From Curtobacterium sp. MCLR17_036 (GTDB taxonomy: Bacteria; Actinomycetota; Actinomycetes; Actinomycetales; Microbacteriaceae): a stretch of DNA of 64,000 nucleotides. Both the position numbers and the translations under genes were made by a program. Location of the stretch: assembly GCF_003234445.2 (NCBI RefSeq), contig NZ_CP126269.1, positions 2,852,001 through 2,916,000 on the forward strand. Direction: 5' to 3'. The notes below the pieces were generated by a model. The model was not told the origin of the DNA, did not search any database, and saw only the letters and a program-made list of their open reading frames with translations. Shown here in pieces: positions 1 through 64,000 of this stretch (its first letter is position 1; each line of letters starts with the position of its first letter).

Positions 1-156
1 GTGGTGCACGGCCGCCAGGATCGTGGCCGCCAGGACGACGGCCACGACGACGACCACCGCGGTGCCGAGCCCGTAGCGCCCGTACGAGAACGCGAGCACG
101 ACGGCGGCGAGCAGCGGGGTGGCCACGGGCCACACCCTGGGGAACCAGGAGGTCAT
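1..156 (-). CDS. Membrane protein N-terminus, possibly a ChaA-type calcium/proton exchanger (partial)
   Basis: The leftward reading frame starts with ATG at 156 and has no stop before the window edge, giving the first 52 residues. They form two hydrophobic segments (about residues 10-25 and 30-47) separated by a short YGRYGLG turn, so this is an inner-membrane protein. The last visible residues, ILAAVHH, resemble the end of the second helix of CaCA-family ChaA exchangers, where a HAExxAHRxGEP motif normally follows; that part lies outside the window. The identification is therefore tentative. It is upstream of no gene seen here and is separated from modC by only 12 bases; both genes point left. 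Confidence 0.45.
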   Translation of the reverse strand, partial: MTSWFPRVWPVATPLLAAVVLAFSYGRYGLGTAVVVVVAVVLAATILAAVHH

Positions 157-168
157 CGGACCATTGTC

Positions 169-1194
169 TCAACGGCCCGGCGGGTACACGGTCAGTTCGG
201 CGGCGGGCACCTCGAGGCGGACCGGGTCGCCGACGCGCAGTCCGAGCGCCGAGACCCGCGCCAGGGTCAGGTCGGCGAGCAGGTCGCCGGCCCGCACCCG
301 CACCAGGCCGTCGCGCGGTTCGAGCGCCGTCACGGTACGCACCGCTCCGGCGCCGTCCCGCGTCAGGACGGCGGCCGTCGGGTGGTACGCGGCCAGGGCG
401 GGCCGGCCGGGAGGCACGGCGTGCGTCGCCGACGCCAGCTCGCCACCGCCGTCGGGTGCGATCCCACCCCCGGTGGCGATCCCGCGCACGAGCGCGAGCC
501 CGGAGAACGCCGCCGCGAACGCGCTCGTCGGCCGGCCGAGGACGGCGGTCGGGTCGCCCTGTTCCACGACCCGACCGTGCTCGAGCACGACGACGCGGTC
601 GGCCAGGGCGACGACCTCGACGGGGTCGTGCGTCACGAGCACGCTCGACCGACCGGCGACGGCGGTCCGGACGGCCGACCGGACCTCGTCGCGCGCGGCG
701 ACGTCGAGGGCGGAGGTCGGTTCGTCGAGCAGCAGCACGGCCGGGTCGGTGGCGAGGGCCCGCGCGACGGCGACCCGCTGCGCCTGCCCGCCGGACAGCG
801 TGCCCGGTGCCCGGTCGCCCAGTGCCTCGGCGCCGACCGCGGCGAGGGCCCGTCGTGCTCGGTCGTCGGCGGCGGCCCGACCGGCACCGGTGGCGCGAGG
901 TCCGAAGGCGACGTTCCGGAGCACGTCGAGGAACGGGAACAGGTCCGGCCGCTGGGCGACGAGGCCGACCCGGCGGCGGTGCGGCGGCACGGTGCGGCGG
1001 CCGTCGGACACCCGGGCGCCGCCGAGCTCGACGTGGCCGTCGTCGATCGGCAGCAGTCCGGCCAGGGCCTCGACGACGGTCGACTTGCCCGAGCCGTTCG
1101 GCCCGATCACCGCGACGCACTCGTCCGCGCCGACCTCGAGCGTGACGTCGACGTCGCGCCGCCGGACCACCACCCGCGCCCGCAGCCCGGTCAC
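169..1194 (-). CDS. modC: Molybdate ABC transporter ATP-binding protein ModC
   Basis: This 341-residue ATPase drives molybdate import. It has Walker [10 protein letters not shown] at residues 31-39, the Q-loop glutamine near 81, the signature LSGGQ at 133-137, Walker B LLLDEP near 154-159 and the switch histidine near 189. The last 65 residues or so look like a single Mop/TOBE oxyanion-binding domain, the extension that distinguishes ModC from other importer ATPases. The GTG start at 1194 overlaps the modB stop codon (GTGA), so translation is probably coupled. It is the last gene of the modA-modB-modC order. Sulfate or tungstate transport cannot be fully excluded from sequence alone, but the HTH-Mop gene and moeB upstream favour molybdate. 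Confidence 0.9.
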
Positions 1195-1991
1195 GCCGCC
1201 ACCGCCCGGGTGCGGAGCGACGACGCGCCGATGACCACGACGGCGACCACGACGAGCACGATCGCCAGGGCCACGGCGGTGTCCGGGCCGACCTCGCGCT
1301 GCAGGTAGATCTCCAGGGGCAGGGTCCTCGTGACGCCCTGCAGGCTGCCGGCGAAGGTCAGGGTCGCGCCGAACTCGCCGAGTGCGCGGGCGAAGCAGAG
1401 CACCAGTCCGGACAGGATGCCGGGCAGCACCCGCGGCGTCGTGACCGTCAGGAGCACCCGGGTCGGTCCGGCGCCGAGGGTCGCGGCGACCCGCTCGTAC
1501 CGGTCGCCCTCGACCCGCAGGGCACCCTCGACCGAGGACACCAGGAACGGCATCGCGACGAAGGTCTGCGCGATGACGACGGCCGTGGTGGTGAACGCGA
1601 TGTGCAGCCCGTGGTCGTCGAGGAACGCCCCGAGCACCCCGAGCCGCCCGAACGCCGCCAGGAGCGCGAGCCCCCCGACCACGGGCGGCAGCACGAGGGG
1701 CAGCAGGACGACCGCACGGGCGACGCCCACCCACCGCGAGCGGGACCGTGCGAAGAGCACGGCGAGCGGGTAGCCGAGCACGAACGCGACCCCGGTGGCG
1801 GCGAACGCGGTGCCGAGGCTCAGGCCGAGCGCGGTGCGCGACGCCGGAGCCGTCACGAGCGCCGGGAACGCGGCCCAGTCGACCCGTCCGGCCATCGCGA
1901 GCACGGGCACGACGACGAACAGGCCGCCGAGCACCGCGGGCAGCGGCAGCCACCACGCGATCGGCGGCCGTCCGTCAGCCCGCGAGGCCAC
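1191..1991 (-). CDS. modB: Molybdate ABC transporter permease ModB
   Basis: This 266-residue integral membrane protein has about six hydrophobic segments. The segment [13 protein letters not shown] near residue 205 is the conserved region of ModB/CysT-type permeases that contacts the ATPase. It would form the molybdate channel as a dimer with two ModC subunits. GTG at 1991 is chosen because it lies 3 bases after the modA stop and keeps a short basic N-terminus before the first membrane helix. Its stop overlaps the modC start. Length and gene order are typical of the family. Confidence 0.9.
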
Positions 1992-1994
1992 GGC

Positions 1995-2801
1995 TCACGG
2001 CTTCCCGAAGCCGGCGGCGGTGAGCACCTGCTGGCCGGCCGCGGAGCGGACGTACTCGGCGAACGCCTGCGCGAGCTCCGGGTCCTCGGACTCGCGGAGC
2101 ACGCCGATCGGGTACGTGTTGACGGCCTCGCTCGACTCGTCGAACGGCACGCCGTCCACCTTCCCGCCGGCGCCCTGCACGTCGGTGACGTAGACGAGTC
2201 CGGCGTCGGCCTGCCCGGACTCGACCTTGCCGAGCACGTCGGTGACGGACTGCTCCTCGCTGACGGGGTGCAGGTCGACGCCCGCGGCGGACTCCACCTT
2301 CGCCGTCGCGGCACCGCACGGCACCGGGGCAGCGCAGGTGACGAGCTGCACGTCGGAGCCGGTCAGGTCGTCGAGGCTCGTGATGCCCTCCGGGTTGCCC
2401 GGGGCCACCGCGATCTCGAGCGTGTTCGTGGCGAAGTCGCGCGGCCAGCCGCTCGCCAGGTCGGTCGCCGACAGCTTCGCCATGTTCGCCTCGTCCGCGG
2501 CGGCGAACACGTCGGCCGGGGCGCCGTTCTCGATCTGGGTGACGAGGTCGCTCGACCCGGCGAACGAGAACTCGACGGACGCACCGGGGTGCGCGGTCTC
2601 GAACTGCTCGCCGAGCGTGGTGAAGGTCTGCTGGAGCGACGCCGCCGCGAAGACGGTGATCGACCCGGACACGTCCGGCTCGGGGTCCGACGAACCGGAC
2701 TGCGACGACGAGCCGACCGGCGCGTCCGTGCCGGAGCAGGCGGTCAGTGCGAGGGCGGCGACCGCGACGAGTGCGGCCACCACGGAACGACGAACGGTCA
2801 T
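1995..2801 (-). CDS. modA: Molybdate-binding lipoprotein ModA
   Basis: This 268-residue protein is the extracytoplasmic receptor of the molybdate importer. It begins with a lipoprotein signal peptide (basic MTVRR, a hydrophobic stretch and lipobox LTAC at about residues 20-23). The mature part carries ModA-type signatures: AAASLQQTF and FAGSSDLVTQIENGAPADV, which build the oxyanion pocket. The ATG at 2801 is preceded by an AGGAGG-like ribosome site and overlaps the stop of the upstream HTH-Mop gene (ATGA). A longer reading frame to 2942 has no signal peptide logic and is rejected. Anchoring to the outer face of the membrane is inferred from the lipobox. Confidence 0.92.
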   Translation of the reverse strand: MTVRRSVVAALVAVAALALTACSGTDAPVGSSSQSGSSDPEPDVSGSITVFAAASLQQTFTTLGEQFETAHPGASVEFSFAGSSDLVTQIENGAPADVFAAADEANMAKLSATDLASGWPRDFATNTLEIAVAPGNPEGITSLDDLTGSDVQLVTCAAPVPCGAATAKVESAAGVDLHPVSEEQSVTDVLGKVESGQADAGLVYVTDVQGAGGKVDGVPFDESSEAVNTYPIGVLRESEDPELAQAFAEYVRSAAGQQVLTAAGFGKP

Positions 2802-3214
2802 CGGGGGTCCTCCTGGGCGGTGGGTGCCTCGACGGCGACCATCGTGGCCTTGACGGACGCCACGGCGACGGACCCGACCTCGAGCCCGAGGTCGCGCACC
2901 GCCTCGGCGCTCATGAGCGAGACGACGCGGTGCGGACCGCACTGCAGCTCGACCTGCGCCATCACCGTGTCGACGACCAGGTCGGTGACGATACCGACGA
3001 AGCGGTTGCGCGCCGAGCTCCGCACACCGGTGGCCGGGTCGGCGAGCTCGGTGCTCCGGGCGCGGGCGTGCTCGGCGACCTCGCGACCGTCGACGACCGC
3101 ACGTCCGGCGTCGTCGACCGCACGGGTGAGGGTCCCACCGTCGACGAGCCGCCGGACGGTGTCGTCGCTCACCCCGAGGAAGACGGCCGCATCCCTGATC
3201 CGCAGTTGCGTCAT
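2798..3214 (-). CDS. HTH-Mop domain molybdenum-responsive regulator or molbindin
   Basis: This 138-residue protein joins an excisionase/MerR-like helix-turn-helix (residues about 1-40, RIRDAAVFLGVSDDTVRRL) to one Mop/TOBE domain (about 70-135; SSARNRFVGIVTDLV and SLMSAEAVRDLGLEVGS are typical). Mop domains bind molybdate, so the protein is probably a short ModE-like sensor for the modABC genes. It is the first gene of that operon, and its stop overlaps the modA start. A TATGAT hexamer lies 9 bases before the ATG within a long palindrome (3223-3248), which suggests autoregulation. The Mop assignment is strong; the direction of regulation is inference. Confidence 0.8.
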   Translation of the reverse strand: MTQLRIRDAAVFLGVSDDTVRRLVDGGTLTRAVDDAGRAVVDGREVAEHARARSTELADPATGVRSSARNRFVGIVTDLVVDTVMAQVELQCGPHRVVSLMSAEAVRDLGLEVGSVAVASVKATMVAVEAPTAQEDPR

Positions 3215-3222
3215 GATGCCCC

Positions 3223-3248
3223 GATCATAGCCGCACCTGCGGATGATC
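3223..3248. promoter_or_regulatory. Palindromic operator and -10 region before the molybdate operon
   Basis: The 26-base sequence has outer arms GATCAT and ATGATC and inner arms CCGCA and TGCGG. On the minus strand it contains TATGAT (3229-3224), 9 bases before the HTH-Mop start codon. A palindrome over the -10 element is what a repressor site of a self-regulated operon would look like. No protein binding is shown. Confidence 0.5.
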
Positions 3249-3275
3249 AGGTGTGGTGATGGCGACCGCCCTGGG

Positions 3276-4331
3276 TCAGGGCGTGTGCTCGTGCGCCACG
3301 TGCTGCCCCTCGCGACGCCAGGCCTCGAACCCGCCGTCGAGGACCGCCACGTGCCTCCAGGCCGGCTGCGCCGCAGCCCACGCGACCGCACGCGGACCCC
3401 GGGCGCAGTACACGACCACGTCCGTCGCGTCGGTGTCGTCGGTGACGGCACCGGCGACGACGCCCTCGGCGCGCTCGGCGGCGGTGCGGACGTCGACGAC
3501 GACGACGCCGTCCTGCGGGTCGGCGAGCCGCGCGGCGAGCGCGGCCGGCGCGATCCGGGACACGGACGGCTCCGTCGCAGGAGCGGCGCGGCGCGACGCG
3601 GGCCCGCGCCGGACGGGGCTCTCGGTCCAGTGCCAGCGCCGGGCGTCGACGGTCAGGACCCGGCCGAGCAGCGGGTCCCCGGACCCCGTGACGAGTGCCG
3701 TGACCTGCCCCGCCATCACCGAACCGACCGCTCCGCAGAGCGCCGGGACGACGCCGTCGAGCGCGCAGGAGCCCTCGTCGGGCAGGGCGTCCGGGTGCAG
3801 GTCGTGGAAGTCCACGGCGTCCGGTCCGGCGTCGTGGAAGACGCTGACCTGGCCGTCCTGCCCGAGCACCGTGCCCCAGACGAACGGCACCCCGGCGGCC
3901 GAGCAGGCGTCGGACACGGCCCGGGTGACCAGGACGGAGTCGGCGGCGTCGACCACGACGTCGTGGCCGGCGACGAGGTCGGCGGTGAACCGTCCCACCA
4001 CCGCGACGGCCTCGACCTCCGGGTCGACGGCACGGGCACGGGCGACGGCGACCTCGGCCTTCGGCGACCCGACGTCGGCCGCCGTGAACAGCGTCTGCCG
4101 CGCCAGGTTCGAGGCGTCCACGACGTCCGGGTCGACGACCGTGAGCCGCCCGACGCCCGCCAGGTAGGCGACCACCGGTGCCCCGAGTCCCCCGGCCCCG
4201 ACCACCAGGACGCGTGAAGCGGCCAGGCGTCGGAGGCCGGTCGTGCCGACGTCGGCGAGGGCGGCCGTCCGCGACCCGAGCCGGGTGCGCCACGGCGACA
4301 GCGGGGCGGCGGGCTCGACGAGGGGGTCCAT
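3276..4331 (-). CDS. moeB: ThiF/MoeB-type adenylyltransferase with C-terminal rhodanese domain
   Basis: This 351-residue protein has an N-terminal E1-like adenylation domain (VVGAGGLGAPV near residue 40, ARQTLF near 75, KAEVA after it) and a C-terminal rhodanese domain (about 255-351) with the active-site loop YCARGPRA. Such MoeB/MoeZ proteins adenylate the C-terminus of the small sulfur carrier MoaD or ThiS and transfer sulfur to it for molybdopterin or thiamine synthesis. Position beside the molybdate genes favours molybdopterin. The region after SCALDGVVPALCG has WTESPVRRGP where many MoeB proteins carry CxxC zinc ligands, so the zinc site appears absent. ATG at 4331 gives the normal family N-terminus. 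Confidence 0.82.
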   Translation of the reverse strand: MDPLVEPAAPLSPWRTRLGSRTAALADVGTTGLRRLAASRVLVVGAGGLGAPVVAYLAGVGRLTVVDPDVVDASNLARQTLFTAADVGSPKAEVAVARARAVDPEVEAVAVVGRFTADLVAGHDVVVDAADSVLVTRAVSDACSAAGVPFVWGTVLGQDGQVSVFHDAGPDAVDFHDLHPDALPDEGSCALDGVVPALCGAVGSVMAGQVTALVTGSGDPLLGRVLTVDARRWHWTESPVRRGPASRRAAPATEPSVSRIAPAALAARLADPQDGVVVVDVRTAAERAEGVVAGAVTDDTDATDVVVYCARGPRAVAWAAAQPAWRHVAVLDGGFEAWRREGQHVAHEHTP

Positions 4332-4425
4332 CCCGTCATTCTCGCCCGTCGGGCGCCCCGACGCATGTGAGCATCCTCGTCCGGGACTCTGCTGTTGCCC
4401 AGTGCAGGTCGGTACCGTCGCGGTC

Positions 4426-6078
4426 GTGAGTTCCCCCCGTACCGGCAGCATCACGGTCCGACACACGTCGTCGGCCCGGACGCTGCGCGCACGGCTGCGG
4501 GACCTCGCCCTGGCAGGGCGCGACGCCGTCGTGCGCACCCCCGAGCTCACCGTCGGCGCCGTCGGTGTCGTGGTGGCCGCGGCCTTCGCCTGGGTGCCGT
4601 CCGTCTGGTACGACGAGGCCGCCACCGTCACGAGCGCGCAACGCAGCTGGCCCGCGCTCTGGGCCGAGCTGCAGAACGTCGACGCGGTGCACGGCCTGTA
4701 CTACGCGCTCGTGCACGTGTGGTTCGCCCTCGTCGGCTACACCCCCTTCACGCTCCGGCTGCCGAGCGCGCTGGCGATCGGCGTCGCCGCCGGACTCGTC
4801 GTCGCCCTCGGCCGTCGCCTCGGCGGTGTCCGGCTCGGCGTCGTCTCCGGGCTCGTGTTCCTCGTACTCCCCCGCGTCGCGTGGGCGGGCACCGAGGGTC
4901 GGCCCTACGCCACGGTCACGACCCTCTCCGTGCTGCTGACCCTGGTCGGGCTGACCGCGGTGCGGCGCACCCGCTCCGGCCGGCACGCCACCCGGTGGTG
5001 GGTCGCCTACGGCGCGGTCGCCGCCGTGTCCGTGCTGTTCAACGTCTACCTCGCGCTCGCCGTCGTCGCGCACGGCGTCGTGCTCCTGTGGACCGGGATC
5101 GCCGACCGGGACGCCCGCCGCACCGCCGCGGTGACCGCGCGCACCGGTCGCGTGGCACCGGCCATGGTCGACCGACGGGTCGTCGTGCGCTGGGCCGTCG
5201 CCTCGGTCGCGGCCGCCGCCGCCGTCTCGCCCTTCGTGTTGCTCGCCGCCGGGCAGACGAAGCAGGTCGGCTGGATCACCGGCATCGGCTGGGCCACCGC
5301 GCGGCAGGTCCTGGCCACCGCCTGGTTCGGCACGGTGTGGCCGTACGCGGCCCTCGCCTGGGTGCTCATGACCGTCGGCGTCGTCATGGCCGCACGGGCC
5401 GTGCGTGCTGCCCACCCGGACACCCGCGATGTGCTCCGCATGCAGGCGGTCCGTGTCGCGGTGCCGCTGACCGTCGTGCCGACCGCGCTGCTCGTCGGGG
5501 CGACCGCCGCGGGCGAGCACCTGTACACGCCGAAGTACGCGAGCCTGAGCCTGCCGTTCGTCGCCCTGCTCATCGGCCTCGCGATCACCGCGATCCGGCC
5601 CCGTCGCTGGCTCGCGCTCGCCGTCGTCGCGATGGTGCTCGTCTCCGTGCCGACGAGCACGAAGGTCCGCCTGCCGCACGCCAAGCAGGACTCGCACTGG
5701 GCGACCGCCGCCGCCATCGTCGACCGCGAGCGCAACTGGGGCACCGACGGCGACGTCGGCATCATCCACGGCAGCGTCTGGGGCCACCCGACGACGACCA
5801 CGCAGGTGATCTCCGACACCTACCCCGACGCGTTCACCGGCATGCGCGACCTCGCCGTGACGCAGACCGGCGCCGAGCGCGGCCAGCTCTGGGACGTCAA
5901 CGGCGACGTCGCGACGACCGTCCCGGCGCGGCTCGACGACGTCGACGAGGTCTTCTTCGTCGGCGGCAAGTCACGCAACATCCGCCCGCAGGTGACCGAG
6001 ACGCTCGAGGGTCAGGGCTTCCACGTCGTGCGCTGGTGGCACACCGGCACGGTCATCATCTGGAAGTACAGCCGCTGA
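4426..6078 (+). CDS. GT39/ArnT-like membrane glycosyltransferase
   Basis: This 550-residue protein has about ten to twelve hydrophobic segments. The first extracytoplasmic loop contains WYDEAAT (residues 61-67) with the acidic pair typical of GT-C enzymes, followed by VHGLYYALVHVWF and FTLRLPSALA, as in the PMT/ArnT/GT39 superfamily. These enzymes take a sugar from a polyprenyl-phosphate donor and act outside the membrane. The C-terminal 130 residues are soluble and extracellular. Acceptor and sugar cannot be deduced. The GTG start at 4426 is chosen because TACCGT ends 7 bases before it, the leaderless arrangement common in this window. It stands alone between leftward moeB and leftward ispE. 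Confidence 0.72.
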   Translation: MSSPRTGSITVRHTSSARTLRARLRDLALAGRDAVVRTPELTVGAVGVVVAAAFAWVPSVWYDEAATVTSAQRSWPALWAELQNVDAVHGLYYALVHVWFALVGYTPFTLRLPSALAIGVAAGLVVALGRRLGGVRLGVVSGLVFLVLPRVAWAGTEGRPYATVTTLSVLLTLVGLTAVRRTRSGRHATRWWVAYGAVAAVSVLFNVYLALAVVAHGVVLLWTGIADRDARRTAAVTARTGRVAPAMVDRRVVVRWAVASVAAAAAVSPFVLLAAGQTKQVGWITGIGWATARQVLATAWFGTVWPYAALAWVLMTVGVVMAARAVRAAHPDTRDVLRMQAVRVAVPLTVVPTALLVGATAAGEHLYTPKYASLSLPFVALLIGLAITAIRPRRWLALAVVAMVLVSVPTSTKVRLPHAKQDSHWATAAAIVDRERNWGTDGDVGIIHGSVWGHPTTTTQVISDTYPDAFTGMRDLAVTQTGAERGQLWDVNGDVATTVPARLDDVDEVFFVGGKSRNIRPQVTETLEGQGFHVVRWWHTGTVIIWKYSR

Positions 6079-6093
6079 CGCTGCTGCCGGTCG

Positions 6094-7026
6094 TCAGTGC
6101 ACGACGCGGGCGCCGTGCACCGGGCCCGTGGCACGCAGGGCGACGAGCCCGGCAGCGCTGAGCTCGACCTGCAGCTCGAGGGCGGCGTCGCGGTCGCCGA
6201 CCAGGAACGCCACGGTCGGTCCGCTGCCCGACACCAGACCCGCCAGCGCGCCGGACCGCTCACCGAGCTCGAGCGTCGCCGCGAGCCGGGGCTGCAGCCG
6301 CATGGCCGGGGCCTGCAGGTCGTTGTGCACGCAGTCGGCCAGCAGGTCGGGGTCGCCGGCGCGCAGGGCCTGCAGCACGTTCGCCTCGACCACGGGGTGC
6401 GACGGCGCCGGGGAGATGTCCGCGCGGTACCGCTCCCGGTGTTCGTCGAGCGCGCGGTAGACGGCCGGGGTGCTCAGGCCGTCGTCGCTCAGGGCGAGGA
6501 CCCACTGGAACTCCCCCTTGGCCAGCGCCGGACTCAGCTCGTCACCACGGCCGGTGCCGACGGCGGTGCCCCCGGCGAAGGCGAAGGGCACGTCGGCGCC
6601 GAGCTGCGCGGCGAGCCGGAGCAGCTCCTCGCGCCCGAGCGCGGTGCCCCAGAGCGTGTCGACGGCGAGCAGCGTCGCCGCGGCGTCCGCCGAGCCACCG
6701 CCCATGCCGCCGGCGACCGGCACCTGCTTGTCGATCGTGAGCCGGACGCCGCCGCGGTGCCCGGCCGCGTCGGCCACGAGCCGGGCGGCGCGGATCGCCA
6801 GGTTCGACTCGTCGACCGGCACGGTGCTCGTGTCGATCGGCCCCGTGAAGGTGACCGAGAAGTCGTCGGCGGGCTCGGCGGTGACGTCCTCGTACAGGGA
6901 CACCGCCTGGTACGCCGTGGCGACGTCGTGGTACCCGTCGTCCTGCAGCGCACCGACGGACAGGAACACGTTGATCTTGCCGGGGGCGCGCGTCCGCACG
7001 CGGGTCGGGGCGGCCAACGTGGTCAT
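6094..7026 (-). CDS. ispE: 4-diphosphocytidyl-2-C-methyl-D-erythritol kinase IspE
   Basis: This 310-residue GHMP-family kinase phosphorylates CDP-methylerythritol in the MEP route to isoprenoid precursors. The N-terminal [12 protein letters not shown] contains the substrate-binding lysine motif, and [11 protein letters not shown] near residue 105 is the ATP-binding glycine loop. The C-terminal [11 protein letters not shown] is the third GHMP motif. Length is normal. In many actinobacteria ispE directly follows rsmA; here rsmA lies 6.4 kb upstream on the same strand, with accessory genes between. It converges with the glycosyltransferase gene, leaving 15 bases. Confidence 0.93.
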
Positions 7027-7035
7027 GCCCCCAAC

Positions 7036-8340
7036 CTATCCCGCTGCGGCTGCCGTGAAGCCCCGGGCCAGGTCGGCGGTGATGTCGTCGATGTGCTCGA
7101 GGCCGATCGACAGGCGGATGAGCCCGTCCCCCACCCCGGCCGCGGCCCGTTCCGCCGACGTCATCTGCACGTGCGTCGTCGACGCCGGGTGCACGACGAG
7201 CGACCGGACGTCACCGAGGTTCGACACGTGGTCGAACAGCTCGAGCGCCGCCACGAACCGCCGGCCGGCGGCGACCCCACCGGCCAGGTCGAACGCCAGG
7301 ACCGCCGACGGCCCCTTCGGCACGTACCGCTGCTGCAGGTGGTGCCACGGCGAGTCCGGCAGTCCGGCGTAGTGCACGTGCTCGACCTGGTCGTGCGCGT
7401 CGAGCCAGGACGCAACCGTGGCGGCGTTCGACACGTGCCGGTCCATGCGGAGCGACAGCGTCTGGATGCCCTGCAGCACCAGGAACGCGTTGAACGGGGC
7501 GATGGCCGGCCCGAGGTCGGCGGAGAGCTTCGACCGGGTGCGCTGGATGAACGCCCGTCGCCCGAACTTGTCGGCGAAGTTCGTGTTCGCGAACCCGGAC
7601 TGCTCGGTCGTGGCCAGCTGCGGGTACTGCTCGGCGTGCGCCGCCCAGTCGAAGTTCCCGCTGTCGACGATGAGCCCGGCGATCGCACTGCCGTGCCCGG
7701 CCAGGTACTTCGTCGCCGAGTGCACGACGATGTCGGCACCGTGCTCGATCGGGCGTACCAGGTACGGCGTCGCGATGGTGTTGTCGACGACGAGCGGCAC
7801 ACCGGCCTCGTGCGCGACCCCGGCCACCCCGACGAAGTCCAGGACGTCACCGCGGGGGTTCGGGATCGACTCGCCGTAGAAGGCCTTCGTCTCCGGTCGG
7901 ACCGCCGCCGCCCACTCGGACAGGTCGGTCGGGTCCTGCACGAACGTGAACGTGATGCCGAGGTCGCGCAGGGTCGACGCGAACAGCGTGTAGGTCGCGC
8001 CGTAGAGCGAGGCGCTCGACACGACGTGGTCGCCCGCGCGGGCGACACCGAGCACCGCGAGCGTCGTCGCCGCCTGTCCGGACGCCAGCGCCAGCGCGCC
8101 GATCCCGCCCTCGAGGTCGGCGATCCGACGCTCGAGCGCCGCCGCCGACGGGTTGTTCACGCGCGAGTACGTGTGCCCCGGGGCGTCGAGCATGAAGCGC
8201 GCCGCGGCGTCCTCGCCCGACGGGTACACGTACGCGGCGCTCTGCGCGATCGGCGGCACGTTCGCGCCCCAGCCCGGGTCGGCCTTGAAGCCGGCGCGGA
8301 TCTGGCGGGTCTCGAACGCCCAGTCGTCCTCGGTGCTCAT
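7036..8340 (-). CDS. metY: O-acetylhomoserine sulfhydrylase (Cys/Met metabolism PLP enzyme)
   Basis: This 434-residue enzyme makes homocysteine from O-acetylhomoserine and sulfide. It belongs to the Cys/Met-metabolism PLP family: ETRQIRAG at the start, YSRVNNPS for phosphate binding, ALASGQAATTLA, and the PLP lysine in VVHSATKYLAGHG (about residue 205). The 430-residue length and the ANTNFADKFGRRAF-type insertion fit MetY rather than the shorter MetB or MetC. Its ATG overlaps the stop of the upstream monooxygenase gene (ATGA). The pair points to assimilation of sulfur from organic sulfur compounds: the monooxygenase releases inorganic sulfur and MetY fixes reduced sulfide. Confidence 0.9.
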   Translation of the reverse strand: MSTEDDWAFETRQIRAGFKADPGWGANVPPIAQSAAYVYPSGEDAAARFMLDAPGHTYSRVNNPSAAALERRIADLEGGIGALALASGQAATTLAVLGVARAGDHVVSSASLYGATYTLFASTLRDLGITFTFVQDPTDLSEWAAAVRPETKAFYGESIPNPRGDVLDFVGVAGVAHEAGVPLVVDNTIATPYLVRPIEHGADIVVHSATKYLAGHGSAIAGLIVDSGNFDWAAHAEQYPQLATTEQSGFANTNFADKFGRRAFIQRTRSKLSADLGPAIAPFNAFLVLQGIQTLSLRMDRHVSNAATVASWLDAHDQVEHVHYAGLPDSPWHHLQQRYVPKGPSAVLAFDLAGGVAAGRRFVAALELFDHVSNLGDVRSLVVHPASTTHVQMTSAERAAAGVGDGLIRLSIGLEHIDDITADLARGFTAAAAG

Positions 8341-9377
8341 GCCGTGGCGCCGGCGGTCTGACGCACGAGCGGGATGACCTGCTCGCCGAACCGGTCCATC
8401 TCCTCGAGCTGCGGCGAGAACTGCAGCAGGAGCGTGTCGACCCCGGCGTCCTCGAACTCCCGGATGCGGGCCGCCACCTGCGCCGGCGTGCCGACGAACC
8501 CGGGGCGCAGGCCGCGGTTCGACACCGAGTAGTCCTCGAGCGAGGGCACGTGCTCGAGCTGCGACTTCGAGATGAAGTCCTGGTACGACTCGTACGCCCT
8601 GCCGTGCTGCACGTCGGTGATCCGGGCGAGTTCGGCCTGCGCCTCTTCCTCGGTCTCGCGCACGATGACGTACGCGGCCATGCCGAACGCCTCGAACGGC
8701 GGCAGGTCGGCGTCGACGCGGCGCTGCTTCATCTCGGCGATCTTCGCGCGGAGCTCCTCGACCGTGCCTCCGTGCGTGACGTAGGCGTCGGCGTACCCGG
8801 TGATCGCGGCCTTGCCGGCCTCGCTCTCCCCACCGGCGTAGATGCGCGGCGTCACGCGGGGCTTCGGCTCGAGGTGCGCGTTCTCGATGTCGTAGTACTC
8901 GCCCGAGAACGAGTACGGGGTCTCGCGCCACAGGCCCTTCATGACCTCGACGAACTCCGCGGTGCGCTTGTACCGGTCGTCGTGCTCCGAGAAGATCCCG
9001 CCGTACTGCTTCGCCTCCTCCGCCCACCAGGCGCTCACGACGTTGAAGGTGAACCGGCCGCACGAGATGTCGTCGATCGTCGCCGCCTGCTTCGCCGTCA
9101 CCGCGGGCAGGTGGTACCCGGGACGCATCGCCGCCATGATCTCGAGGCGCTCGGTCGTCGCCGCGATCGCCGCCGCGAGCGACCATGCTTCGAGCGAGGG
9201 CGCCGCCGTGCCCTTGATGTCGTTGAGGTTGAGCTCCGGCACGAGCGTCAGGTCGAAGCCGATCCGCTCGGCGCGCTGCGCCAGGCGCTTCACGTAGTCG
9301 AAGGTGACCGGCATGTTCTCGTTGTCGACGTTGCGCAGCCAGCCGCCGAAGAGCGGGGTCCAGTATCCGAATCGCAC
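8337..9377 (-). CDS. SfnG-like FMNH2-dependent monooxygenase (dimethylsulfone type)
   Basis: This 346-residue luciferase-like TIM-barrel protein closely resembles the SfnG/SsuD branch: RFGYWTPLFGGWLRNV at the start, LVPELNLNDIKG, PGYHLPAVTAKQAATID and NVVSAWWAEEAKQYGG. SfnG uses reduced FMN and oxygen to cleave dimethylsulfone to methanesulfinate; other members cleave alkanesulfonates. The substrate here is not proven. No flavin reductase gene is present nearby, so reduced FMN must come from elsewhere. The GTG start at 9377 matches the family N-terminus. The stop overlaps the metY start, so both products are probably made together. Confidence 0.8.
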   Translation of the reverse strand: MRFGYWTPLFGGWLRNVDNENMPVTFDYVKRLAQRAERIGFDLTLVPELNLNDIKGTAAPSLEAWSLAAAIAATTERLEIMAAMRPGYHLPAVTAKQAATIDDISCGRFTFNVVSAWWAEEAKQYGGIFSEHDDRYKRTAEFVEVMKGLWRETPYSFSGEYYDIENAHLEPKPRVTPRIYAGGESEAGKAAITGYADAYVTHGGTVEELRAKIAEMKQRRVDADLPPFEAFGMAAYVIVRETEEEAQAELARITDVQHGRAYESYQDFISKSQLEHVPSLEDYSVSNRGLRPGFVGTPAQVAARIREFEDAGVDTLLLQFSPQLEEMDRFGEQVIPLVRQTAGATA

Positions 9378-9402
9378 GTTGGTTCCTTGGGGTGTGGGAA
9401 GG

Positions 9403-9446
9403 CGGACTGGAGGCCCGTGGCGGGCCCGCCACGGGCCTCCGGTCCG
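9403..9446. repeat. 44-bp palindrome, family F1, copy a
   Basis: Two arms meet without a loop at 9424/9425. The inner 16 bases of each arm (GGAGGCCCGTGGCGGG and its complement) are perfect, and the outer part has one mismatch. It fills the gap between the ATP-grasp gene and the sfnG-like gene, both leftward, and could end or attenuate transcription. Five other copies lie in this window. Confidence 0.85.
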
Positions 9447-9461
9447 GTGGGTCTTGCGTTC

Positions 9462-10460
9462 TCAGGCCGTGAGCTGCGCCGCGTACTGCGTCTCCAGCAG
9501 GCCACCGAGGTACCGCGCGATGGAGCGCGGGCCGGAGGCCGGCGCGGACTCCTCGACCGCGGGGTTGTAGTTCGTGTTCGTGTTGATGTCGTAGACCACG
9601 GTGCGGCCGTCCGTCGTCTCCATGAACTCGACGCCCGCGATGGTGATGCGCTGGTCGGCGAGGAACGTGCGGAGCTGCTGGACCAGCGGGTGCTCGGCGG
9701 TGACCTCGGTGCGGACGCTGAACGCCGGGGGCGCCCCGGCGGTCTCGGTGCCGGGGACGTCGCAGACGGCCCCGGCGATGACCTGGGGCACCTCGCACGC
9801 GTCGGCGGGGCAGAGCTCGAAGCTGCCGGCGCTCGTGTCGACGCGGACGGCGTACACGAACTCGCCGCCGACGAACTCGACGCGGGTGATGAAGGGCTCG
9901 CGAGCCGTCAGGTACTCCTGCAGCAGGGTGATGCCGTCGACCGGGGCCTCGAACTCGGGGCTGTCGACGTAGGCGTCGAACTCGGCGAGCGAGTCGAACC
10001 GCCGCACGCCCAAGCCCTTGCCGCCCTGGTTGTGCTTCGTGATGAAGGGGACGTCCTGCCCGTCGGTGAAGGTGCGGGCGGCGTTCTTGAGCGTCGTCGT
10101 GCCGAACACGGCGGTGGTGCGGGGCACGTCGAACCCGGCCTGCTGCAGGAGCCCGTGCTGGGCGACCTTCGACACCTCGAGCTCGAGCACGTGGCTGCCG
10201 CCCACGACCTGGCGGCCGGCGCGCTCGAGCCAGCCGAGGATCGCCCGGGTGTACTCCTTGCTGTGCTCGTGGCCGCGGGTGTGGGAGCTCGCGGACATGC
10301 GGGACCAGTAGACGCCCGGCTCCGGCTCGGCTGCGAGGTCGATCTGCCCCTCGGTCAGCAGGATCTCCTCGACCGGCACGCCCTCGGCCTCGAAGGCGGC
10401 GGCGAGCGGCGGGAACCACTCGGGGTTCTCGTGGATGACGTACACGCGCGGAGTGCTCAC
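9462..10460 (-). CDS. ATP-grasp (RimK/glutathione-synthetase-like) ligase
   Basis: This 332-residue protein has an ATP-grasp layout: an N-terminal pre-ATP-grasp region (RVYVIHENPEWFPPLAAAFE), a central nucleotide-binding part with FITKHNQGGKGLGVR (phosphate-binding lysine and glycine loop, about residue 140), ITLLQEYL, and a C-terminal metal-binding segment VVYDINTNTNYN. Such enzymes join a carboxylate to an amine or thiol through an acyl phosphate. The natural substrates are unknown. It precedes the sfnG-metY pair on the same strand, separated by 84 bases that contain palindrome F1a, so a shared role is possible but not shown. GTG at 10460 is the likely start. Confidence 0.72.
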   Translation of the reverse strand: MSTPRVYVIHENPEWFPPLAAAFEAEGVPVEEILLTEGQIDLAAEPEPGVYWSRMSASSHTRGHEHSKEYTRAILGWLERAGRQVVGGSHVLELEVSKVAQHGLLQQAGFDVPRTTAVFGTTTLKNAARTFTDGQDVPFITKHNQGGKGLGVRRFDSLAEFDAYVDSPEFEAPVDGITLLQEYLTAREPFITRVEFVGGEFVYAVRVDTSAGSFELCPADACEVPQVIAGAVCDVPGTETAGAPPAFSVRTEVTAEHPLVQQLRTFLADQRITIAGVEFMETTDGRTVVYDINTNTNYNPAVEESAPASGPRSIARYLGGLLETQYAAQLTA

Positions 10461-10580
10461 GGCCCCACCCTAGGCACGGTCACCCGCACGCTGCCAGGTG
10501 TGTGACGCGGCGTTGCGGTGCGGGGTGCGGTGGTGCTGGTCGTGGGTGGCGCTGGCGCTGAGCTGGCGCTGGCGCCGTTC

Positions 10581-10631
10581 GCGAAAGCGACAGTCTGCCG
10601 CCGACTGTTCGCGGCAGACTGTCGCTTCCGC
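10581..10631. repeat. Inverted repeat, family F2, copy a
   Basis: The arms GCGAAAGCGACAGTCTG... (10581-10601) and its complement (10611-10631) match at 20 of 21 positions with a 9-base loop. The same 25-base start occurs at 42481. It lies in the 258-base gap between the ATP-grasp gene and the XRE regulator gene. No other feature is evident in that gap. Confidence 0.8.
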
Positions 10632-10718
10632 AGTACGGACGGCGCAGCTTCCGGCAGGCCTGTCGCTCTGCCGGTGCCGTGGGGGCCGTCGGTACGGCCG
10701 AGCACCGTGGACGCGCCG

Positions 10719-11561
10719 TCAGCCGGCGAAGGTCTGCTGTCCGACGACACCGAGGAGCTCGAGCTTCTGCGCGTCCTCGGTGCCGGGCGGCGCGGTGAAC
10801 AGCAGGAGCGCCTGGGCCTGGTCGTCGGTGTGCAACACCTGGCAGTCGACGGTGATCCGACCGAGTTCGGGCTGCACGATCGTCTTGTTGTCCGACCAGC
10901 GCGTCGCCACCTCGTGCATGGCCCAGATCTCCTGGAACTCGGGACTGCGGGCCTGCAGCTCCGCGATGAGCTCGGTCGCCCGACGGTCGCCCGGCCCCGC
11001 GAGCCCGACCGAGGCCCGCAACGAGGCGACCACCACCCGTCCGAGCCGCTCGTGCTGCTCCGGTGCGTACTTCGCACGCTCCCCGCCGGACACGAACCAC
11101 CGCCACGCCTGGTACCGCTCGTTGCCCAGTAGTCCGACCGAGGTGCCGAGGAGCGCCGCCGCGAGCCGGTTCTCCACCAGGGTCTCGCCGAGGTGGCTCA
11201 CGACGATCGCCGGGGTGTCCTCGAGCCGGTCGAGCACCCGCAGGATCGCCGGGTCGACGTGGTCGGCGCGGCGCATCCGGGTCGGTGCGTTCTGCCCCGC
11301 CAGGTGGAACAGGTGGTCGCGCTCGTCCAGGCTGCAGCGCAGCGCCCGCGCGATCGCCGCGATCATCTGCTCGGAGGGCTGCGGACCGCGCTGCTGCTCG
11401 AGGCGCGTGTAGTAGTCGACGGACATGCCGGCGAGCGCGGCGACCTCCTCGCGGCGGAGCCCCGGCGTCCGACGGCGCGGCCCCTGCCCGAGGCCGACGT
11501 CCTCCGGGCGCAGCAGCTCGCGGCGACGGCGGAGGAAGTCTGCGAGCGCGGCACGGTCCAT
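10719..11561 (-). CDS. XRE-family regulator with MmyB-like ligand domain
   Basis: This 280-residue protein has an N-terminal helix-turn-helix of the XRE type (about residues 30-85; LRREEVAALAGMSVDYYTRLEQ is diagnostic, with GPRRRTPG before it). The rest matches MmyB-like C-terminal domains (WFVSGGERAKYAPEQHERLGR, ELGRITVDCQVLHTDD), which are thought to bind a small ligand or fatty acid. In actinobacteria such regulators commonly control a divergent oxidoreductase, as here: the SDR gene begins 102 bases away in the opposite direction. ATG at 11561 gives the standard MDRAALADFLRRRRE start; a start at 11582 would add seven residues. Confidence 0.85.
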   Translation of the reverse strand: MDRAALADFLRRRRELLRPEDVGLGQGPRRRTPGLRREEVAALAGMSVDYYTRLEQQRGPQPSEQMIAAIARALRCSLDERDHLFHLAGQNAPTRMRRADHVDPAILRVLDRLEDTPAIVVSHLGETLVENRLAAALLGTSVGLLGNERYQAWRWFVSGGERAKYAPEQHERLGRVVVASLRASVGLAGPGDRRATELIAELQARSPEFQEIWAMHEVATRWSDNKTIVQPELGRITVDCQVLHTDDQAQALLLFTAPPGTEDAQKLELLGVVGQQTFAG

Positions 11562-11662
11562 GCCTCGATCATGGTCCGGCACCGCGTGCCGTGCCAGGGA
11601 TCGCGGATCCCCCGATGACCCCGCTCTGGATGGCGCAGCGGCCGCGGAGCATCGTGGTCGTC

Positions 11663-12403
11663 ATGGACACCACGAACTCCACCGTCTTCATCCCCGGCGC
11701 GACCTCGGGCATCGGCCTCGCCCTCGCCCAGCGACTGCAGGCCGACGGCAGCACCGTCGTCATCGGCGGTCGCCGACAGGAACTCCTCGACTCCCTCGCC
11801 GCCGAGCACGGCTTCGGCACCGTCCAGATCGACGTCGCCGACGCGTCGTCGATCGAGGCCGCTGCCGCTGCGGTGCTCGCGGACCACCCGTCGTTGGACG
11901 CGCTCGTCACCATGTCGGGGATCATGCGCAACGAGGACCTGCGCTCCCCCGATCACATCGGCGACGCGCTCGAGACGATCCAGACCAACCTGGTCGGGAC
12001 CATCCGCCTCATCGACGCCTTCCTGCCGCACCTGCTCGAGCAGCCGACCGCCACCGTCATGACCGTCTCGTCGGGCCTGGCGTTCGTGCCGCTCACCGCG
12101 ACCCCGACCTACAGCGCCACGAAGGCCGCCGTGCACTCCTACACGCAGACGCTCCGCCAGCAGCTCGTCGGGTCGTCGGTCGAGGTGCTCGAGCTCGCAC
12201 CGCCCGCCGTCCGGACCGACCTGATGGGCGGCGCGGACTTCGGCGGCATGCCGCTCGACGAGTTCGCGGACGAGGTGATGGCGATCCTGCGCGCGGGCGA
12301 CGCGACCGAGGTCCTCGTGCAGAACGTGCAGCCGCTGCGCTTCGCCGAGCGCAACGGGAACCACCAGCAGATCCTCGAGATGATGGCGTCCCGCGAGCAC
12401 TGA
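11663..12403 (+). CDS. Short-chain dehydrogenase/reductase
   Basis: This 246-residue Rossmann enzyme has the cofactor motif GATSGIG (about residues 12-18), an acidic IDVADASS segment after the third strand, the catalytic serine in TVSSGLAF and the YSATK catalytic pair. A GGRR motif after the second strand suggests NADP(H). The sequence is close to the DltE-like SDR subgroup that is often divergent from an MmyB-type regulator, the arrangement seen here. The substrate is unknown. ATG at 11663 is chosen; upstream in-frame ATG codons would add a poorly conserved extension. The 147 bases after it hold nothing recognisable. Confidence 0.85.
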   Translation: MDTTNSTVFIPGATSGIGLALAQRLQADGSTVVIGGRRQELLDSLAAEHGFGTVQIDVADASSIEAAAAAVLADHPSLDALVTMSGIMRNEDLRSPDHIGDALETIQTNLVGTIRLIDAFLPHLLEQPTATVMTVSSGLAFVPLTATPTYSATKAAVHSYTQTLRQQLVGSSVEVLELAPPAVRTDLMGGADFGGMPLDEFADEVMAILRAGDATEVLVQNVQPLRFAERNGNHQQILEMMASREH

Positions 12404-12550
12404 CTCGGGTTCCCGGGGCGGCGCTCGCGTCGCGTGCGTCGCCCCGCACAACCGGAGTGCACCGGCGCCGCGCACCGACGCGGTTCGATCGCACTGTGGT
12501 CGTGCAGGGCCCGGCCGGTTCGCGTCGATGGCGGTGCGGCTGTCGGAGAG

Positions 12551-13084
12551 TCACGAGCCGCGACCGATGCGCAGCTGTCGCGCGTGCTGTGCTCCCGCAG
12601 CGTCGATCATGAGCGGGAGGCGCGCCTTGTCCACCACAGCGAACGAGGGGTCGACGGTCACGAAGCCGTCGACCTCCCAGTGTTCGGCCGTGGCGACGTG
12701 CACGGCACCCGCAGCGGTCAGACCGAACGCTTCCATGAGGTCCGGGACATCATCGGCGACCGCATCGACACTGGCCCAGTGCATCTGGGTCGAACTCAGC
12801 AGGTCCCGCCAGGCCGTGCCGTGCTGATGTGTCGCCTGCGGTCCCTCGCGTTGCGCTGATTCGAAGATCTCGAACTCGGCGAACCCGCTGTACACGATGC
12901 TCGTGTCGGCCAGGTCGAGATGGTCCCAGAACGCCGCGGCTCGGGCATGTTGTGGCTACGCGCGGTGGAGAACGCACTCGATGAAACTCGTCTCCACGAG
13001 GACTGCAGCGGGTCGCCCAGAGCATCGGTCGAACTCCAAGACCCGGTGCTCGGCGAAGTCAGCGGGTCCGAGAGACGCGAACAC
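12551..13084 (-). pseudogene. PIN-domain toxin remnant with internal amber stop
   Basis: Read from GTG at 13084, the frame encodes a PIN-like protein (AAVLVETSFIECVL for the first strand, SGFAEFEIFES, GAVHVATAEHWEVDGFVTVDPSF for the C-terminal core) but has TAG at 12958-12956, codon 43. Homology continues smoothly on both sides (HARAAAFWDHL follows), so a point mutation is more likely than a gene boundary. Of the acidic residues expected in an active PIN ribonuclease, the first is Glu (VETS) and the one normally before HxATA is Gly. The 114-codon frame from 12895 is only the C-terminal remnant. It starts 2 bases after the antitoxin-like gene. Confidence 0.65.
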
Positions 13085-13086
13085 GG

Positions 13087-13359
13087 TCAAGACACCCAGT
13101 GCAACCGCTCGATCGGTACGACCCGGCAGTCCGGATCGATCGCTTCCATCGCACGCCGCCGACGCTCGCGGCGCTCTTCGAACGTTCCTTCAGGCCGTGG
13201 CGTCCGTGCGAAGAGCGCCTGGCGCTCGGCTGCTGTGGTCGCGCTCGACGAACGCACTCCGTCGGGTTCCGCTCGCCGGAGCGCGCGGAGACGACCTTCG
13301 ACGATCTGTTCCTCGGTCAGGGCACTTCGAGAGGGGCGAGGCAAGTCAGTGGGCCGCAT
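13087..13359 (-). CDS. Small antitoxin-like protein upstream of PIN remnant
   Basis: This 90-residue, charged protein has no clear family match that I can name. Its middle and end are Arg/Glu-rich (RPEGTFEERRERRRRAMEAID), which fits a helical antitoxin tail, and it precedes a PIN toxin frame by 2 bases, the usual antitoxin-toxin order. The ATG at 13359 is strongly supported by GGAGGAG seven bases upstream; a longer frame to 13515 runs into the rsmA end and is rejected. With the toxin broken, this gene may be a leftover or may still act as a repressor. The antitoxin role is inference from position and composition. Confidence 0.6.
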   Translation of the reverse strand: MRPTDLPRPSRSALTEEQIVEGRLRALRRAEPDGVRSSSATTAAERQALFARTPRPEGTFEERRERRRRAMEAIDPDCRVVPIERLHWVS

Positions 13360-13414
13360 GATGTCTCCTCCGTTGATGCGCTCAACGGTAAGGAGGTCGA
13401 ACGGCCGTGCCCAA

Positions 13415-13427
13415 ACATTCCGTATGT
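13415..13427. promoter_or_regulatory. Possible operator of the antitoxin-toxin pair
   Basis: A short inverted repeat ACAT-N5-ATGT sits 55 bases upstream of the antitoxin start, in a locally less GC-rich gap between rsmA and the antitoxin. Antitoxins commonly repress their own promoter from such a site. Evidence is only the symmetry and position. Confidence 0.3.
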
Positions 13428-13450
13428 CGCCGGACTGGAAGAGGGACGGA

Positions 13451-14302
13451 CTACTCTGCCGCCTCGAGGACCGTCCGCCCGAGCCGCACGAAGTCGTCCA
13501 CCCCGATCGCCTCACCCCTGGCGGTCGGGTCGATGCCCGCGGCCGTCAGGACCTCGGAGGCAGGACCGCTGCCGCCGAGCACGCCGGACAGGCTCTGCCG
13601 CAGCATCTTGCGTCGCTGCTGGAACGCGGCGTCCACCAGCGTGAACACCCGCGACCGCAGGGTCTCGTCGCCCGGGGGCTCGTGCCGGTCGAACGCGACG
13701 AGGACGCTGTCGACGTTCGGCACCGGCCAGAAGACCTGGCGGCTGACGAGTCCGGCCGTGCTCCACGAGCCGTACCAGGCGGCCTTGACGCTCGGTGACC
13801 CGTAGACCTTGCTGCCGGGGCCGGCTGCCAGCCGGTACCCGACCTCGGCCTGCACCATGACGAGCGACCGCTCGATCGACGGGAAGGTCGCGAGCAGGTG
13901 CAGCAGCACCGGGACCGAGATGTTGTAGGGCAGGTTCGCGACCAGGTGCGTCGGCTCGACGTCGAGGTCCGACGCGGCGACGGTCATGGCGTCCTGCTGG
14001 ACGACGGTCAGCGTGGCGTCCGGCTGCATGGCGGCGACGGTCGCGGGGAGCTTGGCGGCCAGGCGCTTGTCGATCTCGACGGCGGTGACGGGTGCGCCGG
14101 TCTCGGTGAGTCCGAGGGTGAGCGACCCGAGCCCCGGCCCGATCTCGAGCACCCGGGCCGACGGCGTCACGCCGGCGACGGACACGATGCGTCGGACGGT
14201 GTTGGCGTCGTGCACGAAGTTCTGGCCGAGCTTCTTCGTCGGGGTGACGTCGAGTTCGGCCGCGAGGTCCCGGATCTCCGCCGGGCCGAGCAGTGCGCCC
14301 AC
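13451..14302 (-). CDS. rsmA: 16S rRNA dimethyladenosine transferase RsmA (KsgA)
   Basis: This 283-residue enzyme dimethylates two adjacent adenines in helix 45 of 16S rRNA using S-adenosylmethionine. It has KLGQNFVHD near the N-terminus, the SAM-binding loop [10 protein letters not shown] (about residues 55-64) and the catalytic NLPYNIS motif. GTG at 14302 is used because the earlier in-frame codons overlap tatD and the codon at 14308 is GTA. Only 2 bases separate it from tatD, so it belongs to the metG-tatD-rsmA operon. The neighbour downstream is the antitoxin-like gene rather than ispE, its usual partner. Confidence 0.93.
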
Positions 14303-14304
14303 GG

Positions 14305-15237
14305 CTACTCGTCCACCGTGACGGGCTCGGCGTCCCACGCGCCGTAGACGAGCTCGGTGTTCGAGGCGATCTGCGCCGCGAGCATCGAGGCGTCGGTGCC
14401 GAGGGTCTCCGCCATCGACCGCAGGGTGAGCGGGACGAGGTACGGCGCGTTCGGCCGACCGCGGTACGGCGTGGGCGTCAGGAACGGAGCGTCCGTCTCG
14501 ATCATGACCAGGTGCCGCGGTGCGGCCAGCAGGGCCTCGCGCAGCGGCGCCGCGTTCTTGAACGTCACGGTGCCGGCGAAGGACATGTACCAGCCGCGCT
14601 CGGCGCAGAGCCGGGCGAGGTCGGGACCGCCGGAGAAGCAGTGGAAGACGGTGCGCTCGGGCGCACCCACCCGGTCGAGGACCTCGACCACGGCGTCGTG
14701 CGCGTCGCGGTCGTGGATGGTGAGCGCGAGGTCGTGCTCCTTCGCGATGCGGATGTGCTCCTCGAACGAGCGGACCTGGGCGTCGCGGCCGTCCTCGCCG
14801 GTGCGGAAGAAGTCGAGGCCGGTCTCACCGATCGCCCTGACCCGCGGCAGCGCCGCGAGCCGTTCGATGCCGGCGAGGTGCTCGTCGAGCAGCCCCTGTT
14901 CCTGCAGCACCGGCGCTTCGTTCGGGTGCAGCGCCACGGCTGCGAGGACCCGGGGCTCACGGGCGGCGATCGACGCGGACCACTCCGAGGTGGCGAGGTC
15001 GGTGCCGACCTGCACGACACCGCGGACGCCGACGCTCGACGCGCGGTCGAGGTGCTCGCGGTAGTCGAGCGGACCGTCGCCGCCGTCGCCGACACCGTCG
15101 GCGATCTCCATGTGGGTGTGGTTGTCGTACACCGGCACGACGAGCGCCTGCGGCAGCGGCGGGTACGTCAGGTCGCGCTTCGAGCCACCGGACGACCCGT
15201 CGCCGCGGGACCGGACGTGCGACTCGGCGTCGGTCAC
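14305..15237 (-). CDS. tatD: TatD-family metal-dependent DNase/hydrolase
   Basis: This 310-residue TIM-barrel hydrolase shows the TatD metal ligands in order: DNHTHMEI (HxH), [10 protein letters not shown] with the conserved Glu, [17 protein letters not shown] and [14 protein letters not shown] [10 protein letters not shown] with the final Asp. TatD proteins are 3'-5' exonucleases or related deoxyribonucleases. The GTG start at 15237 overlaps the metG stop (GTGA). The first 40 residues form a short extension before the barrel, also seen in other actinobacterial members. Translational coupling to metG is likely. Confidence 0.9.
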
Positions 15238-16802
15238 GGGGAGACCTGCTCGATGCGCGGGAACAGCCCGCTCTCGAGCGGCACCACGTGCGAGGCACCC
15301 TGCCACTCGTAGGCGCGGTCGACGCGCTGCTCGGCGACGGATCCACCGGCTCCGATCGCGGCCCAGAGCTTCTCGGTGGCCTTCGGCATCACCGGCGACA
15401 GCAGGACGGTCACGGTGCCGAGGCCGCGGAGCGCGGTCGTCAGGACGGTGTCGAGGCGCTCGCGGTTCGCGTCGTCCTTGGCGAGGGCCCACGGCGCCTG
15501 CTCGGTGATGTACCCGTTCAGGGCGTCGACGAGCTCCCACACGGCGGCGATCGCCTCGTGCGGGGCGAAGGCGGCGATCGCGGCGTCGGCACGCTCCGTG
15601 ACCGACACGGCCACGCTGTCGATCGCCTGGTCGGACCCGGTCAGGTCGCCGCGGGCCGGGACCTCGCCGTCGCGGTACTTCTGCAGCATCGCGACGAGTC
15701 GGGACGCCAGGTTGCCGTAGCCGTTGGCGAGCTCTGCCTGGTAGCGGGCGGAGATGTCCTCCCAGCTGAAGTTGCCGTCCTGCCCGAAGGTGATGGCGCG
15801 CAGGAAGTAGTAGCGGAACGCGTCGGAGCCGAACGTGTCGGTGATCTCGGACGGCGCGATGCCGGTGAGCTTCGACTTCGACATCTTCTCGCCGCCGACG
15901 AGCAGCCAGCCGTGGCCGAAGACGCGCTCCGGCACCGGCAGACCGGCGGCCATGAGCATCGCCGGCCAGATGACGGCATGGAAGCGGGCGATGTCCTTGC
16001 CCACGATGTGCACGCTCGGCCAGAGGCGGCGGAAGGCCTCGTCGTCGTCGGTGCCGTAGCCGAGCGCCGTGACGTAGTTGAGCAGGGCGTCGAACCAGAC
16101 GTACAGCACGTGGTCGCTGTCCCACGGGATCTGGATGCCCCAGTCGAAGCTCGACCGCGAGATCGACAGGTCGCGCAGGCCCTGCTTGACGAACGAGACG
16201 ATCTCGTTGCGGACGCTCTCGGGCTGGATGAACAGCGGGTTCGACTCGTACAGGTCGAGCAGGCGCTGCTCGAAGTCGGACATCCGGAAGAAGTAGTTGC
16301 GCTCGGACAGCACCTCGACCGGGATCGAGTGGATCGCGCAGACCTGCTGGCCCTCGTACGCGCCGGTGCCGGCGACGAGGTCGCCCGGCTGCTTGTACTC
16401 CTCGCAGCCCACGCAGTAGAAGCCCTCGAACTCGCCGGCGTAGATGAAGCCGTCGTCGTACAGCTTCTGCAGGAACGCCGTCACCCCGCGCTCGTGCCGC
16501 TCGTCGGTGGTGCGGATGAAGTCGTCGTTCGCGACGTCGACGGTGTCGAGCAGGGGCTTCCAGGCGTCGTTGACCAGGCGGTCCGCCCACTCCTTCGGCG
16601 TGACGTCGTTCGCCGAGGCGGTGCGCAGGATCTTCTGCCCGTGCTCGTCGGTGCCGGTGAGCAGCCAGGTGTCGTCACCGCGCTGCCGGTGCCAGCGTGC
16701 GAGGACGTCCGCGGCGACCTCGGTGTACGCGTGCCCGATGTGGGGCACGTCGTTCACGTAGAAGATCGGCGTGGTGATGCTGAACGAGGACCCGTCGGAC
16801 AT
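15234..16802 (-). CDS. metG: Methionyl-tRNA synthetase MetG
   Basis: This 522-residue class I synthetase charges tRNA-Met. It has the HIGH motif as PHIGHAYTE (about residues 19-27), the zinc-binding CVGCEEYK in the connective domain and KMSKS in GGEKMSKSKLTG near residue 300. It lacks the C-terminal EMAP-II-like tRNA-binding domain found in longer MetG proteins, as is usual for the actinobacterial short form. ATG at 16802 yields MSDGSSFSITTPIFYVND, the family start. It is the first gene of the metG-tatD-rsmA operon; 122 bases holding palindrome F1b separate it from rsmI. Confidence 0.95.
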   Translation of the reverse strand: MSDGSSFSITTPIFYVNDVPHIGHAYTEVAADVLARWHRQRGDDTWLLTGTDEHGQKILRTASANDVTPKEWADRLVNDAWKPLLDTVDVANDDFIRTTDERHERGVTAFLQKLYDDGFIYAGEFEGFYCVGCEEYKQPGDLVAGTGAYEGQQVCAIHSIPVEVLSERNYFFRMSDFEQRLLDLYESNPLFIQPESVRNEIVSFVKQGLRDLSISRSSFDWGIQIPWDSDHVLYVWFDALLNYVTALGYGTDDDEAFRRLWPSVHIVGKDIARFHAVIWPAMLMAAGLPVPERVFGHGWLLVGGEKMSKSKLTGIAPSEITDTFGSDAFRYYFLRAITFGQDGNFSWEDISARYQAELANGYGNLASRLVAMLQKYRDGEVPARGDLTGSDQAIDSVAVSVTERADAAIAAFAPHEAIAAVWELVDALNGYITEQAPWALAKDDANRERLDTVLTTALRGLGTVTVLLSPVMPKATEKLWAAIGAGGSVAEQRVDRAYEWQGASHVVPLESGLFPRIEQVSP

Positions 16803-16864
16803 GCCGACCATCCTACGGGCGCACACGAGCCGCATGACGCGCCCCGCGCCCGACCTGTGGAGAA

Positions 16865-16910
16865 CCGGACGGGAGGCCCGTGGCGGGCCCGACCCGCGCC
16901 TCCTGTCCGG
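16865..16910. repeat. 44-bp palindrome, family F1, copy b
   Basis: The left arm CCGGACGGGAGGCCCGTGG pairs imperfectly with CGCCTCCTGTCCGG. It lies between rsmI and metG, both leftward, and may act as an intergenic terminator or attenuator. The left half is close to the family consensus; the right half has several changes. Confidence 0.75.
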
Positions 16911-16924
16911 GACGACCCAGCCGT

Positions 16925-17746
16925 CTACCGCGCCGCCAGCGCACCTTCGTACAGGTCGCGTTTCGACAGCCCGGTCGCGTCCGCGACCGCCGCCGCGGCC
17001 TCCTTCATGCGCATGCCGGCGGCCACCCGTTCGAGCACGAGCCGCACGCCGTCGTCGAGCGTCGCTTCCTCGGTGGCCTCGGCCGCTCCGGCGACGACGA
17101 TGCAGATCTCGCCCTTGACCCCGTCGGACGCCCACGCGGTGAGCTCGTCGAGCGAGCCGCGACGGACCTCCTCGTAGAGCTTCGTGAGCTCACGGCAGAC
17201 CGCGGCGCGGCGGTCGCCGCCGAACCCGACGGCCATGTCGGCCAGCGTCTCCGCCAGCCGGTGCGGCGACTCGAAGAACACCATCGTCCGCTGCTCCCCC
17301 GCGAGCGCCTGGAACGCCCGGCGACGCTCCCCGGCCTTGCGGGTCGGGAACCCCTCGAACGTGAAGCGGTCGGTGGGCAGTCCGGACACGGCGAGCGCCA
17401 TGAGCACGGCCGACGGCCCGGGCAGCGCCGTGACGGTGACCCCGGCCGCTGCTGCCGCCTCGACGAGCGGGAAGCCGGGGTCGCTGATCGCGGGCATGCC
17501 GGCGTCGGTGAGGACCACGACGTCCTCGTCACGCGCGAGCTCGACGACCTCGGACGCCTTCGCCCGCTCGTTGTGCTCGTGCAGGGCGATGAGCCGCGGA
17601 CGGTTCTCGATGCCGAGGGCACGCATGAGGTGGATGGCGGTCCTCGTGTCCTCCGCCGCGACGACCGTGGCGTTGGAGAGGGCCTCGACGAGACGGCGCG
17701 AGGCGTCCCCGAGGTTGCCGATGGGCGTTGCTGCGAGGACGATCAC
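16925..17746 (-). CDS. rsmI: 16S rRNA 2'-O-ribose methyltransferase RsmI
   Basis: This 273-residue enzyme of the tetrapyrrole-methylase fold methylates the ribose of C1402 in 16S rRNA. Family signatures are present: VLAATPIGNLGDAS at the start, AAEDTR near residue 32, GMPAISDPGFPLV for SAM binding and LPGPSAV. GTG at 17746 gives the conserved start; the frame can be extended to 17785 but without homology. It is divergent from the protein mannosyltransferase gene, 65 bases away, a pair also known from other actinobacteria such as mycobacteria. Confidence 0.93.
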   Translation of the reverse strand: MIVLAATPIGNLGDASRRLVEALSNATVVAAEDTRTAIHLMRALGIENRPRLIALHEHNERAKASEVVELARDEDVVVLTDAGMPAISDPGFPLVEAAAAAGVTVTALPGPSAVLMALAVSGLPTDRFTFEGFPTRKAGERRRAFQALAGEQRTMVFFESPHRLAETLADMAVGFGGDRRAAVCRELTKLYEEVRRGSLDELTAWASDGVKGEICIVVAGAAEATEEATLDDGVRLVLERVAAGMRMKEAAAAVADATGLSKRDLYEGALAAR

Positions 17747-17811
17747 CCACCCATTGTGGGTGCACGGCCGTCCGAGCGGGGACACGCGGTCGCTCCGTAG
17801 GATGCTCTCCG

Positions 17812-19443
17812 ATGACCAGCGAGCTGACCGACGACCGCACGGCCGTGCCCGACGGGCCGGTCGGCTCGCGCCTCGACGACTGGTGGGGGCGGGTGCTGTC
17901 CACCACGCAGCGCATCGCCGTGTGGCGCTGGGCCGGGCCGCTCGCGGTGACGCTGCTCGCCGCCCTCCTGCGGCTGGTGAACCTCGGCAACCCGCACGCG
18001 CTGGTGTTCGACGAGACGTACTACGTCAAGGACGGCTGGTCGATCGTGCACCTCGGCTACGAGGGCACCTGGCCGGCGAACCCGACCGGTGACGACGCCC
18101 CGACGACCGACGACCGGTTCGTCCGGGGCGAGACGGACATCTTCACGAGTGCCGCCGAGTTCATCGCGCACCCGCCGCTCGGCAAGTACCTCATCGGCCT
18201 CGGCATGCTGCTGTTCGGCCCGGACAACGCCTTCGGCTGGCGCTTCGCCGTCGCCGTGCTCGGCATCGCGACGGTGTTCCTCACGGCGGTGATCGCGCGC
18301 TCGCTGTTCCGCTCGACCCTGGTCGGCACGCTCGCCGGCGGCCTGCTCGCGATCGACGGCCAGGCGATCGTGATGTCCCGGGTCACGCTGCTCGACGGCA
18401 TCGTGACGTTCTTCGTCGTGCTGGGTTTCGGTGCGCTCCTGCTCGACCGACGGCGCAGCCAGCGGCAGCTCGACGCGTGGGTCGCCCGGCGGGCCGCGGC
18501 CGGCCGCGACACCCTGTGGGGCCCGGTGCTCTGGTGGCGACCGTGGCTGTTCGCGATGGGACTCGCGCTCGGGCTGGCCTCGGCCACGAAGTGGTCCGGT
18601 CTGTACTTCCTGGCGTTCTTCGCCGTGTACTCCGTGCTGAGCGACGTGATGGCCCGACGTCGTGCCGGGGTGGCGTTCTGGTCGTCCAGCGCGCTGCTGC
18701 AGCAGGCACCGGTGTCGTTCCTGCTCACGGTCCCGGTCGCCGCGGTGACGTACCTGGCGTCGTGGACCGGCTGGTTCCTGTCGAAGGACGGCTGGGACCG
18801 CAACTGGATCGCCGGCGGCGGCGAGCGGTGGACCGGCGTGCTCGCCTGGGTGCCGGACAGCCTGCAGAACTGGTGGCACTACCAGACCGAGATCTACGGC
18901 TTCAACATCGGGCTGCACACCCCGCACTCGTACCAGGCGAACCCGCTGCTCTGGCTCGTCATGCAGCGCCCCACCTCGATGTACTACCTCGGCACGGCCG
19001 CCGGCCAGGACGGCTGCGTCGTCGATCGGTGCGGGGCGGCGATCACCGGCATCGCGAACCCGTTCATCTGGTACGCGTCGGTCGTCGCGACGGTGGCCCT
19101 GCTCGTGCTCTGGGTCCTGCGCCGCCGCTGGGAGTACGGCTTCGTCCTGCTCGGGGTCGCGGCCGGCTACCTGCCGTGGCTCGCGTACGTGAACCGGACG
19201 GTCTTCCAGTTCTACACGATCGCCTTCGAGCCCTTCATGGTGACGGCGCTCGCCGCCGCGATCGCGCTGGTCCTCGGTTCGCGGGACGATCCACGACGCC
19301 GACGCACCCGGGCGGTCGTGTGGGTGGGCGTGTACCTGGGCATCGTCGTGCTGGCGTCGGTCTACTGGTACCCGATGTGGACGGCGATGCAGGTGCCGTG
19401 GGACTTCGTCCGGTCGCACTACTGGGTGCCGAGCTGGCTGTAG
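17812..19443 (+). CDS. Protein O-mannosyltransferase (PMT, GT39)
   Basis: This 543-residue membrane enzyme transfers mannose from polyprenyl-phosphomannose to Ser/Thr of exported proteins. The first outer loop carries NPHALVFDETYYVKDGW (about residues 60-76) with the catalytic acidic residues, and PPLGKYLIGLG follows. Hydrophobic segments continue to the C-terminus, which ends with the actinobacterial-type PMWTAMQVPWDFVRSHYW. TAGGAT ends 8 bases before the ATG at 17812. It is divergent from rsmI, as in other actinobacteria. The secreted Ser/Thr/Pro-rich proteins encoded elsewhere in this window could be substrates, which is inference. Confidence 0.9.
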   Translation: MTSELTDDRTAVPDGPVGSRLDDWWGRVLSTTQRIAVWRWAGPLAVTLLAALLRLVNLGNPHALVFDETYYVKDGWSIVHLGYEGTWPANPTGDDAPTTDDRFVRGETDIFTSAAEFIAHPPLGKYLIGLGMLLFGPDNAFGWRFAVAVLGIATVFLTAVIARSLFRSTLVGTLAGGLLAIDGQAIVMSRVTLLDGIVTFFVVLGFGALLLDRRRSQRQLDAWVARRAAAGRDTLWGPVLWWRPWLFAMGLALGLASATKWSGLYFLAFFAVYSVLSDVMARRRAGVAFWSSSALLQQAPVSFLLTVPVAAVTYLASWTGWFLSKDGWDRNWIAGGGERWTGVLAWVPDSLQNWWHYQTEIYGFNIGLHTPHSYQANPLLWLVMQRPTSMYYLGTAAGQDGCVVDRCGAAITGIANPFIWYASVVATVALLVLWVLRRRWEYGFVLLGVAAGYLPWLAYVNRTVFQFYTIAFEPFMVTALAAAIALVLGSRDDPRRRRTRAVVWVGVYLGIVVLASVYWYPMWTAMQVPWDFVRSHYWVPSWL

Positions 19444-19480
19444 CGCGCGGGTCCTGACCGGCGCGCCGGTCGCGCCCTGG

Positions 19481-19504
19481 CCGTCGGACCGTCGGACCGT
19501 CGGA
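19481..19504. repeat. Three tandem CCGTCGGA units
   Basis: The octamer CCGTCGGA occurs three times in a row at the left edge of palindrome F1c. A second low-complexity run made of CGTC and CGTT follows at about 19540-19615. No function is evident. Confidence 0.7.
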
Positions 19505-19544
19505 CGGGAGGCGCGGGTCGGCGCCGGCACGTGCCTCCCGTCCG
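19501..19544. repeat. 44-bp palindrome, family F1, copy c
   Basis: Arms CGGACGGGAGGCGCGGG and GTGCCTCCCGTCCG; the outer 12 bases pair perfectly and the centre is degenerate. It lies in the 259-base gap between the convergent mannosyltransferase and TetR genes and could terminate transcription from both sides. Confidence 0.8.
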
Positions 19545-19702
19545 TCCGGCCATCCGTCCGTCCGCCTGCCGGTCCGTCCGCCTGCCCGTCCGTTCGTCCG
19601 TTCGTTCGTTCGGGCAGGAGGGCACGAGGGCACGAGGGCCGTGCTCGCGCCGCGATGCGCGCTCGCGCGTCTGCGCGCTCGCGTCCCGGTCGCGTCGTCG
19701 CG

Positions 19703-20371
19703 TCAGGGCTGGGCGTGCAGGGCGCGCTCGATCGACTCGCGGTCGAGGGGCGCACCGAGCATCGGCTCGGCAGCACCGGTGCCGCCGCGGGGCAGCACGC
19801 CCTCGATGATGACCTCGGCGTACCGTCGCCAGGCGTTCGGGTCGTGGGCGCGGGTCGCGTCGGCGACGGAGCCGACCATCGTCGTGAGCATCGGCAGGTC
19901 GCGGTAGTCGAAGCCGGCACGGACGACGCCCGCGGTCTCGGCGCGGCCGATGATCGTCGCCACCTGACGCTCGAGCCGGTCGCGCTCGAGCACGATCGAC
20001 GGACGGGCCTTGCCGGCGCGGACGATGGCGTCGGCGAGGGCTCGGTCCCGCGCACGGAACTCGAACACGCCCATCAGGTACACGCGGAGTGCCTCGCGCG
20101 GGTCGGTGACGTCGGCGGCGCGTGCGGCGGCCTCGTTCATGGCCTCGAACTTGGTGGCGAGCAGCGCCTCGATCAGGGAGTCCTTGTCGGCGAACCGGCG
20201 GTAGACCGTCCCGACGCCGACGCCGGCCTCGTGCGCGATGTCGTTCAGCGTGACCGAGAGCCCGCGCTCGGCGAAGCACTTCCGCGCGGTCTGCAGGATG
20301 AGCTCGCGGTTGCGCGCGGCGTCGGCGCGCAGCGGTCGCTCGAGGTCGGACGCGGACTCGGTGGTGCTCAC
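19703..20371 (-). CDS. TetR-family repressor of the adjacent DHA2 efflux gene
   Basis: This 222-residue regulator has an N-terminal helix-turn-helix (about residues 20-60; ILQTARKCFAERGLSVTLN and VGTVYRRFADKDSLIEAL) and a C-terminal ligand and dimer domain with no close named relative. It is divergent from the efflux transporter gene, and two copies of a 17-base palindrome lie between them, so it most likely represses that gene and itself until a toxic compound binds. GTG at 20371 is chosen; the frame extends to 20404 but would cover promoter sequence. Confidence 0.88.
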   Translation of the reverse strand: MSTTESASDLERPLRADAARNRELILQTARKCFAERGLSVTLNDIAHEAGVGVGTVYRRFADKDSLIEALLATKFEAMNEAAARAADVTDPREALRVYLMGVFEFRARDRALADAIVRAGKARPSIVLERDRLERQVATIIGRAETAGVVRAGFDYRDLPMLTTMVGSVADATRAHDPNAWRRYAEVIIEGVLPRGGTGAAEPMLGAPLDRESIERALHAQP

Positions 20372-20405
20372 GACGACGAACCTAGTTGAACTATCTGGGA
20401 ACAAG

Positions 20406-20422
20406 TGGATGCGGTCCCTCCG
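20406..20422. promoter_or_regulatory. TetR operator 1 (imperfect)
   Basis: TGGATGCGGTCCCTCCG matches the perfect operator at 20446 in 13 of 17 positions and lies exactly 40 bases upstream of it, about four helical turns, so two repressor dimers would bind the same face of the DNA. Confidence 0.6.
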
Positions 20423-20445
20423 TTTCGGTCTACACTGGCCACAAG

Positions 20446-20462
20446 CGGATGCAGTGCATCCG
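20446..20462. promoter_or_regulatory. TetR operator 2 (perfect palindrome)
   Basis: CGGATGCAGTGCATCCG is a perfect 17-base palindrome around a central G. It follows a TACACT hexamer (20431-20436) that could be the -10 box of the efflux gene, so binding here would block early transcription. Confidence 0.7.
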
Positions 20463-20539
20463 GTTCGACCCTTCTCCTTTCGGAGTGCCCGACGGTGCGC
20501 GCTCCGAGTCCCCCTCCAACCTTCATGAAGGAGGCTGCC

Positions 20540-22081
20540 GTGACGGCAGAACAGACCGTGCCGACCCCCACCGGGGCAGCACCCACGACTCCGGGCACCA
20601 CCCCCGCCAAGAGCAGCCGCCGCTGGATCGCCCTGGCGGTCATCGCCCTGGCCCAGCTCATGGTCGTGCTCGACGCGACGATCGTGAACATCGCGCTCCC
20701 CTCGGCCCAGGCCGACCTCGACTTCGGCACCGACCAGCGGCAGTGGATCGTCACCGCCTACTCACTGGCCTTCGGGTCGCTCCTGCTGCTCGGCGGACGC
20801 CTCGGCGACCTGTTCGGGCGCAAGAACACGTTCATCATCGGCCTCGTCGGGTTCGCACTCGCCTCCGTGCTCGGCGGCCTCGCCGACTCGTTCGGCCTGC
20901 TCGTCGCCGCCCGCGCGCTGCAGGGCGTGTTCGGCGCGCTGCTCGCCCCGTCGGCGCTCGGCATGCTCACCACGACGTTCCGCGACCCGAAGGAACGCGG
21001 CCGCGCGTTCGGCATCTTCGGCTCGATCGCGGGTTCGGGTGCGGCCATCGGCCTGCTGCTCGGCGGCGTCCTGACCGAGTACGCGTCGTGGCGCTGGTGC
21101 CTCTACGTCAACGTCGTCTTCGCCGTCCTCGGCGTGATCGGCGCCCTCGTCTTCATGGAGCGCCCGCCGAAGGTCGAGCGTCCCCGCATCGACGTCGCCG
21201 GCGTCTTCACCATCACCCTCGGCCTGGTCGGCGTCGTCTACGGCTTCTCGAACGCCGAGACCAACGGCTGGGACGCCCCGCTCACCATCGTCATGCTCGC
21301 CGGCGGTGTCCTGCTGATCGCAGCCTTCGTGCTCATCGAGACCCGGGTCGCCCACCCGCTGCTCCCCCTGCGCGTCGTGCTCGACCGCGACCGCGGCGGC
21401 TCGTTCATCGCCATCGGCCTCGTCGCGATCGGCATGTTCGGCATCTTCCTGTTCCTGACCTACTACCTGGAGCAGACCCTCGGGTTCAGCTCGCTGCAGA
21501 CCGGTCTCGCGTTCCTGCCGATGCCCGCGTCGATCATGATCTCGGCGACGCAGATCGGCGGCCGCCTGCTGCCGCGCGTCGGGCCGAAGGTGCTCATCTT
21601 CGCCGGCGGCCTGGTCGCCGCGACGGGGCTGCTCCTGCTGCTGCGCACCGACCTCGACAGCTCCTACGCGGGCACCGTCCTGCCGGCGCTCATCGTGATC
21701 GGCCTCGGCATGGGCACGATCTTCTCGTCCGCGATGAACACCGCGACGACGGGGGTCGCCCGCGCCGACGCCGGCGTCGCGTCCGCCACGGTCAACACGA
21801 TGCAGCAGATCGGCGGCTCGATCGGCACGGCGCTGCTCTCGACGATCTTCGCCGACGTCGTCGCGAACAGCCTGTCCGGGCTGAACGCCGCCCCGACGAA
21901 GCTGCAGCAGGCCCAGGCCGTGCTCGACGGCTACCACGTGGCCTTCGGGATCTCGGCCGGTGTGCTGGTGCTCGTCGCCCTCGCGGGTGGCCTGCTCATC
22001 AACCGCCAGTCCGTGCGACTCGAGCGGCTCGCCCGCGCCGGGTCCGCGACGACCGGGAGCATCCCCGCCGCGGCGCACTGA
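20540..22081 (+). CDS. DHA2-family (EmrB/QacA-type) MFS drug efflux transporter
   Basis: This 513-residue protein has 14 hydrophobic segments, the DHA2 count. Motifs include LDATIVNIALPSAQ (motif D1), LGGRLGDLFGRKN (motif A) and GSGAAIGLLLGG (motif C), all typical of proton-driven multidrug exporters. GTG at 20540 is chosen because AAGGAGG lies seven bases before it; an in-frame ATG at 20524 sits upstream of that ribosome site. A strong hairpin (22106-22140) follows the stop. It is controlled by the divergent TetR gene, judged from the operators. The exported compound cannot be predicted. Confidence 0.92.
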   Translation: MTAEQTVPTPTGAAPTTPGTTPAKSSRRWIALAVIALAQLMVVLDATIVNIALPSAQADLDFGTDQRQWIVTAYSLAFGSLLLLGGRLGDLFGRKNTFIIGLVGFALASVLGGLADSFGLLVAARALQGVFGALLAPSALGMLTTTFRDPKERGRAFGIFGSIAGSGAAIGLLLGGVLTEYASWRWCLYVNVVFAVLGVIGALVFMERPPKVERPRIDVAGVFTITLGLVGVVYGFSNAETNGWDAPLTIVMLAGGVLLIAAFVLIETRVAHPLLPLRVVLDRDRGGSFIAIGLVAIGMFGIFLFLTYYLEQTLGFSSLQTGLAFLPMPASIMISATQIGGRLLPRVGPKVLIFAGGLVAATGLLLLLRTDLDSSYAGTVLPALIVIGLGMGTIFSSAMNTATTGVARADAGVASATVNTMQQIGGSIGTALLSTIFADVVANSLSGLNAAPTKLQQAQAVLDGYHVAFGISAGVLVLVALAGGLLINRQSVRLERLARAGSATTGSIPAAAH

Positions 22082-22105
22082 CGCCGGTCCGCGGCGACAC
22101 GACGG

Positions 22106-22140
22106 CGACGGCCCGTCCCGGGAGACCGGGGCGGGCCGTC
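22106..22140 (+). terminator. Hairpin terminator after the efflux gene
   Basis: The stem CGACGGCCCGTCCCGG pairs with CCGGGGCGGGCCGTCG (one mismatch) around a GAGA loop, 24 bases after the stop codon. There is no T-tract, as is usual in such GC-rich genomes. It could also serve the converging AAA+ gene. Confidence 0.7.
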
Positions 22141-22202
22141 GTGCGTGCGGCGAGGCGGCGGACAGCTGATCGTGCGGCCGGGGCGGCGGGGCGGCAAGCG
22201 CA

Positions 22203-22245
22203 TGCGTGCGCATGGTGCGACGAAGCACCTGTCGAACGACGCGTG
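22203..22245. repeat. 43-base direct repeat, unit 1
   Basis: This unit matches the unit at 22274 in 34 of 43 positions without gaps. It contains a GGTGC-GACGAA-GCACC hairpin and GTCGAACGAC. Confidence 0.65.
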
Positions 22246-22273
22246 GTCCGACGGACTGTGCGCACGCAACCTC

Positions 22274-22316
22274 TGTGTGTGCACGTTCCGACGAACCACG
22301 TGTCGATCGACTCGTG
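22274..22316. repeat. 43-base direct repeat, unit 2
   Basis: This is the second unit, 71 bases after the first. It contains GTTC-CGAC-GAAC and the perfect palindrome GTCGATCGAC inside a longer near-palindrome centred at about 22306. Confidence 0.65.
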
Positions 22317-22373
22317 TCGTGTCGCGGACCCGCGCCGCGCGCCCCGAGGCCAGCGCAGGACGCTGCCCGCTCC

Positions 22374-22405
22374 CCCGCTCGCCCGCTCGCCCGCTCGCCC
22401 GCTCG
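22374..22405. repeat. Four tandem CCCGCTCG octamers
   Basis: Four exact copies of CCCGCTCG end one base before the AAA+ stop codon. This looks like slippage-prone simple sequence. Confidence 0.75.
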
Positions 22406-22406
22406 G

Positions 22407-25400
22407 TCAGGACACTGCTGACACCCCGGCGGGCAGCGCAGCAGCGTCGGCGGCGACCGTCACGTCCACGGCCTCGATGATCACCATCTCCTCTGCCGAC
22501 GGCTCGGACGACGGGTCCGCGAACAACCGCAGGTCCCGGGCACGGACGGCGTCGTCGAGGATGTTCCGCACCGCTCGACCGTTGCCCCACTCCCGGTCCG
22601 AGAACCGGCCGGTGTCCTCCGCCGCCGTCAGACGGCGCACCAGCAGCTCGCGAGCGTCCTCGGTGAACTGTTCGTGCGCCGCGACCGCCATGTGCTCCGC
22701 GATCCCGACGAGGTCCGCCGCCGAGTACGGGCGGAACGCGATGGTCTGCGTGAACCGTGACGGCAAGCCGGGGTTCGAGCGCAGGAAGCCTGCCATCTCG
22801 TCCGGGTACCCGGCGACGATCACCATGAAGGCCCCGCGGTCGTTCTCCATGCGGGCGAGCAGCGTGTCGATCGCCTCCTGCCCGAAGCTCCGGTCGCGGT
22901 CGGTGGCGAGCGTGTAGGCCTCGTCGATGAACAGCACGCCGCCCCGCGCCTCGGTGATGCGTTCCTCGGTCTTCGTCGCCGTCTGGCCGACGTAGCCGGC
23001 GACCAGCCCCGCCGCGTCGACCTCGACGACGTGACCGGACGGCAGCACGCCGAGGGCACGGTAGAGCCGCGCGAGGAGCCGGGCGATCGTGGTCTTGCCG
23101 GTCCCCGGCGGACCGGTGAACACGAGGTGCTCGACCAGGACCTGCCCGGTCGACATGCCCCGAGCCGTGCGAGCCTGCTGCGCGCGGACGCCCGCCATGA
23201 GCGACTCGACCTGCCGCTTGACCCCGGGCTGCCCTATCTGCGCCTCGAGTTCCGCCAGGACGTCCTCCACCGCCTCGACGGCCGGACCGTCGTCCGCCAG
23301 GACCGACCGGCAGGCCGCCTCGACGTCCGCCACGTCGATCTGGTCGAGGTCGACGCCGTCCGTCGGGGCTGTCCCGTCGGCAAACACCCGGGTGTTGCGG
23401 ACGCGGACCGCCTCGTCGACGAGGTTGCGGACGGCTCCGGCGTTCCCCCAGTCCGCACGGGCGAACAGACCGGAGCGTTCCGCAGCCGACAGCCGCGCGC
23501 GGAGCGCTCGCGCGGCGTCCTCCGTGAACCGTTCGTTCCTCGCCGCCGCCATCGAGGTCGCGATCTCGGCGAGTTGCTCGGCCGAGTACGACCGGAACTC
23601 GATCGTGGTCGGGAAGCGCCGGGCGAGTCCGGGGTTCGACCGCAGGAAGTCCGCCATCGGCTCCGGGTACCCGGCGGCGATGACGAGGAACCGACCGCGG
23701 TCGTCCTCCATGCGCTTGAGCAGCGTGTCGACCGCCTCACGCCCGAACGCGTCGCCGCCGGCGGTGAGCGCGTAGGCCTCGTCCACGAAGAGGACGCCGC
23801 CCATCGCCTCGTCGATCCGTTCGGTCGTCTTCGTCGCGGTCTGGCCCACGTAGCCGGCGACGAGGTCACCGCGGTCCACCTCGACGACCGTGCCGCCCGG
23901 CAGGAGTCCCAGCGCCCGGTACAGGCGCGCGATGAGCCGGGCGATCGTGGTCTTGCCGGTGCCGGGCGGACCGGTGAAGAGCAGGTGGGGGATGTCCGGC
24001 ACCGCCGCGCGTCCGTCGCGATCGGCAGCCGCTCGAGCGGCACGTGCGTTCGCGACGAGGGACTCGACCTGCCGCGCGACCTGGTCCTGCCCGATCTGGG
24101 CGCGCAGTTCCGCGAGCACGGTCTCGACGTCCTCGGTCGGTGCCGACAGACGGCCGACACCCTGGTCGTCGCACGCGACGACGACGTCCTCTTCCCGGAT
24201 CTCGACGAGGGCGTCCCCGTCGATGGTGTCGCCACCGAGTCCGGGCGCACCGGCGAGCAGCGCGCTGAGTCGGGCGTCCCGAGCGGTGGCCGCCCGGTCG
24301 ACCACGGTCCGCACCGTCCTCGCGTTGCCCCACGTGCGCTCTGCGAAGCGACCGGAGACCTCGGCTTCGCGGAGCCGGAGCCCGAGCCGGTCGACCGCCT
24401 CGCTGGTCAGGACGGCGCCGGAGTCCGACGCCATCTGCACGGCGATCGCGACGAGCTCGTCCGCGGAGTACGGCGTGAACTCGATGCGCTGCGGGAACCG
24501 TGAGGCGATGCCCGGGTTCGCCGCGGTGAAGGCGTCCATCTCGGTCGGGTAGCCAGCGGCGATGCAGACGAACGACCCGCGGCGGTCCTCGAGCGCCTTG
24601 AGCAGGGTGTCCAGCGCCTGTCGGCCGAAGTCGTTCTCGCCGCCGCTGGTGAGGGCGTACGCCTCGTCCACGAGCAGGACGCCACCCATCGCCCGCTCCA
24701 CCGCGGCGGTCGTCCGCTCCTCGGTGCCACCGACGTGCGCCGCGACGAGCGCCGCACGGTCCACCTCGACGAGGGTGTCCGAGGGCAGGAACCCGAGCGC
24801 GTGGTAGAGCCGCGCGACGAGCCGACCGATCGTGGTCTTCCCGGTGCCCGGAGGCCCGACGAACAGCAGGTGCCCCGCGGTCAGCTCGCCGTGCAGGCCC
24901 TTGTCCCTGCGGAGCTGCACGAGCTCCGCCTGTGCCACGACGTTGCGCACCTGCGCCTTGAGCTGGGCCTGCCCGACGACCGCGTCCAGTTCTGCGAGCA
25001 CGGCGGCCACGGCTTCGGGCCCCTGTGCCGGCGGGAGCGGCGGGAGCAGCTCGAGCCCGTCGTCCGGCTCCGCCTCGTCCCGGGCGGCTGCCTGTTCGTC
25101 GCGAGCGGACCGACGCAGCGACGCTCCCGACTCGTCGGGGCTCGTCCGCACGAAGCACTCGGGACCGTCCGAGGAACCGTCGGCACCAGTGCCCCAGAGT
25201 CGCACCTGTGATCCGTCGGCGGAGACGTGCAGTGCCACGGACTCGTAGCGGTGCTCCGCGGTCCAACAGACGAAACGCACCGCCGCACGGAGCCGTTCGA
25301 CGGGCACGTGCAGCCGTCGGGGCCGGCCGTCCAGGACCCCCGCCACGGGATCGCCGAGCAAGCCGGCGGCTCCCCGGACGAGGACGCGTTCGGGCGCGAG

Positions 25401-25937
25401 GGCGAGGGTGACGATCGGGGACGGCTCGACGGCCTCCGCGGTCACGAGGGTCTTCATGAACGTGTTCCGGTCGACCGTCGCGAGACTCGTCTGCCCGTCG
25501 ACGTCGCCCCAGCTCCCGTACGAGCCCTTGAGGTGCTCCAGCAGACGCGGCGACGTCCACATCGTCTGGTGCAGTACCGGCTCGCCTCCGGGTCCCGTGA
25601 CGACGACCTGTTGCCGGTCGTCGATCCAGCCGAGGCCGATGGACACCTCGTCGTCGTCGTCGAAGTGCTCGGCGAGCTCGAGCACGAAGCTCGGCGGCAA
25701 CGTCAGCCAGGTCGTCACGAGCGGGACCGCCTCGAGGACCGGTTCGAGGGCGACGTGCACGCCGTCGGACGCGATCAGCTGGACACGGGTGTCCTCGTCG
25801 ACCCACAGCCCCAGCCCGTCCAGCACGCCCGAGCCGTCGGCGGTGCGGAACCCGTCGGTCCTGGTGGCAGCGCGGCGGAGGGCACCGACCGTCAGCCGCA
25901 GGACCTGCTCGACGTCCCTGAGCCGTCCGGCGCTCAC
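22407..25937 (-). CDS. Triple CbxX/CfxQ-type AAA+ ATPase with N-terminal clamp-like region
   Basis: This 1176-residue protein has three tandem AAA+ modules. Walker A GPPGTGKTT occurs at about residues 360, 656 and 942, each followed by Walker B VDEAYAL or IDEAYTL and a RFPxxIEF/RFTQTIAF segment. The family includes the Rubisco activase CbbX, SpoVK and the N-terminal partner domain of EccA. Modules 2 and 3 keep the pore-loop motif AGYVGQT, while module 1 has AAHVGGT. The first 320 residues are unrelated to AAA+ and show weak sliding-clamp-like patterns. No ESX secretion genes are near. GTG at 25937 overlaps the upstream stop (GTGA). A remodelling role on a protein partner, perhaps products of the adjacent genes, is inferred. 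Confidence 0.85.
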   Translation of the reverse strand: MSAGRLRDVEQVLRLTVGALRRAATRTDGFRTADGSGVLDGLGLWVDEDTRVQLIASDGVHVALEPVLEAVPLVTTWLTLPPSFVLELAEHFDDDDEVSIGLGWIDDRQQVVVTGPGGEPVLHQTMWTSPRLLEHLKGSYGSWGDVDGQTSLATVDRNTFMKTLVTAEAVEPSPIVTLALAPERVLVRGAAGLLGDPVAGVLDGRPRRLHVPVERLRAAVRFVCWTAEHRYESVALHVSADGSQVRLWGTGADGSSDGPECFVRTSPDESGASLRRSARDEQAAARDEAEPDDGLELLPPLPPAQGPEAVAAVLAELDAVVGQAQLKAQVRNVVAQAELVQLRRDKGLHGELTAGHLLFVGPPGTGKTTIGRLVARLYHALGFLPSDTLVEVDRAALVAAHVGGTEERTTAAVERAMGGVLLVDEAYALTSGGENDFGRQALDTLLKALEDRRGSFVCIAAGYPTEMDAFTAANPGIASRFPQRIEFTPYSADELVAIAVQMASDSGAVLTSEAVDRLGLRLREAEVSGRFAERTWGNARTVRTVVDRAATARDARLSALLAGAPGLGGDTIDGDALVEIREEDVVVACDDQGVGRLSAPTEDVETVLAELRAQIGQDQVARQVESLVANARAARAAADRDGRAAVPDIPHLLFTGPPGTGKTTIARLIARLYRALGLLPGGTVVEVDRGDLVAGYVGQTATKTTERIDEAMGGVLFVDEAYALTAGGDAFGREAVDTLLKRMEDDRGRFLVIAAGYPEPMADFLRSNPGLARRFPTTIEFRSYSAEQLAEIATSMAAARNERFTEDAARALRARLSAAERSGLFARADWGNAGAVRNLVDEAVRVRNTRVFADGTAPTDGVDLDQIDVADVEAACRSVLADDGPAVEAVEDVLAELEAQIGQPGVKRQVESLMAGVRAQQARTARGMSTGQVLVEHLVFTGPPGTGKTTIARLLARLYRALGVLPSGHVVEVDAAGLVAGYVGQTATKTEERITEARGGVLFIDEAYTLATDRDRSFGQEAIDTLLARMENDRGAFMVIVAGYPDEMAGFLRSNPGLPSRFTQTIAFRPYSAADLVGIAEHMAVAAHEQFTEDARELLVRRLTAAEDTGRFSDREWGNGRAVRNILDDAVRARDLRLFADPSSEPSAEEMVIIEAVDVTVAADAAALPAGVSAVS

Positions 25938-26644
25938 CGTCGACCGTCCGCTCGCAGGTGACCCGTCCGGTGACCCGGCAGGGTCGTCCGCCGCGGTGCG
26001 GGGTCGGTCGCGGGCGTGGGGAGGGACGGCATGACGACGGGCCTGGCCTTGGCGGGCGTCGGCGCCGGCGCTCCGGGCGCGGTGGCCGCCGTGGACGGGA
26101 CGGTCGCCGGCGGCACCGCCACCGTGGCCGGAGCCGCGTCGGCCAGCTCGGTGCTGTAGTCGTCCTCGAACACCTCGAACACCTCGTCTCGACGGCCCCT
26201 CGTCCAGCGTGCGGCCGGGACGACGGTCGTCCATCCCGCTCCTGTCGGGAAGCACCCGACGCTGGTGTTCGCGGCGACGGCCGACGTGCTGACCGTCGCT
26301 CCACCCGCGACGTGGCGGACGGACACCGCGCCCGGGTCGACCCCGATCTGCACGAGACCGCTCGCGGGCAACGACGCACCGACCGAACGGGCCAGGTCGG
26401 TCCCGAAGAACACCCGGTCGTCCTGTCGGCGGAGTGTCCGTCCGCTCACGTGCGCGATCGCCCCGTGGGCGAGGCCCCGGTCCGATCCGGCGAGCAGGTG
26501 CAGGTCCGCCGTGCCGCCCTCGAACAGCACGTGCAGGCGGATGCGGTCCCACGGTGACGGGTTCGCAGCCGATGCGAACGGGGCGACGTGGGCGAGGGCG
26601 GTCCGGAGGTCGTCGACCTCGACCTCGAGCAGCCAGGTCGTCAC
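25934..26644 (-). CDS. Unknown 236-residue protein, possible clamp-like fold, Pro/Ala-rich tail
   Basis: I do not recognise a named family. Residues 1-150 have a pattern of short strands (LLEVEVDDLRTALAHVAPF, LHLLAGSDRGLAHGAI, SGLVQIGVDPGAVSVRHVA) loosely like a domain of the DNA sliding clamp DnaN; this is a fold guess only. Residues from about 175 are rich in Pro, Ala and Thr and likely disordered. The gene overlaps both neighbours by 4 bases (GTGA at each end), so its product is probably made in fixed proportion to the NERD protein and the AAA+ protein. A resemblance to the N-terminal region of the AAA+ protein suggests the two may pair. Confidence 0.6.
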   Translation of the reverse strand: MTTWLLEVEVDDLRTALAHVAPFASAANPSPWDRIRLHVLFEGGTADLHLLAGSDRGLAHGAIAHVSGRTLRRQDDRVFFGTDLARSVGASLPASGLVQIGVDPGAVSVRHVAGGATVSTSAVAANTSVGCFPTGAGWTTVVPAARWTRGRRDEVFEVFEDDYSTELADAAPATVAVPPATVPSTAATAPGAPAPTPAKARPVVMPSLPTPATDPAPRRTTLPGHRTGHLRADGRR

Positions 26645-28044
26645 GCCGCTCCGCACGCCACGCAGAAGCCGATGTCCGCGGTGACGGTCGCGCCGCACGA
26701 GGAGCAGGGACGCGACCCGTCGTCCTCGGCCGTGCTCGGCTCCGTCGCCGGCTGCGTGGCCGTGGCACGGGCGGTCGCGACCGCCCGTGCCGGTGTGGCC
26801 GTGGCCGTCGGGAGGCGGCGCTCACCGAGGGTCGGCGCGGAGCCGCTCTCGTCCTTGAGCAGCGCCGACAGGATCGGGACGAGGAGCTCCGCGTTCTCGT
26901 CCGAGGGGACGAAGTCCGGCTCGTCCTCGAGCCAGCGCAGGAGGTCCGGCAGCCCCGCCGCCGGGACGTCCCCCGGCCACGAGACGTCCTGGACCCGGCC
27001 GAGACCGTTGTCCCGTGGCATCATCACGACGACCGGCTTCAACGCCGTCCGGATGCCGAGGTTCCGCATCTTGCGGTCGAACCGCTCACGGGCGAGCTTC
27101 ATGTTCCCCGACATCTTGCGCGGGTGTCCGACCGCCCCCTCGGTCTGCAGGTCGATCGCGATGAGCGTCGGTACCGAGGACCGGCCCTGCGCGTCCTCGC
27201 GCTCGACGGTCCACCGGACGCCGCCCTGGTCGTAGTTCTTCACGTCGACGAGCCAGATCGAGGACCCGGTGACCACGACGCAGTCGATGTCCGTCTGGAG
27301 CTGCTTGCTCGCTCCGACACCCTCGTCCGGCATGTGCACGGACCAGAACGTGGCGAAGCGTCCGAGCAGCCCGCGCTGCTCGAGGACCCTGGCGAAGTTG
27401 ACCTCGCCCTCCCTGCCGCGCTCGATCGCGCGCTCGTCGAACCCCGATCCGCCGAGACCGGCACCGGGGTCTCCGTACATCCACGGGTTCGGTCCGATCT
27501 CGACGTCCACCAGCTCACTCGGTTCGTACCCGGTGCGCTCGCCGTCCCCCGACGGCCGCGCCGCCCACTTCCGGTCGCGCTCCACGCGGGCGACGTGGTC
27601 GAGCTCGCGTTCGCGGTTGGACCGGATCCGTTGCTCCTCGGCGGCGCGCACGAGGTCGGCCGCGTCCACCGCTGCGCCGGTACGGATGCTCGACGCGAGG
27701 GCAGGGCGGGCGATGGTCGCGGCGACGACCGCGAGCGACCACAGCAGGTGCACCGGGAGCACGTGGCCGGCAACCGGTGCCGACGACGCTGTGACGATGC
27801 CACCCAGCACCGCGGTCGCGAGCGCTGCGATCGACACGATGGTGCCGAGCACACCCGACCGGGGACGGAAGTAGTCCCGCGCCACCCGACCCGCGAGCGC
27901 CAGGCCGACGATCACGGCGAACCACGCGGGCGAGGTCAGACCGCCGACCAGCCAGCTCAGACCGTTCAGGATGGTCAGCACCGCGACCAGGACGTCCGCG
28001 GTGCGCGCGTACCTCCGCCGCCGGGTCTCCAACGGACCGCTCAT
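26641..28044 (-). CDS. Membrane-anchored NERD nuclease-like protein with zinc ribbon
   Basis: This 467-residue protein has about four membrane helices in its first 115 residues, a charged linker (130-200) and a NERD domain from about 205 to 330. The NERD core resembles PD-(D/E)xK nucleases: ERGREGEVNF (Glu213), QTDIDCVVV (Asp252/254) and WLVDVKNY (Asp267, Lys269), so the putative catalytic residues are present. The C-terminus has a double CxxC zinc ribbon (CSSC and CVAC within the last 25 residues) after an Ala/Thr-rich linker. It probably acts at the cytoplasmic face of the membrane. ATG at 28044 gives a basic N-terminus before the first helix. Its stop overlaps the next gene. Confidence 0.8.
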   Translation of the reverse strand: MSGPLETRRRRYARTADVLVAVLTILNGLSWLVGGLTSPAWFAVIVGLALAGRVARDYFRPRSGVLGTIVSIAALATAVLGGIVTASSAPVAGHVLPVHLLWSLAVVAATIARPALASSIRTGAAVDAADLVRAAEEQRIRSNRERELDHVARVERDRKWAARPSGDGERTGYEPSELVDVEIGPNPWMYGDPGAGLGGSGFDERAIERGREGEVNFARVLEQRGLLGRFATFWSVHMPDEGVGASKQLQTDIDCVVVTGSSIWLVDVKNYDQGGVRWTVEREDAQGRSSVPTLIAIDLQTEGAVGHPRKMSGNMKLARERFDRKMRNLGIRTALKPVVVMMPRDNGLGRVQDVSWPGDVPAAGLPDLLRWLEDEPDFVPSDENAELLVPILSALLKDESGSAPTLGERRLPTATATPARAVATARATATQPATEPSTAEDDGSRPCSSCGATVTADIGFCVACGAA

Positions 28045-28070
28045 CTTCGTTCCTCTCGTCGAGCGCACGG

Positions 28071-28247
28071 TCAGCTCCGCCCCGCCACGGTCCAGAGGAC
28101 GGCGGAGAGCCCGAGCAGGCCGAAGCCGATCCCGAAGCGTGCCGGCCGTCGTGCCCGGAACCGCCGCGGCGTGAAGAGCGCGACGAAGAGCACGATGCCG
28201 CCGACGAGCGCGACCACCGAGGCCGTCGTGGAGAGGAGCTGGTTCAC
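28071..28247 (-). CDS. Small two-helix membrane protein
   Basis: This 58-residue protein has two hydrophobic helices (about residues 8-25 and 38-55) joined by a strongly basic loop (PRRFRARRPAR). No family is recognisable. It begins with GTG at 28247, lies 26 bases upstream of the NERD gene on the same strand, and is preceded by three 9-base iterons, so it is probably the first gene of the four-gene run ending with the AAA+ gene. Small membrane proteins in such positions often anchor or gate a partner, but no role can be assigned. Confidence 0.6.
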   Translation of the reverse strand: MNQLLSTTASVVALVGGIVLFVALFTPRRFRARRPARFGIGFGLLGLSAVLWTVAGRS

Positions 28248-28272
28248 ATCGCCGACCGTAGGTGTGCGGACG

Positions 28273-28305
28273 TGTCCGGACGGGTGTCCGGACCGCTCTC
28301 CGGAC
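28273..28305. promoter_or_regulatory. Three TGTCCGGAC-type iterons with 12-base period
   Basis: TGTCCGGAC occurs at 28273 and 28285, and TCTCCGGAC at 28297, spaced exactly 12 bases. They lie 26-58 bases upstream of the small membrane gene start on its strand. Each contains the self-complementary TCCGGA. A site for a DNA-binding regulator, perhaps the neighbouring HTH protein, is the simplest reading. Confidence 0.55.
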
Positions 28306-28328
28306 AACCCCGGACAGCGGTCGACCGG

Positions 28329-29384
28329 TCAGTCGGTGAGGGGCGCCCCGGTCGAGGTCGCCGACCGCCGCTCGAGCAGCACGAGGAGCCCGAACGCCGC
28401 GAAGGTGGTCAGGACCTTGTCGACGACGGACGCCCCGAGGTTCGCCAGGGCGACCGCCGCCCACGGTCCGTCCCCGGCCGCCGACAACACGTCGATGTAC
28501 GCCTGGGTGCCGTGCGTCACGGTGGCCTGGTACGCGAGCACCGTCACCGGAGTCGCCACGGCGGTGCACCCGACGGCCACCACGAGGCCGAGCACGAGCA
28601 GCCGCCACGGCGACCGCTGCAGGCTCCACTGCCGGACGCCCACTCCCCAGAGCACCCCGGCCACGGCGCCGACGAGCGCGAACCAGAACGAGGTGGGCCC
28701 GTGCGCGAGCTGGTTGAGGAGCACCGCTCCGGCACCGACCCCGGCACCGATCCACGGGCCGAGTCGGAGGGCGACGACGGCGGTGCCGATCGTGTCGAGC
28801 CAGATCGGCAGGTGGAACTGTCCCGAGACGCTGGCACCGAAGAGGTCGATTCCGACGGCAGCGGCGACGAGCAGCGCGAGGGAACCGGCGTCGGGACGGT
28901 GACCGGCCCCGGTCGGCCACCAGCGGCGGACCGACGCGACCGCCGTGGGGACCGAGCCGGTCCGCGGAGCCGCCCCGGGCCTCCCGATCGGCCGCTCGTC
29001 GGTCTCCGGACGGGCGGCCGGAGCCGAACCGACCGTGGGTCCGGCGGTCCACGTCGCCGGAGCCGCCCCGTCTGCCGCGACCACCGGCGAGCGCGCCGCG
29101 CGCTCCCACGCCTCGACGTCACCGTCCGCGACGCCGAGGACACGGACGACCTCACCGACGAGCACGGCGTTCAGCCGGGTGCGTCCCGGGCGGAAGACGT
29201 CGTAGACCGTGGACCGCGCGATCCGCGCTGCCCCCTCCTGCGTACCGGCGGCGAGCCGGCGAGCGGTGATCCGTGCGGCGATGTCGCCGTACGAGGGATC
29301 GCCGGCGGTGTGTCGCAACCGCTGCAGGCGGTCTGCGAACGCCTCCGTGGTCGCCGGTCCGACCTGCTGTTCCCGCGTGCTCAC
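28329..29384 (-). CDS. XRE-like HTH fused to an ECF S-component-like membrane domain
   Basis: This 351-residue protein has a divergent helix-turn-helix at about residues 31-84 (SYGDIAARITARRL and GAARIARSTVYDVFRPGR), a Pro/Ala-rich linker (100-165) and a membrane domain (165-345) with about six helices. The membrane part resembles ECF transporter S-components: LPIWLDTIGTAVVALRLGPW and GAVLLNQLAHGPTSFWFALVGAVAG are characteristic. There is no ECF ATPase or T-component nearby. The fusion suggests a membrane-bound transcription regulator that senses a small molecule, or one tied to membrane state. GTG at 29384 is selected because TATGTT (29427-29422) and a palindrome precede it. Confidence 0.7.
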   Translation of the reverse strand: MSTREQQVGPATTEAFADRLQRLRHTAGDPSYGDIAARITARRLAAGTQEGAARIARSTVYDVFRPGRTRLNAVLVGEVVRVLGVADGDVEAWERAARSPVVAADGAAPATWTAGPTVGSAPAARPETDERPIGRPGAAPRTGSVPTAVASVRRWWPTGAGHRPDAGSLALLVAAAVGIDLFGASVSGQFHLPIWLDTIGTAVVALRLGPWIGAGVGAGAVLLNQLAHGPTSFWFALVGAVAGVLWGVGVRQWSLQRSPWRLLVLGLVVAVGCTAVATPVTVLAYQATVTHGTQAYIDVLSAAGDGPWAAVALANLGASVVDKVLTTFAAFGLLVLLERRSATSTGAPLTD

Positions 29385-29396
29385 GTACTGACTCTC

Positions 29397-29412
29397 CCCC
29401 GGTGATCCGGGG
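29397..29412. promoter_or_regulatory. Palindrome upstream of the HTH-membrane gene
   Basis: CCCCGG-TGAT-CCGGGG is a perfect inverted repeat 13-28 bases before the GTG start and about 10 bases after a TATGTT -10 candidate on the minus strand. It could be an autoregulatory site or an mRNA leader hairpin. Confidence 0.45.
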
Positions 29413-29563
29413 AACCAACATACCGAGGCGGACTCGGTCCGGCTGGCACCCGAAGGGGGGACCACGACGGTGCTCGACGCCGTCGGGTTCGTCGGGGCCC
29501 GACCGTTGCGCCGTGTGTCCGTTCCCCTCGCAGCCGTCAGGGGTCGGAGTTATGGTGTGCGGC

Positions 29564-30430
29564 ATGGCCCCCGTCCTGACCTCGCCGCTCGTGTCGACGC
29601 AGTGGCTCGCAGACCACCTCGGTGCTGACGAGCTCATCGTGCTCGACGCCTCGGTGCACACGGACGGTGCCGGGCGTGGGACGACCTGGCACAGCGCGCG
29701 GGACGCCCACGAGCAGCGTGGCCACGTACCGGGAGCGCGGTACGCCGACCTCATCCGGGCGTTCTCGACGCCGGACGCCGACCTCCCCTTCACCCGACCC
29801 GACGCCGACCGGTTCGAGGCCGCGGCCGCAGCCCTCGGCGTGACCGACACCGCCACCGTCGTGGTCTACGACGACGGGAGCGGTGAGTGGTCCGCACGGC
29901 TCTGGTGGATCTTCCGCTCGTTCGGCTTCGACGCCGTCGCGGTCCTCGACGGCGGGTTCGCCAAGTGGCGTGACGAGGGGCGTCCGGTGCGGGTCGGTGC
30001 CCTCCACGCCTCCCCGGAGGACTCCGCCCTGCCGCACCGCGCGTTCCTGGCGGGCCAGGAGCGTCCGCTCTGGGCAGACCGCGACCGGGTCCTGCGGGCC
30101 GTGTCCGGCGACGAGCCCGCGTCACTGGTCCTGGCGGCGCCCGCGTCGGCGCTCGGCGACGACCACCCGCCGCTCGTGCCGGGCAGCACCTCGGTGGCGG
30201 CGGACTCGCTGCTCGACCCGGACACCGGCACGTACCTGCGCGGGTCCGCCCTGGCGCGAGCGTTCGCCGACGTGATCGGCGACGACGAGATCGTCACCTA
30301 CTGCGGGGTCGGCAGCGCCGCGTGCGTCGACGCGCTCGCGCTGACGGTGCTGGGGCACGACCGGGTGCGGGTGTACGACGGGTCGCTGGCCGACTGGTGG
30401 CGGCACGAGCCCGAGGCGCTCGCGTCCTGA
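29564..30430 (+). CDS. Thiosulfate/3-mercaptopyruvate sulfurtransferase (tandem rhodanese)
   Basis: This 288-residue protein has two rhodanese domains. The N-terminal one (about 1-135) has the structural HVPGARYADLI and WWIFRSFGFDAVAVLDGGFAKW; the C-terminal one carries the active-site cysteine in TYCGVGSAACVDALAL (about residue 247). It transfers sulfane sulfur from thiosulfate or mercaptopyruvate to a thiophile such as cyanide. The loop CGVGSA is closer to the mercaptopyruvate type, but substrate choice is uncertain. TATGGT ends 7 bases before the ATG at 29564, suggesting a leaderless mRNA. An in-frame ATG at 29552 lies within that box. Confidence 0.88.
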   Translation: MAPVLTSPLVSTQWLADHLGADELIVLDASVHTDGAGRGTTWHSARDAHEQRGHVPGARYADLIRAFSTPDADLPFTRPDADRFEAAAAALGVTDTATVVVYDDGSGEWSARLWWIFRSFGFDAVAVLDGGFAKWRDEGRPVRVGALHASPEDSALPHRAFLAGQERPLWADRDRVLRAVSGDEPASLVLAAPASALGDDHPPLVPGSTSVAADSLLDPDTGTYLRGSALARAFADVIGDDEIVTYCGVGSAACVDALALTVLGHDRVRVYDGSLADWWRHEPEALAS

Positions 30431-30622
30431 CCCGGCGGCGAGCGGGCCGACCGGGCCGGCGGCCGACCGGGCCGACCGACCGACCCGGCAGCCGACCGGG
30501 CCGACGGCGGCCCCGTCCGAGCGACTACCCGGCCGACCCGGCCGACCGCTGCCCGGCGCCCGACGAGACCGCCCCGGCAGACCCGGCACGTGCGACCGCC
30601 CCGGCACGGCTAGCGTGGGCAC

Positions 30623-31690
30623 ATGAGCAGCAGACGCGCGGTCGTCCTCGGCGGTACCGGCGGGATCGGTTCGGCCGTCGCGCGTGAGCTCCTCGACGTC
30701 TCCGGCCGCGGCGGTGACGACTGGCAGGTCGACGTCCTCGCCCGACGCGGTGGCCCCGCCGCCGACGCCCTGACCGCACGCGGCGTGACCTTCACCGCGG
30801 GCGACCGGCGCGACACGAGCACCCTGCGCGACCTGCTGCGCCCGGGAGCGGACCTGGTGGTCGACACGGTCGGCCTGACCCGTGACGACGCCGTGCAGCT
30901 CCTGCCGTTCCTCGACGACGTCGGGTCCTCGGTGTTCGTCTCGTCGCGCTCCGTCTACGTCGACGAGCAGGGCCGGCACGCGAACTCCCTCGACAAGCCG
31001 GTGTTCGGCGGGGCCGTCACCGAGCTCCAGCCCACGGTGACCGCGGGTGACGGCGACCCGACGAGTCGTGACGGCTACGGTGCGGCGAAGGTCGCCGCGG
31101 AGCAGGTCCTGCTCGACCACGGCGCCCCGGTGACGGTGCTGCGTCCGTCGAAGGTGTACGGCGTGGGCATCGGCCGACCGCGGGAGTGGTTCGTCGTCCG
31201 CCGGGTCCTCGACGGCCGCGAGCGCGTCCTGCTCGCCGACGCCGGCCGCAGCGTCGACCACACGACCGCCGCGAGCGGCATCGGCTCGCTCGTCCGCCTG
31301 GTCGCCGACGCGCCGGACCGCCGCATCCTCAACGTGGCGGACGACACCGCCCCGAACGCGCTCGAGATCGTCCGGACGATCGCCGCACACCTGGACCACC
31401 GGTTCGACGAGGTCCTGCTCGACCAGGACGCGCCGGCGTTCGTCGGCACCACGCCGTGGTCGTCGCCGTCGCCGTTCGTCCTGGACACCACCGCCGCCCG
31501 GGCCACGGGGTGGCAGCCGCCGACGTTCGCGTCCGCCGTCCTGCCGGAGCTCGACTGGCTCGTCGAGACCGCCCACGCGGTCCCGGCGGGCAGCGACGTG
31601 CCGTGGGCCGCCGACCCGTTCTGGGACCGCATGTTCGACTACGGCCCCGAGGACGCCGCGCTCGCACTGCTCTCCCTCGGCCTGGGCTGA
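30623..31690 (+). CDS. NAD-dependent epimerase/reductase-like protein
   Basis: This 355-residue extended-SDR-like protein starts with the nucleotide-binding loop VVLGGTGGIGSAVA (residues 7-20). It has FVSSRSVYVDEQG in the position of the catalytic region and DGYGAAKVAAEQVLL with the YxxxK pair, then TVLRPSKVYG. Substrate is unknown. TAGCGT lies 6 bases before the ATG, consistent with a leaderless message. The P-loop gene starts 2 bases after its stop, so the two form an operon. The 192 bases before it are low-complexity repeats of GACCGGGCCG and contain no gene. Confidence 0.8.
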   Translation: MSSRRAVVLGGTGGIGSAVARELLDVSGRGGDDWQVDVLARRGGPAADALTARGVTFTAGDRRDTSTLRDLLRPGADLVVDTVGLTRDDAVQLLPFLDDVGSSVFVSSRSVYVDEQGRHANSLDKPVFGGAVTELQPTVTAGDGDPTSRDGYGAAKVAAEQVLLDHGAPVTVLRPSKVYGVGIGRPREWFVVRRVLDGRERVLLADAGRSVDHTTAASGIGSLVRLVADAPDRRILNVADDTAPNALEIVRTIAAHLDHRFDEVLLDQDAPAFVGTTPWSSPSPFVLDTTAARATGWQPPTFASAVLPELDWLVETAHAVPAGSDVPWAADPFWDRMFDYGPEDAALALLSLGLG

Positions 31691-31692
31691 CC

Positions 31693-32238
31693 GTGGCCGA
31701 CGTCGCGCCCGGCCGCCCCGAGGTCCTGTTCATCGGCGGGCGCTCGGGTGTCGGCAAGTCGGCGGCGGCCGAGGCCCTGCACGACCTGCTCGTCGGCGCC
31801 GACGTGCACCACGCGGTGATCGAGGGCGACGTCCTCGACCTCGCCCACCCGGCGCCGCACGTCGCACACCCCGAGGTCCGCCTCGCCGAGCGGAACCTCG
31901 CCCTGCTCTGGTCGGCGTACCGGGACCTCGGGCACCACCGGTTGGTGTTCACGAACACGGTGTCCGTGCTCGAACAGGACCGGCTGGCCGCCGCCGTCGG
32001 CGACGACCCCGTGGTCACCGCCGTCCTGCTCCGGGCAGGTGACGACGTCGCCGCCGAGCGGCTGGGCCGTCGGTCCGGCGGCGTGGTCCCGTCGGCGCAG
32101 CTCGCGCACAGCACGCGGACGGCCAGGAGGCTCGACACGGCCACCCCGGACGCCGTCACCCGGGTGGACACGGACGGCCGGACGCCCGAGCAGGTCGCGC
32201 GGCACCTCGCGTCGCTCACGGGGTGGCTACCCGCCTGA
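31693..32238 (+). CDS. P-loop kinase-like protein
   Basis: This 181-residue protein has a Walker A motif, IGGRSGVGKSAAA, near residue 15 and the pattern of small nucleotide or sugar kinases (IEGDVLDLAHPAP, a substrate-binding Asp, LVFTNT for the third strand, VLLRAGDDVAAERLGRR lid region). I cannot name a substrate. GTG at 31693 follows the epimerase stop by 2 bases. Coupling with an epimerase-like protein suggests a joint role in a sugar or nucleotide-sugar step, which is inference only. Confidence 0.72.
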   Translation: MADVAPGRPEVLFIGGRSGVGKSAAAEALHDLLVGADVHHAVIEGDVLDLAHPAPHVAHPEVRLAERNLALLWSAYRDLGHHRLVFTNTVSVLEQDRLAAAVGDDPVVTAVLLRAGDDVAAERLGRRSGGVVPSAQLAHSTRTARRLDTATPDAVTRVDTDGRTPEQVARHLASLTGWLPA

Positions 32239-32328
32239 TCCCCGCTGGTCCCTGTGGACGGGCGGCAACCGTCCACAGATCCTCCGAGACGGCGACCCAC
32301 CCAGTCGGGACGGGGCACGCTGGGAGCC

Positions 32329-34161
32329 ATGAACGACAACCGACTCGGCACCTCGGTCAGCCCGTACCTGCGGATGCACGCCGACAACCCGGTGGACTGG
32401 CGCGAGTGGGGGCCGGACGCCTTCGCCGAGGCCCGCCGCCGCGACGTCCCCGTCCTGGTCTCCGTCGGGTACGCCACCTGCCACTGGTGCCACGTCATGG
32501 CTCGCGAGAGCTTCGCCGACCCCGAGGTCGGCGAGCTGCTCCGCCGCGACTTCGTCGCCGTCAAGGTCGACCGGCAGGAGAACCCCGACGTCGACGCCAG
32601 CCTGATGGCCGCGGCGAGCGCGTTCACCCAGCAACTCGGGTGGCCGCTGACCACGTTCCTGACGCCCGACGGGCACGTGTTCTTCGCCGGCACCTACTAC
32701 CCGCCCACCCCCGTCGGCCAGGTCCCGGCGTTCCGGCAGATCCTGGCGGCGGTGCTCGACGCGTGGACGGAGCGCCGGCACGAGGTCGACGCGAACGCGG
32801 CGGCGATCGCGACCGCGATCCGGCAGGGAGCCGAGTCGGACGCAGCCGCCCTGGTCGGCGACGGACCCACCGGGGGCGACCCGCGCCTCCCGTCCGTCGA
32901 CCGGGTCCGCGCCGTCACCGGCCAGCTCCTGCGTTCCGAGGACACCACGTACGGCGGTTTCGGCGGCGCGCCGAAGTTCCCCGGGGCACCGCTGCTCGAG
33001 TTCCTCGGCGACGCGGCAGCCGACGGCGACGCCCAGGCCGCCGGGCTGCTCGACCGGTCGCTGGCGGCGATCCGCGGTTCCGAGCTCACCGACGCCGACG
33101 GCGGTGTCTTCCGGTACGCGACCCGGCGTGACTGGAGCGTGCCGCACTACGAGCGGATGCTGTACGACAACGCGGGGCTGCTCGCGGTCGCCGGTGCCGA
33201 GCAGGCCCGGGGCATCGCGGACTTCCTCCGCGACACGCTGCGCCGCGAGGACGGGGCGTTCGTCGCGGCGCAGGACAGCGAGTCGACGATCGACGGACGG
33301 CGGGTCGAGGGCGAGTGGTACCGACGTCCGCTCGCCGAACGCGCGCTGCTCGATCCCCCACCCCTCGACGACCAGGTCCTGACCGGGTGGAACGGCCTGG
33401 CGATCCGGGGGCTCGCGATCGCCGGCGCCCGCCACGGCGACGACGAGATGGTCGACCTCGCCCGCGGTGCCGCCGACGCCGTCCTGCGGGCCCACGTCCG
33501 CGACGGCCACGTCGTCGTCCGGTCGAGCACCTCGCGGGGGGCGTCGGTCGCGCCGCCGACCGTCGAGGACGTCGGGCTCCTGGCCGAGGGGCTGCTCGAA
33601 CTCGCCCTCGTCACCGGGGACGCCGGACTCGCCGTCGCGGCGAGGTCACTGGTGGACGACGGCGTCGCGGGGCGCTTCGACGTGGACCCCGTCCTGGCGG
33701 CCGCGGGCACCGCGACCGGCGAGCAGCCGCAGACCGCGGTGCGGTCCGGCACGGTGGCGTTGGCCGCCGCTGCGGCGACCCTCGCGGCACTGACCGGCGA
33801 CGACGGGTACCGCGTCGCCGCGACCCGTCTCGTCGCCGACCGTGCCGTGACCGGGACCGAACGGCCACTCGGCCACGCCGATGCCCTCGGCGTCGCCCTC
33901 GCGCTGCAGCGGCCGTCGCGCGAGGTCGTCGTCGTCGCGTCCGACCCGCACGACCCGCTGCGCGACGCCGTCCGGGGCGCTCTCCGGCCGGGGACCGTCG
34001 TCGCACGGGTGACCCCGGAGCAGGCGAGCGACTGGTCGGCGGCGGGCTTCGCACTGTTCGACGAGCGGGCGTCGCTCGACCCCGCGGCCTTCGTCTGCCA
34101 CGACCGCGTGTGCGCGCTGCCCGCCCGGTCGGTCACGGAACTCGCCGCGCAGACCGTGTGA
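32329..34161 (+). CDS. YyaL/DUF255 thioredoxin-domain protein
   Basis: This 610-residue protein has an N-terminal thioredoxin-like domain of the DUF255 type ([16 protein letters not shown], then [12 protein letters not shown] with Cys51-x-x-Cys54, [15 protein letters not shown] and [12 protein letters not shown]). The C-terminal two thirds resemble the alpha/alpha-barrel of N-acylglucosamine epimerase-like folds ([33 protein letters not shown]). Biochemical function is not known for the family. The gene is complete and conserved in length. CACGCT ends 7 bases before the ATG. Confidence 0.88.
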
Positions 34162-34179
34162 CGGTATCCTGGAATGCTC

Positions 34180-37100
34180 ATGTCTTCCTCGCCGCTCGTC
34201 ATCACCTACCCGCCGGAGCTGCCGGTCTCGCAGCGACGGGACGACATCGCGGCCGCCATCCGCGACAACCAGGTGGTCATCGTCGCCGGGGCCACCGGGT
34301 CCGGCAAGACGACCCAGCTGCCGAAGATCTGCCTCGAGCTCGGACGCGAGCACATCGGCCACACACAGCCCCGCCGGATCGCCGCACGCACCATCGCCGA
34401 GCGGGTGTCCGAGGAGCTCGGCGGCGAGCTGGGCGACCTCGTGGGCTACCAGGTGCGGTTCACCGACAAGGTGTCGTCGAACACCCGGGTGAAGCTGATG
34501 ACCGACGGCATCCTGCTCAACGAGATCCACTTCGACCGCGACCTGGAGCGCTACGACACGATCATCATCGACGAGGCCCACGAGCGCTCGCTGACGATCG
34601 ACTTCCTGCTCGGGTACCTGAAGCGCCTGCTCCCCCGCCGTCCTGACCTCAAGCTCATCATCACGAGTGCGACGATCGACCCGCAGTCCTTCTCGGAGCA
34701 CTTCGGCGGCGCCCCGATCATCGAGGTCTCCGGCCGCACCTACCCGGTCGAGGTCCGCTACCGGCCGCTCGTCGCCGAGGACCCGAAGGACGCCGACGGC
34801 TCCGGTGGCTCCGGTGGCTCCGACGACGAGGACGACCCCCGCACCGACGACAGCGGCGGCGGCCGGACGCCCGACGACCGCGACGTCATGCAGGGCATCA
34901 CGGACGCGCTCGACGAGCTGGATCGCGAGGCCCCCGGCGACGTCCTGGTGTTCCTGTCCGGCGAGAACGAGATCCGCGACGCGCAGGACGCCATCGAGGG
35001 CAAGCGCTACCCGGGCACCGAGGTCCTGCCGCTCTACGGCCGGCTGTCCGCCGCCGACCAGCACCGGGTGTTCGAGCGCCGCAGCACCCCGGGCGTCCGC
35101 CGTCGGGTCGTCCTGGCGACCAACGTGGCGGAGACGAGCCTGACGGTCCCCGGCATCAAGTACGTCGTCGACACCGGCACGGCCCGCATCTCGCGGTACT
35201 CGCCGCGGGCGAAGGTGCAGCGGCTGCCGATCGAGGCGATCAGCCAGGCGAGCGCGAACCAGCGGTCCGGGCGTGCCGGGCGCACGAGCGACGGCATCGC
35301 GATCCGGCTCTACTCCGAGGACGACTTCGGCCGCCGGCCCGAGTACACGGACCCGGAGATCCTCCGCACGAACCTCGCCGCGGTGATCCTGCAGATGATC
35401 TCCCTGGGCTTCGGCGACATCGAGTCGTTCCCCTTCCTGCAGCCGCCGGACTCCCGCGGTGTGAAGGACGGCCTCGACCTGCTCCGCGAGCTCCGCGCCG
35501 TCGACACCGACGGTCGGATCACGAAGTCCGGCCGGCAGCTGACACGTCTGCCGATCGACCCCCGGCTCGGACGGATGGTGCTCGAGGCCGGGCGCCAGGG
35601 GGTCGGCCGCGAGGTCATCGCGGTCGTCAGTGCCCTGAGCATCCAGGACCCGCGCGAGCGTCCCCTCGAGAAGCGTGCGCACGCCGACCAGCTGCACGCC
35701 CGCTTCGCCGACCCCACCAGCGACTTCCTCACGCTGCTCAACCTGTGGAACCACATCGAGGACAAGCAGGAGGAGCTCTCGTCGAGCGCCTTCCGCCGCC
35801 TGTGCAAGGCCGAGTTCCTCAACCACCTGCGCATCCGCGAGTGGCAGGACCTGTACCGGCAGCTCTCCCGCGCCGCGAAGCAGGTCGACGTCCGGGTCGG
35901 GCAGTCCCGCTCCGACGACGGCGATGCGGTGCACCGTTCGCTGTTGTCCGGCCTGCTCAGCCAGATCGGTCTGCGCGACCGTGAGAAGCGCGACTACCTC
36001 GGGTCCCGGAACACCCGCTTCGTGGTCTTCCCGGGCAGCGTGCTGGCGAAGAAGCAGCCGGACGCCGTGATGGCCGCCGAGCTCGTCGAGACCAGCCGGC
36101 TGTTCGCCCGCACCGTCGGTCGGATCGACCCCGCGTGGGTCGAGCCCCTCGCCGGCGACCTGCTGAAGCGCACGTACGGCGAACCCCACTGGGAGAAGAA
36201 GCAGGGCGCCGCGGTCGCGTACGAACGGGTGACGCTGTTCGGCGTCCCCATCGTGCAGCGTCGTCGGGTGCAGTACGCCCGCATCGACCCGGAGCACTCC
36301 CGCGAGCTCTTCATCCGGCACGCCCTGGTCGAGGGCGAGTGGGACTCCCAGCAGGCGTTCGACCGCGCCAACCGGAAGCTCCGCAAGGAACTCGAGCAGC
36401 TCGAGGAGCGCACCCGGCGCCGCGACATCCTGCTCGACGACGAGAACGTCTACGAGTTCTACGACGCCCGCGTCCCCGCCGACGTCGCGACCACCCGCGC
36501 CTTCGAGGGCTGGTGGCGTCAGGCGCGACGCGACCAGCCGGACCTGCTCACGATGCAGCGGTCCGACCTGCTCGACGAGGACGCCGCCGAGGCCGCGCAG
36601 GACCAGCAGGAGTACCCGACCCAGTGGCGGAGCGGCGACCAGCGGCTCGCCATCCGGTACCGCTTCGAGCCGGGAGCCCAGGACGACGGGGTCAGCGTCC
36701 AGGTGCCGCTCGCGCTGCTCCCCCGGATGCGCGAGGAGGGCTTCGACTGGCAGGTGCGCGGCCTGCGCAAGGAGCTCGTCACCGCGCTCATCAAGTCGCT
36801 GCCGAAGCAGATCCGCAAGAACGTCGTGCCCGCGGCGGACTGGGCCGAGAAGATCGTGGCCGAGCTGCCCGACGACGCCCCCACCGAGCCGACGGAGTCC
36901 TTCCGCGCCACCCTCGCCAAGGCCATCCAGCGGATGACCTACGTGCCGGTGTCCGAGTCGGACTTCGACCTGAGCCGGGTCCCCGCACACCTGCTGCCCA
37001 CGTGGGCGGTCGTCGACGAACGCGGCCGTCGGGTCGAGGCCGGCAAGGACCTGTCGGCACTGCAGACCAAGCTGAAGGACCGCACCCAGGAGAGCGTCGC

Positions 37101-38061
37101 CCGGGCGACGCAGGAACGTGGGCGGAACCGATCGGGAGGCCCGGCGCAGGTCGCCGACGCCACCGCCGGTCGGACGGTGGAGCGTTCCGGTCTCACCACG
37201 TGGCCGACGGACGACCTGCCGCAGACCCTCGACACGAAGCAGGCGGGCGGCGTGATCCGCGCCTACCCGGCGCTGGTGGAGGAGGGCTCGGGGCCGAAGG
37301 CGACGGTCGGCGTGCAGCTGCTCGCGACCCCGGCGGACCGCCAGGTCCGGATGCCCGCCGGGGTGCGGCGGCTCGTGATGCTCGCGGTGCCCTCGCCGGT
37401 GTCGTACATCCAGTCGCACCTGACCGCGCAGGAGAAGCTCGCGCTCGCCGCGAGCCCGTACCCGTCGACGGCGGCGCTGTTCGACGACGTGCTCGCGGCC
37501 GTGGTGGACGCCGGCATCCGTCGCGCGCACCCGGACGGCCTGGTGTTCACGAAGGCGGGGTTCGAGGCCGTCCGTGACGCCGTGTCCGCCACGGTCGTCG
37601 ACACGATGTTCGCGGCCGTCTCCGAGCTCGCCGCCGTGTTCGCCGCGCAGCGGTCCGCGGAGCGCGCGCTCAAGCAGGCGAACTCGATGTCGCTGCTCGG
37701 CGCCCTGACGGACATGCGCCAGCAGGTGGAACGCCTCGTGTACCCGGGCTTCGTCTCGGACGCGGGGCTCGACCGGCTCCGGCGGGTCCGGGTGTACCTG
37801 CAGGGCGTCGAGGCACGCGTCCAGAAGCTCCTGCAGAACCCCGGTCGCGACGCGACGTGGATGCGCGAGGTCACCGTCGCGACCGACCGGTACGTCGACG
37901 CCGGTGGGAGCTTCCCACCCGCCGTCGGAGCCCACCCGGAGCTCGTGCACGCCCGGTGGATGCTCGAGGAGTTCCGGCTGAGCCTGTTCGCGCAGGAGCT
38001 CGGCACCGCCGAGACGGTCTCGTTGCAGCGGATCACGAAGGCCCTGGCAGCGGCGCGCTGA
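34180..38061 (+). CDS. hrpA: ATP-dependent RNA helicase HrpA
   Basis: This 1293-residue DEAH-box helicase has motif I GATGSGKTT (residues 38-46), motif II DEAH (about 131-134), SATID (motif III), motif VI QRSGRAGR (about 362-369), then the helicase-associated domains and a long C-terminal HrpA region (DUF3418). An acidic Gly/Ser/Asp-rich insert lies at about 205-235. HrpA resolves stalled or colliding ribosomes in bacteria. TATCCT at 34165-34170 lies 9 bases before ATG 34180; an in-frame ATG at 34174 is too close to that box. It follows the DUF255 gene after only 18 bases but seems to have its own promoter. Confidence 0.93.
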   Translation: MSSSPLVITYPPELPVSQRRDDIAAAIRDNQVVIVAGATGSGKTTQLPKICLELGREHIGHTQPRRIAARTIAERVSEELGGELGDLVGYQVRFTDKVSSNTRVKLMTDGILLNEIHFDRDLERYDTIIIDEAHERSLTIDFLLGYLKRLLPRRPDLKLIITSATIDPQSFSEHFGGAPIIEVSGRTYPVEVRYRPLVAEDPKDADGSGGSGGSDDEDDPRTDDSGGGRTPDDRDVMQGITDALDELDREAPGDVLVFLSGENEIRDAQDAIEGKRYPGTEVLPLYGRLSAADQHRVFERRSTPGVRRRVVLATNVAETSLTVPGIKYVVDTGTARISRYSPRAKVQRLPIEAISQASANQRSGRAGRTSDGIAIRLYSEDDFGRRPEYTDPEILRTNLAAVILQMISLGFGDIESFPFLQPPDSRGVKDGLDLLRELRAVDTDGRITKSGRQLTRLPIDPRLGRMVLEAGRQGVGREVIAVVSALSIQDPRERPLEKRAHADQLHARFADPTSDFLTLLNLWNHIEDKQEELSSSAFRRLCKAEFLNHLRIREWQDLYRQLSRAAKQVDVRVGQSRSDDGDAVHRSLLSGLLSQIGLRDREKRDYLGSRNTRFVVFPGSVLAKKQPDAVMAAELVETSRLFARTVGRIDPAWVEPLAGDLLKRTYGEPHWEKKQGAAVAYERVTLFGVPIVQRRRVQYARIDPEHSRELFIRHALVEGEWDSQQAFDRANRKLRKELEQLEERTRRRDILLDDENVYEFYDARVPADVATTRAFEGWWRQARRDQPDLLTMQRSDLLDEDAAEAAQDQQEYPTQWRSGDQRLAIRYRFEPGAQDDGVSVQVPLALLPRMREEGFDWQVRGLRKELVTALIKSLPKQIRKNVVPAADWAEKIVAELPDDAPTEPTESFRATLAKAIQRMTYVPVSESDFDLSRVPAHLLPTWAVVDERGRRVEAGKDLSALQTKLKDRTQESVARATQERGRNRSGGPAQVADATAGRTVERSGLTTWPTDDLPQTLDTKQAGGVIRAYPALVEEGSGPKATVGVQLLATPADRQVRMPAGVRRLVMLAVPSPVSYIQSHLTAQEKLALAASPYPSTAALFDDVLAAVVDAGIRRAHPDGLVFTKAGFEAVRDAVSATVVDTMFAAVSELAAVFAAQRSAERALKQANSMSLLGALTDMRQQVERLVYPGFVSDAGLDRLRRVRVYLQGVEARVQKLLQNPGRDATWMREVTVATDRYVDAGGSFPPAVGAHPELVHARWMLEEFRLSLFAQELGTAETVSLQRITKALAAAR

Positions 38062-38080
38062 CGAGGCTAGCGTGTCGGCC

Positions 38081-38449
38081 ATGATCGGCACACTCGACGT
38101 CGTCGTCCTGGACTGCTCCGACACCCGCGCCCTCGCCCGCTTCTACGCCGAGCTGCTCGGCGGGGAGATCGTCGAGTTCGAGGAGGACTGGGCAGAGGTC
38201 GCGCTCCCCTTCACCGACCACCGTCCGATCCTCGCGTTCCAACGGGTCGACGAGTACCGCGCGCCCGAGTGGCCGGGCCAGGCGGTCCCGCAGCAGAGCC
38301 ACCTCGACGTGAAGGTCGACGACCTCGACGCGGGCGAGACCGCGGTCCTGGCGATCGGGGCGACGGCGACGGGCTCCGGGACGGCGACGTTCCGGGTGTA
38401 CCTCGACCCGGCCGGTCACCCGTTCTGCCTCGTGCACCCGACGGACTGA
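38081..38449 (+). CDS. VOC-family (glyoxalase/bleomycin-resistance-like) protein
   Basis: This 122-residue protein has the paired beta-alpha-beta-beta-beta modules of the vicinal-oxygen-chelate fold: DVVVLDCSDTRALARFYAELLGG at the start and the closing VYLDPAGHPFCLVHP. It is of the Glyoxalase_6 type seen widely in actinobacteria. Function is unknown. TAGCGT ends 7 bases before the ATG, a leaderless pattern; the GTG at 38072 overlaps that box. Confidence 0.85.
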   Translation: MIGTLDVVVLDCSDTRALARFYAELLGGEIVEFEEDWAEVALPFTDHRPILAFQRVDEYRAPEWPGQAVPQQSHLDVKVDDLDAGETAVLAIGATATGSGTATFRVYLDPAGHPFCLVHPTD

Positions 38450-38482
38450 GCGGCTGCGGCACCGGGCGGCCATGCTGGTCCG

Positions 38483-39151
38483 ATGACCCCGTCCGACGCA
38501 CACCTCGAACCGATCGACACGGACCGCTGGGCCCGGCGTGAGCACTTCGAGCACTACCGGCGGCGCGTGCCCTGCTCGTACGAGATGACGGTCGATCTCG
38601 ACGCCACCCGGTTCGTCGAGGCGGTCCGTCGTGCCGGTGTGCGGACCTACCCCGCGCAGCTCTGGGCGATCAGCACCGTCGTGAACCGGCACCCGGAGTT
38701 CCGGATGCAGCTCCTGCCGGACGGGTCCCCCGCGGTGTGGGACGTGGTCCACCCGGAGTTCACCGTGTTCCACCCGGAGCCCGAGACGTTCTCGGGGTTG
38801 GTGGTCCGCCACGACGCCGACTTCCGCCGGTTCCACGACGACGCCGTCGCGACCATCGCCGAGCACCGGCACGACACCCGCATGTTCCCGCAGCAGGACC
38901 GCCCGCGGAACGTGTTCGACGTGTCGAGCCTGCCCTGGACGGCGTTCACCGGCTTCGCCCTGCACATCGCCGACGGGTGGGACCACCTGCTGCCGATCAT
39001 CACGCTCGGTCGGTACCGCACCGTCGACGACCGGGTCCTGCTGCCGATGGCCCTGCAGGTCAACCACGCCGCCGCCGACGGCTTCCACGCGGCCCGTCTC
39101 GTGCGCGAGGTCGAGGAACTCCTCGGGGAGCCGGGCTGGATCGCCCCCTGA
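38483..39151 (+). CDS. Chloramphenicol acetyltransferase-like protein (CatA family)
   Basis: This 222-residue protein matches type A chloramphenicol acetyltransferases: WARREHFEHYRRRVPCSYEMT at the N-terminus, FHPEPETFSGL, FDVSSLPWTAFTGF and the catalytic HxxxDG motif as NHAAADGFH near the C-terminus, in which the histidine acts as the base. The usual first His of HHxxxDG is Asn. Chromosomal members of this family do not always confer resistance, so activity on chloramphenicol is uncertain. CATGCT lies 6 bases before the ATG. A small hairpin (39143-39160) spans its stop codon. Confidence 0.85.
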   Translation: MTPSDAHLEPIDTDRWARREHFEHYRRRVPCSYEMTVDLDATRFVEAVRRAGVRTYPAQLWAISTVVNRHPEFRMQLLPDGSPAVWDVVHPEFTVFHPEPETFSGLVVRHDADFRRFHDDAVATIAEHRHDTRMFPQQDRPRNVFDVSSLPWTAFTGFALHIADGWDHLLPIITLGRYRTVDDRVLLPMALQVNHAAADGFHAARLVREVEELLGEPGWIAP

Positions 39152-39160
39152 TCCGGGGGC
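39143..39160 (+). terminator. Small hairpin at the stop codon
   Basis: GCCCCC-TGATCC-GGGGGC forms a perfect 6-bp stem whose loop contains the TGA stop of the acetyltransferase gene. A weak terminator is possible. Confidence 0.35.
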
Positions 39161-39263
39161 ACGACCGGCCCCGGACACCCCTCGGCCGAGGGATGCACGG
39201 ACCTGTCTGCCCGCGCTCTGGGGGACACGGCGTGGCCTGAGCGTGCCTACAGTCGCGTGCAGG

Positions 39264-39307
39264 ACTGAATACCACTCAGTACGCAGCGCCCATCCCCGGG
39301 GGCGCTG
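39264..39307 (+). promoter_or_regulatory. Structured leader before the SipW-like operon
   Basis: Between a TACAGT box (39247-39252) and the ATG at 39382 lie two inverted repeats: ACTGA-N7-TCAGT (39264-39280) and CAGCGCCC-N8-GGGCGCTG (39284-39307). The leader would be about 125 bases, far longer than for other genes here, so post-transcriptional or operator control is plausible. Confidence 0.4.
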
Positions 39308-39381
39308 CTCCGTGCGCCGGCCAGTGGGTGGCGCGCGGTGCCCCTGACCCGACCCGGGCCTCTCGGAGGTACAGCACAGCC

Positions 39382-40002
39382 ATGTCCAAGCACGTCGTCG
39401 CGACCACCGCTGGTCGCAAGCGGTTCAGCCCGCTCGTCATCGGCGCGGGGATCGCAGCTGCCATCGCCCTGTCCATGTCCTTCTCGGGCACCCTCTCGGC
39501 GTACACCGCGAGCTTCCTGCACCCGAACAACACCGTCTCGACCGCGTCGATCGACGTCGCCGAGACGAACGAGGCCGGGTCGAGCACCACCTGCACCACC
39601 GATGCCTCCGGTTCCGCCACGTGCTCGACGCCCAACCTGTACAGCGGGCAGACCCTGCGCCCCGGCGACAGCAAGACCACGAACGTGACCTTCAAGAACA
39701 GCGGCAAGGCGGAGCCGAAGCAGATGACGCTGACCGGCGGCTCCTGCGCCACCACCCCGTCGGGGAACAGCGTCGACCTGTGCCAGAAGGTGATCGTGAC
39801 CATGAAGTGGTTGGACGCCGACGTGCTGCCCGACGCGACGACCCCGGCGAGCCTCGCCGGTACGTCGACCACCATCCCGTACCCGCTGCAGCCGTCCGAG
39901 GTGCGGACCGCGAAGATCACCGTCACACTGCCGGCGAACTCGGCCAACAACACCGCCGGCCTCTCGCTCTCCCAGCCCCTCACCTGGACCTTCACCGCCT
40001 GA
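39382..40002 (+). CDS. Secreted protein with SipW-type signal peptide (TasA/CalY-like)
   Basis: This 206-residue protein has a basic N-terminus, a hydrophobic helix (about residues 17-37) and then SAYTASFLHPNNTVSTAS, the type of N-terminus processed by SipW-like signal peptidases. The mature part is a Thr/Ser-rich beta protein with paired cysteines (Cys at TTCTTD, TCSTP, GSCATT and DLCQK). It resembles the alternate-signal-peptide family that includes fibre-forming TasA and CalY. The adjacent SipW-like peptidase gene supports this. ATG at 39382 follows GGAGGT by 12 bases. Assembly into surface fibres is inferred. Confidence 0.75.
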   Translation: MSKHVVATTAGRKRFSPLVIGAGIAAAIALSMSFSGTLSAYTASFLHPNNTVSTASIDVAETNEAGSSTTCTTDASGSATCSTPNLYSGQTLRPGDSKTTNVTFKNSGKAEPKQMTLTGGSCATTPSGNSVDLCQKVIVTMKWLDADVLPDATTPASLAGTSTTIPYPLQPSEVRTAKITVTLPANSANNTAGLSLSQPLTWTFTA

Positions 40003-40044
40003 GCGGGACGGTCGGCGACCGGCGTCGTCGATCCCTGACAGCCG

Positions 40045-40983
40045 ATGAGCACGAGCAGCCTCCAGAGCCCCGGGACCGTCGTCGTCGACGGCCCCGGGGT
40101 CGCCGTGCTGCCCGCGCGCGGTCGTCGCCGTGGGCGGGGCACCGGCGTCTCGGTCCGGGTCGGGGTGGTCCTGCTGCTCGTCGCGCTCGTGGTGGGCGCC
40201 CTGACGATCGCAGCCCTGTCGGGTGTGCGGGTGTTCGACGTCCGCACGCCGTCGATGGGCACCGCGGCGCCCGTCGGCAGCCTCGTCGTCACCCGGCCGG
40301 CGACGGCGGGCGACCTCGCGGTGGGCGAGGTCATCACCTTCCGTCCGGGAGCGGGCGGCGACCGGTACACGCACCGGATCGACGCGTCGGGGCCGTCGGG
40401 CATCCGGACCAAGGGCGACGTGAACGGCTCGCCCGACGCCTGGCTCCTCGACCCCTCCGACACCGTCGGCCGGGTCGTCGCCGTCCTGCCGGTCGTCGGG
40501 TGGGCGGGCCGTGCGCTCCCCTGGATCGTCGCCGCGGTGGCCCTCGTGTGGTTCGCCACCGGTTTCCTCGCCCCGGGCGACCTCCGGTCGGCGCTGCGGC
40601 TGTTCGGTGCCGCGCTGTCGGTCGCGGTGGTGGGCGCGGTCCTGCGGCCGTTCGTGGCGCTCCAGCTGCTCGGCACCTCGGCCGACGCGGGCGACGGCGT
40701 CGCACGGGTCGTGTCGACGGGTGTGCTCCCGATCCGTGTAACGGTCACCGACGGCGGGTCCGCACACCTGCTGAGCGGCGGGACCGCCGAGCTCGCCGTG
40801 CCGGGCGACACGGACGGCGTCTTCCACGTCGCGTCGCGGCTCGACCTGTCCGTGACCGGGTGGGCCGTCCTCGGGCTCGTCTGCGCCGTCCCGGTCGTCG
40901 TCGCGTTCGTCGTCGGCCGGACGACCGCGCCGCTGGTCGACGCCGGCGCGTCCGCCGCCCCGGCCGCGGAGGACGCACGGTGA
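40045..40983 (+). CDS. SipW/Sec11-like (ER-type) signal peptidase I
   Basis: This 312-residue S26 peptidase has an N-terminal membrane helix (about 37-60), the catalytic serine in RTPSMG (Ser70) and, in place of the bacterial lysine, a histidine in DRYTHRI (His110). TKGDVNGSPD (about 122-131) is the third conserved box with the catalytic-site aspartates. The Ser-His type defines the SipW/archaeal/ER branch. C-terminal to the protease, further hydrophobic segments lie near 155-175, 185-210 and 270-290. It is flanked by two proteins with matching signal regions and overlaps the second by 4 bases (GTGA), so these are its likely substrates. Confidence 0.88.
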   Translation: MSTSSLQSPGTVVVDGPGVAVLPARGRRRGRGTGVSVRVGVVLLLVALVVGALTIAALSGVRVFDVRTPSMGTAAPVGSLVVTRPATAGDLAVGEVITFRPGAGGDRYTHRIDASGPSGIRTKGDVNGSPDAWLLDPSDTVGRVVAVLPVVGWAGRALPWIVAAVALVWFATGFLAPGDLRSALRLFGAALSVAVVGAVLRPFVALQLLGTSADAGDGVARVVSTGVLPIRVTVTDGGSAHLLSGGTAELAVPGDTDGVFHVASRLDLSVTGWAVLGLVCAVPVVVAFVVGRTTAPLVDAGASAAPAAEDAR

Positions 40984-42314
40984 GCGCGACGGTCCCGCGA
41001 CCCGCGGGGACGCGGCGTCCGTGGCGGTCCCTGGTCGTGGCCCTGATCGCTGTCGGGGTCGTCGTCGCCGGTCTGTTCCCGACCACCGACGGTGCCTACA
41101 CGGCGACCTTCGCGCACCCGACGAACTCCGTGGCGAGCGCGTCGAGCTACAACCGCACCACGTTCCCGTACCGCGACTCGTTCGCCGGCGGCCAGGCCGG
41201 TTGGACCACCTACAACGGCTGCTGGGCGACCACGACGACCTTCGGGTACGGCAAGTTCATCGAGTCCTGCGGCGGCACCGACGGCCCGAAGGCCGTGACG
41301 GGCAACCCGGAGTGGACGGACTACACGATGCAGGGCGACGTGCAGGTGAACGAGGGCAACCAGGCCGGTCTGCTCGTCCGGGTGACGTCGCCCGCTGCCG
41401 GCACCGACGCGATGAACGCGTACTACGCCGCGATCGACCTGTCGACGAACGCACTGTTCATCGGTCGGATGCGCAACGGCAGCTACTCGCCGTCGCTGGC
41501 GCGCACCACGATCCCCGGCGACCTGCGGCGCGGGCAGTTCTACCACCTGGTCGTCCAGGCGTCCGGGTGCACGATCATGGCCTGGCAGACCACCGTCGGC
41601 GCGAACGACTGGACCCGCGCCACCTACACGGACTCCTCGGACACGTGCCTGACCGCCGGTGCGATCGGCTTGCGGAACCAGGACAGCAAGGCGGGCTACC
41701 GGTTCGTGACCGCGACCCAGGGGGCTCCGAAGCCGTCGGTGACCCCCTCCCCGTACAACTCGACCTTCGCGACCGCCTCGTTCAACGACGGTTCGGCGGC
41801 CGCGACGTACGGCGGCTCGTGGACCTTCGACCAGCAGCAGGAGACGATCCTCGACACCGCCGACCAGAACGTCGGCGACAAGCAGGTGCTGAACCGCTCG
41901 TGGGGCGACATGACGCTGACCGGCGACGTGCGCCTGATGCGGGAACCGACCGCCGCCACCGACGCCGGGTTCATCACGCGGGTGAACGACGCCGGAGCGG
42001 GCACGGACGCGTTCCGCGGGTTCTCCGCCGGCATCAGCGGCACGAGCCTCGTCGTCGGGCAGCACGACGCCGGTCGCTGGGTGCCCGGGGCGTCGACGGC
42101 CCTGCCCCGTCCGGCCCGGCTCGGCGAGTGGTGGCACGTGACGGTGGCGGTCGTCGGCTGCGTGGTCACCGCCACCGCATCGCCGTCGGCCGGTGGCACC
42201 GTCGTGCAGGCGAGCGCCGACTTCGGCTCCTGCAGCACGACGAGCGGCGCGGTCGGCGTCCGCGAGCACGCCGTCGAGGCGCAGTGGCGCAACCTGGCGG
42301 TCACCCCGCGCTGA
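40980..42314 (+). CDS. Secreted protein with SipW-type signal and two LamG-like domains
   Basis: This 444-residue protein begins with a basic segment, a hydrophobic helix (about 16-32) and DGAYTATFAHPTNSVASAS, nearly the same motif as in the first gene of this operon. The mature part has two related domains (about 55-245 and 260-444) with the strand pattern of LamG/concanavalin-like or DUF1080 folds: FAGGQAGWTTYNGCW and FNDGSAAATYGGSW open them, and GDVQVNEGNQAGLLVRV and GDVRLMREPTAATDAGFITRV lie at matching points. It probably binds sugars or forms part of a surface structure. GTG at 40980 overlaps the signal peptidase stop. Confidence 0.75.
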   Translation: MSATVPRPAGTRRPWRSLVVALIAVGVVVAGLFPTTDGAYTATFAHPTNSVASASSYNRTTFPYRDSFAGGQAGWTTYNGCWATTTTFGYGKFIESCGGTDGPKAVTGNPEWTDYTMQGDVQVNEGNQAGLLVRVTSPAAGTDAMNAYYAAIDLSTNALFIGRMRNGSYSPSLARTTIPGDLRRGQFYHLVVQASGCTIMAWQTTVGANDWTRATYTDSSDTCLTAGAIGLRNQDSKAGYRFVTATQGAPKPSVTPSPYNSTFATASFNDGSAAATYGGSWTFDQQQETILDTADQNVGDKQVLNRSWGDMTLTGDVRLMREPTAATDAGFITRVNDAGAGTDAFRGFSAGISGTSLVVGQHDAGRWVPGASTALPRPARLGEWWHVTVAVVGCVVTATASPSAGGTVVQASADFGSCSTTSGAVGVREHAVEAQWRNLAVTPR

Positions 42315-42349
42315 CGCGCTCGCCCGCCGCTGACGCGCTCGCCCGCCGC
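42312..42349. repeat. Tandem 19-base repeats after the LamG-like gene
   Basis: Two exact copies of TGACGCGCTCGCCCGCCGC follow one another, with a third partial copy degenerating into CCCG repeats up to about 42385. The TGA of the first unit is the stop codon of the preceding gene. Confidence 0.7.
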
Positions 42350-42426
42350 CGACGCGCTCGCCCGCCCGCCCGCCCGCCGCTGACGCTCCTGGGCCCGCAC
42401 CGCAGCGTCGGGTGGTGACCGGCAGA

Positions 42427-42470
42427 CGGACGGGAGGCACGTGACCGGCCCGCCCCGTGCCTCCCGACCG
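42427..42470. repeat. 44-bp palindrome, family F1, copy d
   Basis: Arms CGGACGGGAGGCACGTG and CCCCGTGCCTCCCGACCG; the outer arms pair well and the centre is degenerate. It lies between convergent genes, 10 bases before repeat F2b. Confidence 0.8.
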
Positions 42471-42480
42471 GAAGCAGGTC

Positions 42481-42531
42481 GCGAAAGCGACAGTCTGCCG
42501 CCGACGATCCACAGGAATCTGTCGCTTTCGC
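42481..42531. repeat. Inverted repeat, family F2, copy b
   Basis: The first 25 bases, starting GCGAAAGCGACAGTCTG, are identical to copy a at 10581. The right arm (42511-42531) matches only in its outer 13 bases, so the inner stem has decayed. Confidence 0.75.
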
Positions 42532-42560
42532 AGAAAGGATCCACGGCCGCCCGTGCTCGG

Positions 42561-44183
42561 TCAGGAGGAGCGCGCCGCCAGCGCCTGCTGGTACTCCCGG
42601 CGGACGGCGTCGCCGCCCCGGCGACGCCACTCGCGCACGACGGACCGCCACGACGACACTTTCGCCCTCCCGAGCAGCACGTCGTTGATCGCGTTCGTCG
42701 CGAAGGTGCCGAGTGCCGGACCCTTCGTCGAGTTCGTCGGCGAGTACAGGCCGTACGCGGGGTTGGCGAGCCCCCGGTCCACCCACGACGCGAGCGAGTC
42801 GTGCACGGTGTCGGTCATCTCCGGGTGCCCCGCGTAGAACAGCGGCAGCGGGCACTCGGTGAAGTACTGCAGCGGGAACTCACCGAGCGCGGTCTCGCTG
42901 TTGCCGGTCTTCGTCAGGACGGGGGCGCCGTCCCGGTACTCGAAGTCGCGACCCTCGATGCCGAACTTGCGGTAGGTCCAAGCCTCGGTGCCGAAGGGCG
43001 ACGCGCACCAGTCGAGCACCTCGAGCAGCATCCGCACGCGTTCCTCGGAGCCGGCGGCGACGGCGCTGATGGTGTTGTTCGGGTCGCCGAGCCACGGCTC
43101 CGGCTCGGATCCGGCCGGACCGACGAACGGCGCGATCGTCAGCTCGAAGCCGCTGCCGGGCGTCGCCTGCTGCAGCAGCCCCGGGATGGCGGTGTAGGTG
43201 TCGCAGAGCATGAGCGCCGAGCCCTGCACGAACCAGACCTTGCCGTTGTAGGCCGTGATGCTGTCCGGGTGGACGAGGTCCTCGGCGACGAGCTTCCGCG
43301 ACACCTCGAGCAGGTCCTGGTACTCGTCGAGCTCGTACATGTGGGTGAAGCGCCCGCCCTCCTGCCGCCACTGGTTCGGCAGGCCGAACATCGGCGCGAG
43401 GGCGTTGGTCGGGACGGAGGCCAGCGCCCAGCGGTTGCGGTGCGGGTCGGAGACCTCGCGGCAGAGCTGCACGAACTCGTCGACGGACGAGAACGACGGG
43501 TCGACGCCGAGCTGCGCGAACAGGTCCTGGCGGCGGGACAGCGCCTGCGACGCGAGCGGTCCGCGCGGGACCGGGACGCCGTAGATGCCGCCGGAGAACA
43601 CCGTGCCCCGCCACGACGCCGTCGGCAGGTTCGCCAGGTACGGGTAGTCGCGCACCCCGCTGCCCGACAGGTACGGGCTGAGGTCCGCCGCCTTCGCCTC
43701 GAGGAACTGCGGCAGGTACGGGAACGACCCGAACACGGTGAAGACGTCGCCGAGGGTGTCGCCGGCGACCTGGGTGGCGAACTTGTTGCCGAAGTCGGCG
43801 TTCGGGGTGATGGTGAGGTCGAGGTCGATCCCCATCCGCTCGTCGAGGCCCTGCCAGTACGGGTTCGAGCCCTTCGACGGCGGCACGGGCGAGTTCGTGG
43901 GGACGCTGCCGTGCACGGTCGATCCGTCCCCGGGCACGCCGTCGGTGGGCACGAGCGTCGCCGGGATCCGCCGGAACGCGCTCGGCATGAGCGGGCTGGT
44001 CTGCGGCAGCGCCGGTCGCGGACCGCCGGTCCACGGCACGTGGTCCGGCAGGGTGACCGCGCGGTTGATGGCGGTGACGTCGGTCGAGCGGGTCACGGTG
44101 GAGCAGCCGGCCAGGAGGCCCGTGGCCGCGACCCCGAGACCGCCTGCGATGAGCGCGCGGCGGGTGATGCCGTTGGTGGTCAC
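42561..44183 (-). CDS. Sugar ABC transporter substrate-binding lipoprotein (LplA/YtcQ type)
   Basis: This 540-residue protein has a twin-arginine-like lipoprotein signal (ITRRALIAGG, lipobox LLAGC with Cys27). The mature part is a large family-1 solute-binding protein of the LplA/YtcQ kind: ITPNADFGNKFATQVAG, DPNNTISAVAAGSEERV and LEVLDWCASPFGTEAW, which pair with polysaccharide-type permeases. It binds an oligosaccharide or related sugar outside the cell. GTG at 44183 lies 5 bases after the stop of the second permease gene. It is the last gene of the LacI-controlled operon. Confidence 0.85.
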   Translation of the reverse strand: MTTNGITRRALIAGGLGVAATGLLAGCSTVTRSTDVTAINRAVTLPDHVPWTGGPRPALPQTSPLMPSAFRRIPATLVPTDGVPGDGSTVHGSVPTNSPVPPSKGSNPYWQGLDERMGIDLDLTITPNADFGNKFATQVAGDTLGDVFTVFGSFPYLPQFLEAKAADLSPYLSGSGVRDYPYLANLPTASWRGTVFSGGIYGVPVPRGPLASQALSRRQDLFAQLGVDPSFSSVDEFVQLCREVSDPHRNRWALASVPTNALAPMFGLPNQWRQEGGRFTHMYELDEYQDLLEVSRKLVAEDLVHPDSITAYNGKVWFVQGSALMLCDTYTAIPGLLQQATPGSGFELTIAPFVGPAGSEPEPWLGDPNNTISAVAAGSEERVRMLLEVLDWCASPFGTEAWTYRKFGIEGRDFEYRDGAPVLTKTGNSETALGEFPLQYFTECPLPLFYAGHPEMTDTVHDSLASWVDRGLANPAYGLYSPTNSTKGPALGTFATNAINDVLLGRAKVSSWRSVVREWRRRGGDAVRREYQQALAARSS

Positions 44184-44188
44184 GTCGG

Positions 44189-45115
44189 TCAGCCCTTCAC
44201 CGCGCCGGTCAGGACACCCTTGGCGAAGTGCCGCTGCAGGAACGGGTAGACGATGAGGATGGGCACGATCGAGACGACGAGGATCGCCATCTGGATCGAC
44301 GCCTGCGGGGGCAACGCGTCGGAGGAGGCGCCGAGGTCGGAGCCGCCGAGCTGCGCGTTGTTGATGACGTAGGTCCGGAGCACGAGCTGCAGGGGCCACT
44401 TCGCGGTGTCGTTGATGTAGAGCAGGGCGTTGAAGAACGCGTTCCAGTACCCGACCGCGTAGAACAGGCCGATGACCGCGAGCACGGCCTTCGACAACGG
44501 CAGCACGATGCGCCAGAACACCGCGAAGTCGCCGGCGCCGTCGATGCGGGCCGACTCGAGCAGCTCCTGCGGGATCGCCATGAAGAAGGACCGCATCACG
44601 ATGACGTTGAACGCGCTGAGGGCCGTCGGCAGGATGAGCGCCCAGTACGAGTCGAGCAGGCCGAACTGCTTGACGACGAGGTAGTTCGGGATGAGCCCCG
44701 GTGCGAACAGCAGGCTGACGAGCACCAGGCCGAGCACGACGCCCGAGCCGTACGAGCCGGGGCGGCTGAGCGCGTAGGCGAGCATCGCGGTGACGAACAG
44801 GCTGACCAGCGTGCCGACCGTCGTGATGCCGATGCTCACGACCAGTGCGCGGGTGACGACCCCGCCGGCGAAGATGCTCTCGTAGGCACCGAGGTCGAGG
44901 CCCTCCGGCCACATCACGAAGCCGCCGGCGTCGTTCACCTGCGCGGTCGGGGCCAGGCTCGTCGAGACGATGCCGACGAACGGCAGGATGACGACGAGGC
45001 AGATGACGAACAGGACGGTGCCGGTGAGCAGGCGGCCGGGCAGCGGTGCGGCGTCCGGCCCGCCGCGCTTCCGCTTCCGCTGCCCGGGGACGGTCACCGT
45101 GTGCGTGGCGGTCAT
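44189..45115 (-). CDS. Carbohydrate ABC transporter permease (LplC/YtcP type, MalG-like)
   Basis: This 308-residue protein has six membrane helices and the ATPase-contact loop around ELLESARIDGAGDFAVFWRIVLP, the EAA motif of MalG-like subunits. Details such as NALLYINDTAKWPLQLVLR are typical of the LplC/YtcP group for poly- or oligosaccharides. ATG at 45115 overlaps the stop of the first permease (ATGA). No ATPase is encoded here, so a shared MsmK/MalK-type ATPase elsewhere is expected. Confidence 0.9.
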   Translation of the reverse strand: MTATHTVTVPGQRKRKRGGPDAAPLPGRLLTGTVLFVICLVVILPFVGIVSTSLAPTAQVNDAGGFVMWPEGLDLGAYESIFAGGVVTRALVVSIGITTVGTLVSLFVTAMLAYALSRPGSYGSGVVLGLVLVSLLFAPGLIPNYLVVKQFGLLDSYWALILPTALSAFNVIVMRSFFMAIPQELLESARIDGAGDFAVFWRIVLPLSKAVLAVIGLFYAVGYWNAFFNALLYINDTAKWPLQLVLRTYVINNAQLGGSDLGASSDALPPQASIQMAILVVSIVPILIVYPFLQRHFAKGVLTGAVKG

Positions 45116-46101
45116 CGCGTTTCCTTCCGGTAGACGCCCGCTTCGCCGAAGACGTGCGCCAGCTTGTTGGCGCCGAGCACGAGCAGCACGCCCACGACGC
45201 CCTTGACGAGTCCGACGGCGGCGGCGACGCCCCACTGGCCGCCGAGCACGCCGTTGTTGTAGACGTAGGTGTCGAGGACCTCGCTGGCGGCACGGCCGAC
45301 GGCCTGCTGCTGCAGGATGATCTGCTCGAAACCCACCGTGAGCGAGTCCCCGAGGCGCAGGATGAGCAGCAGGACGATGATCCCGCGCATGCCCGGCAGC
45401 GTGACGTGCCAGAGCTGCCGCCAGCGGCTCGCGCCGTCCACCTTCGCCGCCTCGTACAGGCTCGCGTCGATCGAGCTGAGGACGGCGAGGAACAGGATCG
45501 TCGCCCAGCCGGTGTCCTTCCAGATCACCTGGCTCGTGAGCAGGGCGATGAACCCGTCGGGGTTGCCGAGGAAGTCGATCGCGTCGCCGCCGGCCGCCCG
45601 GATCGCGTTGTTCACGAGGCCGGAACCGCCGAGGATCTGCTGGAACACCGCGACGACGATCACCCAGGACAGGAAGTGCGGCAGGTACAGGATCGACTGC
45701 ACGACGCCCTTGACCCGCTCGGACAGCAGCGAGTTGAGCATGAGCGCCAGGACGATCGGTGCCGGGAACACGAAGACGACCTGCACGAGGGTGATGACGA
45801 GCGTGTTCCGCAGCGCCCCGAGGAACTCGGCGTCGCCGTCGAACACCACCGAGAAGTTCTCGAACCCGACCCAGGGGCTGCGGCCGAGCGGGACGAACGG
45901 CAGGTACTCCTGGAACGCGATGAGGTTGCCGAGCAGTGGCAGGTAGTGGAAGCCGAGCAGCAGCGCGAGGCCGGGCAGCCCCATCAACAGCAGGACCCGG
46001 TCGCGTCGGATCCGCTGCCACGTGGTGCGGCGGCGGAGCCCGGGGTCCGGGGGTGGTGCGGTCTGCGCGGTGGTGGTCGCGCGGTCGTCGAGTATCGTCA
46101 C
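45112..46101 (-). CDS. Carbohydrate ABC transporter permease (LplB type, MalF-like)
   Basis: This 329-residue permease has six membrane helices; GFHYLPLLGNLIAFQEY and SILYLPHFLSWVIV are hallmarks of the LplB group, and SLYEAAKVDGASRWRQLWHVTLP is the EAA loop. It forms the channel together with the second permease. GTG at 46101 follows a GGAGG site and matches the start of the conserved region after a short variable N-terminus. A LacI-type operator lies 56 bases upstream, so it is the first gene of the operon controlled by the divergent regulator. Confidence 0.9.
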   Translation of the reverse strand: MTILDDRATTTAQTAPPPDPGLRRRTTWQRIRRDRVLLLMGLPGLALLLGFHYLPLLGNLIAFQEYLPFVPLGRSPWVGFENFSVVFDGDAEFLGALRNTLVITLVQVVFVFPAPIVLALMLNSLLSERVKGVVQSILYLPHFLSWVIVVAVFQQILGGSGLVNNAIRAAGGDAIDFLGNPDGFIALLTSQVIWKDTGWATILFLAVLSSIDASLYEAAKVDGASRWRQLWHVTLPGMRGIIVLLLILRLGDSLTVGFEQIILQQQAVGRAASEVLDTYVYNNGVLGGQWGVAAAVGLVKGVVGVLLVLGANKLAHVFGEAGVYRKETR

Positions 46102-46156
46102 TCGGGGCCTCCTCCGTTGGATTCCTGGAGCGACCCTGGCGGACCCGGTTACAACG

Positions 46157-46172
46157 TGGCAATCCGTTGCCA
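46157..46172. promoter_or_regulatory. LacI-type operator
   Basis: TGGCAATCCGTTGCCA is symmetric outside its central four bases and lies 56 bases upstream of the first permease start, between it and the divergent lacI-family gene. A weaker CAAC-N10-GTTG symmetry overlaps at about 46171-46188. Confidence 0.6.
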
Positions 46173-46257
46173 ACTGTTTCCATGGTTGTCACGCTCCAGT
46201 GAGCGCACACCTGCTCCGCAGGGCGGTCCGGGTGCGCGGCGACCGTCGCTGCGCGCT

Positions 46258-46312
46258 TCGTGAGCAGCAACGGTCGGGTCGTCCGAGGGGACTCGACCGT
46301 TGCTGCTCACGA
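46258..46312. repeat. Inverted repeat, family F3, copy a
   Basis: Arms TCGTGAGCAGCAACGGTCG... and its complement match at 22 of 23 positions around a 9-base loop. It sits in the divergent promoter region of the sugar operon, 57 bases before the lacI-family start. Confidence 0.85.
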
Positions 46313-46369
46313 ACCGCGCGGAGCGCACCCGCTGCACCCGCGACCGGCAGCGGCGCTACGCTCGACCCG

Positions 46370-47377
46370 ATGCGCGCAACCGTGCGGGACGTGGCCGCCC
46401 TCGCCGGGGTGTCGCCGAAGACCGTCTCCAACGTCATCAACGGCGGGGTCGCGGTGCGCCCGGAGACCCGGGAGCGCGTCGAGCAGGCACTCGCCCAACT
46501 CGACTACGTCCCGAACCTGTCCGCCCGCGGTCTGCGCAACGGCCGCTCGGGTGCCATCGCCCTGACCCTGCCGGAGATGGGCAGCGCCTACTCCGCCGAA
46601 CTCGCCCAGCTGTTCGTCGAGCTCGCCCGGGACCGCGGGTGGGTCGTGCAGCTCGACCAGACCGGCAACGACCCGGCCCGTGAGCGCGACCTGGTGTCCC
46701 GGGCCCGCGCCCACCTGGTCGACGGGCTCGTGCTCAACCCGGTGTCGTTGAGCGGCAGCGTGCTCGCCTCGACCGAGGGGCTCCCTCCGACCGTCGTCAT
46801 CGGCGAGGTCGAACCCGAACACGTCGACCAGGTGCACGTCGACAGCCGAGCGGCCGCCGCACAGGTCACCGAGCACCTGCTCGCCGCGGGCCACCGCCGC
46901 ATCGCGATCGTCGGGGCGCCCCGGGCGTCCGCACCGACCGCCACCGGGGAACTGCGGGAGCAGGGCCACCTCGAGGCCCTGCGCGCCGCCGGCGTCGACC
47001 CCGACCCGTCGCTCCGCGTGCCGCTGCCGGCGTGGACGACCAGCGCGGCGGCGACGGCCTTCGCGTCCTGGCTCGACGCGCACCCGCTCCCCGACGCCGT
47101 CTTCGCGTTCACGGACTCGATCGCGTTCGGGGTGCTGCACGTGCTCGCGGCGCGGGGCGTCCGCGTACCCGAGGACGTCAGCGTCATCGGGTTCGACGAC
47201 ATCGACGGCGCGGCGTACGCGATCCCGGCGCTGAGCACGGTGTCGTTCGACCGGCGGGCGTTCGCGACCGCGGCCCTCGACCTGCTGACCCGACGCATCG
47301 AGGACCGGGGCCGGCCGCCCGAGACCGTGGTGGTGCCGCACCGCATCGTCGAGCGCGCGAGCGTCGCGGCCCGGTGA
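46370..47377 (+). CDS. LacI-family transcriptional repressor
   Basis: This 335-residue regulator has the LacI helix-turn-helix at residues 4-25 (TVRDVAALAGVSPKTVSNVING) and hinge VPNLSARGLRNGRSG, then a periplasmic-binding-protein-like sugar domain ending with VSVIGFDDIDGAAYAIP and STVSFDRRAFATAALDLL. It is divergent from the sugar ABC operon and most likely represses it until the imported sugar or a breakdown product binds. TACGCT ends 7 bases before the ATG, so its mRNA is probably leaderless. Confidence 0.9.
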   Translation: MRATVRDVAALAGVSPKTVSNVINGGVAVRPETRERVEQALAQLDYVPNLSARGLRNGRSGAIALTLPEMGSAYSAELAQLFVELARDRGWVVQLDQTGNDPARERDLVSRARAHLVDGLVLNPVSLSGSVLASTEGLPPTVVIGEVEPEHVDQVHVDSRAAAAQVTEHLLAAGHRRIAIVGAPRASAPTATGELREQGHLEALRAAGVDPDPSLRVPLPAWTTSAAATAFASWLDAHPLPDAVFAFTDSIAFGVLHVLAARGVRVPEDVSVIGFDDIDGAAYAIPALSTVSFDRRAFATAALDLLTRRIEDRGRPPETVVVPHRIVERASVAAR

Positions 47378-47413
47378 ACGGCTCCGGCCGCTGATCGGCG
47401 TACGCTCCGCGGC

Positions 47414-47800
47414 ATGACCAGCGAAGACGCCTCGATGCCGACGCTCGCCGCGACCGTCCTGCAGTCCCCGGAGCCGATCGCCCTCGCCCGGTTCTACGGC
47501 GCCCTGACCGGGTGGACCGTCCACGAGGACGGCCCCACCTGGGCCCGCATCCGCCCCGCCGAGGGCCCCGGTCTCTCCGTGCAGTACGAGTCCGGGTACG
47601 TCGCCCCGACCTGGCCCGGTACGCCCGGTGCCCCCGGTATGCAACTGCACCTCGACTTCCAGGTCGAGGACCTGCCGGCAGCCGTCGCGCGCGCCGAGGA
47701 GCTCGGTGCGACGCAGGCCGCGTTCCAGCCGCAGGACGACGTCCGGGTGCCGCTCGATCCCGACGGGCACCCGTTCTGCCTGTTCCTGCCCGGGGCCTGA
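47414..47800 (+). CDS. VOC-family (Glyoxalase_6-like) protein
   Basis: This 128-residue protein has two halves of the vicinal-oxygen-chelate fold: LQSPEPIALARFYGALTGW near the N-terminus and VPLDPDGHPFCLFLP at the end, with MQLHLDFQVEDLPAAVARA starting the second half. The same closing motif occurs in the VOC protein at 38081. TACGCT ends 7 bases before the ATG. No substrate can be assigned. Confidence 0.85.
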   Translation: MTSEDASMPTLAATVLQSPEPIALARFYGALTGWTVHEDGPTWARIRPAEGPGLSVQYESGYVAPTWPGTPGAPGMQLHLDFQVEDLPAAVARAEELGATQAAFQPQDDVRVPLDPDGHPFCLFLPGA

Positions 47801-47881
47801 CCTGGGCCAGACCTGGGCACGCGACGCCCCGGGGCCGGCGTCGGCGACGGTCCGCGGACCCGCCGGCGCAGGGCCGGTCGT

Positions 47882-48607
47882 TCAGGCCGGGTCCCGGTCC
47901 GGTGCCGCGACGCCCGGGTCGGCAGCCGACAGCACCGCGGACCGCGTCCGCGCGTCGCCGAGGATCCGGAAGTGGCCGCCGACCGGCAGCCGCACGTTCG
48001 TCGCGCCCGCGAGCTCGCTGCCCTCCGGGATGAGCGTGTCGAAGACCCCGTAGACCGAGGTGATCCGCGCGTTCGCGTCGAGCTCCCGGGCCAGGGCGGC
48101 GAGCACGGGGTCCGTCGCCCGGAACGCCCGCAGGTGCCGCACCGGCGCGAGGCGGGCCCAGCCCGACCCGCCGAACGGTGTCGAGACCGCGACCATGCGG
48201 TCGATGCGGGCGTGGTCGTCGAGTCGCGTCATCGCGTACTTGCCGATGAGGCCGCCCTTGCTGTGCGCGAGGACGAGCACCTCCCGCAGGTCGTGCTCGC
48301 GCAGGTACCCCATGACCTCGTCCGACGACTCGGGCACGGGGCGCAGGTTGTGCCGCAGCACGGGCAGCACGTGCACCGGGTGCCCGCGGTCGTGCAGGGC
48401 GTCCATGAGCGGCCGCATGAAGTGCCAGGTCTCGTAGACGCCCGGGATCACGACGACGGGCTGGCCGTCACCGGTCCGGTAGTCGTCGGTCGTGGTCGGC
48501 CCGAGGCTCCGGACCTGCCAGACGACCGCGTACCACCAGTCGAGCACCGCCCACCGTGCGCGTCGCAGCAGCGGCACACGGTCGGCGGAGCGGAGCACCT
48601 CGGTCAC
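47882..48607 (-). CDS. Alpha/beta hydrolase (triacylglycerol-lipase-like)
   Basis: This 241-residue protein has the alpha/beta-hydrolase nucleophile elbow in LVLAHSKGGLIGK (about residues 112-124, Ser near 116) and the oxyanion region VVVIPGVYETWHFM. GGHFRIL near residue 217 may supply the catalytic histidine. The AHSKGG elbow is seen in lipase-like proteins of actinobacteria. GTG at 48607 overlaps the stop of the upstream hydrolase (GTGA), so the two hydrolases are coupled. Substrate is unknown. Confidence 0.78.
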   Translation of the reverse strand: MTEVLRSADRVPLLRRARWAVLDWWYAVVWQVRSLGPTTTDDYRTGDGQPVVVIPGVYETWHFMRPLMDALHDRGHPVHVLPVLRHNLRPVPESSDEVMGYLREHDLREVLVLAHSKGGLIGKYAMTRLDDHARIDRMVAVSTPFGGSGWARLAPVRHLRAFRATDPVLAALARELDANARITSVYGVFDTLIPEGSELAGATNVRLPVGGHFRILGDARTRSAVLSAADPGVAAPDRDPA

Positions 48608-49377
48608 CGCAGACCCTCGCGGGCCTGGGCGCGTCGGAACTCGCCGAGCAGCCGGGCGAAGGCGACGGGCTGTCGCTCCTGCACGTGGTGGGCGCCGGCG
48701 AGCTCGACGAACGCGCCGACGGGCGCTGCCGCGGCGATGCCGGCGGACCAGCCGTGCCGAGCGATCGGGTCGAGCGAGCCGCGGACGACCAGGACCGGCT
48801 GGCGGACCTCGGTGATGGTGTCCTCCATCCGGTAGCGCAGCATCGGCGCGAGCTCGGGCACGTACTGGCGCACGCTCCGCAGGTAGTCGGTGGTCAGCAC
48901 GGCGTTCATCCGCGGCCCCTCGACGAGCGAGTCACGGGCCAGGTCGAGCGCCTGCAGCAGCAGCGACCGCCGGTCGGACGCCACCACGGGGCTGACGAGC
49001 ACGATCGAACCGACGGCGTCGGGGTGCCGGCGGGCGGCCTCGACCGCGATCTGCGTCCCCAGGGACTGCCCGACGACCACGAGGTCGTCCGCGCCGCGCG
49101 ACCGGACGGCGGCGACGACGAGGTCGGCGAGTTCCGCGGCCGACAGCGCCCGACCGGCGCCGGGCACCCCGCCGAAGCCGGGCAGGTCGACGCTCACGGT
49201 GCGGTGGGTCGCGGCGAGTGCGCGCTGCGACCGCCCGAAGGACCGGTGCGACATCCCGATGCCGTGCACGAGCACGACGGTGGGGGCCAGGTCGGCCCGG
49301 ACCCGACCGGCGGGAGCCGCGGTGTGCAGGCGCACGGCGAGGCCGTCGATCCGGACGGTCTCCACCTTGGCGCGCAC
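48604..49377 (-). CDS. Alpha/beta hydrolase
   Basis: This 257-residue protein has the canonical alpha/beta-hydrolase series: VVLVHGIGMSHRSF (oxyanion hole), VDLPGFG, the nucleophile elbow VVGQSLGTQIA (Ser near 103), VVRGSLDPIA (acidic residue) and GAHHVQERQP (catalytic His). It is probably an esterase or similar. It starts with GTG at 49377 and overlaps the second hydrolase gene downstream. Nothing in the surroundings points to a specific pathway. Confidence 0.85.
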   Translation of the reverse strand: MRAKVETVRIDGLAVRLHTAAPAGRVRADLAPTVVLVHGIGMSHRSFGRSQRALAATHRTVSVDLPGFGGVPGAGRALSAAELADLVVAAVRSRGADDLVVVGQSLGTQIAVEAARRHPDAVGSIVLVSPVVASDRRSLLLQALDLARDSLVEGPRMNAVLTTDYLRSVRQYVPELAPMLRYRMEDTITEVRQPVLVVRGSLDPIARHGWSAGIAAAAPVGAFVELAGAHHVQERQPVAFARLLGEFRRAQAREGLR

Positions 49378-49465
49378 GGACCGAGGCTACGCGACCGTCC
49401 GCAGCACCTGGTCAGCGTCCTCGCGGACCGGGACGACCGGGAGGACCGGGCGTACGATCCGCACC

Positions 49466-50014
49466 ATGCGCACGGTCACCGCGGGACTCTTCACCTCGGT
49501 CGACGGGGTCGTGCAGGACCCGTTCCGGTTCCAGTACGACAGCTTCGACGACGAGCTCGGTGCGGGCATGGGCGCCTTCATGGCTCGTACCGACACCGTC
49601 CTGCTCGGCAGGAACAGCTACCTCGAGTGGGCCGAGTGGTGGCCGGCGCACCCGGACGTCCCGTTCGGGCAGTGGATCAACCCGATCGAGAAGCACGTGG
49701 CGTCCACGACGCTGGGCGACGACCTGACGTGGCAGAACGCCACCAGGATCCCGGGTGACCTCGACACGTTCGTCCGCGACCTCCGGCAGCGCGACGGCGC
49801 CGACGTCGCGGTGTGCGGCAGCGTCACGGTGGTGCGGCACCTGCTGTTCGCCGGCCTGCTGGACGAGCTGCAGCTGATGGTGCACCCCGCGGTCGCCGGT
49901 GCCGGGCGCCGGCTGTTCGAGCCGACCGACCCGCCCACGCGGCTGCGGCTGGTCGACAGCACCGTGACGAGCAAGGGGAACGTCGTGAGCACCTACGCCA
50001 GGCGCGACGCCTGA
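49466..50014 (+). CDS. Dihydrofolate-reductase-family (RibD C-terminal-like) protein
   Basis: This 182-residue protein shows the RibD_C/DHFR-like layout: LFTSVDGVVQDPFRF at the start, DTVLLGRNSYLEWAEWW, VCGSVTVVRHLLFAGLLDEL with the nucleotide-binding glycine turn, and LMVHPAVAGAGRRLF. Such proteins use NADPH to reduce a pteridine-like or unknown compound. They are frequent in actinobacteria and rarely characterised. TACGAT ends 7 bases before the ATG, fitting a leaderless transcript. It is divergent from the hydrolase pair. Confidence 0.85.
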   Translation: MRTVTAGLFTSVDGVVQDPFRFQYDSFDDELGAGMGAFMARTDTVLLGRNSYLEWAEWWPAHPDVPFGQWINPIEKHVASTTLGDDLTWQNATRIPGDLDTFVRDLRQRDGADVAVCGSVTVVRHLLFAGLLDELQLMVHPAVAGAGRRLFEPTDPPTRLRLVDSTVTSKGNVVSTYARRDA

Positions 50015-50020
50015 CGGAGC

Positions 50021-50041
50021 CGACCCGTGCCTCCCGGTCGG
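50021..50041. repeat. Degenerate half of palindrome F1
   Basis: GACCCGTGCCTCCCGGTCGG resembles only the right half of the 44-bp family. It lies just after the DHFR-like gene stop. It may be a decayed copy. Confidence 0.4.
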
Positions 50042-50114
50042 GGGTGGACCGGAGCGCGCCGCAGCCCGCGTACCCTCGTGGGTGACCCACTCGCCGAGGA
50101 AAGCCGGAACCAGC

Positions 50115-51413
50115 ATGCCCCAGGACACCCGCCCGCACGTCGTCATCGTCGGCGGAGGATTCGCCGGTGTCGCCGCCATGCGGGAGCTCGCCGACGCACC
50201 GGTCCGGGTGACGCTCGTCGACCGGCACGTCTACAACATGTTCCAGCCCCTCATGTACCAGGTGGCGACGGGCGGGCTGAACGCCGGTGACGTGACGTAC
50301 TTCCTGCGGAGCCTGCGTGCCCGACAGGCCAACGCGGAGTTCCGCCACGGTCTGCTCACCGGCATCCGCGCCGAGGAGCGCATCGCCGAGATGTCCGACG
50401 GCGAGCACCTGCAGTACGACTACCTGGTGCTCGCGAACGGGGTGAACACGAGCTACTTTGGCACCCCCGGCGCGTACGAGTACGCCTACTCGATGTACTC
50501 CCGCTCGCAGGCGCTCCGGATCCGCGACGAGCTGTTCACCCGCCTCGAAGAGGCAGCGGCGAACCAGGGCCCGGACGAGATCCGCATCGTCATCGTCGGC
50601 GGCGGTGCCACCGGCGTCGAGATGGCCGGCGCCCTCGCCGAGCTCCGCGACCAGGCGCTGGTCGGCGCGTACCCGGAGATCGAACGCGGCAACATCTCGA
50701 TCACCCTCGTGCACCGTGGTGGCGAGCTCCTCAAGCCGTTCGCTCCGCGCCTGCGCCGGTACGCGGCGAAGGTCCTGCGGAAGCGCGGTGTCGTGCTCCG
50801 GCTGGACACCGGCGTCGCCGAGGTCCAGCGCGACGGCGTGACCACCGCCGACGGCGAGTTCATCCCCGCTTCGCAGGTGATCTGGGCGACCGGCGTCGCC
50901 GCCCACAAGGAGGTCTCCGGCTGGGGCATGCCCCAGACCCACGGCGGCCGCATCAAGGTGGGCGACGACCTCGCGGTGCAGGGCGTCGACCGGGTGTTCT
51001 CCGCCGGGGACATCGCCGCGCAGGACGACGCGCTCGCCCAGCTGGCCCAGCCCGCGCTGCAGGGCGGCAAGCACGTCGCGAAGCAGATCAAGCGCCTGCT
51101 CGAGGGCAAGCCCACCGAGCACTTCACCTACTTCGACAAGGGCACGATGGCGACGATCGGCACGAACGCCGCGGTCGCCCAGCTCCGTGGCGGCATCACG
51201 ATGGTCGGGCCGGTCGCGTGGCTCGCCTGGGTGGCGGTGCACATCGCCTCGCTGCTCGGCAACGGCAACCGGCTGTCGACGCTGTCGCACTTCTTCGTCC
51301 GCTACCTGTGGTTCATGCGGAAGCGGGCGATCCCGATCGTCGGCGACGTCCGCCCGGTGCGTCCGAACGGCGACCGCGAGCCCGAGCCCTGGCAGATGCA
51401 GAAGGCCGAGTAG
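50115..51413 (+). CDS. Type II NADH dehydrogenase-like FAD oxidoreductase
   Basis: This 432-residue protein has two dinucleotide-binding folds: VVIVGGGFAGVAA (about residues 9-21, FAD) and VIVGGGATGVEMAG (about 158-171, NADH). FQPLMYQVATGGL and VFSAGDIAAQ are NDH-2 signatures, and the C-terminal WLAWVAVHIASLLG with following aromatic residues forms the membrane-associating helix. It passes electrons from NADH to quinone without pumping protons. The ATG at 50115 follows a GAGGAAA site. Repeat elements separate it from the convergent SDR gene. Confidence 0.9.
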   Translation: MPQDTRPHVVIVGGGFAGVAAMRELADAPVRVTLVDRHVYNMFQPLMYQVATGGLNAGDVTYFLRSLRARQANAEFRHGLLTGIRAEERIAEMSDGEHLQYDYLVLANGVNTSYFGTPGAYEYAYSMYSRSQALRIRDELFTRLEEAAANQGPDEIRIVIVGGGATGVEMAGALAELRDQALVGAYPEIERGNISITLVHRGGELLKPFAPRLRRYAAKVLRKRGVVLRLDTGVAEVQRDGVTTADGEFIPASQVIWATGVAAHKEVSGWGMPQTHGGRIKVGDDLAVQGVDRVFSAGDIAAQDDALAQLAQPALQGGKHVAKQIKRLLEGKPTEHFTYFDKGTMATIGTNAAVAQLRGGITMVGPVAWLAWVAVHIASLLGNGNRLSTLSHFFVRYLWFMRKRAIPIVGDVRPVRPNGDREPEPWQMQKAE

Positions 51414-51438
51414 CAGGGCGCGCTCCGCCTGCTCGCTC

Positions 51439-51491
51439 GGTGAGCAGGAACGGTCGGGTCCGACGACGGCACCCGACCGTTCCTGCTCACC
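51439..51491. repeat. Inverted repeat, family F3, copy b (perfect)
   Basis: Arms GGTGAGCAGGAACGGTCGGG... (51439-51459) and its exact complement (51471-51491) pair over 21 of 21 bases around an 11-base loop. It follows the NDH-2 stop by 25 bases and is the left half of a composite with F1e. Confidence 0.9.
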
Positions 51492-51515
51492 ATGCGCGTC
51501 GGTCCGGACCGGCGA

Positions 51516-51559
51516 CGGACGGGAGGCCCGTGACGGCGCCGCCACGGGCCTCCCGTCCG
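51516..51559. repeat. 44-bp palindrome, family F1, copy e
   Basis: This copy is close to the family consensus: arms CGGACGGGAGGCCCGTGACGG and its near-complement, centre at 51537/51538, one internal mismatch pair. The pairing can be extended two bases on each side. It lies 24 bases after F3b, between convergent genes. Confidence 0.9.
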
Positions 51560-51576
51560 TCGGCTGGTCGCCCCGG

Positions 51577-52482
51577 CTACGCGACCGGCGCGGCGGAGTA
51601 GGCCCCGGCGGCGATGTCCTCGAGCAGGCCGGGCCCCGTCGGCTCCCAACCGAGGAGCGCACGGGTGGCCTCGGACGTCGCGGACATCTCCATGCCGAAG
51701 AACCGCGCGATGAACCCGAAGTGCGCGTCCGCGTCCGCCGGGTCGATCGAGGTGACCGGCAAGCCGAGCGCCTCGCCGACGGCCTCGGCGATCTGCCGGG
51801 TCGGGATCGCGGTCTCGGCGACGGCGTGCAGGCGCGTGCCGGCCGGCGCCTGCTCGAGGCCGAGACGGACGACCCGTGCGGCGTCCGTGACGTGCACGGC
51901 GGCCCACTCGTTCGTGCCGTCGCCGATGTACCCGGACACGCCGGAGCGCCGTGCCGCCGCGACGATCTCGGCGATGAAGCCGTGGTCGCCGGTGCCGTGC
52001 GTGGTCGGGCTGAAGCGTGCCGCGATCGAGCGGACGCCCTGGTCGACGAAGTCGAACCCGCGGTTCTCGCTGCCGCCGCGCATGGTGTCCGGCCCGACGA
52101 ACGGGTTGGCGTCCGCCTCGGTCGACGGACGCCCCTGGGCGAGCCCCGCGACGCCCGACGCCACGACCAGCGGCCGGTCGGTGCCGACGAGGGCGCCGGC
52201 GAGGGCCTCGACGGCCGCGCGTTCGGCGGCGTTCGTGCCGACCGGGTCCGACCAGTCGTGCTTGTTGGCGAGGTGCAGGACGCCGTCGGCGGCTGCGGCG
52301 GCCCCGGCGAGGACGTCGAGGTCGTCGAGGCCGCCCCGCACGACCGTGACGCCCTTCGCCTCGAGCGCGGAGGCCGAGGCGTCGGATCGGGCGAGGCCGC
52401 TGGCGGTGTGGCCGGCGGCGAGCAGGTCGTCGACGGTGTGCGAGCCGATCCAGCCGGAGGCCCCGGTGACGAACACGTGCAT
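51577..52482 (-). CDS. NAD(P)-dependent epimerase/SDR-type reductase
   Basis: This 301-residue atypical SDR starts with the nucleotide-binding FVTGASGWIGSHTV. It has LHLANKHDW in place of the usual strand-4 motif and VHVTDAARVVRLGLE, the substrate-domain signature. No classical YxxxK is evident, as in several NAD(P)-binding families of this subgroup. It is divergent from a TetR gene, with two palindromic sites in the 96-base gap, so it is most likely the regulated target. Substrate is unknown. Confidence 0.85.
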   Translation of the reverse strand: MHVFVTGASGWIGSHTVDDLLAAGHTASGLARSDASASALEAKGVTVVRGGLDDLDVLAGAAAAADGVLHLANKHDWSDPVGTNAAERAAVEALAGALVGTDRPLVVASGVAGLAQGRPSTEADANPFVGPDTMRGGSENRGFDFVDQGVRSIAARFSPTTHGTGDHGFIAEIVAAARRSGVSGYIGDGTNEWAAVHVTDAARVVRLGLEQAPAGTRLHAVAETAIPTRQIAEAVGEALGLPVTSIDPADADAHFGFIARFFGMEMSATSEATRALLGWEPTGPGLLEDIAAGAYSAAPVA

Positions 52483-52510
52483 GAGTGCTTCCCTTCACAG
52501 GTGTCCACAA

Positions 52511-52537
52511 CGGTGATGTCATGAACTGACGTCACCG
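52511..52537. promoter_or_regulatory. TetR operator A between SDR and TetR genes
   Basis: The arms CGGTGATGTCA and TGACGTCACCG (10 of 11 paired) flank a TGAAC spacer. The site lies 29 bases upstream of the SDR start and 42 upstream of the TetR start. Confidence 0.6.
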
Positions 52538-52546
52538 TAGCACTCC

Positions 52547-52563
52547 ATGTCAGCCGCTGTCAT
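52547..52563. promoter_or_regulatory. TetR operator B overlapping the tetR promoter
   Basis: ATGTCAGCCGCTGTCAT is a near-palindrome with TGTCA half-sites like those of operator A. It ends 3 bases before a TAGACT -10 box of the TetR gene. Confidence 0.5.
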
Positions 52564-52578
52564 CAGTAGACTCTCGCC

Positions 52579-53151
52579 ATGGTCAGGTGGCAACCCGGAA
52601 CGCGCGAACGACTGCAGGCCGTCGCGCTGCAGCTCTTCACGAGCGAGGGCTACGACGCGACCACCGTCGCCCGGATCGCCGCCGAGGCCGAGGTCACGGA
52701 GCGCACGTTCTTCCGGCACTTCGCCGACAAGCCCGAGGTGCTCTTCGCCGGACAGGAGGGCTTCCTCGGCATGTTCAGCGACGCCGTCCGCGCGGCGCCG
52801 GACGGCACGGCACCGTTCGCCCTGGTCCGCCTGGCCCTCGAGGGCTCCGTCGGCTTCTTCCCCGAGGAGCGTCGGGCCTGGTCGCGGGCACGGCAGGTCG
52901 TCATCGACGCGACCCCCGCCCTCGGCGAGCGCGAACTCGGCAAGCTCGCGACCCTGACGACCCGGTTGGGCGAGCTCCTGCGGGAACGCGGCGTGGCCGA
53001 GCCGACCGCCACGATGGCCGCGGAGACCGCCGTCACCGTCTTCCACCTGTCGTTCGCGCAGTGGATCGCCCCGGACGAGGCCCGGCCGTTCCGCACGCTC
53101 GTGCACGAACGGCTCGACGCGCTGACCGCCATGGTGCAGTCGGCGGGCTGA
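52579..53151 (+). CDS. TetR-family transcriptional regulator
   Basis: This 190-residue regulator has the N-terminal helix-turn-helix at about residues 8-52 (RERLQAVALQLFTSEGYDATTVARI and TERTFFRHFADKPEVLF are split here into two segments of the motif). The C-terminal domain resembles the AcrR/TetR_C groups without a specific match. It is divergent from the SDR gene and shares two palindromic sites with it, so it probably represses both. TAGACT ends 6 bases before the ATG; the message is likely leaderless. Confidence 0.88.
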   Translation: MVRWQPGTRERLQAVALQLFTSEGYDATTVARIAAEAEVTERTFFRHFADKPEVLFAGQEGFLGMFSDAVRAAPDGTAPFALVRLALEGSVGFFPEERRAWSRARQVVIDATPALGERELGKLATLTTRLGELLRERGVAEPTATMAAETAVTVFHLSFAQWIAPDEARPFRTLVHERLDALTAMVQSAG

Positions 53152-53221
53152 GGCCGCGCGGCGCGGGCTCGCGGCGCGCGGCGCCGGGAGCGCGAGCGGG
53201 CGCGCCCGGCGCGGACGCTCC

Positions 53222-53273
53222 GTGAGCAGGAACGGTCGGGTCCGACCACGGCACCCGACCTCTTCTACTCACC
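53222..53273. repeat. Inverted repeat, family F3, copy c
   Basis: The left arm GTGAGCAGGAACGGTCGGG is identical to copy b; the right arm (53253-53272) has four changes. It is followed after 24 bases by F1f. Confidence 0.8.
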
Positions 53274-53297
53274 ATCCACGCTGGTCCGGACCGACGA

Positions 53298-53341
53298 CGG
53301 AGGGGAGGCGCGTGGCGGCGCCGCCACGGGCCTCCCGTCCG
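53298..53341. repeat. 44-bp palindrome, family F1, copy f
   Basis: Arms CGGAGGGGAGGCGCGTGGCGG and its complement pair with few mismatches; the central GGCGGCGCCGCC is perfect. It lies 24 bases after F3c, the same spacing as at 51439-51559. Confidence 0.85.
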
Positions 53342-53383
53342 GCGGCCGGCGCGCGGGCGCCGCAGGGCACGCGTACTTGCCGA

Positions 53384-53434
53384 GTGAGCAGGACACGCCG
53401 CGTCCGACCACGGCACCCGACGTCTTCTGCTCAC
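53384..53434. repeat. Inverted repeat, family F3, copy d
   Basis: The arms GTGAGCAGGACACGCCGCG... and ACCCGACGTCTTCTGCTCAC pair imperfectly. It is followed, 24 bases after its final CACC, by a left half of F1. Confidence 0.7.
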
Positions 53435-53459
53435 CGGACGCGGCACTCGCAACCGGTGC

Positions 53460-53480
53460 CGGACGGCAGGCGCGGGCACT
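53460..53480. repeat. Degenerate left half of palindrome F1
   Basis: CGGACGGCAGGCGCGGGCAC resembles the left arm of F1c. The right arm is missing. Its distance from F3d equals that in the other composites. Confidence 0.5.
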
Positions 53481-53577
53481 CAGAGGTTCCTCAAGGGCGG
53501 GCGGAGCACCCTGGGATCGACCCGGCAGGCAGCTCCGGGCGCGGCCGACCGGCCGCCCGACCCCGCACAGGAGGACC

Positions 53578-54792
53578 GTGACGACCGACACGCTCACCCC
53601 CGCGCGATCGCGGGTCGGTGCTCCCGCGCGCGCTGCGGACGCCCGAGCTGCCGGGTCACCGACCGCACCGCCGCCGCCGCTGACGCACCGCGCGCCGGCC
53701 CTCGACGGCCTGCGCACCCTCGCGATCCTCGTCGTCATCCTGTACCACCTGCACGTGCCGCAGTTCGAGGGCGGCTTCATCGGCGTCACCGTGTTCTTCG
53801 TGCTCTCCGGCTTCCTCATCACCACGCTGCTGCTCGGCGAGCGGCGTCGGACCGGTCGGGTCCGACTCGGGACGTTCTGGGGCAAGCGACTGCTCCGGCT
53901 CTACCCGGCGCTGCTCGCGTTCGTCGTCGTCGGGCTCCTGCTCTGGAACTGGGTCGGCGACTACAAGGGCGCGACGTTCTCGGCGGGAGAGGCCGCCTTC
54001 ATCGCCCTCACCTACACCGGCAACCTGTTCCGGGCGTTCTGGGACACCACGCAGGGGGTCTTCGCGCACACGTGGAGCCTGTCGATGGAGGAGCAGTTCT
54101 ACCTGGTGTGGCCGCCCGTCCTGGTGCTGCTCGCCACGCTGCGGACCCGCCGACGCTGGCTGCTCACCGGACTCGGCGCACTCGTCGTCGGAGGCTCGGT
54201 CACGTCGTGGCTGAGCTACCGCACGCCGAGCGGCGGGGCCACGCCGGACGTCTACTTCTCGCCGGTGCTCGGCGTCGTGCCGCTCGCGGTCGGCTGCGCG
54301 CTCGCCCTGCTGCTCGACGACGCCCGGGTCCGCGTGCTCGCGGCCGGCCTGGCCGGCACCGTGGCGACCTGGCTCGGGTTCGCGCTCCTGGTGGGGGTAC
54401 TCGTCTGGATCGACGACGACTGGACCCAGCACGCCTGGACCTTCGGCGTGGTGCTGCCCGCGACCGCACTCGTGTCGGCGCTGCTCATCGGCGGCCTCGT
54501 CTCGGTGCGCTCCCCCGTCTCCGCCGCACTCGCGTGGACCCCGGTCTCCTGGTTCGGCCGACGGGTCTCGTACTCGGCGTACCTCTGGCACCCGCTCGTG
54601 ATCGCCCTGCTCGGCACCTTCGCGATCGGGGTCTGGGGGACGATCGGGTTGGTCGCCGCCGTCCTGGTCGTGTCGATCGGCGCCGCCTACGCGGTCGAGG
54701 TGCCCGTCGAACGCTTCCGCAAGCGGCTCGAGGCGCGGTCTGCTGTTGCCCGCGCCACCGCCGCTCCCGCGCAGGGCCCGGTCGAGCCGTAG
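53578..54792 (+). CDS. Acyltransferase family 3 (OafA/YrhL-like) membrane protein
   Basis: This 404-residue integral membrane protein has about ten to eleven helices and the Acyl_transf_3 signatures: ALDGLRTLAILVVILYHL (with the conserved His), GVTVFFVLSGFLIT, KRLLRLYPAL and TWSLSMEEQFYLVWP. These enzymes transfer acyl groups to cell-surface polysaccharides, peptidoglycan or lipids. GTG at 53578 is selected for the GGAGGA ribosome site just before it; earlier in-frame codons run into the repeat region. The FAD monooxygenase gene starts 9 bases after its stop but has its own -10 candidate. Confidence 0.88.
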   Translation: MTTDTLTPARSRVGAPARAADARAAGSPTAPPPPLTHRAPALDGLRTLAILVVILYHLHVPQFEGGFIGVTVFFVLSGFLITTLLLGERRRTGRVRLGTFWGKRLLRLYPALLAFVVVGLLLWNWVGDYKGATFSAGEAAFIALTYTGNLFRAFWDTTQGVFAHTWSLSMEEQFYLVWPPVLVLLATLRTRRRWLLTGLGALVVGGSVTSWLSYRTPSGGATPDVYFSPVLGVVPLAVGCALALLLDDARVRVLAAGLAGTVATWLGFALLVGVLVWIDDDWTQHAWTFGVVLPATALVSALLIGGLVSVRSPVSAALAWTPVSWFGRRVSYSAYLWHPLVIALLGTFAIGVWGTIGLVAAVLVVSIGAAYAVEVPVERFRKRLEARSAVARATAAPAQGPVEP

Positions 54793-54801
54793 GCTCGGCC
54801 C

Positions 54802-55992
54802 GTGACCAGTGACCGCACCGACGTCCTCGTCGTCGGCGGCGGACCCGTCGGCCTCTTCACGGCCGTGCTGCTCGCCGCCCGAGGGCTCGACGTCCGCGTG
54901 TGGGAACGCCGGACGGAACCACCCGTGGGCTCGCGCGCGATCGGCATCCACCCGCCCTCGCTCGACGCCTTCGCGGCCGTCGGGCTGGCCGACGCCGTGC
55001 TCGCCGAGGCCGTCCTCGTCCGCCGGGGCGTCGCACGCAGCCGGGGCCGCACGCTCGGCACGCTGTCGTTCGCACGTGCCTCGACCACCCACCCCTACGT
55101 CGCGACGCTCGACCAGCACCGCACCGAGTCCCTGCTCCGCGAGCGCCTCGAGGCACTCGCGCCGGGAGCGCTGACCACCGGCACGACCGTCTCCGGGCTG
55201 GACCGGCACCCGGACCACGTCGTCGCCTCGGGCAGCGGCCCCGACGGCACGACGACCACCGTCCACGCGTCGTTCGTCGTCGGCGCGGACGGCGGCAGGA
55301 GCGCGGTCCGCGCCCTGCTCGGCATCCGCACGACCGGCCGCGACTACCCGGAGCGGTACCTGATGGGCGACTTCGCCGACCCCGAGGACCCCTCGGCCCG
55401 CACCGCAGCGCTCGTCGACGTCGGACCGGACGGCGTGACGGAGTCGTTCCCGCTGCCCGGTGGACGCCGTCGGTACGTCGCCCTGCTACCCGCCGACGCC
55501 CCGACACCGTCCGGCGCGGTCGATCGCGGCACGCCCGACCCCGAGGCCGCCGCCCGCCTGGCCGCGCTCGTCCGCGCCCGCACGGGCGCCGACCCCGACC
55601 CCGCCAGCTGCACCATGACGAGCACGTTCGGCGTCCGACGGCGGACCGCCGACCGCGTCGGGGTCGGCCGCGTCGTCCTGGTCGGCGACGCGGCGCACGA
55701 GATCAGCCCGATCGGCGGCCAGGGCATGAACCTCGGCTGGCTCGACGCCGTCGACCTCGCACCCCTGCTCGCCGGTGCGGTCGCCTCCGGTGCCGGCGGC
55801 CCGTGGCCGCGGTACGCCGCCCGGCGACAGGCGTCGGCCCGCCGGGCCGCCCGCCAGGCCGAGGCGAACATGGCGACGGGGCGTCCGCTCGGCCCGGTCG
55901 CGGCGGTCGGCCGGGAGGCCCTGCTCCGGTCCGCCCTGGCACTCCCGACCGCGCACGGCCTGGCCCGGCTCTACGCCATGCGCTGGGCCTGA
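54802..55992 (+). CDS. FAD-dependent aromatic-type monooxygenase or oxidoreductase
   Basis: This 396-residue flavoprotein has the three classic motifs of the p-hydroxybenzoate hydroxylase class: VVGGGPVGLFTAVLLAARG (residues 8-26) for FAD, FVVGADGGRSAVR (DG motif, about residue 150) and VVLVGDAAHEISPIGGQG (GD motif, about 295-312). Together with the UbiA-type prenyltransferase downstream, it may act on a prenylated quinone or related ring compound, but the genes converge and the link is inference. TAGGCT ends 6 bases before the GTG start at 54802. Confidence 0.85.
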   Translation: MTSDRTDVLVVGGGPVGLFTAVLLAARGLDVRVWERRTEPPVGSRAIGIHPPSLDAFAAVGLADAVLAEAVLVRRGVARSRGRTLGTLSFARASTTHPYVATLDQHRTESLLRERLEALAPGALTTGTTVSGLDRHPDHVVASGSGPDGTTTTVHASFVVGADGGRSAVRALLGIRTTGRDYPERYLMGDFADPEDPSARTAALVDVGPDGVTESFPLPGGRRRYVALLPADAPTPSGAVDRGTPDPEAAARLAALVRARTGADPDPASCTMTSTFGVRRRTADRVGVGRVVLVGDAAHEISPIGGQGMNLGWLDAVDLAPLLAGAVASGAGGPWPRYAARRQASARRAARQAEANMATGRPLGPVAAVGREALLRSALALPTAHGLARLYAMRWA

Positions 55993-56019
55993 CGGCGCAC
56001 GACGGTCGTCTGGCGGCTC

Positions 56020-56115
56020 CCCGTGCGTGGCGGGCCAGGCCGTGCCGGGCTGCCGTGCCGGGCCGGGCTGCCGTGCCGGGCTGCCGTGCGGGCAGGGCCG
56101 GGCCGCGCCGCGCTC
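56020..56115. repeat. Tandem GCCGTGCCGGGCT-type low-complexity repeat
   Basis: Units close to GCCGTGCCGGGCT recur four to five times with small changes between the convergent FAD monooxygenase and UbiA genes. The units can pair with each other only weakly. Nothing else is seen in this 146-base gap. Confidence 0.55.
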
Positions 56116-56138
56116 GGCACGCCGGGTCACGGCCGGCG

Positions 56139-57008
56139 TCAACCGACCAGGCGCGCCCCGGCCAACCCGAGCTCGACCACGAGGACGAGCGACGACGCGA
56201 TGACGAGCCGGAAGAGCGTCCGCGAGGCCCGACCGTCGACCACGAGCCGGACGCCCACCACTGCCAGGACGACGACCACGGCGGTGCCGCCCACCGCGAG
56301 CACGACCCCGACGCCGCGCACCGGGTCGTCGCCGGCCAGCTGCCCCCCGAGCACCAGGAACGCCGCCACGACGAGGGCACCGAACGCCGTCACGCCCGCG
56401 CCGCGCAGCCCGAGCCGGTGCGGGAAGCCGCGGACCCCGGTCGCTGCGTCGTCGACCAGGTCCGGCAGCACGTTGGTGCAGTGGATCGCGATGCCGAACA
56501 CCGCGCCGGTGGCGATCGCCCACGTCGCCGGCCACTGCCCGGTCGGTCCGGCGGCGACGGCGACGACGGGCAGCGCGCCGAACGCGACCACGAACGGCGC
56601 CACCGACCACGCCGTGCGCTTCAGCCCGGCGTCGTAGGCCCAGCCCGCGGCCACGAGCACGAGGTGCGCGACCGCGGCGACCGGACCGAGGCCGATCGAC
56701 AGCAGCACGGCGACGGCCGCGGTGACGAACGCCGCCGTGCGGACGGTGCGGACGTCGATGAGTCCGCGCGCGACGGGCTTGTCGCTCCGTCCGACGGCAC
56801 GGTCGCGGTCGGCGTCGATCCAGTCGTTCGCCAGGCCGATCGAGAGCTGCCCGGCCACGACCGCCGCGGCGACCAGCACCACGAGCCAGACCGGGTGCCC
56901 GACGGCCGCGGCGAGCACGGTGGCCAGGACCGTCACGGTCACCGTCGGCCCGGGGTGGGACGAGGCGAACAGCAGCCGGGCGGTCGAGGGTCTGCCGGAG
57001 TCGGTCAC
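56139..57008 (-). CDS. UbiA-family prenyltransferase
   Basis: This 289-residue membrane protein has about eight helices and the two aspartate-rich motifs of UbiA prenyltransferases: NDWIDADRD (residues 61-69) and NVLPDLVDD in the second half, which bind the magnesium-diphosphate of the prenyl donor. SSHPGPTVTVTVLATVL at the N-terminus is typical of the actinobacterial SCO6045-like group near MenA and homogentisate prenyltransferases. The aromatic acceptor is unknown. GTG at 57008 is the start; the GH3 gene ends 46 bases upstream. Confidence 0.88.
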   Translation of the reverse strand: MTDSGRPSTARLLFASSHPGPTVTVTVLATVLAAAVGHPVWLVVLVAAAVVAGQLSIGLANDWIDADRDRAVGRSDKPVARGLIDVRTVRTAAFVTAAVAVLLSIGLGPVAAVAHLVLVAAGWAYDAGLKRTAWSVAPFVVAFGALPVVAVAAGPTGQWPATWAIATGAVFGIAIHCTNVLPDLVDDAATGVRGFPHRLGLRGAGVTAFGALVVAAFLVLGGQLAGDDPVRGVGVVLAVGGTAVVVVLAVVGVRLVVDGRASRTLFRLVIASSLVLVVELGLAGARLVG

Positions 57009-57054
57009 ACGGCCAGCGTACGGTCGCGGGACCGACGCCGACCGCGTGACCGGT

Positions 57055-59328
57055 TCAGCCCGTCACCGTGAAGCGCGCGGCCTGCAGCGCCGACGGCCGC
57101 GAGGACGGTCCGACCAGCACCTCGAAGGCACCGGGCTCGACCCGGCGAACGCCCGCGGCGTCGACGATCGAGCAGTCCGCGACCGGCAGCTCGAGCCGCA
57201 CCCGCACCTCGGCGCCGGGGGCGACGTCCACCTGCCGGAACGCCTTGAGCTCGCGGTCCGCCCAGCTGACGCTCGTGACCGCGTCGCGGACGTAGAGCTG
57301 GACCGTCTCGCGGGTCGGCCGCGCGCCGGTGTTCCGGACGGTGACCTCGGCCACGACGGTGTCGTCCGGACCGAGCTCGGGGTCGACGACGGCCAGGTCG
57401 GTGTACTCGACGGTGGTGTACGAACGGCCCTCGCCGAAGACCCACGCCGGCTCCTGGGTCAGGTCGGCGTACCGGTCGCCGTGCTGCCCGCGGATCTGGT
57501 TGTAGTACGTCGGCTGCTGCCCGACGTGCCGGGCGAACGAGATCGGCAGGCGCCCCGAGGGCTCGACCCGGCCGGCCAGCAGCTCGGCGAGCGCCCGGCC
57601 ACCGAGCATGCCGGGGTTCGCCGCCCAGACGACCGCGGCGGCGTCCGCCACCGACGGCGGCAGCACGAGCGGCTTCGAGGCGAGCAGCACCACCACGACG
57701 GGCTTCCCCGTCGCGATGAGGGCGTCCAGGAGCGCGACCTGGCCGCCGATCAGGTCGAGCGTGGCGGTGGAGCGCCCCTCGCCGACGAGCTCGATGCGGT
57801 CGCCGACCACGGCGACGACGACGTCCGAGTCCTCGGCGGCGCGGACGGCCTCGGCGAGCAGCGCCGGGTCGGACGGAGCCGGCACGACGACCGGCGGCCG
57901 GGGCTGCCCGTCCGGGAACGTCGCCCCCTGCGGATCCTGCTCGAGGCTCAGGATCTCGGCACCGACCGCGTGGCGGACGTCCCACGTCCCGATCCCGCGC
58001 AGACCGTCGAGCACCGTGGTGATCATCGACCGCGGCTGGCCGTCGAGCCAGCCCGCCTGACCGGACCCGCCGGCCCAGTCGCCGAGCTGCGTCTGCGCGT
58101 CGTCGGCGAGCGGTCCGACGACCGCGACCCGGAGCGGCGCCGACCCGTCCAGGGGCAGCGTGCCGTCGTTCTCGAGCAGCACGATCGACCGGCGCGCGAC
58201 GTCGAGGTTGAGGGCCGCGTGCTCGTCGGTCCCGATGCGATCGTCGAGGTCGGCGGCGGGCAGCCGCGGGTCCTCGAACAGGCCCAGGTCGAACTTGAGG
58301 GTGAGGATGCGCGCCACGGCGGCGTCGAACGCGTCGGTGTCGAGCATGCCGCGCTCGACCGCCTCGAGGGCTCCCTCGAAGAACGCGGGCGTGGTCATCA
58401 CCATGTCGTTGCCGGCGCGCACCGCGGCGGCGGCTGCGTGGGCGTGGTCCGGCTGGACCTGCTGCTCCCAGACCATGCGGCCGACGTTGTCCCAGTCGGT
58501 GATCAGGGTGCCCGTCCAGCCCCACTCCCCGCGCAGCACCTCGTTGAGCAGCCAGTCGTTCACGGTGATCGGGACGCCGTCGGTGCTCTGGTACCCGAGC
58601 ATGAACGTCCGGCAGCCCTCGCGGGCGACGCGTTCGAACGGCGGCAGGAACCAGCTGCGGAGCTTGCGGCGCGAGATGTCGGCCTCGCTGGCGTCCCGGC
58701 CGCCCTGCGTCTCCGAGTAGCCGGCGAAGTGCTTCGCCGTGGCGAGGATCGCGGTCGGGTCGTCGAGACCGTCGCCCTGGTACCCGCGCACCATCGCGCT
58801 GGCGAGCTCGCCGATCAGGAACGGGTCCTCGCCGAAGGTCTCGCTGATGCGCCCCCACCGCAGGTCCCGGGCGATGCAGAGCACCGGCGAGAAGGTCCAG
58901 TGCACGCCGGTGGCGGCGACCTCGCGGGCGGTGGCACGCGCCACCCGCTCGACGAGCTCCGTGTCCCACGACGCGGCCATGCCGAGCTGGGTCGGGTAGA
59001 TCGTCGCGCCCGGCCAGAACGAGTGCCCGTGGATGCAGTCCTCGCCGACGAGCAGCGGGATCCGCAGGCGCGTCTCGGCGGTGAGCCGGTTGGCCTCGAG
59101 GATGCGTTCCGGCGAGGTGTGCAGGACGGAGCCGACGTTCCGCCGCAGGACGTGGTCGCGCAGGTCGTCGCGGGCGTCGAGCTGCAGCATCTGCCCGACC
59201 TTCTCCTCCACGGTCATCCGGGCGAGCAGGTCGGCGACGCGGTCGGCGGTCGGCAGGGACGGGTCGGTGTAGGCCGGCGCGCCGTCCGGCCGCCCGTCGG
59301 TCGCGGCGGTGGGTGCGGTGGTGCTCAT
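57055..59328 (-). CDS. Glycoside hydrolase family 3 beta-glycosidase
   Basis: This 757-residue enzyme has the GH3 N-terminal barrel (RVADLLARMTVEEKVGQM, LVGEDCIHGHSFWPGAT, AKHFAGYSETQGGRDASE), the nucleophile aspartate in TGTLITDWDNVG (about residue 277), the C-terminal alpha/beta sandwich (VAVVGPLADDAQTQLGDW) and a fibronectin type III-like tail. No signal peptide is visible, so it works in the cytoplasm on imported oligosaccharides. ATG at 59328 overlaps the stop of the second permease gene (ATGA). A beta-glucosidase or beta-xylosidase activity is likely; the exact linkage is not. Confidence 0.92.
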   Translation of the reverse strand: MSTTAPTAATDGRPDGAPAYTDPSLPTADRVADLLARMTVEEKVGQMLQLDARDDLRDHVLRRNVGSVLHTSPERILEANRLTAETRLRIPLLVGEDCIHGHSFWPGATIYPTQLGMAASWDTELVERVARATAREVAATGVHWTFSPVLCIARDLRWGRISETFGEDPFLIGELASAMVRGYQGDGLDDPTAILATAKHFAGYSETQGGRDASEADISRRKLRSWFLPPFERVAREGCRTFMLGYQSTDGVPITVNDWLLNEVLRGEWGWTGTLITDWDNVGRMVWEQQVQPDHAHAAAAAVRAGNDMVMTTPAFFEGALEAVERGMLDTDAFDAAVARILTLKFDLGLFEDPRLPAADLDDRIGTDEHAALNLDVARRSIVLLENDGTLPLDGSAPLRVAVVGPLADDAQTQLGDWAGGSGQAGWLDGQPRSMITTVLDGLRGIGTWDVRHAVGAEILSLEQDPQGATFPDGQPRPPVVVPAPSDPALLAEAVRAAEDSDVVVAVVGDRIELVGEGRSTATLDLIGGQVALLDALIATGKPVVVVLLASKPLVLPPSVADAAAVVWAANPGMLGGRALAELLAGRVEPSGRLPISFARHVGQQPTYYNQIRGQHGDRYADLTQEPAWVFGEGRSYTTVEYTDLAVVDPELGPDDTVVAEVTVRNTGARPTRETVQLYVRDAVTSVSWADRELKAFRQVDVAPGAEVRVRLELPVADCSIVDAAGVRRVEPGAFEVLVGPSSRPSALQAARFTVTG

Positions 59329-60413
59329 GCGCGGTCCCCTGACGGGTCTCGGTCGTCCGGGTCGGCGGCCGTGCGGACCGGACGGACCTGGGTCACGGCG
59401 GCGTTGACGTTCATGCCCTTGCGCTTCATGGCACGGGCACGCTCGCCGGCGGAGCGCAGACGCGGGTTGACGTACTCGTCGATGCCGAAGTTGATGAGCG
59501 AGAGCGCCACACCGAGCAGGGCGATGCAGAGCCCGGCCGGGATGTACCACCACCAGTAGTCCGGGAACGCGTTGTTCTGCTGGGCCCAGAACAGGATCGT
59601 GCCCCAGTTCAGGTTCGACACCGGGATGACGCCGATGAACGCGAGCGTCGTCAGGCCGAGGACGGCCGCGGTCATCGTGCCGACGAAGCTCGAGGCGATG
59701 ATCGCCATGAGGTTCGGCAGCATCTCGACCAGGATGATCCGGTGCAGCGGCTCGCCGTTCGCGCGGGCCGCCTGGATGAAGTCGCGGTTGCGGAGCGACA
59801 TGGTCTGCGCGCGGAGCACCCGGGCGCCCCACGCCCAGCCGGTGAAGCCGAGCACGGCGGCCACGACCCAGAGCGGCGGGTCCTGGAACTGCGAGGCGAC
59901 GATGATCATCAGCGGGAGCCCGGGGATGACCAGGAACACGTTCGACAACGCGGACAGCGACTCGCTCTTCCACCCGCGCAGGTACCCGGCGGTGACGCCG
60001 ACGGCGATCGCCACCACGGTCGCCATGATGGTCGCGAGGAAGCCGACGACCAGCACGCCGCGCGTGCCGTAGACGAGCTGGCTGAAGACGTCCTGCCCGA
60101 TGTGCGTGGTGCCGAGCAGGTGCCGGAACGACGGCCGCTCGAGCGTCGCGTCGAGGTTCTGCGCCTGCGGGTCGGCCGGGGCGATGAGCGGGGCGAAGAC
60201 CGCGACGAGCACGAACACCCCGAGGATGACGAGCCCGGTGGCGGACTTCGGGTTGGCGAACATCGCGGTCGACGCCCGCAGCTGCGACCAGAAGGTCTTG
60301 TCGCCGCCGCGGCGGTGGTCCCCCGGCTCGGTGGTCAGGACGGCCGCGGTCTCGGGGGCGCCGGCACCCACCGGCTGCACGAGGACGGGGGTCTTCTCGG
60401 CTGGACTGTTCAT
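59325..60413 (-). CDS. Peptide/oligosaccharide ABC transporter permease (DppC type)
   Basis: This 362-residue permease has six helices and the OppC/DppC signature: PHLLGTTHIGQDVFSQLVYGTR-like region (HLLGTTHIGQDVFSQ), then the EAA loop NRDFIQAARANGEPLHRIILVEMLPN. The N-terminal 50 residues are a soluble extension and the C-terminal 40 are charged. It starts with ATG at 60413, two bases after the DppB-type stop. With GH3 directly downstream, the cargo is probably an oligosaccharide; peptide-type importers for cello- and other oligosaccharides are known. Confidence 0.88.
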   Translation of the reverse strand: MNSPAEKTPVLVQPVGAGAPETAAVLTTEPGDHRRGGDKTFWSQLRASTAMFANPKSATGLVILGVFVLVAVFAPLIAPADPQAQNLDATLERPSFRHLLGTTHIGQDVFSQLVYGTRGVLVVGFLATIMATVVAIAVGVTAGYLRGWKSESLSALSNVFLVIPGLPLMIIVASQFQDPPLWVVAAVLGFTGWAWGARVLRAQTMSLRNRDFIQAARANGEPLHRIILVEMLPNLMAIIASSFVGTMTAAVLGLTTLAFIGVIPVSNLNWGTILFWAQQNNAFPDYWWWYIPAGLCIALLGVALSLINFGIDEYVNPRLRSAGERARAMKRKGMNVNAAVTQVRPVRTAADPDDRDPSGDRA

Positions 60414-60415
60414 GA

Positions 60416-61482
60416 TCAGGCCTCCGTCTGACGGGTACGGGGATCGAGGACGGCGTAGGCGATGTCGGCGATGACGTTCGCCACGAGGACCGCCAGGACG
60501 AGGACGAGGAAGATGCCCTGCATGAGCGCGTAGTCCTTGGCGTTGGTGGCGTTGAGCAGCAGGAGCCCGATGCCCGGGTAGGAGAACACCATCTCCATGA
60601 CGAGCGTGCCGCCGACGATGAACCCGATCGCGAGCGCGAAGCTCTGGATCTGCGGCAGCACCGCGTTGCGTGCCGCGTACTTCCACAGCACGCGACGGTT
60701 CGGCATGCCCTTCGCCTGCGCGACCGTGATGTAGTCCTCGTCGAGGACGGTGAGCATCATGTTGCGCATGCCGAGCACCCAGCCGCCGAGCGAGACGATG
60801 ACGATCGTCACGACCGGCAGGACCGCGTGCGACGCGACCTCCTGGACGAAGGGGCCGTTCCACCCGGGCTCGACGCCGATCTCGTAGGCGTGGCCGGCCG
60901 GGAACCAGCCGAGGGCGGTGGAGAACACGGCGATGAAGATGAGGCCGAGCCAGAAGTACGGCACGGTGCCGAGGAACGTCGTGATCGGGACGAGTGCGTC
61001 CAGGCTGCTGCCGCGTCGCCAGCCGATGACCGCGCCGACGGCCGTGCCGATGAGGAACGAGATGATCGTGGCGAAGCCGACGAGGCCGAGCGTCCACGGC
61101 AGCGCCGAGGCGATGGCCTCACCGACCGGTGCGAGGCCCGTCGAGATCGAGATGCCGAGGTTGCCGTGCAGCAGCATGTTCCAGTAGTCGAGGTACTGCT
61201 GCCAGAGCGGCACCGAGGTGTCCAGACCGAACAGTGCCCGCAGGGACTTCTCGGCGTCCGGCGTCAGCTGCCCCTGGCTGCGGGCCATGAACGCGTCGAC
61301 CGCGTCGCCCTTGAGCATGCGCGGCAGGAAGAAGTTGATCGTGATCGCGGCCCAGAGGGTGAACGCGTAGAAGAGCACGCGGCCGCCGATGAACCGCCAC
61401 GGGACGCGGCTGCGCTGCCCGTCCGTGCCGGTGGCGGTCGTGCCGACGAGCGTCGGGTCGACCGGGGTCTGCAGTTCGGCGC

Positions 61483-61486
<4 letters not shown>
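60416..61486 (-). CDS. Peptide/oligosaccharide ABC transporter permease (DppB type)
   Basis: This 356-residue permease has six helices, an N-terminal segment FYAFTLWAAITINFFLPRML typical of OppB/DppB and a large first periplasmic loop. The ATPase-contact loop is DEDYITVAQAKGMPNRRVLWKYAARN. GTG at 61486 overlaps the stop of the second ATPase gene (GTGA). It pairs with the DppC-type protein to form the channel. Confidence 0.88.
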
Positions 61487-62291
<805 letters not shown>

Positions 62292-62295
<4 letters not shown>

Positions 62296-63116
62296 CGTAC
62301 GACCACCCCTTTCTCCCCGGTCAGACGCGGGAACGATGCGAGGAGCTTGCGGGTGTAGTCGTGCTGCGGGGCGTTCCAGATGCGCTCGGCGGTCGCCAGC
62401 TCGACGATCTCGCCCTCGCGCATGATCGCGATGCGGTCGCTGATCTCGAGCAGGAGCGGCAGGTCGTGGGTGATGAAGACGACCGAGAACCCGAACTCGT
62501 GCCGGAGCTGCGAGATCTGGCTGAGGATCTCGCGCTGGACGAGCACGTCGAGCGCGGTGGTCGGCTCGTCCATGATCATGAGCTGCGGACGGAGCGCGAG
62601 CGCCATCGCGATCATGACGCGCTGCCGCATGCCGCCGGACAGCTCGTGCGGGTACGACCGGAAGCGCTGCGCGCCGACCTTCACGATGTCGAGCAGCTCG
62701 ACGACGGCACGACGCCGCTGCTTGCGGTCCAGGTCGGGGCGGTGCACGACGAACACGTCGTCGAGCTGAGCGCCGATCGTCGCCACCGGGTTGAGCGCGT
62801 TCATCGCGCCCTGGAAGACCATCGAGATCTTGTCCCAGCGGAAGCGGCGCATGGCCTCGACGTCGAGCGCGTTGACGTCGACGTCCTCGCCGGAGCGGTC
62901 GTGGAACACGACGCTGCCGTCGGTGATGACGGCCGGCGGCCGCAGGAGTCGCTGGACCCCGTACGCCAGGGTGGTCTTGCCGCATCCGCTCTCGCCGGCG
63001 AGACCGACGATCTCGCCGCGCTGGATGTCGAGGGTGACGCCCTTGACCGCGCGCACCGGCGGGTCGACGTCGTACACGACCGAGAAGTCGCGCACGGAGA
63101 GGAGTGTGTCGGTCAT
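62292..63116 (-). CDS. ABC transporter ATP-binding protein (DppD type)
   Basis: This 274-residue ATPase has Walker A GLAGESGCGKTT (about residues 35-46), Q-loop MVFQGAMNALNPV, signature LSGGMRQR, Walker B LMIMDEPTTALD and H-loop ITHDLPLLLE. The GGMRQR variant of the signature and the MVFQGAMNALNP loop are characteristic of DppD/OppD. It follows the binding-protein gene after an 85-base gap with a strong hairpin. It ends with an overlap to the DppF-type gene. Confidence 0.9.
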
Positions 63117-63145
63117 GTGCTCGTCGCCTTCCTGCTGACCGCGAC

Positions 63146-63185
63146 GTCCGGGGCGGGACGCGGTGGTCCGTGCCCCGCCCCGGAC
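63146..63185 (-). terminator. Hairpin after the substrate-binding protein gene
   Basis: GTCCGGGGCGGG and CCCGCCCCGGAC form a perfect 12-bp stem enclosing 16 bases. It lies just after the binding-protein stop and before the DppD-type gene. In such operons an internal hairpin like this often partly stops transcription or protects the upstream message, so that more binding protein is made than transporter. Confidence 0.65.
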
Positions 63186-63201
63186 GGGTGTGGTGGGGGT
63201 G

Positions 63202-64000
63202 CTACTTCGCGGGCTGCAGCTGCATGAGGACCTGGACGGCCCACGGCTGCGTCGGGTCGGCTGTGGCGTACTGGTCCTCCTCGCTCGGCCACCCGGTGAA
63301 GTTCCGGGTGTTGTACTCGCCGAGCTGCGGGTGGGTGCCGATCGGGATCGCCGGGACGTCCTCGACGAAGATCTTCTGCACCTCGTCGAGCGCCGCCTTG
63401 CGCGTCGCGTCGTCCGAGGCCGCGGCGTACTCCTTGAGCAGCTTGGTCGCCTCCGGGTTGTCGTAGCGGCCGAAGTTGTCGGCGACCTTGCCGCCGGACT
63501 CCTGCTCCAGGTAGGCGCCGTTCATCGTGTCGTCGTAGATGTGCCACGGGTTCGATCCGGAGCCGCTCCAGTGCAGGACGGCGTCGAAGTTGCCGGTGGC
63601 GACGTTCGAGGTCCAGGTGTCGGCGTCGGGGGTCGCGACCTTGACGTCGGCGCCGAGCGTCTTCTCCACCTGGGTGGCGATGAGCTGGATGCCGGTGACG
63701 TAGTCGTTCCAGCCCTGCGGGTTCTGCAGCGTGAAGGAGACCGCCTTGCCGGACGGGTCGGTCAGTGCGCCGCTCTTCCACGTGTAGCCGGCGTCGGTGA
63801 GCACCTTCTTGGCGCCGTCGACGTCGATCGAGAACTCCTGGTCCTTGTACTCGTCCGCGATGTACTGGTCGCCGGTCGGCTGCGGGATGCCGGTGACGTT
63901 CTTCAGCTCGGGCCCGGCGTTGCTGCGGGCCTTCTCGGCGTGCGCCTTGCGGTCGACGACCATGTTGACGGCCTTGCGGAGCGCGACGTCGTTGAACGGT
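63202..64000 (-). CDS. ABC transporter substrate-binding protein, family 5 (C-terminal part)
   Basis: The frame enters from the right edge (PFNDVALRKAVNMVVDR, the family-5 solute-binding hallmark) and ends at 63202, giving the last 265 residues or so. The visible part has SGNP-type binding-lobe sequence such as WSGSGSNPWHIYDDTMNG and ends with ATADPTQPWAVQVLMQLQP. An aromatic-rich C-terminal region would suit sugar stacking. The start, signal peptide and lipobox lie outside the window. It is the first visible gene of the importer operon. Confidence 0.88.
   Translation of the reverse strand, partial: PFNDVALRKAVNMVVDRKAHAEKARSNAGPELKNVTGIPQPTGDQYIADEYKDQEFSIDVDGAKKVLTDAGYTWKSGALTDPSGKAVSFTLQNPQGWNDYVTGIQLIATQVEKTLGADVKVATPDADTWTSNVATGNFDAVLHWSGSGSNPWHIYDDTMNGAYLEQESGGKVADNFGRYDNPEATKLLKEYAAASDDATRKAALDEVQKIFVEDVPAIPIGTHPQLGEYNTRNFTGWPSEEDQYATADPTQPWAVQVLMQLQPAK

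What the first reader, a model, noticed from the sequence alone, without database searches (positions are those of the whole stretch)
22407..29384. Five-gene leftward block: HTH-ECF-like membrane protein, small membrane protein, membrane NERD protein, clamp-like protein and triple AAA+ ATPase
The last three genes overlap by 4 bases at each junction, and the small gene lies 26 bases before them. The set combines a sensor-like membrane protein, a possible membrane nuclease (NERD, PD-(D/E)xK-like residues intact), an unknown protein and a large AAA+ remodeller. NERD and AAA+ proteins each occur in defence and stress islands, but I know of no described system with this composition. The neighbours are housekeeping or unrelated metabolic genes, so it looks like a self-contained cassette. 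Function is inference.
Basis: partly seen in the sequence, partly recalled or inferred. Interest (0 to 1): 0.78.

Follow-up and report, generated by a model that had tools for sequence, protein, structure and literature searches.

The report
Split-clamp AAA+ membrane nuclease cassette
A Curtobacterium strain carries a rare, exchangeable five-gene cassette that combines a membrane-anchored, nuclease-like protein with a protein motor and parts that resemble the ring holding the copying machinery on DNA; it may be an unrecognised defence against invading DNA, but it is untested.

The parts
28329..29384 (-). Regulator-like membrane protein: N-terminal HTH-like region plus ECF transporter S-component-like membrane domain (351 aa); probable regulator or sensor of the cassette
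   Evidence: NF045596 E 2.3e-20, below cut-off; HTH_31 E 0.64 only; 4 hydrophobic segments; 79% identical in L002
28261..28305 (.). Four-copy 12-bp array (consensus GGTGTCCGGAC, 75% matches) between the regulator-like gene and the small-NERD-clamp-AAA run; candidate operator
   Evidence: TRF; TCCGGAN6TCCGGA exact twice here; 4 matches with up to 1 mismatch in the window, 0 of 100 shuffles reach 4; array kept in L002
28071..28247 (-). Small membrane protein, 58 aa, two candidate TM segments
   Evidence: 97% identical in L002
26641..28044 (-). Membrane NERD protein: about 4 TM segments (aa 18-109), charged linker, NERD domain (aa ~209-320; E214, D254, D267, K269), variable linker, C-terminal zinc ribbon; predicted nuclease effector
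   Evidence: PF08378 above cut-off; catalytic-type set invariant in 20 aligned sequences, four Cys at least 90%; TM
26270..26644 (-). Single sliding-clamp (DnaN-like) domain, residues 1-125 of the 236-aa middle protein
25934..26269 (-). Pro/Ala-rich C-terminal tail of the middle protein, low model confidence, ends in the GTGA overlap with the AAA+ gene
   Evidence: pLDDT under 50 over 125-232; 77% identity to L002 against 88% for residues 1-125
25158..25895 (-). N-terminal region of the AAA+ protein (aa 15-260): probably two further DnaN-like clamp domains; the second is very weakly supported
   Evidence: hhalign to DnaN 31.6, 0 of 300 shuffles reach it; HMMER 10.7 bits, 0 of 1000 shuffles, second segment 0.9 bits; AF2 model failed, pLDDT 35.6
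22407..25937 (-). Triple AAA+ ATPase (SpoVK/EccA/CbbX clade), 1176 aa; predicted remodelling motor
   Evidence: TIGR02881 720.9 bits, three stretches; Walker A/B and arginine-finger-like motifs in all three modules
22082..29502 (.). Exchangeable segment with the five genes, strongly diverged between two strains whose flanks are 98-99% identical
   Evidence: sliding identity; upper edge at the base level, 198 identical bases then divergence; dS 0.15-0.36 against 0.04-0.06. The low edge lies between 22.0 and 22.25 kb; 22082 is the base after the MFS-like gene

Best explanation
An exchangeable conflict cassette, most likely anti-phage or anti-plasmid. SHOWN by sequence: a membrane-anchored NERD protein with an intact PD-(D/E)xK-type set and a zinc ribbon is encoded in one overlapping run with a middle protein and a triple AAA+ motor, and this trio recurs in another family. 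SHOWN by one moderate-confidence model: the middle protein holds one DnaN-type clamp domain. PROBABLE: the AAA+ N-terminus holds more clamp domain, so that a clamp protomer is split over two chains and hard-wired to the motor. INFERRED: the SpoVK/EccA/CbbX-type AAA+ works as a dedicated remodeller that opens, closes or loads this private clamp on DNA entering or replicating at the membrane (or uses it as bait for replisome proteins) and hands that DNA to, or unleashes, the NERD nuclease. Membrane anchoring and the ATP-driven step would keep the nuclease off the host chromosome. The upstream HTH/ECF-like gene would control the set through the conserved 12-bp array.
For: Core trio with both 4-bp overlaps in Curtobacterium and in L020, another family. 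Clamp fold of the middle protein. AAA+ N-terminus similar to DnaN. The L020 middle gene matches the chromosomal DnaN in 4 of 297 genomes, all of its own genus, E 1.6e-4 to 8.5e-4 per genome (DnaN by 93-100% identity to L031, and by TIGR00663 in the two scanned); BLASTP E 3e-6. NERD residues invariant in 20 sequences. Exchange as a unit. Rarity: full-length NERD in 2 of 66 genus genomes, both one species. NERD relatives in GAP1/DO-GTPase2/HSP70 loci and beside type I and IIG restriction genes. NERD domains also sit in BREX PglW and DndF (passages read).
Against: No functional data. PADLOC: no hit for 4 of the 5 proteins, ATPase-type matches for the fifth (25 of 28 shown). Neighbours of the window block and of L020 look metabolic in translation. 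NERD relatives stand without detected AAA+ or clamp genes (L021, L044). The L022-L024 relatives are distant (26-30% identity). Only one of five AF2 models of the middle protein reached pLDDT 50; the others had 28-34. No Pfam clamp model hits. The AAA+ N-terminal model failed. The L020 middle gene found no match in the window's own genome, tblastn at 1e-2 found 0 of the 4 DnaN loci with it, and it scores weakly on the DnaN profile (8 of 1000 shuffles as good). The clamp parts are not net basic: -2 and -14; DnaN is acidic overall too (recalled), so this does not decide DNA binding.
Confidence: 0.46

Rival explanations
1. Envelope or cell-division factor: the NERD domain is a non-nuclease membrane scaffold, as for SmdA of Staphylococcus aureus, and the EccA/SpoVK-type AAA+ is a dedicated chaperone acting at the envelope.
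For: SmdA is a membrane NERD protein needed for normal cell morphology, and characterised SpoVK/EccA relatives act on envelope or secretion targets (passages read).
Against: SmdA lacks several of the most conserved NERD residues, whereas E, D, D and K are invariant in the 20 sequences here; the block is missing from most genomes searched in the genus, odd for a division factor; clamp domains have no obvious envelope role.
Confidence: 0.12
2. DNA maintenance module: a private clamp, a motor and a nuclease process the cell's own stalled forks or broken DNA at the membrane rather than foreign DNA.
For: DnaN-like parts, a nuclease-type domain and an AAA+ motor are repair-like; chromosomal site among metabolic-looking genes.
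Against: Patchy distribution and replacement by a divergent allele suit conflict better than core repair; SpoVK/EccA/CbbX relatives are described as protein remodellers, not clamp loaders.
Confidence: 0.2
3. Decoy or sensor variant of the defence reading: the clamp domains never encircle DNA but bait clamp-binding peptides of phage or plasmid replication proteins; the AAA+ then activates the NERD, possibly as a suicidal effector.
For: One clamp domain is a separate small protein with a fast-evolving tail; the clamp parts are not basic; NERD has been proposed as a suicidal backup effector in PglW and DndF (passages).
Against: The peptide-binding cleft was not tested; no binding data.
Confidence: 0.15

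Closest known systems
GAP1/DO-GTPase/HSP70 conflict systems (eLife 2020, PMC7159879; passages read)
   Same: Multi-gene, actinobacterial, NTPase/chaperone-centred systems; L045 and L022 show such loci carrying a relative of this NERD
   Different: No GTPase, GAP1 or HSP70 seen in this block; its NTPase is a triple SpoVK/EccA-type AAA+ and it adds clamp-like parts. NERD does not occur in the text of that paper.
SNIPE (PMC13190303; abstract and passages read)
   Same: Membrane-anchored nuclease as a way to spare host DNA
   Different: SNIPE is one protein, DUF4041 plus GIY-YIG nuclease; here NERD, clamp-like protein and AAA+ are separate genes. NERD, AAA and sliding clamp do not occur in its text.
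NERD-bearing BREX PglW and DndF (PMC12839542, PMC10853773; passages read)
   Same: NERD domain as a predicted nuclease effector in defence
   Different: There NERD is fused to kinase modules or the DndF core in large proteins; 'clamp' and 'DnaN' are absent from the Dnd text, 'sliding clamp' and 'DnaN' from the BREX text
SpoVK/EccA/CbbX AAA+ clade (preprint PMC10659427; passages read)
   Same: Same AAA+ clade, variable N-terminal domains, dedicated-target chaperones
   Different: N-terminal domains named there are TPR, beta-helix, beta-prism and SF1 helicase; 'clamp' and 'nuclease' do not occur in its text
DnaN, DNA polymerase III beta clamp
   Same: Domain fold of the middle protein; weak sequence similarity of the AAA+ N-terminus
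   Different: One domain in the middle protein here, the rest apparently in the AAA+ chain; no match to clamp family models
SmdA (PMC9040797; passages read)
   Same: Membrane NERD protein
   Different: Single TM helix, several conserved NERD residues missing, cell-morphology role

Membership tests
NERD (PF08378) | Profile match above the curated cut-off | tested here: met
   32.0 against 22.1 bits
NERD (PF08378) | PD-(D/E)xK-type residues | tested here: met
   E214, D254, D267, K269 invariant in 4 and, as E240/D280/D293/K295 of L020, in 20 aligned sequences; that these are the catalytic ones is recalled
NERD (PF08378) | Nuclease activity | not testable with these tools
   needs biochemistry; a NERD activity had not been shown experimentally according to the 2022 SmdA paper (passage)
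DnaN sliding clamp | Clamp domain fold | tested here: met
DnaN sliding clamp | Clamp domains in the AAA+ N-terminus | tested here: inconclusive
   profiles beat shuffles, AF2 model failed
DnaN sliding clamp | Match to curated DnaN models | tested here: not met
   no clamp model for the middle protein in Pfam or NCBIfam, for AAA+ 1-330 in Pfam, or for the L020 middle protein in either; so clamp-like, not a DnaN
DnaN sliding clamp | Closed ring around DNA | not testable with these tools
   needs structure or biochemistry
SpoVK/EccA/CbbX AAA+ clade | Clade model scores and lid domain | tested here: met
   TIGR02881 720.9 (cut-off 422.95), TIGR03922 688.7 (466.65), TIGR02880 541.2 (459.25), whole-protein scores with three stretches each; AAA_lid_6
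EccA of type VII secretion | ESX gene context | not tested
   no search for ESX genes was run
SNIPE | DUF4041 and GIY-YIG domains | tested here: not met
   no such Pfam match in the four other block proteins or in the 25 of 70 families shown for the AAA+ protein
GAP1/DO-GTPase/HSP70 conflict system | DO-GTPase, GAP1 or HSP70 genes | tested here: not met
   absent from the Pfam lists of the five block proteins as shown (25 of 70 for the AAA+); all three kinds present in L045, HSP70 and DO-GTPase2 in L022
IetAS defence | IetA equivalog score | tested here: not met
   69.9 bits against cut-off 510; PADLOC IetA 77.9 bits looks like generic AAA similarity

The most novel reading that the evidence does not exclude
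A new class of conflict system in which a private sliding clamp, split over two polypeptides and fused to a SpoVK/EccA-type triple AAA+ motor, is loaded on or captures foreign DNA and delivers it to a membrane-anchored NERD nuclease; the same nuclease family is plugged into different NTPase control modules (clamp-AAA+ here, GTPase-HSP70 elsewhere).
Probability: 0.32. Interest if true: 0.9.

Novelty: new variant of a known kind. Interest (0 to 1): 0.71.

Why it matters
If true, the replication clamp fold has been taken over as a sensor or DNA tether in bacterial immunity and hard-wired to a motor that is not a clamp loader. It would give membrane NERD proteins, whose activity had not been shown experimentally by 2022 (passage of PMC9040797), a testable effector role, and show one nuclease family under several NTPase control modules. 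Literature: no paper holds 'NERD domain', 'sliding clamp' and 'AAA' together; none holds NERD, Hsp70, GTPase and conflict systems; the one paper with three of NERD, GAP1, DO-GTPase and HSP70 has no NERD; a two-of-six search on clamp and CbbX/EccA/SpoVK terms listed 9 papers, one with 'sliding clamp', on helicases by its title. Only the held open-access library was searched.

Tried and rejected

Viral contigs: no relative of the NERD alignment or the clamp alignment. Phages: no NERD match. Plasmids: no clamp or L020-middle match; two records with NERD relatives, Arthrobacter and a Bifidobacterium breve megaplasmid. Nothing shows the cassette itself on a phage or plasmid.

Protein search with AAA+ 1-320 returned only the protein itself. 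It scored only the 7995 best candidates and did not list the L002 protein that I know exists, so it is no evidence of absence. Order search with the same region: 2 of 297 genomes, self and G235 (E 5.8e-4, internal stop); G235 showed only generic AAA similarity.

Empty-site test: stretches of two other single-contig genomes of the genus at guessed positions (10 x 20 kb of each, and again in 114) did not contain the flanking genes; only paralogues at about 27-33% identity turned up. Whether the site is empty elsewhere is unknown.

Genus hits G001 and G086 to the NERD C-terminal part (E 2e-5, 1.2e-4, internal stops) were checked by tblastn only. G188, G190 and G215 (E 2.8e-4 to 5.5e-4) were not fetched. 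L026 was fetched but its neighbours not classified.

Promoter scan found nothing; terminator-like sites 3, mean 0.9 expected by chance.

Profile comparison of the middle protein with DnaN is weak: P 0.051, 4 of 300 shuffles as good, 1 of 1000 by HMMER; its relative P0003 scores 11 of 1000. The fold match carries that claim. The L020 middle gene: 8 of 1000 shuffles as good, other register in hhalign (P 0.0026), 0 of 4 DnaN loci found with it by tblastn at 1e-2. NERD control P 0.34. A three-way alignment of clamp parts was too gapped to use. In one search HMMER reported only 436-667 of each 1000 shuffles; unreported ones count as lower.
Full report
WHAT IS THERE. The window lies in a 3.64-Mb single-contig genome. 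One named close relative is Curtobacterium sp. MCBA15_009 (L002); its contig length, 322554, equals that of the G074 contig, and G074 is the only other genome of the same species in the genus search, so L002 and G074 are probably one genome. NERD, middle and AAA+ genes overlap by GTGA at both junctions. The neighbours read as a sulfurtransferase-like and an MFS-transporter-like gene and other metabolic-looking genes (my reading of translations, no family search). No tRNA gene was found in the window.

DOMAINS. NERD protein: about four N-terminal TM segments (hydropathy), NERD domain (32.0 bits, cut-off 22.1) and a C-terminal zinc ribbon (below cut-off). A profile search listed 19 proteins at E 1e-20 or better, only the 7996 best candidates being scored. 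In an alignment of 20 rows (17 of these plus window, L002 and L020) E, D, D and K are invariant and the four zinc-ribbon cysteines at least 90% conserved. AAA+ protein: three modules of the SpoVK/EccA/CbbX clade with Walker A, Walker B and arginine-finger-like motifs in each. The regulator-like gene has an ECF-S-like membrane domain below cut-off and only a weak HTH.

A SECOND LINEAGE. Of 297 genomes drawn from the order, 9, self included, had a NERD match at E 1e-3 or better; I fetched stretches around six NERD places in five genomes, plus one for an AAA hit. G359, of another family, has NERD (37% identity, zinc ribbon included), a 292-aa middle gene and an 890-aa AAA+ with two modules, in that order with 4-bp overlaps at both junctions. 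Its middle gene matches the genome's own DnaN and that of three congeners (E 1.6e-4 to 8.5e-4 per genome, 297 genomes searched; all four loci encode DnaN, 93-100% identical to L031); BLASTP to L031 gives E 3e-6, 24% identity. But tblastn at 1e-2 does not find these loci and the DnaN profile scores it weakly, so this link is suggestive. It aligns over 33 residues, 16 identical, with the AAA+ N-terminus of the window (E 7e-5), though the genome search found no match in the window's own genome. If that holds, the clamp-like part sits in the middle gene there and is shared with the AAA+ gene here, a domain-shuffling sign that they work together. The L020 Walker A reads GxPGTAKT in both modules.

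RARITY AND EXCHANGE. The clamp protein occurs in 1 of 59 related genomes, self, and has 3 relatives, self included, in a 5.8-billion-protein word search. NERD matches at E 1e-3 are in 4 of 66 genomes of the genus, full-length in 2; the regulator-like gene in 2 of 66; NERD relatives at E 1e-8 in 3 of 299 genomes of the family, self included. Between window and L002 the five genes have dS 0.15-0.36 and three flanking genes 0.04-0.06, means 0.276 and 0.048. Identity drops between 22.0 and 22.25 kb and recovers at 29.5 kb; at the upper edge 198 identical bases end abruptly at about 29503. Two windows around 30.25-30.75 kb are also low, across an intergenic break. So the five genes moved or were replaced together. 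dN/dS is highest for the middle gene (0.38) and the regulator-like gene (0.37), 0.18 for NERD and AAA+, 0.12 for the small gene and 0.04-0.18 for the flanking genes.

CONTEXT OF NERD RELATIVES. Outside Curtobacterium I looked at ten loci: L020 (core trio); L045 (GAP1-N2 and GAP1-M, two DO-GTPase2, two HSP70; fn3 below cut-off); L022 (two HSP70, one with vWA, GrpE, DO-GTPase2; DnaJ and TPR below cut-off); L023 (type I HsdM); L024 (two type IIG enzymes); L086 (annotated adenine methyltransferases and ImmA/IrrE); L032 (plasmid, integrase about 4 kb away); L021 (glutamate dehydrogenase and TetR beside it; no window clamp or AAA+ match) and L044 (metabolic-looking; no clamp or AAA+ match); L026 (not classified). 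Four of ten lie in or beside conflict or restriction genes by family search; L022 and L023 are one genome. L022-L024 are distant relatives (26-30% identity). The L045 gene set resembles the HSP70-bearing theme of GAP1-N2 systems (passages of PMC7159879), whose text does not mention NERD.

MECHANISM. AAA+ proteins of this clade are described as dedicated chaperones for one target (preprint PMC10659427, passages). Such a motor, a private clamp-like part and a membrane nuclease in one overlapping run suggest that the motor remodels the clamp, the nuclease or both. I favour DNA capture at the membrane followed by NERD cleavage; SNIPE shows that membrane anchoring can spare host DNA (PMC13190303, abstract and passages). 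A decoy role for the clamp is a live alternative. The HTH/ECF-like gene, with a conserved 12-bp array directly before the small-NERD-clamp-AAA run, is the likely regulator.

LIMITS. 

Noticed in passing
L045:8290-19765 (G431, same family as the window): A GAP1-N2/DO-GTPase2/HSP70 conflict locus carries a short NERD protein (L045 9886-10690, minus) with D-x-K intact; NERD is not mentioned in the text of the paper on such systems that I checked.
   Followed up: partly
L022:1683-14166 (G189): Second GTPase-HSP70 locus (HSP70-vWA, HSP70, GrpE, DO-GTPase2, DnaJ/TPR-like below cut-off) with a NERD fused to an FtsK-like part (below cut-off).
   Followed up: partly
L023 and L024: Distant NERD relatives beside a type I methyltransferase (HsdM) and beside two type IIG restriction-methylation enzymes.
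   Followed up: partly
L020:6190-8862: Both AAA modules have a Walker A with Ala before Lys (GxPGTAKT) instead of Gly; activity unclear.
   Followed up: no
window:28261-28305: Conserved 12-bp tandem array before the small-NERD-clamp-AAA run; GTCCGGAC occurs 11 times in the window, so a wider regulon is possible.
   Followed up: partly
window about 9403-9448, 16866-16909, 19487-19544, 42425-42470, 51514-51563: Short dispersed repeat (about 45 bp, several copies matching in both orientations) shared with L002 17103-17152 and 19740-19786; looks like a REP-type intergenic element.
   Followed up: no
window about 30490-30532: Local alignment break between the two strains outside the cassette, between the sulfurtransferase-like and the next gene.
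   Followed up: no
L086 (Bifidobacterium breve megaplasmid pMP7017, 26043-27464): Plasmid-borne NERD relative annotated as zinc ribbon protein, next to ImmA/IrrE and near DNA methyltransferase genes.
   Followed up: no
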